Shown here: positions 1 through 45,569 of the stretch, piece by piece | Layout of the letters: each line of letters starts with the position of its first letter | How positions within the stretch are numbered: the stretch's first letter is position 1 | DNA from: Candidatus Rokuibacteriota bacterium | GTDB taxonomy: Bacteria > Methylomirabilota > Methylomirabilia > Rokubacteriales > CSP1-6 | Reading direction: 5' to 3' | DNA length: 45,569 bases | Assembly (NCBI GenBank): GCA_003220335.1 | Contig: QHSB01000081.1 | Span: 1 to 45,569, forward strand | Made by a program: the position numbers and the translations under genes | Notes under the pieces: generated by a model | Seen by the model: only the letters and a program-made list of their open reading frames with translations | What the model was told of the DNA's origin: nothing | Database searches by the model: none

Positions 1-312
1 GAGAGCACCGGGTTCTTGAAGGTGCTGATGATCGTCGTGTTCTTCGCCGCCGGCTGTCTGGAGATCGTCTCCATTCTCTTTCGGCCGGTTTCACTGAGTT
101 TTCGGCTCTACGGCAACATCTTTGCCGGGGAAAACATGCTGGAGACCATGTCCAGGGTCGTTCCCGCTCTCGGGTGGCTGCTGCCGATACCGTTTTATTT
201 CATGGAACTGCTCGTGGGCTTGGTGCAGGCGCTGGTGTTCATGCTGTTGTGCGCTGTCTTTACTCTCCTCGTTTGTCAGCATGAGGAAAAAGGGAAAGAG
301 GGGGTTCCATGA
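1..312 (+). CDS. atpB: F0F1 ATP synthase subunit a, C-terminal fragment (5' truncated by window)
   Basis: Open in frame from base 1; FRLYGNIFAGENMLETM and the C-terminal TM pattern are typical of subunit a; first gene of an atp operon; ATGA overlap with atpE. Confidence 0.9.
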   Translation, partial: ESTGFLKVLMIVVFFAAGCLEIVSILFRPVSLSFRLYGNIFAGENMLETMSRVVPALGWLLPIPFYFMELLVGLVQALVFMLLCAVFTLLVCQHEEKGKEGVP

Positions 313-497
313 CTGGCAGCCTACACGTTGGTCTGGCGGCGCTCGGCGCTGCCCTCGGTGTTGGTCTGATCGGGATGAAAGCGTCGGACGCAGTGGGACG
401 TAACCCGGGCGCGGCGACCCAGATCCTGGTTCAGTCCATCCTGTCAATTGCCTTCGCCGAAGCGATCGTGTTCTACGCCCTGTTCCTGGTGAGATAG
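309..497 (+). CDS. atpE: F0F1 ATP synthase subunit c (62 aa, short)
   Basis: Two-TM hairpin with GRNPGA loop and FAEAIVFYALFL carboxylate helix. Confidence 0.9.
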   Translation: MTGSLHVGLAALGAALGVGLIGMKASDAVGRNPGAATQILVQSILSIAFAEAIVFYALFLVR

Positions 498-502
498 GCA
501 GA

Positions 503-1009
503 ATGCGTCCCGAGGGGATTCTCGCGACCTTCGGCGTGGACTGGTCTCATCTGCTCGCGCAGGTCATCAGCTTCGGCATCGTTTGTGTGATCCTCTACCG
601 GTTCGCCTATCGCCCCGTCCTCACGATGCTGGACGTGCGGCGTCAACAAATCGCTCTGGGTCTGGCCAATGCCGAGCAGATCAAGGCCGAGCTGGCGCGG
701 ACCGAGGCCCAGCGGCAGGACGTGATGGTGCAGGCGAATGCGCAGGCGAACATCTTGATCGAGGAGGCCCGGGCCGCCGCCGCCCGGGTGCGGGAGCAGC
801 AGACCCAGAAGGCCATCGCGGCCGCGGAACAGATCACGATCAACGCCCGCGAAGCCGCCGCCCGAGAACATGACCGCATGCTCGCCGAACTCAAGCGCGA
901 GGTCGGCCGGCTGGTGGTGCAGGCGACCACCGCGGTGACCGGCAAGATTCTGACGTCAGAAGATCAGCGCAGGCTCGCCGAGGAAACCGCGAGGCGAGTT
1001 GCGGCATAG
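503..1009 (+). CDS. atpF: F0F1 ATP synthase subunit b
   Basis: N-terminal TM followed by a long charged helix; operon position. Confidence 0.88.
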   Translation: MRPEGILATFGVDWSHLLAQVISFGIVCVILYRFAYRPVLTMLDVRRQQIALGLANAEQIKAELARTEAQRQDVMVQANAQANILIEEARAAAARVREQQTQKAIAAAEQITINAREAAAREHDRMLAELKREVGRLVVQATTAVTGKILTSEDQRRLAEETARRVAA

Positions 1010-1012
1010 CCC

Positions 1013-1405
1013 ATGAAGGTCAACAAACGGGCGAAACGCGACGCCAAGCAATTGTTCCACCTTTGCCTGGTGAACCGCTTGCTCGCTGAGAACCGCGTCC
1101 GGCACGTGGTGCAACGCGTTGTCACCGCTGGTCGCCGTGATGGCCCGGCGATCCTTTCACACTTTCGGCGGCTGCTGAGACTGGACCGGGCCCGCCATAC
1201 GGCCATCATCGAGAGCGTCACGGTCGTGCCAGCGGATGTGCAGGCTGCCATCGAGGCGGGTCTCATGCGCCGTTACGGCCCGCACGTCACCACGACCTTC
1301 GCCTACCGCCCGGCGTTGATCGCCGGGGTGCGCATCCAGGTGGGCAGCGACGTGTATGACGGCAGCGTGCAGGCTCGGCTGACAGCGCTCGAAAAGAGTT
1401 TCTAA
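1013..1405 (+). CDS. atpH: F0F1 ATP synthase subunit delta (short, 130 aa)
   Basis: C-terminal [26 protein letters not shown] is the OSCP/delta signature; between atpF and atpA. Confidence 0.85.
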
Positions 1406-1418
1406 AAAGCGAGGGGCC

Positions 1419-2951
<1,533 letters not shown>

Positions 2952-2969
2952 GCACCGGCACGGTGCGTG

Positions 2970-3842
2970 ATGCCCAGCCCTCGTGACATTCGTCGGCGCA
3001 TCAAGTCCGTCAGGAGCACCGCCCAGATCACCAGAGCGATGCAGATGGTGGCGGCCTCGAAGATGCGCAACGCCCAAGACGCCGCGCTGAGCACCCGCCC
3101 GTTCGGACACTTGCTGTATCGCATGCAACGTGCCGCGACGACTCACGCCTCTGACTTCACCCATCCGCTGCTGGAGACGCGCGAAGTCCGTAAACGCGCC
3201 GTGATCCTGTTCGGCACGGATAAAGGTCTGTGCGGGGCGCTCAACAGCAACCTGTTTCGCGCCGTCATGCAATTCGATCCCGCGACGACCGTGTTCATTG
3301 CCGCCGGGAAGCGGGCGGCCCAGTTCATCGCGCGCACCGACCGTCAATTGGCCGCGGAGTTCACGTTTGCGGACACGCCGCGGTTCGCCGAGGCCCGTCC
3401 GATGGTCGGTTTTGCCCGCGACCTCTTCTTGAAAGGCGACGTCGACCAGGTCCTGATCGTCGCGACGCGGTTCATCAACACGCTGGTCCAGGAACCCGCC
3501 GTGGTGGAGTTTCTGCCGATCGGCGAGATCAAAGGACTGACGATCCCCGACACGGAATCCGACGGAGATCTCGCCGTCGCGGCCGGCGAGGTTCTCTTCG
3601 AGCTCAGCGCAGAGACAGTGCTCGGGTATCTGTTCGGACATTACCTCAACATTTACGTGTACCGCGTCATGCTGGAGGCCAAGGCCAGCGAGCAAAGCGC
3701 CCGCATGGTGGCGATGCAGAACGCCACGGACAGCGCGGCCAGCCTCATCAAGGACCTGACGCTCGCATACAACAATTTGCGTCAGGGCAATATCACCAAG
3801 GAGCTCCTGGAAATCGCCGGCGGCCAACTGGGCAACGCCTAA
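2970..3842 (+). CDS. atpG: F0F1 ATP synthase subunit gamma
   Basis: MPSPRDIRRRIKSVRSTAQITRAMQMVAASKM N-terminus; GTG at 2967 is an alternative start. Confidence 0.95.
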   Translation: MPSPRDIRRRIKSVRSTAQITRAMQMVAASKMRNAQDAALSTRPFGHLLYRMQRAATTHASDFTHPLLETREVRKRAVILFGTDKGLCGALNSNLFRAVMQFDPATTVFIAAGKRAAQFIARTDRQLAAEFTFADTPRFAEARPMVGFARDLFLKGDVDQVLIVATRFINTLVQEPAVVEFLPIGEIKGLTIPDTESDGDLAVAAGEVLFELSAETVLGYLFGHYLNIYVYRVMLEAKASEQSARMVAMQNATDSAASLIKDLTLAYNNLRQGNITKELLEIAGGQLGNA

Positions 3843-3861
3843 CGGACATGAACACAGGTGA

Positions 3862-5268
<1,407 letters not shown>

Positions 5269-5283
5269 GGGATCGGACGCGAT

Positions 5284-5697
5284 ATGGCCACCACCACGCT
5301 GAAGCTGGAGATCGTCACGCCGGCCGGCACGGTGTACTCCGAGGACGTGGAGATGGTCACCCTGCCCGGCGTGGCCGGCCAGATGGGGATCTATCCACGA
5401 CACGTCTCGCTGATGACGCAACTGGTGCCGGGCGAAATGATCGTGCGCAAGGAGGGCCGTGATGTGTTCATCGCCACGGGCGAGGGACTCATCGAAGTCA
5501 CCGGCCGACGCGTGGCCATCCTGACGGACCTCGCCATTCCGGCCGACCGCATCGACGAACTGAAGGCGGAGGAAGCGCGGCAGCGCGCCGAAGCCCGTCT
5601 GCGGGAAAAGCTCTCGGACGAAGAAATCGCATCGGTCAACGGTTCGCTCGCCCGCTCCCTGGCGCAATTGCGCGTCAAACGACGCCGCCAGATCTGA
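5284..5697 (+). CDS. atpC: F0F1 ATP synthase subunit epsilon
   Basis: LKLEIVTPAGTVYSEDVEMVTLPGVAGQMGI N-terminus; last gene of atp operon. Confidence 0.93.
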   Translation: MATTTLKLEIVTPAGTVYSEDVEMVTLPGVAGQMGIYPRHVSLMTQLVPGEMIVRKEGRDVFIATGEGLIEVTGRRVAILTDLAIPADRIDELKAEEARQRAEARLREKLSDEEIASVNGSLARSLAQLRVKRRRQI

Positions 5698-6002
5698 TCC
5701 CGGGTCGCCGCGAGCGGGATCCCGCGAGCCGGGTCTGGGCCGAGCCTCGCCCAACGATCGTGTCCGCGCCGGCTTCCACGACGTCGAGGATCGGCGTCCC
5801 TCCCTATAGTGGCGGGTGACCTCACCGCCACGCTGTTCCATGGTCGTCGGCTGAGGCTGCTGCCGGCAGCTGGCGCGGAAAGGCTGGCCGCGCTCAGCCT
5901 GAGAAAATCTCGCGGCCATGGCCGCCGCGCGGCCGCGCTCAGCGCCGGAACGAGTCCAGCGCTGAGTCTTTTAATCCATCTAGAGGCGCGAGGCCGGCGT
6001 TC

Positions 6003-6641
6003 TCAGGACCCCGGTGGTGGAGCCGACTGCACGTAGACCAGACCGTTCGCCCCATAGGCTTGCGTGTACCAGGTCGATCCGCATTTGGAATACGTGACCT
6101 CTCCAACGGGCACCGACGTCGGACTGGCGCACGGCGCAGCGGCGGGCGGCAGCGGTGTCGCCGCCGGGGTCGCGAACTGCGACGATGGCACGGCAGCTGC
6201 CGGCGGTGGGGCCGCGACCGCCGACGCCGCAGCAGCAGCGGTTCCGGCAACGAGCGCGCCGGTTGCCGCGACAGCGAGTCCTTTGCCCTCGTCCCAGTGC
6301 TCGTCCTCGTAAACCTCCTGGCGGCTGGACTGCGCGCTCGAACGGGACTGCTGCCGACTCGCCTGCGCGCCGGCGCGCGAGTCCTGACGGGCCGCCTGGT
6401 TCTCGCCCGTGTCCCGAGCGCGGGTCTGCTGCGCTGGGGCGCCCGACGAGCGCGATGACAAGCCGCCGCTGGCGGCCGGGCCTTCGCGTGAGAATCCTCC
6501 GCCGGCGCTGCCGGCTGCGCCTCCGGCCGCGCGGCCGCCGCGCGCGGCTCCACGCTGAGCGTGGCCGTCGTTCGCGATCGTTCCGATGAGGCTCACAGTG
6601 AGCCCGGTGGCACAGACAATCGGCCAGAATCGACGTGTCAT
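6003..6641 (-). CDS. Secreted Ala/Gly/Ser-rich protein with Cys-containing C-terminal motif (YSKCGSTWYTQAYGANGLVYVQ)
   Basis: N-terminal signal-like segment MTRRFWPIVCATGLTVSLIGTIANDGHAQ; ATGA overlap with upstream DUF2092 gene. Confidence 0.65.
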   Translation of the reverse strand: MTRRFWPIVCATGLTVSLIGTIANDGHAQRGAARGGRAAGGAAGSAGGGFSREGPAASGGLSSRSSGAPAQQTRARDTGENQAARQDSRAGAQASRQQSRSSAQSSRQEVYEDEHWDEGKGLAVAATGALVAGTAAAAASAVAAPPPAAAVPSSQFATPAATPLPPAAAPCASPTSVPVGEVTYSKCGSTWYTQAYGANGLVYVQSAPPPGS

Positions 6642-7453
6642 CACTTCACTCCCTTCTTTGCCGAAGCGCCGCCGGGGCGAGGCGCCGCCTGCGCCAGCGC
6701 GGTCGCAAAGGGAATCTTGCTCGTGTTCGCCGGAGGCGTGAACGTGAACAGAGAGTCCGCAGGCCTTGCAGTCAGGTTCCAGGCGGAGAACTGAGCTCGA
6801 AACTCGGGCTGGCCCCGCGCGGCAGGATAGGTCAGCACGATGCGCTGGGGCAGCGGCTGCTCGCCGTCGCTGATCCATACCTGGAAGTTCACGCTGTCCG
6901 TCCGCCCGATGAGGTGGTGGGCGGGGCTTCCCAGGATCCCGGTCTTCTCCACGTATTCCACTGATCGAACCCTGCCATCGAGCTCAATTGCCGCGCGGCT
7001 CAAGAAGAGCGCGGCCAGCGGCAGGCGCATGCCGAGATCGCGGACGAAGTACACGAGGGTGTCGTCGACTCCGCCGGGCTGAGCGGCCCGGGCATATGCC
7101 CGACTCGACTCGTCGAAGGCGCTGATCTCCTTGCCGTCGAAGACGACCAGGGTGCGCGCCCCGCTGCTCTTTTCCGCCTCCATACGCAGGCGGTCCGGGC
7201 GACTGAGGGTGAGCGTGCGTATCTCGTTCCACTCGACCTTTTGCCCGGACGCCTGGACCGTGTCGTAGGCGCTATGCACGGTCACGCTCAATCGCGGTGT
7301 CTTGCCAATGAGGTCCGCCATCCTGAGGAGCAGCGCCCGCGCATCGGACGGCGACTGGCCGGGCGTCTGGGCGTCGGAGGGACCGACGGTCAACACGAAC
7401 GCCGCGCACAGGAACGCCGCCACCCATACTTTCCAGCTCGTTTGCCTGCGCAT
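6641..7453 (-). CDS. DUF2092-family periplasmic protein
   Basis: Signal peptide MRRQTSWKVWVAAFLCAAFVLTVGPSDAQ; LolA-like outer-membrane-precursor-binding pattern (LSRPDRLRMEAEKSSGARTLVVFDGKEISAFD). Confidence 0.75.
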   Translation of the reverse strand: MRRQTSWKVWVAAFLCAAFVLTVGPSDAQTPGQSPSDARALLLRMADLIGKTPRLSVTVHSAYDTVQASGQKVEWNEIRTLTLSRPDRLRMEAEKSSGARTLVVFDGKEISAFDESSRAYARAAQPGGVDDTLVYFVRDLGMRLPLAALFLSRAAIELDGRVRSVEYVEKTGILGSPAHHLIGRTDSVNFQVWISDGEQPLPQRIVLTYPAARGQPEFRAQFSAWNLTARPADSLFTFTPPANTSKIPFATALAQAAPRPGGASAKKGVK

Positions 7454-7782
7454 CGTTCGAACTCCTTTCCAGAGAGGTCTCGATCTCCGTGGTCGCTGTC
7501 CGAGCGGACTCGCCCAGCGCACGCCTACAGCTATGTCATGGCCGCGCGCCGCAATCGATTGGACGTTCGTCGTATATCCGAGGATGTGCTCGCCTTGCAG
7601 TGATGGGCGAATCGCGTTGTTAGTTGCTCAGGCCCGCACTCCAGCGATATCCGCGCGATCAGCGCCACCCGCACACGAGACATCGGCCGCATGTCGGCCT
7701 CCTACTGCGCGCGCGATCGCTCAAACGTGGGGCGTCATTCGACGGCACGTCGGCACGACCGCGTAGGCATTTCAAGCGATTG

Positions 7783-7848
7783 TCAACTGGACCCAACGAG
7801 CGAAACGACGACAATATTCTGCGGCTCGGTGAATCGGGGTTTCTTCAT
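7783..7848 (-). pseudogene. Possible remnant of an IS3-family orfA (first ~10 codons)
   Basis: 21-codon ORF MKKPRFTEPQNIVVVSLVGSS after AGGATCGCG; MKKxRFTExQ resembles IS3 orfA starts, then diverges and stops. Confidence 0.35.
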
Positions 7849-7944
7849 CGCGATCCTCCCGTCCCGGTAGAGGACCGCAAGTCGGAGTCACGTCCTCAAG
7901 CTAAAGACGGTCCCGTTTCGTAGGGGCAGGTCCGCTCAAGCGAT

Positions 7945-9045
7945 TTATCCGACTGCGTGCGGAACTGGCGTGTCTTCTCCAGCCAAGAGCACCTCGATCG
8001 CAAAGACGCAGCCCTTACCGGGTAGATTGCGAAAGTGGATGTCCCCTCCCTGCATTCTGACTGCCTTGCGAGCGATCGAGAGGCCCAGGCCGAGACCTGT
8101 CCGGTCGTTCTTGCGCCGGTCAGCGAACGCCTTGAACGGGTCGTCTGTGCCGTCGGGAATGCCGCCGCACTCGTCCTCCACTTCGATACGCACGCGCCGA
8201 TCTTTGCTCAGTCCACGGAGCACCACGCGCCCGCCGGCGTGCGTGTACTTGAACGCATTGTTCAACAGGTTCATCACTGCGGACGCGAGGAGCTGCGGGT
8301 CGGCGTCGACGGACAACCGCGGGTCCCCCTCATCGAGGGCGAATTGCACGGCGCGGCTCTCGGCCTGCAGGTGGGCAGCAATGGCGATTTCACTCAGGAA
8401 AGCGGTGACCGACACCCGCTCGCTCCGCTGGATGTTGGCCGCGATCCGCACGTCGGAGAGTGTGTTGTCGACAAGGTCACGCAGGCTCATGAGGCTGCGG
8501 CCCAACACAGTCCCGGTACTTCCGTTGATGGCGACGGTTCCGCGTTTCAACATATGGAATGCGAGGAGCGCGGTGCTGACGATGTCGCGAATTTCGTGAG
8601 CCAGTTGTCCGGATCGTTCGATTTCTTCGGTTGATCTCAAGTCGGCGGTAAGGCGCGCATGCTCCGTCACGGCTTCCGCGATCGCGGTGTCGAGGCAGCG
8701 ATTCAGAGTGTGGAATTCTCCGCTCGTGATCGGCAGGTGCTGCTCCACGGCGACCTCCGTGATGGCTTGGCAGATGTCGCCGTAATCGTGGACGACCTGA
8801 GAAATGTTGAACCCCAGCGCCCGCAACTCACGCCCATGCTTCACAGCTGAAGCAGCGATCGCTTTCTGGGAGAACGGCGTTGGCGTCGTTTCCCACCGGA
8901 GAGTCTCGGTGAGCTGGGTCAGGAACAGCGGGACTCCATGCTCCAGCTCACTCGTCGACACAAGCGGCCACGGCCGATCGGTGAGTTTCCCCCTCGCCCT
9001 TGCGATGATTTCGTCGCGGTAGGTCGTGATGAATTCGTGGAGCAT
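7945..9045 (-). CDS. Sensor histidine kinase (no obvious TM)
   Basis: GQLAHEIRDIVSTALLAF H-box-like; NLLNNAFKYTHAGG N-box, DECGGIPDG, GLGLGLSIARKAVRMQGG G-boxes; start taken at MLHEFI. Confidence 0.85.
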   Translation of the reverse strand: MLHEFITTYRDEIIARARGKLTDRPWPLVSTSELEHGVPLFLTQLTETLRWETTPTPFSQKAIAASAVKHGRELRALGFNISQVVHDYGDICQAITEVAVEQHLPITSGEFHTLNRCLDTAIAEAVTEHARLTADLRSTEEIERSGQLAHEIRDIVSTALLAFHMLKRGTVAINGSTGTVLGRSLMSLRDLVDNTLSDVRIAANIQRSERVSVTAFLSEIAIAAHLQAESRAVQFALDEGDPRLSVDADPQLLASAVMNLLNNAFKYTHAGGRVVLRGLSKDRRVRIEVEDECGGIPDGTDDPFKAFADRRKNDRTGLGLGLSIARKAVRMQGGDIHFRNLPGKGCVFAIEVLLAGEDTPVPHAVG

Positions 9046-9121
9046 TGACACCTCGTTGAGTGAGAAACGCCAGTTCGATAACGGTGCGCGCGTCCGTTGT
9101 CGTGCCCACTGTCCGGAGGGC

Positions 9122-9322
9122 TCAACGTCGCTTTCTGTCGACCGAACGTGCCGGCACGCGACCGGGCCGACTCTTTGTAGAGGTGGATTCGACAATCACG
9201 TCGTCAGTTCCAGCCTCTTCATTCTTGGAAACGTCTGCCTCGGCAACCTTCTTCACGACCTCGACGGGAATCTGCTCGAAATGAGTTCGGGGCCTCCGCA
9301 CTGCCTGGCTCTTTTTCGTCAT
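9122..9322 (-). CDS. Hypothetical small charged protein
   Basis: 66-aa ORF, non-GC-artefact composition. Confidence 0.4.
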   Translation of the reverse strand: MTKKSQAVRRPRTHFEQIPVEVVKKVAEADVSKNEEAGTDDVIVESTSTKSRPGRVPARSVDRKRR

Positions 9323-9549
9323 GCGGTGACCGTACCAGGGCGCGCGTCATACGGGTGACCCCTTTAGCATCGGCTCACGTGCTGGATTAGCGGGTCTTGT
9401 CCCGACGTGTTCGGAGCGTCTCGTCAGGCCCGGGTAGAGGCGGGCGGCTTCTGTAATGCGCCGACGCGTATACTTGCGGGACTCGTTGCCAGAGGATACT
9501 ATTAGGTCACGCTACTTTAACGTTAGCGTATCGCCCAAAGAGGTGGGCC

Positions 9550-9831
9550 ATGGGCCGTGGAAGCAAGAAGGTCCCGATGAACTTCAAAGGCATGCCGCTG
9601 GCCGATGTTCCGCAAGGTCGCAATGGAAAGCACAAAGCGGTTGTGACCAGGATTCTCTCTGATCTCGATCAGGTACAGAGAGGCGTCGCGCTCAAGGTGC
9701 CACTGGCACAATTGACGGACAGCAAGGAAAGGGTTCGGTCAGCGCTGAATCGTGCGACCCGGAAAGGCGGGCGCAACGTTGCCACCGCCAGCGATGGCAC
9801 GTTCTTGTATGTGTGGAATGAAACATCGTAG
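9550..9831 (+). CDS. Hypothetical small protein
   Basis: 93-aa ORF MGRGSKKVPMNFKGMPLADVPQGRNGKHKAVV..., balanced composition, in accessory patch. Confidence 0.55.
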   Translation: MGRGSKKVPMNFKGMPLADVPQGRNGKHKAVVTRILSDLDQVQRGVALKVPLAQLTDSKERVRSALNRATRKGGRNVATASDGTFLYVWNETS

Positions 9832-9979
9832 ACGAGGGCCGATCAGCTCACTTCTGAAGGCGGCGTCGGCGTGTTCGGCGGTGTCGCTCTCTCTGCGGCG
9901 GCGGGCGCGGTGCTGGCTTCAGCGGCGCTGGAGGCAGCGCCGCTTCGTCCTGCGGCGACACCCGCCGCAGTTCACGGGG

Positions 9980-10474
9980 ATGCGTCGAGAATCGGTCGCT
10001 GGCTTGCGGGTCCGCAACTTCTCGCCTGACTGGGGACTGCGTGGCGTGCCGGTGAAAGGCGGCAAGACACGCGATATTCCTCTGCCCACCGTTGTCCGTC
10101 AATATCTCGGGCAGTACATCGACAATATCGTCGCGAAGGAGAATGATCCGCTCACTGCTGACACGCCGATCTTCTGGTCCACCTACGGCCGGCGGCATGT
10201 CGGAACGATCTGGCGGCCGATGACAGGGAAAAACATCTGGCGACTCTGCAAAGTGTACGGTCGCCTCATCGGTTACCCGATGTTGAAGCCGCACGACCTA
10301 CGGCACGGGGTGGCGATGGAGGTGTACTCAGAACATCACGACTTAGAGCAGGTGCGCGCCCTGCTCGGCCACACGCGCATCGAGACGACGCAGGTGTACG
10401 CGCAGATCCAGCCGCATCAGCTGAAAGCGGCGGTGAACTTCTACGAATCGAAAGCGCTGGAGGTGTTGAGTTAG
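9980..10474 (+). pseudogene. Tyrosine recombinase/integrase, C-terminal catalytic remnant
   Basis: TGMRRESVAGLRVRNF...KGGKTRDIPLP...LKPHDLRHGVAMEVY...LGHTRIETTQVYAQI gives R, HxxR, H and Y catalytic positions; no recognisable N-terminal domain upstream. Confidence 0.75.
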
Positions 10475-10555
10475 CGGGAAGAGACGCGCTACGTGTTTGA
10501 GGAAGTTTTGAAAGTTCCTAAAACACGACGGCGTTAAACATCAACGAAATTACCT

Positions 10556-10631
10556 TGGTGGCCCCAACGGGATTCGAACCCGTGTTTCAGCCTTGAGAGG
10601 GCCGTGTCCTGGGCCTCTAGACGATGGGGCC
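10556..10631 (-). tRNA. tRNA-Glu (anticodon CTC), CCA encoded
   Basis: Reverse complement GGCCCCATCGTCTAGAGGCCCAGGACACGGCCCTCTCAAGGCTGAAACACGGGTTCGAATCCCGTTGGGGCCACCA folds as a cloverleaf; loop CTCTCAA. Confidence 0.95.
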
Positions 10632-10648
10632 GCCCAATGCGCGGCGAG

Positions 10649-10722
10649 TGGCTGGGGGAGGAGGACTCGAACCCCCGTTACCGGGGCCAGAACCCGGCGT
10701 CCTACCGCTAGACGATCCCCCA
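10649..10722 (-). tRNA. tRNA-Gln (anticodon CTG), CCA encoded
   Basis: Reverse complement TGGGGGATCGTCTAGCGGTAGGACGCCGGGTTCTGGCCCCGGTAACGGGGGTTCGAGTCCTCCTCCCCCAGCCA; loop TTCTGGC. Confidence 0.95.
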
Positions 10723-10867
10723 GGATCACCGCAACGACGCACGATTAGACCATGCGATCACCGAGGGGTCAACGCGCCTGTCGCACCGGCATGCGCGCGT
10801 TGACCGCCGTGCGCTTCGTGTGTTCTGCTGAGGCCGCCATCATCCCCTGAACCGTGAGGAGGTGTGC

Positions 10868-11704
10868 ATGCGAAGCCTTCGGGTGGGCGCGGCGTCACTG
10901 TGTGCGGTGCTGCTGGCGACGAGCGGCGCCGGCGCGCAGGAACGCAAGGCGCCGGAGCGGACCGATGTATCGCCTGCGCCGGAGCGCGAGCATTTCCAGT
11001 TGAAGGTCGGTGCGGGCTACGACCAGGGCGATTTCGGCACCAAGGACACCACGCGCAGCTTCTATGCGCCGGTGACCTTTCGCTATCTCGGCGAGCGGTT
11101 CGACGTCGGCGTGACGGCGTCGCTGATCTATCTCGACACGGACACGAGCGTGGTCGTGGTCGATGGCCAGCCCACGCAGTCGGATCGGCAGCGGCGCAGC
11201 AAGGACGCCGGCTTCGGCGATCTCTACTTCAAGGGCCGCTACTTTCTCGTCGACGATGCGGGGCCGGATTCGCTCTTCCCCGGCCTCGCGCCCTTCGTCA
11301 AGATCAAGGCCCCGACCGCCGACGCGGACAAAGGATTGGGCACGGGCGAATGGGACGGCGGCTTCGGCCTCGAGTGGGACAAGCGTTTCCGTGAGTTCTT
11401 CCTGCTGGGCGACGTGAGCTACACCTTCATGGGATCTCCGCCGCACCAGGATTTCCGCGATCGGCCGGCGTTCAGCATCGGCATCGGCCGGCAATTCACG
11501 CCCGTCATCGCGGGGACCGTCATGCTCGACTGGCGGCGCTCGATCGTGGCCGGGGGTGACAACGCGGTGGAGTTGACGGGCATCGTGCAGTACCGCCTCA
11601 CGCCCACCGTCATCGTCTCGCCGTACGCGTTCGTGGGCCTGACCGACGGCAGCCCCGATTTCGGCCTCGGCGTCGAGGTGTCCTGGAAGTTCGGGCGCTA
11701 CTGA
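10868..11704 (+). CDS. Outer-membrane beta-barrel-like protein (phenol-pathway transporter-like)
   Basis: Signal peptide MRSLRVGAASLCAVLLATSGAGAQ; alternating aromatic beta-strand pattern ending ...VEVSWKFGRY. Confidence 0.7.
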   Translation: MRSLRVGAASLCAVLLATSGAGAQERKAPERTDVSPAPEREHFQLKVGAGYDQGDFGTKDTTRSFYAPVTFRYLGERFDVGVTASLIYLDTDTSVVVVDGQPTQSDRQRRSKDAGFGDLYFKGRYFLVDDAGPDSLFPGLAPFVKIKAPTADADKGLGTGEWDGGFGLEWDKRFREFFLLGDVSYTFMGSPPHQDFRDRPAFSIGIGRQFTPVIAGTVMLDWRRSIVAGGDNAVELTGIVQYRLTPTVIVSPYAFVGLTDGSPDFGLGVEVSWKFGRY

Positions 11705-11819
11705 GCGCGGTGATGCGGGCTGCGGACAATCCGCAGCCCGCGTCACAGTCCGCCCGCGAAACCGGCAGCAAACTGCACGCCGCGGCGGTCTGGCGCACCG
11801 GTTGCACCTGACGGAGGAC

Positions 11820-12206
11820 ATGGACGCCTTCGCCCGCTATGCGCTGTTCGGCTGCGTGCTGGCGAGCGGCTTCGGGGGCATCGCCGTCTGCGCCGTCGGC
11901 TTCAAATACGGCCTGACTCCGCCGGCCGAGGACGATCCGATCGCGCTGACACACCGGCGACTGTTCGCCACCCATCTCGCGCACGCCTTTGCCGTCGTGG
12001 CGTTCGCGCTCACGGCGATGCTGGCCGGGGTGGTGCTCATGCTCGATCGCCCCGCCACGCGCGCGACAGCCGGCCAGCAGCCCGACGCGCAGGCGGTCGA
12101 GCGACGGCTCGACGGCGTGGAAGCGCTTGTCAGGCAGATGACAGAGACGCTGGAGCGCACCATTCACCGTTTTGACAAAGTCGAGGCGCCCGCGTCTCGA
12201 CGCTGA
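11820..12206 (+). CDS. Small membrane protein with two predicted TMs
   Basis: MDAFARYALFGCVLASGFGGIAVCAVGFKYGLT and second TM; paralog-like to the next gene's N-terminus. Confidence 0.6.
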   Translation: MDAFARYALFGCVLASGFGGIAVCAVGFKYGLTPPAEDDPIALTHRRLFATHLAHAFAVVAFALTAMLAGVVLMLDRPATRATAGQQPDAQAVERRLDGVEALVRQMTETLERTIHRFDKVEAPASRR

Positions 12207-12237
12207 TGTCGGCCCGCCGCTTGCTCACACAGGCGGT

Positions 12238-13437
12238 ATGAGCATCTATGGGCACGCGCTGTTCTGGAGTGCGACCGCATGTGTCCTCGCCGCTGTAGTC
12301 GTTTGCACACTCGTCCTGCGCTACGGGTTCACCCGTGACTCCGATCCCGTCGGACGCTGGGGCTGGCGTCCGACCCGGACGGGCCACGGGATCGCCGCCG
12401 CGTTGTTCGGCGCCGGCCTCGTTCTCACGATCCTGGCGCTGACCGCGGTGCCGCTCGGGGGCAAAGAGCGTCCTCGCGTCGTCGGCGACGCGCTGCGTGC
12501 GCAGCTGGAAGCGCTGCGAGGACGTCTCAGCACCTTCGAGGACGCCGTGGCGCGGCTCGCCAGCGAGGGCGTCCGCCGGGTCTCGCCCGGCGAGTCACGG
12601 CAGGCGCGCGCCATTCGCGCCGATCGCGCGCGCGCCGGCGCGATGGCCGAACCGAGCGTCCGCGCCACGGCGCCCTTCGACTTGACCGGCACCGCGACGC
12701 CACTCGCCGAGGGCGGACGCGCCGTCGTCGGAATGCCGCCCACACCGCCGCCCCGGCCGGCGACGGTGGTGGAGGCGCGCCAGGTCGATCGCGGCGCCGC
12801 GCGCGATCGGCGGGCCATGCGCCCGGACGCACGAGACGTCGTCGCCGCACAGCTTCCCGACGGGCCGCCGGCGCCGATCGAGGCCGCGCCGCCGGTCGTG
12901 ACCGCGCCGCCGGTCGTGACTGCATCGCCGCCCGCGTCGACGCCGCCCACAGTGGCGGAGCCCCCCGCGCCCGCGCCGCGACCGGTCACGCCGGCCGTGC
13001 CCTCGCCGCCGGCGCGCGATCGGGCGGCGGCTCGCGAGCACGCCGACGAGATCAAGACACCCGACAAGCGAGACCCGGAGCACCGGCAGGAGAAGGGCGA
13101 AGACCGCATGCCCGGCCCGCAACCGACGTCCCAGGCGCTCCTACCGCCGCCAGCGAAGCCCGAACCACCGCATAAGTCCGAGAACTCGCCGCGGCCCAAG
13201 CGGCTGGACCGCGCCGCGCGCGTGGAGCGTTCGGTGGAGCGAGCCGACCGGGCCGAGCGCCCGCAGCGCGTGGAGCGGCCGGACCGCGTGGAACGGCCGG
13301 ATCGCGTCGAGCGGCCGGAGCGCATCGAGCGGCCGGATCGCGTCGAGCGGCCCGAGCGCGTCGAGCGCCCGGAGCGCATCGAGAAGGTCGAGAAGATCGA
13401 GAAGTTCGAGCGCCCCGAGCGCGGCGGCAAGCGCTAG
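12238..13437 (+). CDS. Membrane-anchored low-complexity protein with RVERPD/E repeat tail
   Basis: MSIYGHALFWSATACVLAAVVVCTLVLRYGFT plus second TM, then Pro/Ala-rich linker and hexapeptide repeats. Confidence 0.65.
   Translation: MSIYGHALFWSATACVLAAVVVCTLVLRYGFTRDSDPVGRWGWRPTRTGHGIAAALFGAGLVLTILALTAVPLGGKERPRVVGDALRAQLEALRGRLSTFEDAVARLASEGVRRVSPGESRQARAIRADRARAGAMAEPSVRATAPFDLTGTATPLAEGGRAVVGMPPTPPPRPATVVEARQVDRGAARDRRAMRPDARDVVAAQLPDGPPAPIEAAPPVVTAPPVVTASPPASTPPTVAEPPAPAPRPVTPAVPSPPARDRAAAREHADEIKTPDKRDPEHRQEKGEDRMPGPQPTSQALLPPPAKPEPPHKSENSPRPKRLDRAARVERSVERADRAERPQRVERPDRVERPDRVERPERIERPDRVERPERVERPERIEKVEKIEKFERPERGGKR
13267..13374 (+). repeat. Six 18-bp tandem units (consensus CGCGTCGAGCGGCCGGAK) encoding R-V/I-E-R-P-D/E
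   Basis: Units read directly at 13267, 13285, 13303, 13321, 13339, 13357; degenerate continuation to about 13420. Confidence 0.9.
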
Positions 13438-13466
13438 CCGACCGGGGCGCGGCGCCTACGGAGCGG

Positions 13467-13739
13467 TCAACGCACGGCGATCTTGAGCGCGCGACTCGCG
13501 CGGAACCTGGGCACGCGGGCGCCGGGAATCGTGATGGCCGTGCCGTTGCGCGGGTGACGGCCGTTGCGGGCGGCACGCCGGGCGACGATGAATGTGCCGA
13601 AGCCGGAGATCGTGACGGGCAGGCCCTGGCGCAGCGACTCGCGCACGCTCGTCACGAAGGCGGCGAAGGCGCGGTCCGCCGAGGCACGGGAGCCGCCGGC
13701 GGTCTTCGCGAGAATCGACACGAGCTCGGCCTTGGTCAC
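13467..13739 (-). CDS. HU/IHF-family DNA-binding protein
   Basis: MTKAELVSILAKTAGGSRASADRAFAAFVTSVRESLRQGLPVTISGFGTF. Confidence 0.92.
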   Translation of the reverse strand: MTKAELVSILAKTAGGSRASADRAFAAFVTSVRESLRQGLPVTISGFGTFIVARRAARNGRHPRNGTAITIPGARVPRFRASRALKIAVR

Positions 13740-13768
13740 GCTGACGTCACGCTGAGATCAGGACGATA

Positions 13769-16700
13769 TCACGAAGCGGCGGCCGTCATCAGGCGCCAGA
13801 CCGCTTCTTCGAACGCCGTCGGCGAGAACGGCTTCTCGACCACCGGCACCTCGGTGTCGTCGATGAAGGCGCGCGCCGACTCGCCCGCGGTGTCGCCGGT
13901 GATGAAGATGAAGCGGCGGCGCAGCGCGGGATCGTGCGCGAGCGCGCGCTCGTAGAACTCCTGGCCGTTGCCGTCGGGCATCCGGATGTCGGACACGATC
14001 AGGTCGTAGCGGTTGCAGAGCACGCTATCGAGGCCGGCGCGGCCGCCCGGCGCCACTTCCACGCGCCAGCCGCTCTCGCCGAGCAGCGTCACCACCAGGT
14101 CGAGCACGCTCGGCTCGTCCTCGACCACGAGCGCGACCTTGCCGATGCCGTGATAGACGCGGCGAGCGCGCGCCGCCGGATCCGGCACCGGCAGCTCCGT
14201 CACCGGCAGCTCGAGCGTGAACGTCGTCTGCCCCGGCCGACTGTCCACGCTGAGGCGGCCGCCGTGCTCCTGCACGATACCGTACGACACCGAGAGGCCG
14301 AGGCCGGTACCCATGCCCACCGTCTTCGTGGTGTAGAAGGGCTCGAACACGCGCTGGAGCGCCTCGGCCGGGATGCCGGGACCGTCGTCGACGACCTGCG
14401 CGAGGATGGCCCGGGCGTCCGGCCGCAGCCGCGCGCGCAGCACGATGCGGCCCCCGGGCTTGGTCTCGAGGATCGCCTGCTCGGCGTTGAGCAGCAGGTT
14501 GAGGAACACCTGCTCGAGCTGCTGCGCGTCGCCGTTGATCGCCGGCAGCGCGCCGGCGAAGTCGCGCTCGACCAGGATCCCGGAGAGCGTCAGGTGATTG
14601 AGCCGCAGCGCGAGCGTCTGCTCCATCACCTGGCGCACGTCCACCGCCGCGCGCTCGGGCGGGCGCTGGCGCGCGAAGTAGAGGAGGTTGCGCACGATCT
14701 TGGCCATGCGGTCGCCCTGCGAGACCATCAGCTCGAGCGGGCGCTTGAGCGTCGCCGGCACGTCGCGCGACAGCAGCAGCTGGCCGTAGCCGATGATGAC
14801 GCTGAGCGGGTTGTTCAGCTCGTGGGCGACGCCGGAGACGAGCTGGCCGAGCGCGGACATCTTCGCCGCCTGTACCAGCTGCGCCTGCGTCTCGCGCAGC
14901 CGCGCCAGGCTCTCCTGCGCGGTGGTGTAGAGCCGCGCGTTCTCCAGCGCGAGCGCCGTCTGGTCGGCGAAGGCCTGCAGCGCCTGCAGCTCGTCGGCGG
15001 AGAACTCGTGCCCCACGCGGTCGCCCAGCGACAGCGCGCCCACGATCCGGTCGCGCGTGAGGACCGGAACGCCGACGACGGCGTAGCCGCCGCTGGCGGC
15101 CAGCCGCTCGCGCAGTTGGGGCGACAGGCTCACGCGCGGCTCGCGCAGCACGTCGGGCGTGGTGACGATCTTGCGCTCGGCGACCGCCCAGCCCACGACG
15201 CCCTCGCCCGGCGCCATGTCCACGCCCCGCATGGCGCCGGCATCGTCACCGTACACGGCCAGCTGGCGCAGCCCGCCTGTGGCCGGCTCGTAGCGGTAGA
15301 GCGCGGCGGCGCGGCTGCCGAGGAGGTCGACGAGGCCGTGGGTGACGAGCTCGGCGATCCGCTCGGCCTCGAGGGTGCCGGTCAGCTCACGGGCGATGCG
15401 CGCGAGCGTCTCGGCCACGTCGCGCCGGCGCTGCGCCTCGCGATAGAGGCGGGCGTTGCGCACGGCCACGCTCGCCTGCCCCAGGAACATGTCGATGACG
15501 TCGACGGCGTCGTCGGGCACGCGGATGGGCGCCGAGTGCAGGAGCGCCACGATGGCCAGCAGCTCGTCGCCCGAGACGACGGGGTACGCCATGTACGAGG
15601 TCAGGCCCCACCGCGCGAGCCACTCGCCGTCCATGATGCGATGGTCGCTCGTGATGTCGTCGATCACGAGCCGCTCGCGATAGCGCGCCACCCAGCCGGT
15701 GGCGCCCATGTCGTAGGGCGCCGTCCGGCGCGGCGCGACGCCCTCGATGCCCGGGTCGCTGCTGCCCGACAGCGTCAGGGTGCGCGACGCCTCGTCGGCC
15801 AGCCAGAAGGCGACGAAGCGCACGCCGACCAGCGAGGCCGCGGACTCCGAGATCGCGCGCAGCAGCTCGTCCAGGTCGAGCGCGCTCGACAGCCGCTGGT
15901 TGACGGCGGCCAGCGCGCGGATGCGCTCGGCCTGCACGCGCTCCGTCTGGTAGAGGGCGGCGTTGCGCAGGGCGATGCCGGCCTGCGCGGCGAGCAGGCG
16001 CAGGGCCTCCTGCTCCTCGGCGTCGGGCAGGCCCTCGGGCAGCACGTAGTCGAGCACGCCGACGAACGTGTCGCCGACGGCGATCGGCACGCCGTAGTAC
16101 GTGCCCTTCGGCCGCTTCTGCCACCACTCCGGCGCCAGCGTGCGCGGGTGGATCATCGGCTGCGGAACGAGCACGGGCGTCTGCGCCTCGAAGACGACGC
16201 CGGGTAGACCCGCGTTGGCCGGCCGCTCGATCGGCAGCCCCTCCCAGTCCGCGCCCGACAGCGCCTCCGCGCGCAGCACGCCGCGCTCCGCGTCGTAGAG
16301 GTGCACGGCGCCGAGGGCGCCCGGCCGCATGCCGGCCACCGCCTGCGTGATACGGCGCATGACGTCGGCGGAGTCGAGCGAGCCGGTGATGGACTGGCTC
16401 ACCGCCACGAGGTCGCGCAGCCGCCCGGCACGGTGCACGGCCTCGCCGTACATCCGCGCGTGCTGCATGGCGATGGCCGCGCGTGCCGCGAACGACGTCA
16501 TCAGCGCGCGGTTCTCGTCCATGGACAACGACTCGTCGCGCGAGCGCACGACCAGCACGCCGAGCAAGTCGTCGTTGGCGGCCAGGATGGGCACCGACAT
16601 CATCCGCGCGATGCCGGTCTCCCGCGCCCACTCGCCGGAGAGCGCGCGCGGGTCGCCCGGCACGTCGGCCACGTAGATCGTGGTCCTCGTCTCGGCCACG

Positions 16701-17824
16701 CGGCCCACGATGCCCTCGCCGAAGGGCACCGTGCGCGGCATGCGCACCTCGGGCAGGCCGGGCTCCACGCTGGAGGCCGACAGCCGCACGCTGCGCTCGG
16801 CGGGGTCGGCCGTCCAGAGCTGCACCATCGGCGCGTCGAGCAGGCGCGCGGTGGCCTGGGCGATGCGTCGCAGCACGTCATCGACGACGAGCGACTCGGC
16901 CACGAGCTGCTCGAGGTCGGTCAGCTCGCGCAGCCGATCGGCGCGGCGCGTGGCGTCGGCGTAGACGCGCGCGTTGTCGAGGGCGAGCGCGCCGTGCTCG
17001 GCCAGCAGCTGCAGCGCCGCCATGTCCTCCTCGCTGAGCGCCCGCACCGTCCAGTAGTGGACGACGAGCGCGCCGTGCACGCGACCCTTGCTGCGCAGCG
17101 GTGCCGCGCCGACGGCGCGGAAGCCCTCGCGCTCGATCTGCGCGCGGCGCGCGGGGACGAGCCACGTCTCCGGGTCGTGCAGGATATCGGGCGTCGTCAC
17201 GGCGACGCCGTTCAGGATCGCGCGGCTCATGGGCCCGCCGCCCACGGGAATCGAGCCCGCGCCGGCGTACTCGCCGGAAAGCCGCCCCGCCGCGCGCAGC
17301 ACGCTGAACTCCGAGGCGACACCGTCCCAGGAGACCACCAGCGCGGCGTCGGCCGCCATCACCTCGAGCGCGCGATCGACGATCGTGTCGAGCGTCTCGT
17401 TGAGATCCAGCGAGGACGTCAGCGACTGGCCGATCGACTCCAGCGCGCGCACGACCATCCCTCGGCGGTGGCGCTCGGTGACGACCGTGTGGAAGCCGAT
17501 GACGCCGCCGATCGCGCCGCCCTCATCGCGCCACGGCACGTACCGCGCGGCGATCCAGCCGCCGCGCGTCTCGCCGGTGAGCTCGTAGCGGACGTCGCCG
17601 GTCGCGGACGTCTCGCCGGCGAGCGCCCGGGACAGGTGCGCGGTCACGTCGGCGTCGCGCAGGAAGTCGAGCACGTCGGCCGCGGGCCGGCCCAGCGCGG
17701 CGCCGCGGCCGACGCCGGTGAGTCGCTCCATGACGGCGTTCCAGGCCACGACGGTCAGCGCGCCATCGGTCACGACCACCGCGTCCTCGAGGCCCTCGAT
17801 GAGGCTCGCGCCCAGCGCATCCAA
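13769..17824 (-). CDS. Hybrid sensor histidine kinase: PAS, about five GAF domains, HisKA, HATPase, REC
   Basis: SGVAHELNNPLSVIIGYGQLLL H-box; NLLLNAEQAI, DDGPGIP, GTGLGLSVSYGIVQEHGG; C-terminal REC ALVVEDEPSVLDLV...DLIVSDIRMPDGNG; TTG start. Confidence 0.93.
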   Translation of the reverse strand: MDALGASLIEGLEDAVVVTDGALTVVAWNAVMERLTGVGRGAALGRPAADVLDFLRDADVTAHLSRALAGETSATGDVRYELTGETRGGWIAARYVPWRDEGGAIGGVIGFHTVVTERHRRGMVVRALESIGQSLTSSLDLNETLDTIVDRALEVMAADAALVVSWDGVASEFSVLRAAGRLSGEYAGAGSIPVGGGPMSRAILNGVAVTTPDILHDPETWLVPARRAQIEREGFRAVGAAPLRSKGRVHGALVVHYWTVRALSEEDMAALQLLAEHGALALDNARVYADATRRADRLRELTDLEQLVAESLVVDDVLRRIAQATARLLDAPMVQLWTADPAERSVRLSASSVEPGLPEVRMPRTVPFGEGIVGRVAETRTTIYVADVPGDPRALSGEWARETGIARMMSVPILAANDDLLGVLVVRSRDESLSMDENRALMTSFAARAAIAMQHARMYGEAVHRAGRLRDLVAVSQSITGSLDSADVMRRITQAVAGMRPGALGAVHLYDAERGVLRAEALSGADWEGLPIERPANAGLPGVVFEAQTPVLVPQPMIHPRTLAPEWWQKRPKGTYYGVPIAVGDTFVGVLDYVLPEGLPDAEEQEALRLLAAQAGIALRNAALYQTERVQAERIRALAAVNQRLSSALDLDELLRAISESAASLVGVRFVAFWLADEASRTLTLSGSSDPGIEGVAPRRTAPYDMGATGWVARYRERLVIDDITSDHRIMDGEWLARWGLTSYMAYPVVSGDELLAIVALLHSAPIRVPDDAVDVIDMFLGQASVAVRNARLYREAQRRRDVAETLARIARELTGTLEAERIAELVTHGLVDLLGSRAAALYRYEPATGGLRQLAVYGDDAGAMRGVDMAPGEGVVGWAVAERKIVTTPDVLREPRVSLSPQLRERLAASGGYAVVGVPVLTRDRIVGALSLGDRVGHEFSADELQALQAFADQTALALENARLYTTAQESLARLRETQAQLVQAAKMSALGQLVSGVAHELNNPLSVIIGYGQLLLSRDVPATLKRPLELMVSQGDRMAKIVRNLLYFARQRPPERAAVDVRQVMEQTLALRLNHLTLSGILVERDFAGALPAINGDAQQLEQVFLNLLLNAEQAILETKPGGRIVLRARLRPDARAILAQVVDDGPGIPAEALQRVFEPFYTTKTVGMGTGLGLSVSYGIVQEHGGRLSVDSRPGQTTFTLELPVTELPVPDPAARARRVYHGIGKVALVVEDEPSVLDLVVTLLGESGWRVEVAPGGRAGLDSVLCNRYDLIVSDIRMPDGNGQEFYERALAHDPALRRRFIFITGDTAGESARAFIDDTEVPVVEKPFSPTAFEEAVWRLMTAAAS

Positions 17825-17902
17825 CGTCCGGTCAGTATAGCAATCCTGTGCGGTAGCAATCCTCCACGGATGACGAGGCCGCTGGCATCCCCCTTGCTAA
17901 GT

Positions 17903-18304
17903 ATGGCCTCCACAAGGATTCCCATGGGGCTCAGGGGCCTTCGCATCCTCGTGATCGAAGATGCCCAGGACATCCGCGAGGTTTTCACGCTCCTCCTTCG
18001 CGCCGAGGGTGCGGACGTGGATTCTGCCGCCAATGGCCGGGAGGCGACGGAGCTCGTTGCCCAGCAGCGCTTCGACGTGGTGTTGAGCGATCTCGGGCTG
18101 CCCGACATCCCGGGCGACGTGCTAATCCGCGAGCTTCGCGCGCGGTCGGGCCGCGCCACCCGCGTCATGGTGGTCACCGGCTATGGCGAGCCGTTCCTCA
18201 CGCGTGCGCGTCAAGCGGGAGCCGACGTCGTCTTTACAAAACCCGTCGAGTGGTCGCGGATCCTCGAGTACCTCGAGCGCTCCGACCTCGCCGCGTCGGC
18301 CTGA
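17903..18304 (+). CDS. Single-domain response regulator (CheY-like)
   Basis: LRILVIEDAQDIREVF...DVVLSDLGLPDIPG...RVMVVTGYGE...VFTKPVEW; ATG at 17924 is an alternative start. Confidence 0.92.
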   Translation: MASTRIPMGLRGLRILVIEDAQDIREVFTLLLRAEGADVDSAANGREATELVAQQRFDVVLSDLGLPDIPGDVLIRELRARSGRATRVMVVTGYGEPFLTRARQAGADVVFTKPVEWSRILEYLERSDLAASA

Positions 18305-18360
18305 CCCGCGCGCGCGGCATCGGCAAACCGCCTGGGTACGATGTGCCATAATCCCGGGCG

Positions 18361-18858
18361 ATGCGCCTCGATCTTTCAACGCTGGTCCTCGCGGGGCTCG
18401 CCGTCGTGTTCGCCGTCATCGCCTACGTCAAGGACCCCTCGCTCCCGCTGATCGGCGCCCGCAACGGCCTCTCGATGCTCGGCTTCGTGCTGCCACGGCT
18501 GATTCCGGCGCTGCTGCTGGCGGGGCTGTTCCAGGTCGTGGTGCCGCAAGAGATCGTCTCGCGCTACTTCGGCCGCGAGGCGGGGCTGAAGGGCCTCGTG
18601 ATGGCGATGGCGGCCGGCGTCATCACGCCCGGTGGGCCGATGGTCAGCGTGCCGTTTCTCGTGGCGCTGGCGCACTCCGGCGCCGCCCTGCCCGCGCTGG
18701 TCACCTACATGACCGCGTGGTCGCTCTTCGGGCTGCAGCGCATCATCGCCTGGGAGGCGCCGCTCATGGGGTGGAAGTTCGTCTGGGTGCGCGTCATCCC
18801 GAGCCTCGCCTTCCCCGTCGTCGCCGGCTGGCTGGTCGCGACCTTTCATCACGAGTAG
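18361..18858 (+). CDS. Half-size permease (COG0701/UPF0718-like)
   Basis: Multiple TMs; ITPGGPMVSVPFLVALAHSGA motif; 165 aa. Confidence 0.7.
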   Translation: MRLDLSTLVLAGLAVVFAVIAYVKDPSLPLIGARNGLSMLGFVLPRLIPALLLAGLFQVVVPQEIVSRYFGREAGLKGLVMAMAAGVITPGGPMVSVPFLVALAHSGAALPALVTYMTAWSLFGLQRIIAWEAPLMGWKFVWVRVIPSLAFPVVAGWLVATFHHE

Positions 18859-18862
18859 GGCG

Positions 18863-20305
18863 GTGGCCTTCAGCGACCTGCGCGAGCTCGTCGCGCACCT
18901 CGAGCGCCGCGGCCGTCTGCGCCGCGTGACCGCGCCCGTCTCGCGCGACCTCGAGATCACCGAGATCGTCGACCGCGTGTCGAAGGCCCGGGGCGAGGCC
19001 AACGTCGCGCTCCTCTTCGAGCACGTGCAGGGCTTCGAGATGCCGGTGCTCGTCAACGCGTTTGGCAGCGCGGAGCGCATGGCGACGGCGCTGGGCGTCG
19101 AGCGGCTCGACGACCTCGGCGCGCGCGTCGCGAAGCTGCTCGATCTGAAGATGCCCGGCTCTTTTCTGGACAAGGTGAGGAAACTGGGCACGCTGCTCGA
19201 CGTCGCCAAGGCCTCGCCCCGCCGGGTGAGCGCCGCGCCCTGCCAGGAGATCGTGGAGACGGCGAATCCGTCGCTGGCCGGATTGCCAATTCTGAAATGC
19301 TGGCCCGGCGACGGCGGGCGCTACATCACGCTGCCCGGCGTGTTCACGCGCGATCCCGTCAACGGCGCGCGCAACGTCGGGATGTACCGGCTGCAGGTGT
19401 TCGACGATCGCACGCTCGGCATGCACTGGCAGACGCACAAGGGCGGCGCCGAGCACGAGCATCGGGCCACCTCGCGCATGCCGGTGGCGATCGCGCTCGG
19501 CGGCGACCCGGCGATGGTTTATGCCGCCTCCGCCCCCCTGCCGCCCGGAATCGACGAGGTCGTCTTCGCCGGCTGGCTGCGCGGCGAGGGGGTGGAGCTC
19601 GTGCCGTGCCGGACCATCGAGCTGGAGGTGCCGGCGCAGGCCGAGATCGTGCTCGAGGGGTACGTGGACCCCGCCGAGCGCCGGCGCGAAGGCCCGTTCG
19701 GCGATCACACCGGCTACTACTCGCTCGCGCGTGACTACCCCGTGTTTCACCTCACCGCGCTCACCCGGCGCGCGCGGCCGATCTATCCGACGACGATCGT
19801 GGGCCGGCCGCCGCAGGAAGACTACTGGCTCGGCAAGGCCACCGAGCGGATCTTCCTGCCGATCATGAGGCTGATGCTCCCGGAGATCGTGGACGTGAAC
19901 ATGCCGGCCGAAGGCGTGTTCCACAACATGGTCATCGTCTCGATCAGGAAGCGCTATCCGGGCCAGGCGCGCAAGGTCATGCAGGCGCTCTGGGGCATGG
20001 GGCTCATGATGCTCGCCAAGACCATCGTGGTCGTCAGCGAGCACGTGAACGTGCACGACCTCTCGGAGGTCGCCTGGCGCGCCACCGGCAACATCGATCC
20101 CCGGCGCGACCTCGTGATCCTCGAAGGGCCGATGGACGACCTCGATCACGCGGCGCTGCGCCACCGTTACGGCGGCAAGCTCGGCGTGGACGCGACGGAG
20201 AAGGGGCCGCTCGACGACGTCGCGCAGGCGTGGCCGGACGAGATCCGCATGACCGACGAGATGCGCGACCTCGTCACGCGCCGCTGGCACGACTATGGCC
20301 TCTGA
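18863..20305 (+). CDS. ubiD: UbiD-family decarboxylase (possible menaquinone/ubiquinone biosynthesis, MqnL/UbiD-like)
   Basis: FSDLREL(V)AHLERRGRLRRV N-terminus; GMYRLQVFDDRTLGMHWQTHKGGAEH; adjacent ubiA/ubiE. Confidence 0.9.
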   Translation: MAFSDLRELVAHLERRGRLRRVTAPVSRDLEITEIVDRVSKARGEANVALLFEHVQGFEMPVLVNAFGSAERMATALGVERLDDLGARVAKLLDLKMPGSFLDKVRKLGTLLDVAKASPRRVSAAPCQEIVETANPSLAGLPILKCWPGDGGRYITLPGVFTRDPVNGARNVGMYRLQVFDDRTLGMHWQTHKGGAEHEHRATSRMPVAIALGGDPAMVYAASAPLPPGIDEVVFAGWLRGEGVELVPCRTIELEVPAQAEIVLEGYVDPAERRREGPFGDHTGYYSLARDYPVFHLTALTRRARPIYPTTIVGRPPQEDYWLGKATERIFLPIMRLMLPEIVDVNMPAEGVFHNMVIVSIRKRYPGQARKVMQALWGMGLMMLAKTIVVVSEHVNVHDLSEVAWRATGNIDPRRDLVILEGPMDDLDHAALRHRYGGKLGVDATEKGPLDDVAQAWPDEIRMTDEMRDLVTRRWHDYGL

Positions 20306-21182
20306 TGCGCACGAGAGCCATATCGTGAGGCGGACAGGCCGCGCGCGCCACCTGCTCGACGCGATCAAGTTCGAGCACACGGTGTTCGCCCTGCCGTTCG
20401 CCTACATCGCGATGGTCCTGGCCGCCGGCGGCTGGCCGGGCTGGCGCACCGTCGGCTGGGTCACCGCGGCCATGGTCGGCGCGCGCACCTGCGCGATGGC
20501 GACCAACCGCGTGGTGGACCGCTGGATCGACGCGGCCAATCCGCGGACGGCGGCGCGCCATCTGCCGCGGGGGCTGCTGCGCGTCGGCGAGCTGCGGGCG
20601 CTCGCCATCGGCGGCGCCGCGCTCATGCTGGTCGCGGCGTGGCGGCTGAATCCCCTGTGCCTCGCCCTGGCGCCCGTCGCCCTCCTGTTCCTCGTCGGCT
20701 ACAACTACACCAAGCGCTTCACCTGGACGTCACACTGGATCCTCGGCTTCACCGATGGCATCGCCGCCGCCGGCGGCTGGATCGCCGTGCGCGGCCGCTT
20801 CGATCCGCCGGTGTTCGTTCTCTGGCTCGCGCTCACCGTGTGGATCGCCGGCTTCGACCTGATCTACGCCTGCCAGGACGTGGCGTTCGACCGCGCCCAC
20901 GGCCTGCACTCGCTGCCCGCCCGCTTCGGCATCGCGACGGCCCTGCGCGTCGCGCGCGTCTGCCACGCGCTGACGGCGGCGGCCTTCGGGCTGCTGGGCG
21001 TGATGCTGGCGCTCGGCCCGCTTTACTGGATCGGCTGGCTCGCGGTGGTGGCGCTGCTCGCCTACGAGCACTCGCTGGTCAGCCCCGGCGATCTCTCGCG
21101 CCTCGACGTGGCGTTCTTCAACGTCAATGGCTACATCGCCGTGATCGTGCTGGCCGCCGTCGTCGGTGGGTTGTGGTGGTAG
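20295..21182 (+). CDS. ubiA: UbiA-family prenyltransferase (4-hydroxybenzoate/MqnP-like)
   Basis: NRVVDRWIDAANPRTAARHLPRG and DLIYACQDVAFDRAHGLHSLPARFG Asp-rich motifs. Confidence 0.93.
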   Translation: MASDAHESHIVRRTGRARHLLDAIKFEHTVFALPFAYIAMVLAAGGWPGWRTVGWVTAAMVGARTCAMATNRVVDRWIDAANPRTAARHLPRGLLRVGELRALAIGGAALMLVAAWRLNPLCLALAPVALLFLVGYNYTKRFTWTSHWILGFTDGIAAAGGWIAVRGRFDPPVFVLWLALTVWIAGFDLIYACQDVAFDRAHGLHSLPARFGIATALRVARVCHALTAAAFGLLGVMLALGPLYWIGWLAVVALLAYEHSLVSPGDLSRLDVAFFNVNGYIAVIVLAAVVGGLWW

Positions 21183-21934
21183 CGGGCGTCGTCGACCCGA
21201 ATGCGGCGCGGGTCCGCGCGATGTTCACCCGCATCGCGCGGCGATACGACATCATGAACACGATCATGACGGGCGGCCGTCACCACGCGTGGCGCCGGCT
21301 GGCCGCCGGGGCCGTGGTGGGCGCGCCGCCGGGACCCGTGCTCGACCTGGCCACCGGCACCGGCGACCTCGCGCTGGCCGTACGGGCCGTGCGGCCGTCG
21401 TCGATGGTGGTCGGCGTCGATTTTTCCGAGGGCATGCTGAGCCAGGCACGCCCCAAGCTGGCGCGGCGCCGCGAGACGCGCGTGCCGCTGCTGGCCGCCG
21501 ACGCGCTGGCGCTGCCCTTTCGCGATCGTGTGTTCGCCGCGGTGACCTCGGCGTTCGTCGTCCGCAACCTGGTCGACCTCGCGCGCGGCTTGGCGGAGAT
21601 GCGGCGGGTGACGATGCCCGGCGGCCTCGTCGTCACCCTCGACATCACGCGGCCGCGCGTGCCGGGCTGGGATCGCGTGTTCGGGATCTACTTCCACCGC
21701 ATCGTGCCGATCATCGGCACCCTCGTCGTCGGCGATCGGGCGGCGTACACCTACCTGCCGGAGTCGGTCGAGCGCTTCGCGAGCCCACCCGGCCTCGCCG
21801 ACGCGATGCGCCGCGCGGGCCTGCGCGACGTGCGCTATCGCCGCTTCGGCTTCGGCACGATCGCGCTGCACGTCGGCGTCGTAGCGTATCGGCCCGGCGA
21901 CGTTGACAGTTTCGCTGCGCCGAGCGCAGACTGA
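21176..21934 (+). CDS. ubiE: UbiE/MenG-like demethylmenaquinone/ubiquinone C-methyltransferase
   Basis: MFTRIARRYDIMNTIMTGGRHHAWRR...LDLATGTGDLAL...VVGVDFSEGML; GTG start. Confidence 0.92.
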   Translation: MVAGVVDPNAARVRAMFTRIARRYDIMNTIMTGGRHHAWRRLAAGAVVGAPPGPVLDLATGTGDLALAVRAVRPSSMVVGVDFSEGMLSQARPKLARRRETRVPLLAADALALPFRDRVFAAVTSAFVVRNLVDLARGLAEMRRVTMPGGLVVTLDITRPRVPGWDRVFGIYFHRIVPIIGTLVVGDRAAYTYLPESVERFASPPGLADAMRRAGLRDVRYRRFGFGTIALHVGVVAYRPGDVDSFAAPSAD

Positions 21935-21937
21935 GCC

Positions 21938-22111
21938 ATGTTCGCCCAAGATCTGCTTCACAATCTGCTGCCGATCGGCCTCGGCTTCATCGCCGGCGCG
22001 GTCACCATCGGCTACTTCATCCTCGGCGGAATGCTGCGCGAAAGCCAACGCCTTACCAAGGCGGTCGGCACGCTCGTCGTTCAAGAAACCGGCAGAGTCC
22101 GCAACCAGTAG
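21938..22111 (+). CDS. Hypothetical 57-aa single-TM protein (below ORF-track cutoff)
   Basis: MFAQDLLHNLLPIGLGFIAGAVTIGYFILGGMLRESQRLTKAVGTLVVQETGRVRNQ; starts 4 bp after ubiE. Confidence 0.4.
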   Translation: MFAQDLLHNLLPIGLGFIAGAVTIGYFILGGMLRESQRLTKAVGTLVVQETGRVRNQ

Positions 22112-22193
22112 CTCGTCGAAATCCTGCCGCCCGGCCTTGCGCACCCGGCGCCTCCGCGCGATGCTTCCTGCGCGTCGCCCAAGGAGGCTCGTC

Positions 22194-23339
22194 ATGGTCA
22201 CGCGGATCGTCGCCCTGCTCCTCGCCGTCCTGTTCGGCCTCGTCGCCTGCACCAGCGCGGCCTCGCGCGGCAACGGCGCGGCGTTCGTCGCCGATAGCGG
22301 CCCGCTGGACGCCGTCGTCAAGCGCACGTTCACCACGTACGGCGTCCCGCTGCGGAGCGGGCGCGTGCTGACGGAGATGACGCTGGCGTACGAGACCTAT
22401 GGGCGGTTGGCGCCCGACGGTCGTAACGCGATCCTCATCACCCACGGCTTCACGTCCAGCGGGCACGCCGCCGGCAAGTACTCGCCGAACGATCGGACCG
22501 CGGGCTGGTGGGACGGCCTCATCGGGCCGGGCAAGGCCATCGACACCAACCGCTATTATGTCGTCGCCTCCAATATGCTCGGCTCGTCTTACGGCTCCAC
22601 CGCCCCCGCCTCCGTCAATCCGGCCACCGGCAAGCCGTACGGTCCGGACTTCCCCGATATCACGGTGCGCGACATCGTCGAGGCCCAGCGACTGCTACTG
22701 TCCGCGCTCGGCGTCAGCCATCTCGTGGCCGTCGCGGGCCCGTCGTACGGCGGCTTCCAGGCGTTCCAGTGGGGCGTGACCTATCCAGATTTCATGAACG
22801 GCATCGTCTCCGTCGTGTCGCAGCCACGATTCCGCTCGTCCGACACCACGGCGGCGATGGTGAGCCGCTTCGCGCTCGACCCCAACTGGAATGGCGGCTG
22901 GCACTACGAGCGCGGCGGCATCCCCGAAACGATGACGGAGATCCGCTACGAGACCCTCATGCGCTACGGCGCCAACGAGCTGCTCGCGGTGACGATCCCC
23001 GATCCGGCGCAGCGCGAGGCGCGCCTGCGCGAGATGGCCGCGGCGTGGGCGCGCGAGTTCGATCCCAACTCGATGGTGACGCTGCGAAAGGCCCTCGACA
23101 GCTACAACACCGAGCCGCAGCTGCGGGCGATCCGCGCCAAGGTGCTGTACGTGCTCTCGCGCACGGACAAGCTCTTTCCGCCCTCCATCGCGCCCGACGT
23201 GATGGACAGGCTCGCCAACGCCGGCGTCGACGCGAGGTACTTCGAGATCGACAGCGACTTCGGTCACAGTGCCAGCGGCCCCGAATGGGCCAAGTGGGGC
23301 CCGACGCTGAAGGCGTTTCTCGAGTCGCTCGATCGCTGA
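22194..23339 (+). CDS. MetX-like (homoserine O-acetyltransferase family) alpha/beta hydrolase, predicted lipoprotein
   Basis: LLLAVLFGLVAC lipobox; LAYETYGRLAPDGRNAILITHGFTSSGHAAG, GPSYGGFQAFQW nucleophile elbow. Confidence 0.82.
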   Translation: MVTRIVALLLAVLFGLVACTSAASRGNGAAFVADSGPLDAVVKRTFTTYGVPLRSGRVLTEMTLAYETYGRLAPDGRNAILITHGFTSSGHAAGKYSPNDRTAGWWDGLIGPGKAIDTNRYYVVASNMLGSSYGSTAPASVNPATGKPYGPDFPDITVRDIVEAQRLLLSALGVSHLVAVAGPSYGGFQAFQWGVTYPDFMNGIVSVVSQPRFRSSDTTAAMVSRFALDPNWNGGWHYERGGIPETMTEIRYETLMRYGANELLAVTIPDPAQREARLREMAAAWAREFDPNSMVTLRKALDSYNTEPQLRAIRAKVLYVLSRTDKLFPPSIAPDVMDRLANAGVDARYFEIDSDFGHSASGPEWAKWGPTLKAFLESLDR

Positions 23340-23388
23340 CGCGGCGCGTCCTGCGGCGACGCGCTCGGCGATGGTACGCTGACGCGAA

Positions 23389-25434
23389 ATGAGCGTCGGC
23401 GAAGCGGTGTCGCGCTTTCCCCGCGAGCGGACCTGGCTGCTGCCCGCGCTGCAGAGCGCGCAGCGTGCCGAAGGCTGGCTCTCGCCGGAGACACTGGCGG
23501 CCGTCGCCGCCCACCTGCGCGTGCCCCGGAGCGAAGTCTGGGGGGTCGCCAGTCACTACCCGGAGCTGCGGCTGGCCAAGCCGGGCCGCCGCGTCGTGCG
23601 CGTGTGCACCGGCGTCGCGTGCGTGGCGCGCGGCGGCGAGCGCCTGCTCGCGCGGTGCGAGGAACGGCTCGGAGTCCGGGCGGGCGAGACGACGCGCGAC
23701 GGCACGGTGACGCTCGAGGCCATGGACTGTGCGTTCGCGTGCGCGGTTGCGCCGGTGGTCGAGGCCGATCACGCCTATCGCGGCCGTGTCAGCGAGGCCG
23801 CCCTCGACGCGTTGCTGGATACGCCCGCCGCCCACGTGGTCCCGGCGCCGCTCACGGGTCGCGGCGGACCGCCGGCGACGCCGGTGACGGCCGGCTCGCC
23901 CGGCGCGCGCTTCACGGTGCTGCGGCGCGAGGCCGAGCGCCGCCGCACGGGCTCGCGGCTCGCCGTCGGCGTCGGCACATGCGGCCTCGCCGTGGGCGCC
24001 GGCGAGACGCTGGAGGCGCTGCGCGTCGAGGTCCAGCGGCGCGGCCTGGCCTGGACCGTCGTGGCGGCCGGCTGTAACGGCATGTGCTGGGCCGCGCCCG
24101 TCGTCGAGGCGCTGCGCGACGGCAAGCCGCCGATCACCGCCGCGCGCGTCACGGCCGACACCGTGCCGCGCCTGCTCAACGCGCTCGCCGCCAACATGGC
24201 CGAGCGCGACTTCGCGGCCGCGCCGGACTGGATGGCCGCGCAGCGCCGCCTGCTCACCGAGCGCTGCGGTCTCGCCGATCCGTACGACATCGCCGACGCG
24301 CTCCGCCACGGCACCTACGGCACGCTCGCGCGCGTGCTGGAGGAGGCGCGGCCGGAGGCGGTGATCGAGGAAGTGCGCGCGGCGGGACTGGCCGGGCGCG
24401 GCGGCGCCTACTTCCAGACGGCGGTGAAGTGGTCGGCGTGCCGGGCGGCCACCGGCGCGCCGAAGTACCTCGTGGTCAACGGCGAGGAGGGCGAGCCTGG
24501 TATCTTCAAGGACCGCCATCTGATGGAGGGCGACCCGCACCGGCTGCTCGAGGCCGCGCTGATCGCCGCCTACGCGACGGGCGCCTCGCGCGCCATCCTT
24601 TATATCCACGGCGAGGCCGACGTCGCCGCCGAGCGGCTGGCGGTGGCGCTCGGCCAGGCGCGCCAGTGGGGACTGATCGGCGAGCGCGTGCTGGGCTCCG
24701 ACCTGTCGCTCGGGGTCGAGATCCGGCGTGGCGCCGGCGGCTTCGTGCTCGGAGAGGAGACGGCGCTGCTGGAGTCGATCGAGGGGCAGCGCGCGATGCC
24801 GCGCACGCGGCCGCCCTTTCCCGTGGAGTCCGGCCTCTTCGGCAAGCCCACCGTCATCAACAACGTCGAGACGCTCTTCGCCGTGGTGCCGATCGTCGCG
24901 CGAGGGGGCGCCGCCTTCGCGGCGCTGGGCGGCGGCCGCGGCACCAAGCTCTTCGGCCTCTCCGGACACCTCCGGCGGCCGGGCGTGGTCGAGATGGAGG
25001 TCGGGTGCACGCTGCGCACGCTGATCGACGAGATCGGCGGCGGCGCCGAGACGCCGGTGCGTGCGGTCGTGATCGGAGGGCCCTCGGGCAGCGTCGTGCA
25101 CCCGCGCCAGTTCGACGAGCCGCTGATCCCGCGCGGTGCGGTCAATCCGGGGACGGGCGGCGTGGTCGCACTCGGCGAGGCGGCGGCCGTTCGCGGCGCC
25201 GTGCGCACGCTGCTCGCGTTCAACACGCGGGAGTCGTGCGGCAAGTGCACGCCGTGCCGCGAGGGAACGGCGCGCATGCTCGCGATGCTCGACGAGACGA
25301 GCCTCGACGTCGCGCGGGTGCGCACGCTGGCGGAAACGGTCCAGCTCGCGTCGCTCTGTGGCCTCGGCCAGGCGGCGCCGCTCGCCGTGCTCTCCGGCCT
25401 CGCGGAGTTCCCGCGGGAGTTCGGCGTATCATGA
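23389..25434 (+). CDS. Fused NuoE-like/NuoF-like diaphorase subunit of NAD-dependent formate dehydrogenase (FdsG-FdsB type)
   Basis: NuoE cluster CTGVAC...DCAFAC; FMN site GRGGAYFQTAVKWS; 4Fe-4S ESCGKCTPCREGT...LCGLG; immediately upstream of FdhA. Confidence 0.88.
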   Translation: MSVGEAVSRFPRERTWLLPALQSAQRAEGWLSPETLAAVAAHLRVPRSEVWGVASHYPELRLAKPGRRVVRVCTGVACVARGGERLLARCEERLGVRAGETTRDGTVTLEAMDCAFACAVAPVVEADHAYRGRVSEAALDALLDTPAAHVVPAPLTGRGGPPATPVTAGSPGARFTVLRREAERRRTGSRLAVGVGTCGLAVGAGETLEALRVEVQRRGLAWTVVAAGCNGMCWAAPVVEALRDGKPPITAARVTADTVPRLLNALAANMAERDFAAAPDWMAAQRRLLTERCGLADPYDIADALRHGTYGTLARVLEEARPEAVIEEVRAAGLAGRGGAYFQTAVKWSACRAATGAPKYLVVNGEEGEPGIFKDRHLMEGDPHRLLEAALIAAYATGASRAILYIHGEADVAAERLAVALGQARQWGLIGERVLGSDLSLGVEIRRGAGGFVLGEETALLESIEGQRAMPRTRPPFPVESGLFGKPTVINNVETLFAVVPIVARGGAAFAALGGGRGTKLFGLSGHLRRPGVVEMEVGCTLRTLIDEIGGGAETPVRAVVIGGPSGSVVHPRQFDEPLIPRGAVNPGTGGVVALGEAAAVRGAVRTLLAFNTRESCGKCTPCREGTARMLAMLDETSLDVARVRTLAETVQLASLCGLGQAAPLAVLSGLAEFPREFGVS

Positions 25435-25441
25435 GACGCAC

Positions 25442-28168
25442 ATGATCCTCACCGTCGACGGACGTCGCGTCGAGCTCGCCGACGGCGCCACCGTGCTCGA
25501 CGCCGTCAATCGCCTCGGCATCGCGCTGCCGCAGCTCTGCAAGGATCCCGATCGCGCGGCGCTCGGCGCGTGCCGCACGTGTCTCGTCCACGTCGACGGG
25601 CAGCGCGGGACGCCGGCCGCGTGTCACCTGCCCGCGCGCGATGGGATGGTGGTGGACACGCAGCATCCCGAGGTCGTGCGCGTGCGCGCGACGGTGCTGG
25701 ACCTCACGCGCTCGATGCTGACGCCCGCTCCGCACCGGAACGGCTTCGGTCAGCTCGGCGAGGCCGTCGCGCGCCACGGGCGGCTCGAGCCCTCCTGGGC
25801 GCCGCTGCACGCCTACGACGAGGACGCGAGCAAGTCGTTCTTCGTGCTCGACCGCGACGCCTGCATCCTCTGCGGCCGCTGCGCCATCGCGTGCGACGAG
25901 GTCCAGCAGATCGGGGCCATCGCGCTCCTCGGTCGCGGCCACGCGACCAAGGTCGGCGTCTTCGGCGACGGGTCGATGGCCTCCTCGGTGTGCACGTCGT
26001 GCGGCCAGTGCGTGGCCACGTGTCCGACGGGGGCGCTGCGGCCGAAGGAGCCGTCGGGCAAGATCGCCAGCACCGTCTCGACCACCTGCCCCTACTGCGG
26101 CGTGGGCTGCGGCATCGTGTTGAGGGTGCGCGAGGGGGAGTCCGAGGGGGAGTCCGAGGGGGGTCTCCCCCTCGGTCAAAAAGGTGGGCGGCTGGCGCTG
26201 ATGACCGACGACGCGCCCACGAATCGCTCGAGCCTCGGCATGCTCTGCGTGAAGGGCCGCTTCGCCACCGGCTTCGTCCATGCGCACGACCGGATCACGC
26301 GGCCCATGATCAAGCGCGATGGCCGCTGGCACGAGGCGACCTGGGACGAGGCACTCGACGCCGCCGCCGACGGTCTCGCCACGCACCGCGGCCGCTTCGG
26401 CGCCCTCGCCAGCGCCAAGGCCACCAACGAAGACGGCTACCTCGTGCAGAAGTTCTGCCGCGTGGTCATGGCCACCAACGACGTCGATCACTGCACGCGG
26501 CTCTGCCATTCGCCGTCGGTGGAGGCGATGCTCGCCTCCATGGGCTCGGGCGCGACGTCGAACTCGTACCAGGACTATGAGGACGCGGGCTGCCTCATGG
26601 TGGTCGGCGCGGACGCGTCCGCGAACCACCCCGTGATCGCCGTCCGCTTTCGTCGCGCCGTGAGCCGCGGCGCCCGCCTGATCGTCGTCAACCCCAAGCG
26701 CGTGGAGCTGTGCGACCAGGCCGACCTCTGGCTCGCGCAGCGCCCCGGCACCGACGTGGCGCTGTTCAACGCGATGGCGCGCGTGATCGTCGAGGAGGGG
26801 CTCGCCGACGAGCGCTTCATCCGGGACCGCACCGAGGGCTTCCACGCGTGGCGCGGCGCGCTCGAGACCTACACGCTGGACCATGCCGAGCGCGTCACCG
26901 GCGTGCCCGCGCGCCACATCGCCCAGGCCGCGCACTGGTACGCGAAGCCGGCGTTTTCCGGCTCCTGTCTCGTCTGGGGCATGGGCATCACCCAGCACGT
27001 CAACGGGATCCACAACGCCCACGCGCTGCTGAACCTCTCGCTGGTGGCCGGGCAGATGGGCAGTCCGGGCAGCGGGATCTCGCCGCTGCGCGGCCAGAAC
27101 AACGTCCAGGGCTGCGGCGACGCCGGCTGCATCCCGACGAACCTGCCGGGCTACCAGCACTACGTCGAGGACACGCTGGCGCGCTTCGAGGCCGCCTGGG
27201 GCGTGCGGCCGCCCGGACGCACCGGCCGCGTCGTCACCGAGATGGTCGACGGCTGCCTCACCGGCGCCACGCGCGCGATGTACGTGGTCGGCGAGAACCC
27301 GCTGCTGTCCGAGCCCGACCTGCACCACGCCGAGAAGGCGTTCGATCAGCTCGACTTTCTCGTCGTCCAGGACCTCTTCCTGCACGAGACGGCCGAGCGC
27401 GCGCACGTGTTCCTGCCCGCCGCGGCCTTCGCCGAGAAGGAAGGCACGTTCACGAACTCCGAGCGGCGCGTCCAGCGCGTGCGCGCCGCCCTGCCGCCGC
27501 CCGGCGAGGCGCGGGCCGACTGGTGGATCACCGCGGAGCTGGCCAAGCGCGTGGCGAGGCGCGTGGGCGTCGGTGTCGGCTCGCAGTTCGATTACCCGGG
27601 AGCGGCGGAGATCTTCGACGAGATGGCGCGCCTCACCCCGTTCCTCGGGGGTCTCTCGCACGCGCGGCTCGACCGCGAGGGCGGGCTGCAGTGGCCGTGC
27701 CCGACGCCCGAGCACCCGGGCACGCGCTACCTGTACGGCGACTCATTCCCGCGCGGGCGCGGCCGCTTCATCCCGGCGCGCCAGATCGAGACGGCGGCCG
27801 AGCTGCCCGACACCGACTATCCGTTCGTGCTCAACACCGGCCGGCTCCTCTATCACTGGCACGGCGGCACGCTCACCCGCCGCGTGCAGGGTCTGCTGGA
27901 GCTGGCGCCGCGGCTGGAGATCGCGATCCATCCCGCCGACGCGCGCCGGCTCGGCCTCGACGACGGGGCGCGCCTGCGCGTGGAGAGCCGGCGCGGCGAG
28001 CTGAGCGGCTACGCGCGCGTCACGGAAGAGGTGAAGCCAGGCGCGATCTTCGTGCCGTTCGTCAAGCTCGGCGAGTCGGCCGCGAACTTCCTCACCAACG
28101 CCGCCTTCGACCCCTCCTCGAAAATCCCCGAATACAAAGTCTGCGCCGTCCGAGTCACTCGCGCATAA
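25442..28168 (+). CDS. fdhA: Formate dehydrogenase alpha subunit, molybdopterin oxidoreductase with N-terminal 2Fe-2S and 4Fe-4S domains (Cys type)
   Basis: 2Fe-2S N-terminus, ILCGRCAIACDEVQ and CTSCGQCVATCPTGAL, CPYCGVGC, DHCTRLCHSPS active-site region. Confidence 0.92.
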   Translation: MILTVDGRRVELADGATVLDAVNRLGIALPQLCKDPDRAALGACRTCLVHVDGQRGTPAACHLPARDGMVVDTQHPEVVRVRATVLDLTRSMLTPAPHRNGFGQLGEAVARHGRLEPSWAPLHAYDEDASKSFFVLDRDACILCGRCAIACDEVQQIGAIALLGRGHATKVGVFGDGSMASSVCTSCGQCVATCPTGALRPKEPSGKIASTVSTTCPYCGVGCGIVLRVREGESEGESEGGLPLGQKGGRLALMTDDAPTNRSSLGMLCVKGRFATGFVHAHDRITRPMIKRDGRWHEATWDEALDAAADGLATHRGRFGALASAKATNEDGYLVQKFCRVVMATNDVDHCTRLCHSPSVEAMLASMGSGATSNSYQDYEDAGCLMVVGADASANHPVIAVRFRRAVSRGARLIVVNPKRVELCDQADLWLAQRPGTDVALFNAMARVIVEEGLADERFIRDRTEGFHAWRGALETYTLDHAERVTGVPARHIAQAAHWYAKPAFSGSCLVWGMGITQHVNGIHNAHALLNLSLVAGQMGSPGSGISPLRGQNNVQGCGDAGCIPTNLPGYQHYVEDTLARFEAAWGVRPPGRTGRVVTEMVDGCLTGATRAMYVVGENPLLSEPDLHHAEKAFDQLDFLVVQDLFLHETAERAHVFLPAAAFAEKEGTFTNSERRVQRVRAALPPPGEARADWWITAELAKRVARRVGVGVGSQFDYPGAAEIFDEMARLTPFLGGLSHARLDREGGLQWPCPTPEHPGTRYLYGDSFPRGRGRFIPARQIETAAELPDTDYPFVLNTGRLLYHWHGGTLTRRVQGLLELAPRLEIAIHPADARRLGLDDGARLRVESRRGELSGYARVTEEVKPGAIFVPFVKLGESAANFLTNAAFDPSSKIPEYKVCAVRVTRA
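26131..26178. repeat. Tandem/inverted G-rich repeat inside fdhA (CCGAGGGGGA...TCCCCCTCGG)
   Basis: 12-bp direct repeat GAGGGGGAGTCC x2; 10-bp perfect inverted repeat 26142-26151/26166-26175. Confidence 0.8.
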
Positions 28169-28200
28169 CCGAGGACCGCCCCGGTTCCGAGCGTTGGGGG

Positions 28201-28230
28201 GTTGGGGGGCCATGTCCGGGGCCCCCCACG
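28201..28230. terminator. G/C-rich hairpin between convergent genes (no clear U-tract)
   Basis: GGGGGGCC (28204-28211) pairs with GGCCCCCC (28220-28227), 8-nt loop. Confidence 0.4.
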
Positions 28231-28231
28231 T

Positions 28232-29074
28232 TCAACCAGGCCCGAGAATCTCCTCCAGCTCCCGCCGCACGTTGTCACGGGCGCGCTGCGCCGCCACCGG
28301 ATTGGGCCCCACGGTGGCGCCGCGCTGGCGGGTGCCGTAGACGGACACGTTCGGCAGCCGGATCGGCGGGCCGGGCCGGGTCGAATCGAACCCATGATGC
28401 GCATCGGGGTACACGACGATCCGCGCGTCGGCGCCCGCACGCTGCAGTATCGCGGTCAACGTCTCGCACGGCGCGGCCGGGGTCCAGTTGTCGAGTGCAC
28501 CGATGTGGATCCGCAGCGGCGCCGGCAGAGGCGTGCCCGGATATCGAGCCTCGCAGCGCGGGTAGAAGGCGATGAGGGCGCGGAAGGTCGGGCCGCCCGG
28601 TGTCGCGTACCGTCGGGCGATGCGTGGCGCCGCCGCCACGAGCACGGTGCCGCCCCCGTGCGAGAAGCCCATCAGCGCGATGCGACCCGCGTCGATGCCG
28701 GGGTGCGCGGCCAGCGTGCGGAGCGCGGCGAACGCGTCCTCGACGCGCGCCTCGGAGGTCACGCCGCCCGTCTCGCACACCGAGCGCACGCCGCGGGCGG
28801 CGAAGGAGTCCAGCACGAGAGCGGCGTACCCCCAGCCGTGCAGCGTCGTCGCCCAGGCTCGATGCGTCGCGGACACGCCGCTGCAGCCGTGCATGAGCAC
28901 GACGGCCGAGGCGGGTTTGCCGCTCACGGGCAGGCTGAGCATTCCTGTCAGGGTGAGGTCACGGCTCAGCGGCACGGTAATCTGGCCGGCGTCGGTCGGC
29001 GCAAAACTCGGGCGCTCGAGCGGCGGGGCCGCGCAGCCGCCGAGGAGGAGGGCCAGGGCGACGAGCCGCCTCAC
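28232..29074 (-). CDS. Dienelactone hydrolase-like lipoprotein
   Basis: GTG start, lipobox LALLLGGC; VVLMHGCSGV, GFSHGGGTVLV elbow, DAHHGFD. Confidence 0.8.
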   Translation of the reverse strand: MRRLVALALLLGGCAAPPLERPSFAPTDAGQITVPLSRDLTLTGMLSLPVSGKPASAVVLMHGCSGVSATHRAWATTLHGWGYAALVLDSFAARGVRSVCETGGVTSEARVEDAFAALRTLAAHPGIDAGRIALMGFSHGGGTVLVAAAPRIARRYATPGGPTFRALIAFYPRCEARYPGTPLPAPLRIHIGALDNWTPAAPCETLTAILQRAGADARIVVYPDAHHGFDSTRPGPPIRLPNVSVYGTRQRGATVGPNPVAAQRARDNVRRELEEILGPG

Positions 29075-29916
29075 AGCGCGCGGCGCAGGAACGTGTCGAG
29101 CGCGGCGTTGAACGCCTCCGGCGCATCGAGCGTCAGGTGATGGTGGGCACTGGGAATCTCGATGAGCTCGGCGTTGGGAATCGTCTCGAGCATGCGGGCG
29201 GCCACCTCCAGCGGCAGAACCGGCGAGTGCTCTCCGCGAACGACGAGGGTCGGCGCTGTGATACGTGGCAGGAGCGGCCAGCAGTCCACCGGCTTGCGGT
29301 CCGCGTAGCAGGCCGGGTCGAAGCGAAACCTGAACCCGCCGTCGACGCGCACCAGTCCCATGCGCGCCATGTGGGCGAGCAGCGCGGGATCGGCGATCGT
29401 CTCGCGCGGCAGGAGGCGGAACGCGGCCACCGCCGCCTCCTCGGAGGCGTGCAGGCGCGGCGGTCGCTGACCGCGCTCGCGCATGCGCTGGACGCGGTCG
29501 GGCGGCAGGTACGGCCGCGAGTCCACCACGACGAGAGCCGCCGTGCGCTCGGGGTACCACGCGGCGAAGGCCATCGCGTTGTGGCCGCCCATCGAATGAC
29601 CCACCAGCGTCATTCGCCGGAAACCCAGCCGATCCATCAGCGCGAGCAGATCCCGGACGAAATCCCCGGTGGCATAGGCCGGCGGCGTCGCCCACTGGCT
29701 CTCGCCGTGGCCCCGTTGGTCGAGGGCGATCGCGTGGAACCGGTCCGCGAACGTCGGAATGACCCGATCGAACCAGTGAGCGTGCGCCGCGCCGCCATGG
29801 AGGAAGGAGATGGCCGGCGCACCATTCGGGCCGATTTGCAAGAACTGCAATCGAAGGCCGTTGAGCGTCTCCGTACGACGCTCCGCCGCCTCGCAAGCCA
29901 GCAGTTGACGTGTCAT
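29071..29916 (-). CDS. Alpha/beta fold hydrolase
   Basis: SFLHGGAAHAHWFD, GHSMGGHNAMAFA, IPSAHHHLTLD catalytic motifs. Confidence 0.85.
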   Translation of the reverse strand: MTRQLLACEAAERRTETLNGLRLQFLQIGPNGAPAISFLHGGAAHAHWFDRVIPTFADRFHAIALDQRGHGESQWATPPAYATGDFVRDLLALMDRLGFRRMTLVGHSMGGHNAMAFAAWYPERTAALVVVDSRPYLPPDRVQRMRERGQRPPRLHASEEAAVAAFRLLPRETIADPALLAHMARMGLVRVDGGFRFRFDPACYADRKPVDCWPLLPRITAPTLVVRGEHSPVLPLEVAARMLETIPNAELIEIPSAHHHLTLDAPEAFNAALDTFLRRAL

Positions 29917-30012
29917 GGCGGACGATTGTACGGTGTTTGTGAAAGCGTAAAACGCGCTACGCAAAGTTTTTCTTGGCGCGTCTCCACCGCTTCGTTATTG
30001 TCGGAGCAAGAA

Positions 30013-31641
30013 ATGCTCGAAGTACCCACCGGACCCGCCACAATTCGCCCCATGCGGGATGCCGGTTACACGGTGGGACTGCTGGCAGCCGCCATTCTCT
30101 CCGGTTACGGTCTCCTGGCACCCGAGCGACTCGGCCTCGTCATCGATTTCGAGCCGCCCGTACGCATCGTCGGCTCGATCAGCCCGGGCGTGACCGAGCC
30201 CTCTGCGCCTGGGCGTCCATCGGGCGCTGACACGTCGGCGAAGCCCGGCGTCTCCGTCGCCAGGCCGGAGCTCGCGCCGAGCGTGCCAGGACGGACCGAG
30301 CGGGGAAGGCGGCTCCAGACGGTCAGGCTCACGCCCGACGCGCGGCTGGAAGCCGCGCGGCCCATGCCCGACGTCCGGCCCGCGCCCCAGCCCGCGAAGC
30401 CCGAGCGGCCGCGCGGCACGTGGTCGGGTGCGGTGGCCGGCAAGGTGCTGGACCAGGATGGGCAGGCCCTCGCGGGCGCCTCCGTGGTCGCGGGCGGCGT
30501 CGAGACGCGGGTCGGCGACGACGGCACGTTCTCGGTGACGCCGCCGTCCGACGCGACGCTGATCGTGAAGCGACCTGGCTATGCGAAGGTCAGCGTCGAG
30601 CCCACGCCGCTCAAGGGGCCGCTCGAACTCGTGATGCGGCCGCAGCTGATCAAGGCCGCCTACCTCACCTACTTCGGCTTCGGCGACCGCGGCATTCGCG
30701 GCCGCGTGCTCGCCCTGGTCGAGCGCACCGAGCTGAACGCGGTGGTCATCGACGTCAAGGGCGACCGCGGCTGGATCATCTATCCGACCCGCGTCGAGCA
30801 GGCACTGGCCATCGGCGCCCAGGGGCCCGCCACGCTGCGTGACTTCGACGGCATGATGGCCGACCTCAAGGCGCGCGGCGTGTACACGATCGCGCGGATC
30901 GTGACCTTCAAGGACAACATCCTGGCCACCGCGCGGCCGGAGCTGGCCGTCACGGACACGCGCACCGGCAAGCCGTGGGTCGACCGCGAGGGGCTCGCCT
31001 GGGTCGACCCGTTCCGCGAAGAGGTGTGGAACTACAATATCGCCCTCGCCCGGGAAGCCATCGAGCGCGGCTTCGACGAGGTCCAGTTCGACTACGTGCG
31101 CTTCCCGACCGACGGCAAGCTGCAGGCCGCCAAGTACGTCAAGCCGGTGAGCAAGGCGACGCGGCTGCCCACCATCGCCGCCTTCCTCGAGCGCGCGCGC
31201 AAGGAGCTGGGCGCGCGCGGCGGGTACGTGGCCGCCGACCTCTTCGGCTACACGGCCTTCAACGAGAACGACACGGACATCGGGCAGCGCATCGAGGAGC
31301 TGGCGCCGCACCTCGACTACATCTGCCCGATGGTCTATCCCTCCGGCTACCACGTCGGCATCCCCGGCTTCCGCAACCCGGTCCAGAACTCCTACGCGGT
31401 CGTGCGCGAGAGCGTGCGGCTGATCCGCCAGCGCGCGGCGCACACGCCGGCCCGCGTGCGCCCCTGGCTGCAGGACTTCAGGGACTACGCGTTCGACCGG
31501 CGGATCTTCGGCGTATCGGAGATCCGCGACCAGATCCGCGGGGCCGACGAGGGGGGCAGCAGCGGCTGGATGCTCTGGAACCCGCGTAACGACTACACGG
31601 GCGGGGCGCTGCGGGCCAAGATCCCGCTGGCGGCGCGATGA
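30013..31641 (+). CDS. Carboxypeptidase-regulatory-like domain plus putative glycoside hydrolase (DUF4015)
   Basis: GKVLDQDGQALAGASVVAGG...; KAAYLTYFGFGDRGIRGRVLALVERTELNAVVIDVKGDRG, DEVQFDYVRFPTDG, YICPMVYPSGY. Confidence 0.85.
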   Translation: MLEVPTGPATIRPMRDAGYTVGLLAAAILSGYGLLAPERLGLVIDFEPPVRIVGSISPGVTEPSAPGRPSGADTSAKPGVSVARPELAPSVPGRTERGRRLQTVRLTPDARLEAARPMPDVRPAPQPAKPERPRGTWSGAVAGKVLDQDGQALAGASVVAGGVETRVGDDGTFSVTPPSDATLIVKRPGYAKVSVEPTPLKGPLELVMRPQLIKAAYLTYFGFGDRGIRGRVLALVERTELNAVVIDVKGDRGWIIYPTRVEQALAIGAQGPATLRDFDGMMADLKARGVYTIARIVTFKDNILATARPELAVTDTRTGKPWVDREGLAWVDPFREEVWNYNIALAREAIERGFDEVQFDYVRFPTDGKLQAAKYVKPVSKATRLPTIAAFLERARKELGARGGYVAADLFGYTAFNENDTDIGQRIEELAPHLDYICPMVYPSGYHVGIPGFRNPVQNSYAVVRESVRLIRQRAAHTPARVRPWLQDFRDYAFDRRIFGVSEIRDQIRGADEGGSSGWMLWNPRNDYTGGALRAKIPLAAR

Positions 31642-32600
31642 GGCTGGCACTCGTCGCCGTCCTGCTCCTGGCCGCCGCGCTGATGTTCGCCGCCTTCGCC
31701 TGGGCGGATCAGCCCTCCGCCAACGAGCTCGGACGGCTGATGATCCTCGAGTACCACAAGGTCGACTATCCCGAGGACCGCTGGACGCGCACGCCCGAGA
31801 ACTTTCGACAGGACCTCGAGGCGCTCTACGCGCGCGGCTACCGCCTGCACTCGCTGAACGCGCTGCTCGACGGCCGCATCATGGCGCCGGCCGGGACGAC
31901 GCCGATCGTGCTCACCTTCGACGACTCCTCGCCGGGGCAGTTCCGCTACATCGAGACCAACGGCGCGCTGGAGATCGACCCGAAGTGCGCGGTGGGAATC
32001 CTCGAGGCGTTCCTGCGCGAAAAGCCGGACTTCGGTCGCGCCGCCACGTTCTACGTGCTGCCCGGCGCCAGCAAGCCCAATCGCCTCTTCAACCAGCCGG
32101 AGCACGAGGGCAGGAAGCTGCAGTACCTCGTGAGCCACGGCTACGAGATCGGCAACCATACGCTCTGGCACGCCAACCTCGGCAAGTACGACGAGGCGGT
32201 CGTACGCGTGCAGATCGCCGAGGCGCAGCAGTGGATCCAGCGCTACGTGCCCGAGTACAAGATCCGCACGCTCGCGCTGCCGCACGGCGTGTACCCGCGC
32301 GAGGTCGGCTGGGCCCTGCGCGGCAGCGCCAAGGGCACCGTGTACGAGCACGACGCGATCCTCATGGTGGCGGGCGGGACCGCCCAGTCGCCGTTCGCGC
32401 GCGGCTTCGATCCGCTGCGGCTGCCGCGGATCCAGGTCATCGCGCGCGACCTCGCCTACTGGCTCGCGTGGTTCGACAAGCATCCGCACGAGCGCTTCAT
32501 CAGCGACGGTGACCCCGCGACGGTCACCGTGCCCGCCGATCGCCGCGACAAGCTCAAGCCCGACCTGAAGCTACGCATCATCGAGACGACCGATCGATAG
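31638..32600 (+). CDS. Polysaccharide deacetylase-family protein
   Basis: LMILEYHKVDY, VLTFDDSSPGQF, GYEIGNHTLWHANL; ATGA overlap with upstream DUF4015 gene. Confidence 0.85.
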   Translation: MRLALVAVLLLAAALMFAAFAWADQPSANELGRLMILEYHKVDYPEDRWTRTPENFRQDLEALYARGYRLHSLNALLDGRIMAPAGTTPIVLTFDDSSPGQFRYIETNGALEIDPKCAVGILEAFLREKPDFGRAATFYVLPGASKPNRLFNQPEHEGRKLQYLVSHGYEIGNHTLWHANLGKYDEAVVRVQIAEAQQWIQRYVPEYKIRTLALPHGVYPREVGWALRGSAKGTVYEHDAILMVAGGTAQSPFARGFDPLRLPRIQVIARDLAYWLAWFDKHPHERFISDGDPATVTVPADRRDKLKPDLKLRIIETTDR

Positions 32601-32634
32601 CGCCTCCCCCCGCAGCTGTCCGCTCCGTGGCATC

Positions 32635-32662
32635 AGGGGCCCTCTCGGCCCTTTATTTTTTC
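32635..32662 (+). terminator. Rho-independent terminator after polysaccharide deacetylase
   Basis: AGGGGCC-CTCTC-GGCCCTT stem-loop followed by TATTTTTT. Confidence 0.75.
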
Positions 32663-32701
32663 AGCGTGATCATAACGATCAATTCACGACGTGGTTCCGT
32701 A

Positions 32702-32770
32702 GGGGGCATGGGGGCCTTAGAACGGTCGTTGCGTGGGGGGCATGGGGGGTGCGCCTCGCAGCCCCCCTCT
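32702..32770. repeat. G-run repetitive element with hairpin (GGGGGGTGCG-CCT-CGCAGCCCCCC)
   Basis: Two copies of GGGGG(G)CATGGGGG and a 10-bp stem with one bulge at 32744-32767. Confidence 0.65.
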
Positions 32771-32810
32771 ACAATGGACATCGAAGGTCACACCCAGCGC
32801 AAAGGAACTG

Positions 32811-32849
32811 GAGGTTTATCTGTAGATGAGGTTTATCTGTAGATGAGGT
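32811..32849. repeat. 17-bp perfect tandem duplication GAGGTTTATCTGTAGAT (2.3 copies)
   Basis: 32811-32827 and 32828-32844 are identical; covers the 3' end of the DUF1343 gene. Confidence 0.95.
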
Positions 32850-35181
32850 ACGACGCCCGCCGGTTCAGGAAACTGTTCCGCTCCATCTCGGTCCACGCCA
32901 CCAGCCGATCCAACGATTCGTTCCGCAAGAAGGCCCACATCGTCGCGCGGTTCACCAGGAGGTTCTGGATCGCCTCGGGTCTGAACTGGTCGCGGTGACG
33001 GCTCCGTAGCGTCCTGGCGATCGCCAGCCCGACCGTCACCGGCCGAATCGCCTCCCGGTCGGTGACCACGAGGCGGACGCCGCCGCACGGCACCGCCGTG
33101 TAGATGTCGCTGCTCGGCGTGAAGACCACGGGCTCGAAGCTCACGCCGCTCAGGCGCAGGGCGTTCAGATCCTCGCTCACGCGGTGCGGATCGAGCCAGG
33201 GCGCGCCGATGACCTCGAACGGACGCTCCGTGCCGCGCCCCACCGAGACATTCGTCGACTCCAGCAGGCCGATCCCGGAGTAGAGCAGGGCCTGTGTCAG
33301 CGAGCGGATGTTCGGCGACGGATTCACCCACGGCAGCCCGGTCTCGTCGAACCAGCGCCCGCGCTCCCAGCCCTCGAGCGGCACGATCGTGAGCGACACG
33401 GGGATCTTCCGCTCCATGGCCACCATGCGCCCGAACTCGCCGATGGTCATGCCCGTCCGCACAGGAATCGGGTGCGGCGCCGTGAACGAGCCGAGGTCGG
33501 GATCCATCAGCGGTCCCTCGACCACGCGCCCGTTGATCGGATTCGGCCGATCGAGCAGGAGCACGGGAATCCGCGCGCGCGCTGCCTCCTCCATGACGTA
33601 GACGAGCGTGGTGAGGTACGTGTAGTAGCGTACGCCGACGTCCTGGATGTCGAACACGACCAGGTCGAGCCCGCGCAGCATGCCGCCGTTCGGGCGGCGC
33701 GTGCTGCCGTAGAGGCTCCACACCGGCAGCCCCGTGATCGGGTCGCGGCCGTGGGGCACCTCGGTGTTGGCGTCGCCGGTGAGGCCGTGCTCGGGCGTGA
33801 AGATCGCGGCGAGTTTCACGCGCGGGGCCGCCGCCAGCAGGTCGATCGCGCGGCGGCCCTGCGAATCGACCCCCGTCTGATTCGTCACCAGCCCCACCGT
33901 GTAGCCGGCGATCGGCGCGAAGTCCTGGGCGACGAGCACGTCGAGGCCCGAGCGCACCACGGAGGCGGAGCGGGGCGGCTTGGCGTCCTCGCCCCCGTCG
34001 GCGGCGGGAGCGGTGGAGTCGCCCATCGCCACCTTCGTCGGCAGCTCCGGGACGAAGAGGGCCGCGCCCGCCGCGGCGGCCACGCGCGTGCGCAGGTCAC
34101 GGATGGCGTTGGCGCCGCCGCCGCTGGGGTGCACGCGGTTGGTGAGGAGGATCAGGTACGAGCGCGTGGGCGGATCGATCCAGACCGAGGTGCCGGTGAA
34201 GCCCAGATGCCCCACCGACTCCGGCGGGAAGTACGGCGATGCCGTGCGCGAGAAGGCGCTGGACACGTCCCAGCCGAGCGCGCGGCTGCCGTTGCCCTCG
34301 GGCGAGCGCTCCAGCATCGTCGCGATCGTGGTCGACTTGAACACGCGCTTGCCTTCGAGCGTGCCGGCGCCGACCAGCATGCGGCAGATCCGCGCGATGT
34401 CGGACGCCGTCGAGAACATGCCGGCGTGACCGGCCACGCCGCCGAGCGCGCGCGCGCGCGCATCGTGCACCTCGCCGACGAGGAGGTGGCCGTTGGCAAA
34501 CTCCGTGGGCGCGACGCGGTCGCGCACGCGTCCGGACGGGTTGAAGCTCGTGTCGCGCAGCCCCAGCGGCTTGAAGACGTGCTGATCGAGGTAGCGGTCG
34601 AGCGGCGCGCCCGAAACCCGCCGCACCATCTCGCCCAGCAGCAGGAAGCCCGTGTCGCTGTACTGGAACGCGCTGCCGGGCGGATAGTCGAACGGCAGCT
34701 TCGAGAGCAGCGCCGCCGCCTTGGGGAAGCCCGGGCTCACGCTACCGTTGGGCGGGATGGCCGGCAGCCCCGCGCTGTGCGTGAGCAGCCGGCGGATCGT
34801 CACCATCTCGTGGGCGTGGCCGCGAAACTCCCTCAGGTAGCGGCCGAGCGGCGCGTCGAGCTTCACCTGGCCGCGCTCGACGAGCGACATCACGGCCAGC
34901 GTCGTGCCGAGCGGCTTGGTCAGCGAGGCGACGTCGAAGATCGTGTCCTCGGTCATCGCGACGTGCTCCGGGACCACGCGCCGCAAGCCCCACGTGCGCC
35001 GATAGATGATCTCGTCGCCCCGTCCGACCATCACGACGACACCGGGGATCTCGCCGGAGGCCACCACTTCGAGCGCGGCCTCGTCGATCCCGCTCCAGTC
35101 CTGCGCCGACGCGTAGGAAGACGTCAGCGCCAGCGCGAGCGAAAGGGCCAGGAGGACGGCAGGACGGAGCGCCACGAGCAC
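32833..35181 (-). CDS. Secreted fusion: class C beta-lactamase-like serine hydrolase plus DUF1343 (NamZ-type exo-beta-N-acetylmuramidase)
   Basis: Signal peptide; SLTKPLGTT SxxK box, YSDTGF, GFTGTSV; then VGLVTNQTGVD...AIFTPEHGLTGD...VVFDIQDVGVRYYTY. Confidence 0.88.
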   Translation of the reverse strand: MLVALRPAVLLALSLALALTSSYASAQDWSGIDEAALEVVASGEIPGVVVMVGRGDEIIYRRTWGLRRVVPEHVAMTEDTIFDVASLTKPLGTTLAVMSLVERGQVKLDAPLGRYLREFRGHAHEMVTIRRLLTHSAGLPAIPPNGSVSPGFPKAAALLSKLPFDYPPGSAFQYSDTGFLLLGEMVRRVSGAPLDRYLDQHVFKPLGLRDTSFNPSGRVRDRVAPTEFANGHLLVGEVHDARARALGGVAGHAGMFSTASDIARICRMLVGAGTLEGKRVFKSTTIATMLERSPEGNGSRALGWDVSSAFSRTASPYFPPESVGHLGFTGTSVWIDPPTRSYLILLTNRVHPSGGGANAIRDLRTRVAAAAGAALFVPELPTKVAMGDSTAPAADGGEDAKPPRSASVVRSGLDVLVAQDFAPIAGYTVGLVTNQTGVDSQGRRAIDLLAAAPRVKLAAIFTPEHGLTGDANTEVPHGRDPITGLPVWSLYGSTRRPNGGMLRGLDLVVFDIQDVGVRYYTYLTTLVYVMEEAARARIPVLLLDRPNPINGRVVEGPLMDPDLGSFTAPHPIPVRTGMTIGEFGRMVAMERKIPVSLTIVPLEGWERGRWFDETGLPWVNPSPNIRSLTQALLYSGIGLLESTNVSVGRGTERPFEVIGAPWLDPHRVSEDLNALRLSGVSFEPVVFTPSSDIYTAVPCGGVRLVVTDREAIRPVTVGLAIARTLRSRHRDQFRPEAIQNLLVNRATMWAFLRNESLDRLVAWTEMERNSFLNRRASYLIYR

Positions 35182-35239
35182 GCTCCGATCTTACTCTTAT
35201 CGGATCACCCGGCGGCGAGCAGATTGATATCCTAAGGGC

Positions 35240-36151
35240 ATGCAGGCGCCGGCGATGCGACGGGTGTTCGTCACGGGCGGCACGGGGTTCGTAGGTCGGG
35301 CGGTCGTCCAGGCGCTGGGGGCCGAGGGTTATGCGGTGCGCTGCCTGGTCCGCCGCGGCTCGGAGCGCGACCTGCGCGGCCTGGGCGCCATCGAGCGCGT
35401 CGAGGGCGACGTGATGGCGCGGCAGTCGCTGGACGAGGGCATGGCCGGCTGCAATGCCGTGATCCACCTGGTCGGCATCATCCGCGAGCACCCCGCGAGC
35501 GGCGTCACCTTCGAGCGCGTCCACACGCAGGGCACGATCAACGTGCTCGAGGCCGCCGCCACCGTCGGCGCACGGCGCTACGTGCACATGAGCGCGCTCG
35601 GCACGCGAGTGGGGGCGCATTCGCGCTACCACCGGACCAAGTGGGCGGCCGAGGAGGTGGTGCGCGCGAGCCCGATCCCGTGGACGATCTTCCGGCCGTC
35701 GATCATCTACGGTCGCGGCGATGGCTTCGTCTCGATGCTCGCGGGCATGATCGAGCGCCTGCCGGTCGTGCCGGTCATCGGCACCGGGCGCCAGCGCCTG
35801 CAGCCGGTGCCCGTCGCGCACGTCGCCCAGGGCTTCGTCCGCGCGCTCGCCCTCGACGCGAGCGTGAAGCACACGTACGACGTCGGCGGACCCGAGCCCG
35901 TGACGATGGTCGATCTGCTCGACCGCGTCGCCGCCGCGATGGGCCGCCGCCGGCCCCTGAAGGCGCACGCGCCGCTGGGCCTCGTACGCGCGGCGACCAG
36001 CGTGCTTCACCGTTTCCCCGGCTATCCCCTGACGCCCGATCAGCTCCTCATGCTCGAGGAGGAGAACACCTGCGAACCGGGCGCCTTCTACGAAACGTTC
36101 GGCCTGGTGCCGGTACCGCTGTCCACCGGGCTGACGGCGATGCTCGCCTGA
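35240..36151 (+). CDS. NAD(P)-binding epimerase/NDUFA9-like protein
   Basis: RRVFVTGGTGFVGRAVVQAL Rossmann; YHRTKWAAEEVV. Confidence 0.88.
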   Translation: MQAPAMRRVFVTGGTGFVGRAVVQALGAEGYAVRCLVRRGSERDLRGLGAIERVEGDVMARQSLDEGMAGCNAVIHLVGIIREHPASGVTFERVHTQGTINVLEAAATVGARRYVHMSALGTRVGAHSRYHRTKWAAEEVVRASPIPWTIFRPSIIYGRGDGFVSMLAGMIERLPVVPVIGTGRQRLQPVPVAHVAQGFVRALALDASVKHTYDVGGPEPVTMVDLLDRVAAAMGRRRPLKAHAPLGLVRAATSVLHRFPGYPLTPDQLLMLEEENTCEPGAFYETFGLVPVPLSTGLTAMLA

Positions 36152-36573
36152 TGCCCTTCCGGCATCCCGACCGCGCGCACGACCTCGATACCCGCATCGA
36201 GCACGAAGTCCGCGAGCGCCTCGAGGAGGCGATCGACTTCGTGTGCCTCGACGCGCTCGTGCGTGTGCGCCAGGCGCGCGGCCTTCCCGCGCCCGTCTCC
36301 GACAACGCCGCCGACCGCGCGGAGTATACGCAGCACGTCCTGGCCTTCCTGCGCGTGCTCGACGCGGAGGTGCCCGCCGCCGACGCGCGGCGCGCCCGCG
36401 GCGGCGCCGACACCGAAGAGGCCCGGCTGCTCGCTGCCCAGGTCGCCCGCGCACGCGCCTTGCCGGACTACTGGCAGCGCTTCGAGACGCTCAGCGCGCG
36501 GTTCTTGGCCGAGCCCGCGTCGTCAGGCGGCGAGCGGCGCGGGGTGCTCGCTCGCCTCTTCGGCCGCAGTTGA
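36151..36573 (+). CDS. Hypothetical protein (141 aa)
   Basis: TGATG stop/start coupling to the upstream epimerase-like gene. Confidence 0.55.
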   Translation: MPFRHPDRAHDLDTRIEHEVRERLEEAIDFVCLDALVRVRQARGLPAPVSDNAADRAEYTQHVLAFLRVLDAEVPAADARRARGGADTEEARLLAAQVARARALPDYWQRFETLSARFLAEPASSGGERRGVLARLFGRS

Positions 36574-36810
36574 CCGCCAGGCCGCGACCGCCCAGAGATT
36601 CTCGACATCCTCGAGCGCGCGGCGCCAGCGACCGTAGCCTTCCATCAGCGAGGCGCGGGCCTGGGCCAGTTGCGCTTCGGCCTCGTCCAGACGCGTGCGC
36701 ACGGCCGTCGTCAGCACGTGGGACGTGACACCGTCCGGCGGGACCGACGAGGCCAGTCGATCGACGAAGTGGGTGACCTCTTGCTGCAGCAACCGCTCTA
36801 CCGGGTTCAT
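36523..36810 (-). CDS. Hypothetical helical protein (95 aa)
   Basis: RBS-like AGGAGGTCGCTCAC before ATG; MNPVERLLQQEVTHFVDRLASSV... Confidence 0.55.
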   Translation of the reverse strand: MNPVERLLQQEVTHFVDRLASSVPPDGVTSHVLTTAVRTRLDEAEAQLAQARASLMEGYGRWRRALEDVENLWAVAAWRSTAAEEASEHPAPLAA

Positions 36811-36844
36811 GTGAGCGACCTCCTGCGTCTTCCGTTGTGGGACT

Positions 36845-36880
36845 CATATACTCAACACAAGTTGAGTAGTTGTCAAGTCC
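36845..36880 (-). promoter_or_regulatory. Candidate operator/promoter: ACTCAAC-N4-GTTGAGT palindrome with TTGACA box
   Basis: Perfect 7-bp inverted repeat 36850-36856/36861-36867; minus strand reads CTTGACAACTACTCAACTTGTGTTGAGTATAT. Confidence 0.5.
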
Positions 36881-38030
36881 CAATTTGAGCCCGATCGCCG
36901 CGGTCCTGCTCGCCAAGTCGGTCCGGACGTTCTGCTACGGGTTCCTCGGAATCCTGCTGCCCGTGTACCTCGCCGAGCACGGAATGGACGCCCGGGGCGT
37001 CGGGCTGGCGGTGACGTGCACACTCGGCGGCAGCGCCGCGCTGACGTGGGCGGTGCGGCGTCCGGCCGAGCGCCTGGGCGCGCGGGCGGCCCTGGGCGCC
37101 CTCGCCCTGCTCTCCGTCCTCGCCGCCGCGTTGCTGCTCGTCTCGGAGCATCCGTGGGTTGTCGTGCTCGCGGCGATGATCGGCAACGTGGCCGTCGGCA
37201 CCGGCGAGACCGGCCCCTTCCTCTCGATCGAGCAAGTCGTCGTCGCACGCGCGGTGACGGGCACGCGTCGCACGACGGTGCTGAGCCTCTACAACCTGCT
37301 CGGCTACGCCGCGGGCGGGCTCGGCGCCGCCATCGTGGGCCTGACCGCTCCGCGCGCGCTCTTCGCGATCTTCCTGGCCGCCTCGGTCGTGCAGGCCGTG
37401 CTCTACGCGCGGCTGCCCGCCGCCGTCCCCGCGCCGCGCGTGCCCGCCGGTGCCGGACCCTCGTCGGCCCTCATCCGCCGACTCGCGGCGCTGTTTGCGC
37501 TCGACTCGTTCGCCGGCGGCTTCGTGCTCCAGTCGCTCGTCGCCTATTTCCTGCACGAGCGCTACGGGCTCGGCCTCGAGGCGCTCGGCCAGATCTTTCT
37601 CGGCGCGCAGCTCGTGACGGCCGCCTCCCTGCTGCTGGCCTCGCGCGCGGCGCGCCGGTTCGGGCTGCTGAACACGATGGTGGTCTCGCACCTCGTCTCG
37701 AACGTCTTCCTCGTCGCCATCGCGGCCGCGCCCACCGCGTGGGTGGCCGTCGCGCTGCTCTACGCCCGTCAGCTGCTGTCGCAGATGGACGTGCCGACGC
37801 GCCAGGCCTACCTGATGGCCGTGGTCGAGGACCACGAGCGCGAGGCGGCGGCGACCACGACGACGCTCTGGCGGACGGTGGCGCAGGCGGTCAGCCCCAG
37901 CGTGACCGGCTGGGTGATGGCCTCGGTGGCGCTGGCCGCGCCCTTCGTGCTGGGCGGCGGCCTCAAGATCGTGTACGACCTGATGTTATGGATCACCTTC
38001 AAGGACGTGAAACCACGGGAGCTGACATGA
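36870..38030 (+). CDS. MFS transporter
   Basis: About 11-12 hydrophobic helices; AVLLAKSVRTFCYGFLGILLPVYLAEHGMDARGVG; TTG start at 36870 or 36885. Confidence 0.85.
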   Translation: MSSPNLSPIAAVLLAKSVRTFCYGFLGILLPVYLAEHGMDARGVGLAVTCTLGGSAALTWAVRRPAERLGARAALGALALLSVLAAALLLVSEHPWVVVLAAMIGNVAVGTGETGPFLSIEQVVVARAVTGTRRTTVLSLYNLLGYAAGGLGAAIVGLTAPRALFAIFLAASVVQAVLYARLPAAVPAPRVPAGAGPSSALIRRLAALFALDSFAGGFVLQSLVAYFLHERYGLGLEALGQIFLGAQLVTAASLLLASRAARRFGLLNTMVVSHLVSNVFLVAIAAAPTAWVAVALLYARQLLSQMDVPTRQAYLMAVVEDHEREAAATTTTLWRTVAQAVSPSVTGWVMASVALAAPFVLGGGLKIVYDLMLWITFKDVKPRELT

Positions 38031-38070
38031 GAAGATCGGATATCGTGAGACTGCTTATGGGGACCCTCCG

Positions 38071-38367
38071 CTGAGCCCGCGCCGGAACTACGGCTTCGAG
38101 CGCCGCCGCAAGGAAGAAATCCGCAAGACCCGCCACGAGGCCAAGCTGCAGCGGAAGGCCGACCGCGCCACCCAAGGCGAGGTCGGGCCCGAGATGGGCA
38201 CCGCCGCCGAGGCCGGCGCGCCCGCCGACCGCTGGGAGTGGTTCTCGCCGAGCCGCGGCCGCGTCGTGACCACCGAGCCCAAGCAGCGGCCCCCCGCCGA
38301 TCCGCCCGACGACTGGACGCTGCTGACCGAAGCCGCCGGCACGGACGCCGAGTCGCCGCCCTCCTGA
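38071..38367 (+). CDS. Small basic protein, apparent CTG start
   Basis: Frame CTG-AGC-CCG... = (M)SPRRNYGFERRRKEEIRKTRHEAKLQRKADRATQGEVGPEMG...ESPPS; no ATG/GTG/TTG between in-frame stop at 38023 and this CTG. Confidence 0.5.
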   Translation: MSPRRNYGFERRRKEEIRKTRHEAKLQRKADRATQGEVGPEMGTAAEAGAPADRWEWFSPSRGRVVTTEPKQRPPADPPDDWTLLTEAAGTDAESPPS

Positions 38368-38553
38368 CGCGCGGTCCGCTTCAAATCGAAAGGCGCGCGA
38401 TCCTTACCTCGCCGTGTCTTCTGGGTACGGCGTCGGTTCCGGCCGGATAACGTGGCTCGCTGACAGGCGCTGCGTAGAGTCGATTTGCGTGGTCGAACGA
38501 GCCCCGCCCGGGCCCCGCCCCGCAGCGGCGCGGGTCGCGCCACCCGCTACCCG

Positions 38554-40854
38554 CTACTTGATGGCGACGGCTTTGACTTGCTTGACGTCGGTGAGGCCGT
38601 CGAGCGCCTTGAGAATGCCGTCCTGGACGAGGGTGGTCATCCCGTCGGCCTTGGCCGTGGTGACCATCTCCACCACGCGCGCCTTGTTGGCGATCAGGCG
38701 CTTCATGCCATCGTTGGCCACCAGCAACTCGTGGATGCCGGCGCGCCCGCGGTATCCGGAGTTGTTGCAGTTGCCGCAGCCCTTGCCGCGGAAGAGCACG
38801 AAGTCGTCGTTGTAGTCGATGCCGAACTTCGCCGTCTCTTCCTTGCCGCCGAAGGCGTGCTCCAGCTCGGCGTACTCGTCCTCGTCGGGGTGGTACTCCT
38901 CCTTGCACTCGGTGCAGATCCGCTTCACGAGACGCTGGGCCAGCACGGCCAGCAGCGCGTCGGAGAAGTTGAACGGATCGAGACCCATGTCGAGAAGCCG
39001 GATGACCGTCTCCACCGCGCTGTTCGTGTGCAGCGTGCTCAAGACGAGGTGACCGGTCAGCGAGGCCTCGATGCCCGTCTCGGCCGTTTCCTCGTCGCGC
39101 ATCTCGCCGACCATGATCACGTCGGGATCGGCGCGCAGGAACGCGCGCATGGCCTGCGCGAACGTGAAGCCGATCTTCGGCTGCACCTGCACCTGCCGCA
39201 GGCCGTACTGCGTGATCTCGACGGGATCCTCGGCCGTCCAGATCTTGCGCTCCGGCTTGTTGATGTAGCCGAGCACGGAGTGCAGGGTCGTCGTCTTGCC
39301 CGAGCCGGTCGGCCCCACGCACAGGATCAGCCCGTACGGCTTTTCGGCCGCCGCCTTCATCTCCCTGAGGTTGCGGTCGAGCATGCCGAGCTTGTCGATG
39401 GGGATCGGCTCGCTGGCCGAGAGGATCCGCATGACGACGTCCTCGTTGCCGCCCTGGGTCGGCACGGTGGCCACGCGCAGCTCGATCTCGCGGCCGTCCG
39501 GTACCTTGAACTTGATCTTGCCGTCCTGCGGCTTGCGGCGCTCGGCGATGTCGAGCATGGCCATGATCTTGATGCGGGCGACGAGGGCGCGCCGGAAGGC
39601 CCCGGGAACGCGCTGGTACTCGTTGCACGCGCCGTCGACGCGCAGCCGGATCATCGTGTCCTTCTGCGACCCGTACGGCTCGATGTGGATGTCCGAGGCG
39701 CGCGCCTTGAACGCGTCCACGATCACCTGGTTGGCGAGCCGGATGACCGCGCTGTCGTTCTCGTCGACCTCCGAGCCGCCGGCGTCCATCTCCTTCTCGG
39801 CCGCCGCCTCGTTGCCGAGATCGGAGAGGATGTCGCTCATGCTGCCGCGCGGGCCGCTGCCGCCCTCGCCGCCGACCGCGGCCAGGAACTGCTGGATGTC
39901 GTGTTTGAGGCCGACGGCCAGCTGGACCTTGTGACCGCGCATGACCTGGTGGATCGAGTCGACGCGCTGGATGTCTTGCGGGTTGTCGATCAGCACGACG
40001 GTCGAGCCGTCGTGCTCGCGCTTGAGCGGCAGCCAGAGGTTGCGCTTCAGGAACTCCAGCTTGAGGTCCCTCAGGAGCTCGGGCGACGGAATGACCCGCT
40101 CGCTGAACTCGATGAAGGGCACGCGATAGAACTGGCTCAGCGACGCCCCCAGCTCACCCTTGGGGATCTTGTACTGGTCCATCAGAATCGCCTCGACGTC
40201 GGTGTTCTTGTGACGGGCGGCGGCGATGGCCGTGTTGATGTCGTCCTGGCTCATGAGCCCCTGGGCGAGCAGGTAGTCGAACTTCGTCCCGCGGCGCTGA
40301 CCGAGCTGCTGCTGGTTGTGGAAGGCGACGCCCAGCGTCTTGGCGATGCGCGCGACGTTGAGCTCGTCGTCCTTGGTGAACCGGCCGCCCTTCTTCTTGT
40401 TCAGCAGCTGCATCACGCCGACGACCCGGTTCTCGTGCAGGATCGGCATGCCGAGGATCTGCGTGGTGCGGTAGCCGGTCTTCTTGTCCCAGGACGAGTC
40501 GAACCGCAGCTTGGCGTTGATCTTGGTGAGCTCGCCGGTGTCGTAGGCGTCGGCGATGTTGACCGTTTGGCGGCTGGTGGCCACGAAGCCCGCCACCGAG
40601 CTCTCGTTGACCGGGAGCCGGATCTCCCTGACCGTGTCCAGGGCGAGGAACTTCGAGTAGAGCTCCTTCTTCTCCATGTCCGCCGCGTAGAGCGTCAGGC
40701 GGTCGGCGGCGAGGAAGGCGAGAATCTCACCCTGGATCTCGATGAAGATCGTGTCCAGGGTCTTGGCGGAGTGGATCCGGTCGATCAGCTGGACGAGCTT
40801 CTGCTCGTTGGCCAGCCTTTCCTGCAACACCAGAACGGAGTCCTGGACCGCCAA
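38554..40854 (-). CDS. GAF-containing GspE/PilB-type secretion/pilus assembly ATPase (GAF, MshEN, GspE)
   Basis: GPTGSGKTTTLHSVLGYIN Walker A; LRADPDVIMVGEMRDEETAETGIEASLTGHLVLSTLHTN; CTECKEEYHP...CGNCNNSGY zinc motif; TTG at 40854 after GGAGGGAC, alternative ATG at 40917. Confidence 0.92.
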   Translation of the reverse strand: MAVQDSVLVLQERLANEQKLVQLIDRIHSAKTLDTIFIEIQGEILAFLAADRLTLYAADMEKKELYSKFLALDTVREIRLPVNESSVAGFVATSRQTVNIADAYDTGELTKINAKLRFDSSWDKKTGYRTTQILGMPILHENRVVGVMQLLNKKKGGRFTKDDELNVARIAKTLGVAFHNQQQLGQRRGTKFDYLLAQGLMSQDDINTAIAAARHKNTDVEAILMDQYKIPKGELGASLSQFYRVPFIEFSERVIPSPELLRDLKLEFLKRNLWLPLKREHDGSTVVLIDNPQDIQRVDSIHQVMRGHKVQLAVGLKHDIQQFLAAVGGEGGSGPRGSMSDILSDLGNEAAAEKEMDAGGSEVDENDSAVIRLANQVIVDAFKARASDIHIEPYGSQKDTMIRLRVDGACNEYQRVPGAFRRALVARIKIMAMLDIAERRKPQDGKIKFKVPDGREIELRVATVPTQGGNEDVVMRILSASEPIPIDKLGMLDRNLREMKAAAEKPYGLILCVGPTGSGKTTTLHSVLGYINKPERKIWTAEDPVEITQYGLRQVQVQPKIGFTFAQAMRAFLRADPDVIMVGEMRDEETAETGIEASLTGHLVLSTLHTNSAVETVIRLLDMGLDPFNFSDALLAVLAQRLVKRICTECKEEYHPDEDEYAELEHAFGGKEETAKFGIDYNDDFVLFRGKGCGNCNNSGYRGRAGIHELLVANDGMKRLIANKARVVEMVTTAKADGMTTLVQDGILKALDGLTDVKQVKAVAIK

Positions 40855-40931
40855 AGTCCCTCCCCGGTGGCTGAAATCTGCTTGATCAGAATAGCAGAAT
40901 GGCCGGGTTGCCCGCACCGGGGTTGTCGGGG

Positions 40932-42617
40932 TCAGAACACCGGTTTCTCGACGTAGGAGCCCCAGATGTTGCGGAGGCGGTTGACGATCTCCCCCATCGA
41001 TGCCCTTGCCCGGACCAGGGCGATGGTCGGCTCCATGAGGTTGGCGGCGGGGTCCGACGCCGCCCGCGCGAGGCGGTCCAGCAGCCCCGCGACCTCACGC
41101 TCGTCACGCCGGGCGCGCACGGCGCGCAGCCGGGCCACCTGGCGGGCCTCGGTTTCGGGGGGCACCCGGTGAATCGGCATGTCCGCGGCGGCGGTGGCCG
41201 GTTCGACGTACTTGTTGACCCCGATCACGGGCGCGTCGCCGGAGGCCTTGCGGCGCGCGAACGCGTAGGCCGAGTCGGCGATCTCCCGCTGGAACCAGCC
41301 GGCCTCGATGGCGGCGACGGTACCCCCCATCTCGTCCACGTTTTTCAGGATCGCGAGCACCTCGCGCTCGATGCGCGTGGTGAGCGCCTCGACGTAATAG
41401 GAGCCGCCGAGGGGGTCGACGACGTTGGGCACGCGCGTCTCGTCCGCGATGATCTGCTGCGTTCGCAAGGCCAGCTTCATCGCCTCCTCGGAGGGGATGG
41501 CGTACGCCTCGTCCAGGCCGTTGGTGTGCAACGACTGCGCGCCGCCCAGCACGGCCGATAGCGCCTGCAGCGCGGTGCGCACGACGTTGTTCATCGGCTG
41601 CGCGCGCGTGAGCGTGGCCGCCGCCGTCTGGCAGTGGAAGCGCAGGCGCATCGACTCCGGCCGGGTGGCGCCGAAGCGCTCCTTCATGATCCTGGCCCAC
41701 ACGCGGCGGGCCGCGCGGAACTTGGCCGCCTCCTCGAAGAAGTCGGCCTGGGCGACGAAATAGAAGGCCAGCCGCGGCGCGAAGGCGTCCACGGCCACCC
41801 CACTCCTGACAACCTCCTCGACGTAGGCGATGCCGTTGGCCATGGTGAAGGCGACCTCCTGCACCGACGTCGCCCCCGCCTCCGAGATGTGATAGCCGCT
41901 GATGTTGACCGGGTTGTAGCGCGCCATGCGTTCGGCACAGAACACGATCATGTCGCGCATCAGCCGCAGCGACGGGCGGATCGGGAAGATCCACTCCTTC
42001 TGCGCGACGTACTCCTTGAGGATGTCGGCCTGCACGGTGCCCGAGAGGCGGTTGAGGTCGAAGCCGCGCGCCTGCGCGACCGCGATGTACATGGCGAGCA
42101 GGATCCAGGCGGTCGGGTTGATCGTCATCGAGACGGAGATCGTCTCGAGATCGATCCCCGCGAAGAGCGCCTCGACGTCCTCGATGGTGTCGACGGCCAC
42201 GCCCTCGCGTCCCACCTCGCCGAGCGACCGGGGATCGTCCGAGTCGTAGCCCATCAGCGTCGGCATATCGAAGTCGCACGACAGCCCCGTCTGTCCCTGC
42301 GCGATGAGGTACTTGAAGCGGCCGTTCGTGTCCTCGCCGGTGCCGAAACCCGCGATCTGCCGCATCGTCCAGAGCCGGCCGCGGTACATCGTCGGGTAGG
42401 GCCCGCGCGTGAACGGCCAGCGTCCCGGCCACCCGATGTCGCTCCACGGCGTGTCGGCGACGTCCTCGGGCGTGTAGATGCGCTGCACGGGCAGACCCGA
42501 CCCCGTGCGGTACTCGGAACGGGCCTCGGGCTGGCGCCCGACGAACTCCGCCAGCTCGCGAGCCTCCCATGCCTGCCGCTCCGTGCGGATTCGATCGATC
42601 GCCTCGGGATCAAACAT
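40932..42617 (-). CDS. hcmA: Acyl-CoA mutase large subunit, 2-hydroxyisobutyryl-CoA mutase (HcmA)-like
   Basis: Methylmalonyl-CoA mutase superfamily; [13 protein letters not shown] (Ile88), [15 protein letters not shown] (Asp115), EYVAQKEW (Gln206); no C-terminal B12 domain. Confidence 0.82.
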
Positions 42618-42677
42618 AGCTTCTTCCTCATTTGGCGTCGGGGCGGCTTCGCGGGGCTCCGCCGCCCGACGGTCGGG

Positions 42678-44096
42678 CTAAGAGTGCGTGATGCCTTTCT
42701 TGTAGACATCTCGATCGTCGATGACCCGGCGCGCCTTGAATTCCGTGCGCGGCAGCGCGCCCTCCGGCACCAGCTCGATCAGCGGGGTGACCCCCAGCCG
42801 CGCGCGCAGCCGCTCCTTCATGCGCGCGGCGAGGGCGGCGCGGGGCGCCTCGGCGGCGTGGCTCGCCGCGTACTCCGCGCGCACGAGCAATTCGTCCATC
42901 GTCTCGCGCCGCGAGACGATCACCCTGAACTCGCCGCCGAAGCCCTCGATGGCGCGCAGCGTGTCCTCGATCGCGCCCGGATAGATGTTCTCGCCGCGCA
43001 CGATGAACATGTCGTCGATCCGCCCGTAGAGACCCAGTGGCAGGCGCGGGTACGTGCGCCCGCACGGGCACGGCTCGTCGGTCCAGCGCGCGAGATCGCC
43101 GGAGACGAGGCGGATCATCGGCTGCGACGTGCGCTCGAGATGCGTGTAGACGGGCGTGCCCTCGCCGCCGAACGGCACGGGCGCGAACGTCTGGGGATCG
43201 CAGACCTGCGTGTAGACGATGTCCTGCCAGAGGTGCATGCCGGTGCGCCGCCGGCACTCGCCGTTCGTCATCCACGGGGTCATCTCGGCCATGCTGCCCA
43301 TGTCGATGCACGCGCCGCCGAAGGTGTCCTCGATGAGCCGCTTGGTGGCCGCGATGCCGGCGCCGGGCTCGCCGGAGAAGAACAGCGTGCGGAAGCCGAA
43401 GTCGCGCGGCTCGAGGCCCTCGCGGCGCGCGGTCTCCGCGAAGTGCAGCGCATAGGACGGCGTGCCGTAGAAGGCCGTCGGTCGGAGGTCGCGCGCCCAC
43501 TGGACCGCCATCAGCGTCTGGCCCGGCACCCCGGCGCCGAACGGGAACACGGCGGCGCCGAGCCGCTCGCAGCCCTTCAGCGCGCCCCACGAGCCGAGGT
43601 ACAGGCTGAAGAACGACGCGATCAAGACGCGGTCGTCGGGCCGTAGGCCCGCGGCCCAGAGGACGCGCGCGTGGGCCTCGCCGATGCGCTCCCAGTCGTC
43701 GCGGCCGACGCCGAACACCGTGGGGCGGCCGGTGGTGCCGCTGCTGCCGTGGATGCGCGCGATCTCGCGCGGCTCGAGGCAGAGATAGTCGCCGAAGGGT
43801 GGCGCGGCCGCCTGCGCGGCACGCAGGTCCGCCTTCTCCACGACCGGAAACCTCGCGAGATCCGCCAGCGTGCGCAGTGTCGCCGGCGCCACACCGGCGG
43901 CCTCCCAGCGGCGGCGATAGAAGGCGCTGCGCTCCCACGCGTACTGCACCTGGGCGCGAAGCTTGGCGAGCACGATCTCGTCGCGCGTTTTCGGATCGGC
44001 GCACTCGAGCTCGGGCGCCCAGTACTCGGCGTCCGGCGCCGGCCGCCACACCGGATCGTAGCGCGGGGGCCAGGACGGCGCGGCCGGCGTGGTCAT
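42678..44096 (-). CDS. Phenylacetate-CoA ligase-family acyl-CoA ligase
   Basis: [17 protein letters not shown]-loop; [44 protein letters not shown]. Confidence 0.88.
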
Positions 44097-44500
44097 GTTC
44101 GCGGCCGCGCGGCGACCGCCTCGCGCACGCGCCGCACGACCTCGTCGGGCGGCGTGTCCTGCAGCACCACATCGGACACGCCGCACGCCCTGAGCGCAGG
44201 CACGTCCTCGTCGGGAATGACCCCGCCGACGACGAGCACGGTGTCCTCCGCCTGATGCTCGCGGAGCAGCTGCGCGATCCGGGGCACGAGCGTGAGGTGG
44301 GCGCCGGAGAGGATGCTGATGCCGATCGCGTCGACGTCCTCCTGGACGGCGGCCGCGACGACCTCTTCGGGCGTGCGGTGCAGGCCGGTGTAGACGACGT
44401 CCATGCCGGCGTCGCGGAGCGCGCGTGCCACGATCTTCACGCCGCGGTCGTGGCCGTCGAGCCCGACCTTGGCGATCAGCACGCGGATCGGCGGCGCCAT
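44093..44500 (-). CDS. hcmB: Cobalamin-binding small subunit of acyl-CoA mutase (HcmB-like)
   Basis: [42 protein letters not shown] (DxHxxG); [20 protein letters not shown] overlap with ligase. Confidence 0.9.
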
Positions 44501-44537
44501 GGCCGCCAATTGTACCGTGTTACCTTCGGCGCATCCG

Positions 44538-45569
44538 ATGACCAGCGACCCCGGTTTCTTCCGTGACCTCGCCTGGGTCATCGTCGCCGCCGTCGCCGGC
44601 GGCGCGCTGGCGTGGCTCGCCCGCCAGCCGCTGATCCTCGGCTACGTCGTGGGCGGCATTCTCGTCGGCCGCTTCACGCCAGGGCCCACCGTGTCCGACA
44701 CCCACACCTTCGAGCTGTTCGCCGAGATCGGGGTCGTCCTGCTGATGTTCTCGGTCGGCATCGAGTTCTCGCTGCGCGACCTGCTGCGCGTCCGGTGGGT
44801 CGCGCTGCTCGGCGGACCGCTGGGCATCGTGCTCACGGCCGCGCTCGGCGCCGGCGCCGGGGTCGTGCTCGGCTGGCCGCCCGGGCAGGGGCTCGTCATC
44901 GGACTCGTCATCTCCGTGGCCAGCACGATGGTGCTGGTCCGGCTGCTCATGGACCGCGGCGAGCTGCACACGCGCCACGGCCGCGTCATGATCGGCATCT
45001 CGCTCGTCGAGGACCTCGCCGTGGTCGCGCTGACGGTCTTGCTGCCCGCGCTGGGCGCGGGCGTGACCGAGCGGCCTATCGCGGTGGCGATCGCGTTCGG
45101 CAAGGCGGCGCTCGTGCTGGTCCCCGCCCTGTTCCTGGCCGCGCGCGTCGTCCCGGCCCTCATGCGCCGCGTGGCGCGAACGCAGAACGACGAGCTGTTC
45201 CTGCTCGTCGTCCTCGCCATCGGGCTCGGCACCGGCGCCCTCACGCAGGCGGTGGGGCTGTCGGTCGCGCTCGGGGCCTTCCTGGCCGGGCTCATCATCA
45301 GCACCTCCGACTACGCGCACGAGACCATCGCGCGCCTGCTGCCGCTGCGCGACGTCTTCGTGGCGATGTTCTTCGTCACCGTCGGGATGCTGGTCGACCC
45401 CTTCGCCGTGGCCGCCAACCTGCCGCTGCTGGCCGCCCTCATCGTGTTGATCGTCGTGGGCAAGGCGGTCATCCGCTTCGCCATCGTGCGGCTCTTCGGC
45501 TACCCCTGGGCGACGGCGGCGCGGGTCGGCGTCGGGCTCGCCCAGATCGGAGAGTTCTCGTTCATCCTC
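44538..45569 (+). CDS. Kef-type/CPA2 cation:proton antiporter, 3' truncated by window
   Basis: [54 protein letters not shown]; open to window end (absent from ORF track). Confidence 0.92.

Follow-up and report, generated by a model that had tools for sequence, protein, structure and literature searches.

Gene layout of the operon

Three genes, arranged in the order hcmB-hcl-hcmA, lie near one end of the window, by which we mean the whole stretch of 45,569 nucleotides analysed (Table 1). The original prediction had described three minus-strand genes running from 44500 to 40932 with an ATGA overlap of the first two, and we were able to confirm both the coordinates and the overlap: hcmB runs from an ATG at 44500 to a stop at 44093, hcl begins with an ATG at 44096, and the four bases ATGA are common to the hcmB stop and the hcl start. 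The first gene was likewise confirmed to encode a cobalamin-binding subunit, since the DGHDRG motif is present and the top match of the protein is 4r3u_C.

Table 1. Features of the hcmB-hcl-hcmA operon and its neighbours
Feature	Coordinates	Strand	Best match
hcmB, small cobalamin-binding subunit, 135 aa, DGHDRG	44093..44500	-	PDB 4r3u_C, E 3.7e-52; PF02310
hcl, 2-hydroxyisobutyric acid-CoA ligase, 472 aa	42678..44096	-	PDB 6hdw, E 8.4e-174
hcmA, large substrate-binding subunit, 561 aa, Ile88/Asp115/Gln206	40932..42617	-	PDB 4r3u_A, E 4e-248
hcl-hcmA spacer, 60 bases; site of meaH (~1 kb) in canonical operons	42618..42677	-	
Na+/H+ exchanger-type transporter, divergent, truncated by window end	44538..45569	+	PF00999, E 3.3e-56
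GAF-MshEN-T2SSE (PilB/GspE-like) ATPase, GAF N-terminal to MshEN, directly downstream of hcmA	38554..40917	-	

The divergent transporter gene lies 37 bases from the start of hcmB and, as far as shown, its product is outside the pathway. The PilB/GspE-like ATPase gene (family c8) adjoins the operon across many rokubacterial genomes, a conserved arrangement; a functional link between the two is putative at most. Since the operon precedes this same ATPase gene in so many of these genomes, it is a settled chromosomal locus and not a recent plasmid gain. No source of 2-hydroxyisobutyric acid (2-HIBA), dedicated transporter or GntR regulator was found beside the operon, and promoter and terminator scans found nothing. 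The usual hallmarks of HcmA/HcmB, a DxHxxG small subunit and an operonic hcl, were observed, while two usual though not strictly defining features of 2-hydroxyisobutyryl-CoA mutase (HCM) operons, the meaH gene and an upstream GntR regulator, are missing here.

Identity of the mutase and the ligase

Pfam and NCBIfam matches of the operon proteins give superfamily names only. In PDB searches the large subunit matched chain A of 4r3u far ahead of the next entry, human methylmalonyl-CoA mutase (MCM; 1e-130), and its identity was 66% with Aquincola HcmA and 41% with MCM. HcmB is 65% identical to 4r3u_C, a 2-hydroxyisobutyryl-CoA mutase small subunit. The E-values against solved HCM-system proteins (4e-248 for the large subunit, 4e-52 for the small subunit and 8e-174 for the ligase) exclude a chance match and, together with conservation of the three-gene operon across dozens of genomes, show that the operon is not a product of chance.

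We take the known pocket sites of the superfamily to be Tyr89/Arg207 in MCM, Phe80/Gln198 in isobutyryl-CoA mutase (ICM) and Ile90/Gln208 with Asp117 in HcmA; in the HCM structure paper, Asp117 is reported to determine the (S) stereochemistry and Ile90 to shape the pocket. Ile88, Asp115 and Gln206 of the window protein align without gaps to positions 101, 128 and 219 of 4r3u chain A, which presumably represent HcmA 90, 117 and 208 plus an 11-residue tag. This bears out the earlier claim that the three residues stand at a constant offset of 2 from HcmA numbering. The Ile/Asp/Gln combination was found in 78 of 80 HCM loci, Leu replacing Ile in the other two, and is absent from MCM, which has Tyr/Ala/Arg at these positions. 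Where MCM has Tyr89 and Arg207 the window protein has Ile and Gln; with ICM it has the Gln in common, and carries Ile and Asp in place of Phe and Ala.

Phylogenetic analysis agreed with the residues. The tree comprised 68 mutases and, like our other trees, was built by a quick method with SH-aLRT as the only support measure. The window HcmA grouped with those of Aquincola and Methylibium in a clade of 63 rows (SH-aLRT 99), the exact base of which is not firm because the outgroup branches are long. MCM, the ICM-like copy of the same genome, a haloarchaeal sequence (Haloterrigena) and the Xanthobacter pivalyl-CoA mutase (PCM) candidate all lay outside it. Within the clade, a group of 28 rows (99) unites the window protein with sequences from Rokubacteria, Acidobacteria, Myxococcota and a small number of other taxa. 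Alignment and tree together, taken against MCM, ICM-like, HCM and PCM sequences, thus assign the large subunit to the HCM clade, as had been predicted; the outcome named beforehand as refuting, a position outside that clade, did not arise. The genome also encodes ICM-like (Phe/Ala/Gln, L002) and MCM-like (Ala/Arg, L003) large subunits, and the HCM is therefore not standing in for either. On the diagnostic residues and the tree placement, MCM and ICM were rejected as identities of the large subunit.

Two further observations concern other mutases of this kind. A locus on Sinorhizobium meliloti plasmid pB (2183-9081) encodes an HCM-like mutase of 57% identity with Val/Asp/Gln at the diagnostic positions, which sits at the edge of the HCM clade; its neighbours are an aminotransferase, MeaB, an enoyl-CoA hydratase and an AMP-binding enzyme, with no HCL, and it probably acts on a different substrate. 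In each of three genomes of the host's family (G088-G090), 10 to 14 matches to the mutase large subunit were found, so that B12-dependent acyl-CoA mutases are unusually expanded there.

The ligase gave a full-length match to 2-hydroxyisobutyryl-CoA synthetase (HCL; 6hdw), with 56% identity, as against 36% identity and an E-value of 1.4e-67 for phenylacetate-CoA ligase (PaaK). It groups with 6hdw in a clade of 47 HCL rows (SH-aLRT 100), outside which lie PaaK and the five best ligase paralogues of the same genome; within this clade it falls in a subclade separate from the characterised HCL. Both PaaK equivalog cut-offs were missed by a wide margin (for the NCBIfam equivalog, 276 bits where 646 are required). 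A PaaK identity was rejected on the missed cut-off and the tree placement. The forecast that automated annotation would mislabel these genes was borne out, since relatives carry the labels 'methylmalonyl-CoA mutase' and 'Phenylacetate--CoA ligase'. Such labels, and the superfamily-level domain matches, are what speaks for an MCM or ICM with an adjoining phenylacetate-CoA ligase, a reading that we consider extremely improbable given that the residues of MCM (Tyr89/Arg207) and of ICM-like enzymes (Phe/Ala) are absent, the mutase and ligase trees point elsewhere, and the genome has separate copies of both other mutases.

It is unlikely, though more plausible, that the chemistry is the same but that the enzymes naturally act on a compound related to 2-HIBA, for instance 2-hydroxy-2-methylbutyrate (C5) or some other short-chain branched acid, and not on 2-HIBA itself. 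The modest identity of the ligase to characterised HCL and its separate subclade would fit this, as would the use of such a mutase for butanone and pentanones by related sulfate reducers (PMC7888143); on the other side, the three diagnostic pocket residues are those of HcmA and the gene order matches that of 2-HIBA degraders.

Comparison with known systems places the operon close to Aquincola tertiaricarbonis HcmAB (4r3u), with which it shares the two-subunit layout along with clade, pocket residues and subunit identities. It differs in belonging to the separate Rokubacteria/Acidobacteria/Myxococcota subclade and in having no adjoining meaH. The ligase resembles HCL in length, clade and its position as operon partner of a mutase, and differs in its subclade; its specificity is predicted. 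The order hcmB, hcl, hcmA is the same in Methylibium petroleiphilum PM1, whose HcmA is near-identical to that of Aquincola, and in Xanthobacter autotrophicus Py2 (Xaut_5018-5021); unlike these operons, that of the window lacks meaH and a divergent GntR gene, and has no adenosyltransferase or TPP lyase after hcmA. The pivalyl-CoA mutase-type cluster Xaut_5042-5044 belongs to the same superfamily and has small and large subunits and a chaperone, but it lies on a very long branch outside the HCM clade, has other pocket residues and lacks an HCL-type ligase. Kyrpidia tusciae RcmAB, an (R)-preferring 2-hydroxyisobutyryl-CoA mutase, catalyses the same type of reaction (PMC7176365); by description it is only distantly related to HcmAB, and the window enzyme shares its Asp with the (S)-specific mutase.

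Loss of the chaperone gene meaH

The occurrence of hcl, the mutase genes and meaH together is a published rule (PMC7176365). The canonical order is hcmB-hcl-meaH-hcmA, with meaH between hcl and hcmA in L099, L100, L101 and most other loci, and in Methylibium, Xanthobacter and Agrobacterium a divergent GntR gene precedes these four. The absence of meaH, which the original prediction did not mention, was observed in the window operon and in 17 further loci with hcl directly before hcmA (18 in all). Well-supported branches of the mutase tree force at least five changes in the presence or absence of meaH; these counts depend on fragmented MAG contigs, although hcl and hcmA are contiguous in the loci without meaH. 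Sister pairs differ in this respect, for example L016, which lacks the gene, and L025, which retains it.

The operonic MeaH proteins and the genomic MeaB proteins fell into two separate clades in a MeaB tree (SH-aLRT 100), and the sampled Rokubacteria without the operonic chaperone, including the nearest relative, have MeaB of the genomic type only. All 53 genomes of the class with completeness of 90% or more and contamination of 5% or less gave a PF03308 match. The MAG of the window gave no PF03308 match, and a direct search for MeaB in it was also empty. The regions that border meaB in a relative correspond, in this MAG, to the extreme ends of contigs C130 and C720, so this absence is an assembly gap; a true lack of MeaB in this genome was rejected, as the locus falls between the two contigs. 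A search of HcmA columns for sites that track the loss of meaH revealed no convincing site.

The housekeeping MeaB is likely to act on both mutases. On balance we favour the view that Rokubacteria and some Acidobacteria and Myxococcota have a dedicated 2-HIBA pathway whose mutase has repeatedly lost its own G-protein chaperone and relies on the MCM chaperone MeaB or on none; this would be a recurrent natural loss of a metallochaperone that as a rule stays closely linked to its client. That meaH was lost because HcmAB of these bacteria needs no G-protein chaperone any more would also account for its absence from 18 operons and for the repeated changes in the tree, but we regard this as distinctly unlikely: every near-complete genome of the class has a PF03308 match, the one apparent lack of MeaB is a gap in assembly, and no HcmA column follows the loss.

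Proposed pathway and its distribution

Taken together, the clades, residues and gene order make it very probable that hcmB-hcl-hcmA is a 2-hydroxyisobutyryl-CoA mutase operon, predicted to convert 2-HIBA to 3-hydroxybutyryl-CoA. The broader proposal that the operon activates a 2-hydroxy (tertiary) acid and isomerises it to a 3-hydroxyacyl-CoA is supported by clades and residues as far as sequence allows. Hcl would join 2-HIBA to CoA, with conversion of ATP to AMP, and HcmAB, with adenosylcobalamin held by HcmB, would then carry out a radical 1,2-shift of the thioester group to give 3-hydroxybutyryl-CoA. Genes located elsewhere would supply the 3-hydroxybutyryl-CoA dehydrogenase and the thiolase that take the product on to two molecules of acetyl-CoA. 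Because the operon has lost its dedicated meaH, loading and repair of the cofactor would probably fall to the cell's single housekeeping MeaB, and the (S) form of the product is expected because Asp115, the counterpart of HcmA Asp117, is present. From residues and neighbours we infer the probable substrate (2-HIBA among C4-C5 tertiary acids), direction and stereochemistry, and chaperone use is likewise a prediction; the reaction is reversible and its direction is therefore not fixed. Conversion of 2-HIBA to 3-hydroxybutyryl-CoA by Hcl and HcmAB is established chemistry (PMC7176365, PMC13188929). An acidobacterial locus (L073, 1475-4316) supports the pathway, as its hcmA is followed by genes for adenylate kinase, thiolase and 3-hydroxybutyryl-CoA dehydrogenase, a compact set for 2-HIBA to acetyl-CoA, consistent with recycling of AMP and with the steps that follow the mutase.

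Some sister operons contain a further enzyme. In Rokubacteria AR44 (L015, 3292-4986) a thiamine-dependent lyase gene lies between hcl and meaH; the best PDB match of its product is AcHACL (7pt1, E 4e-124), and both its catalytic Glu493 and its C-terminal lid are conserved, residue roles being those described for AcHACL (PMC8760513). An AcHACL-type 2-hydroxyacyl-CoA lyase was also observed inside or beside the HCM operon in L014, L028, L082 and Methylibium, the last matching AcHACL at 3e-164. An additional link of the mutase to acetone and formyl-CoA is thus suggested for some of these bacteria. For the window, the corresponding reading, in which the operon is tied to acetone-dependent formation of 2-hydroxyisobutyryl-CoA, draws on these sister loci and is in our estimate very unlikely: the operon holds no lyase, and a search of the host genome for a lyase partner gave no clear counterpart, the best homologue (L109) having neither an equivalent of Glu493 nor the lid and standing nearer to oxalyl-CoA decarboxylase/HACS.

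The host is an uncultured Rokubacterium of soil. Its nearest HcmA is that of Candidatus Rokuibacteriota AR7 (93%), which a genome search assigns to the same genus. Among the 95 genomes of the class, about 42 encode a close HCM orthologue (62% identity or above), a count that rests on identity, Ile/Asp/Gln having been checked in the named loci and not in all of these genomes. No report of the pathway in Rokubacteria was found in the literature searched. What is new here is the Rokubacterial host and a modest operon variant, the loss of meaH; the kind of enzyme is already known.

These sequences add many new HCM and HCL enzymes for enzyme engineering, where natural diversity is requested (PMC11599936), and the loci without meaH beside sisters that keep it, such as L016 and L025, are ready pairs for testing how far a B12 mutase depends on a dedicated chaperone. 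Metabolism of 2-HIBA is known from few cultured bacteria and is often tied to fuel additives, its natural source being unknown (PMC7176365). The frequency of the predicted pathway in Rokubacteria indicates a natural substrate that is widespread in soil and groundwater.
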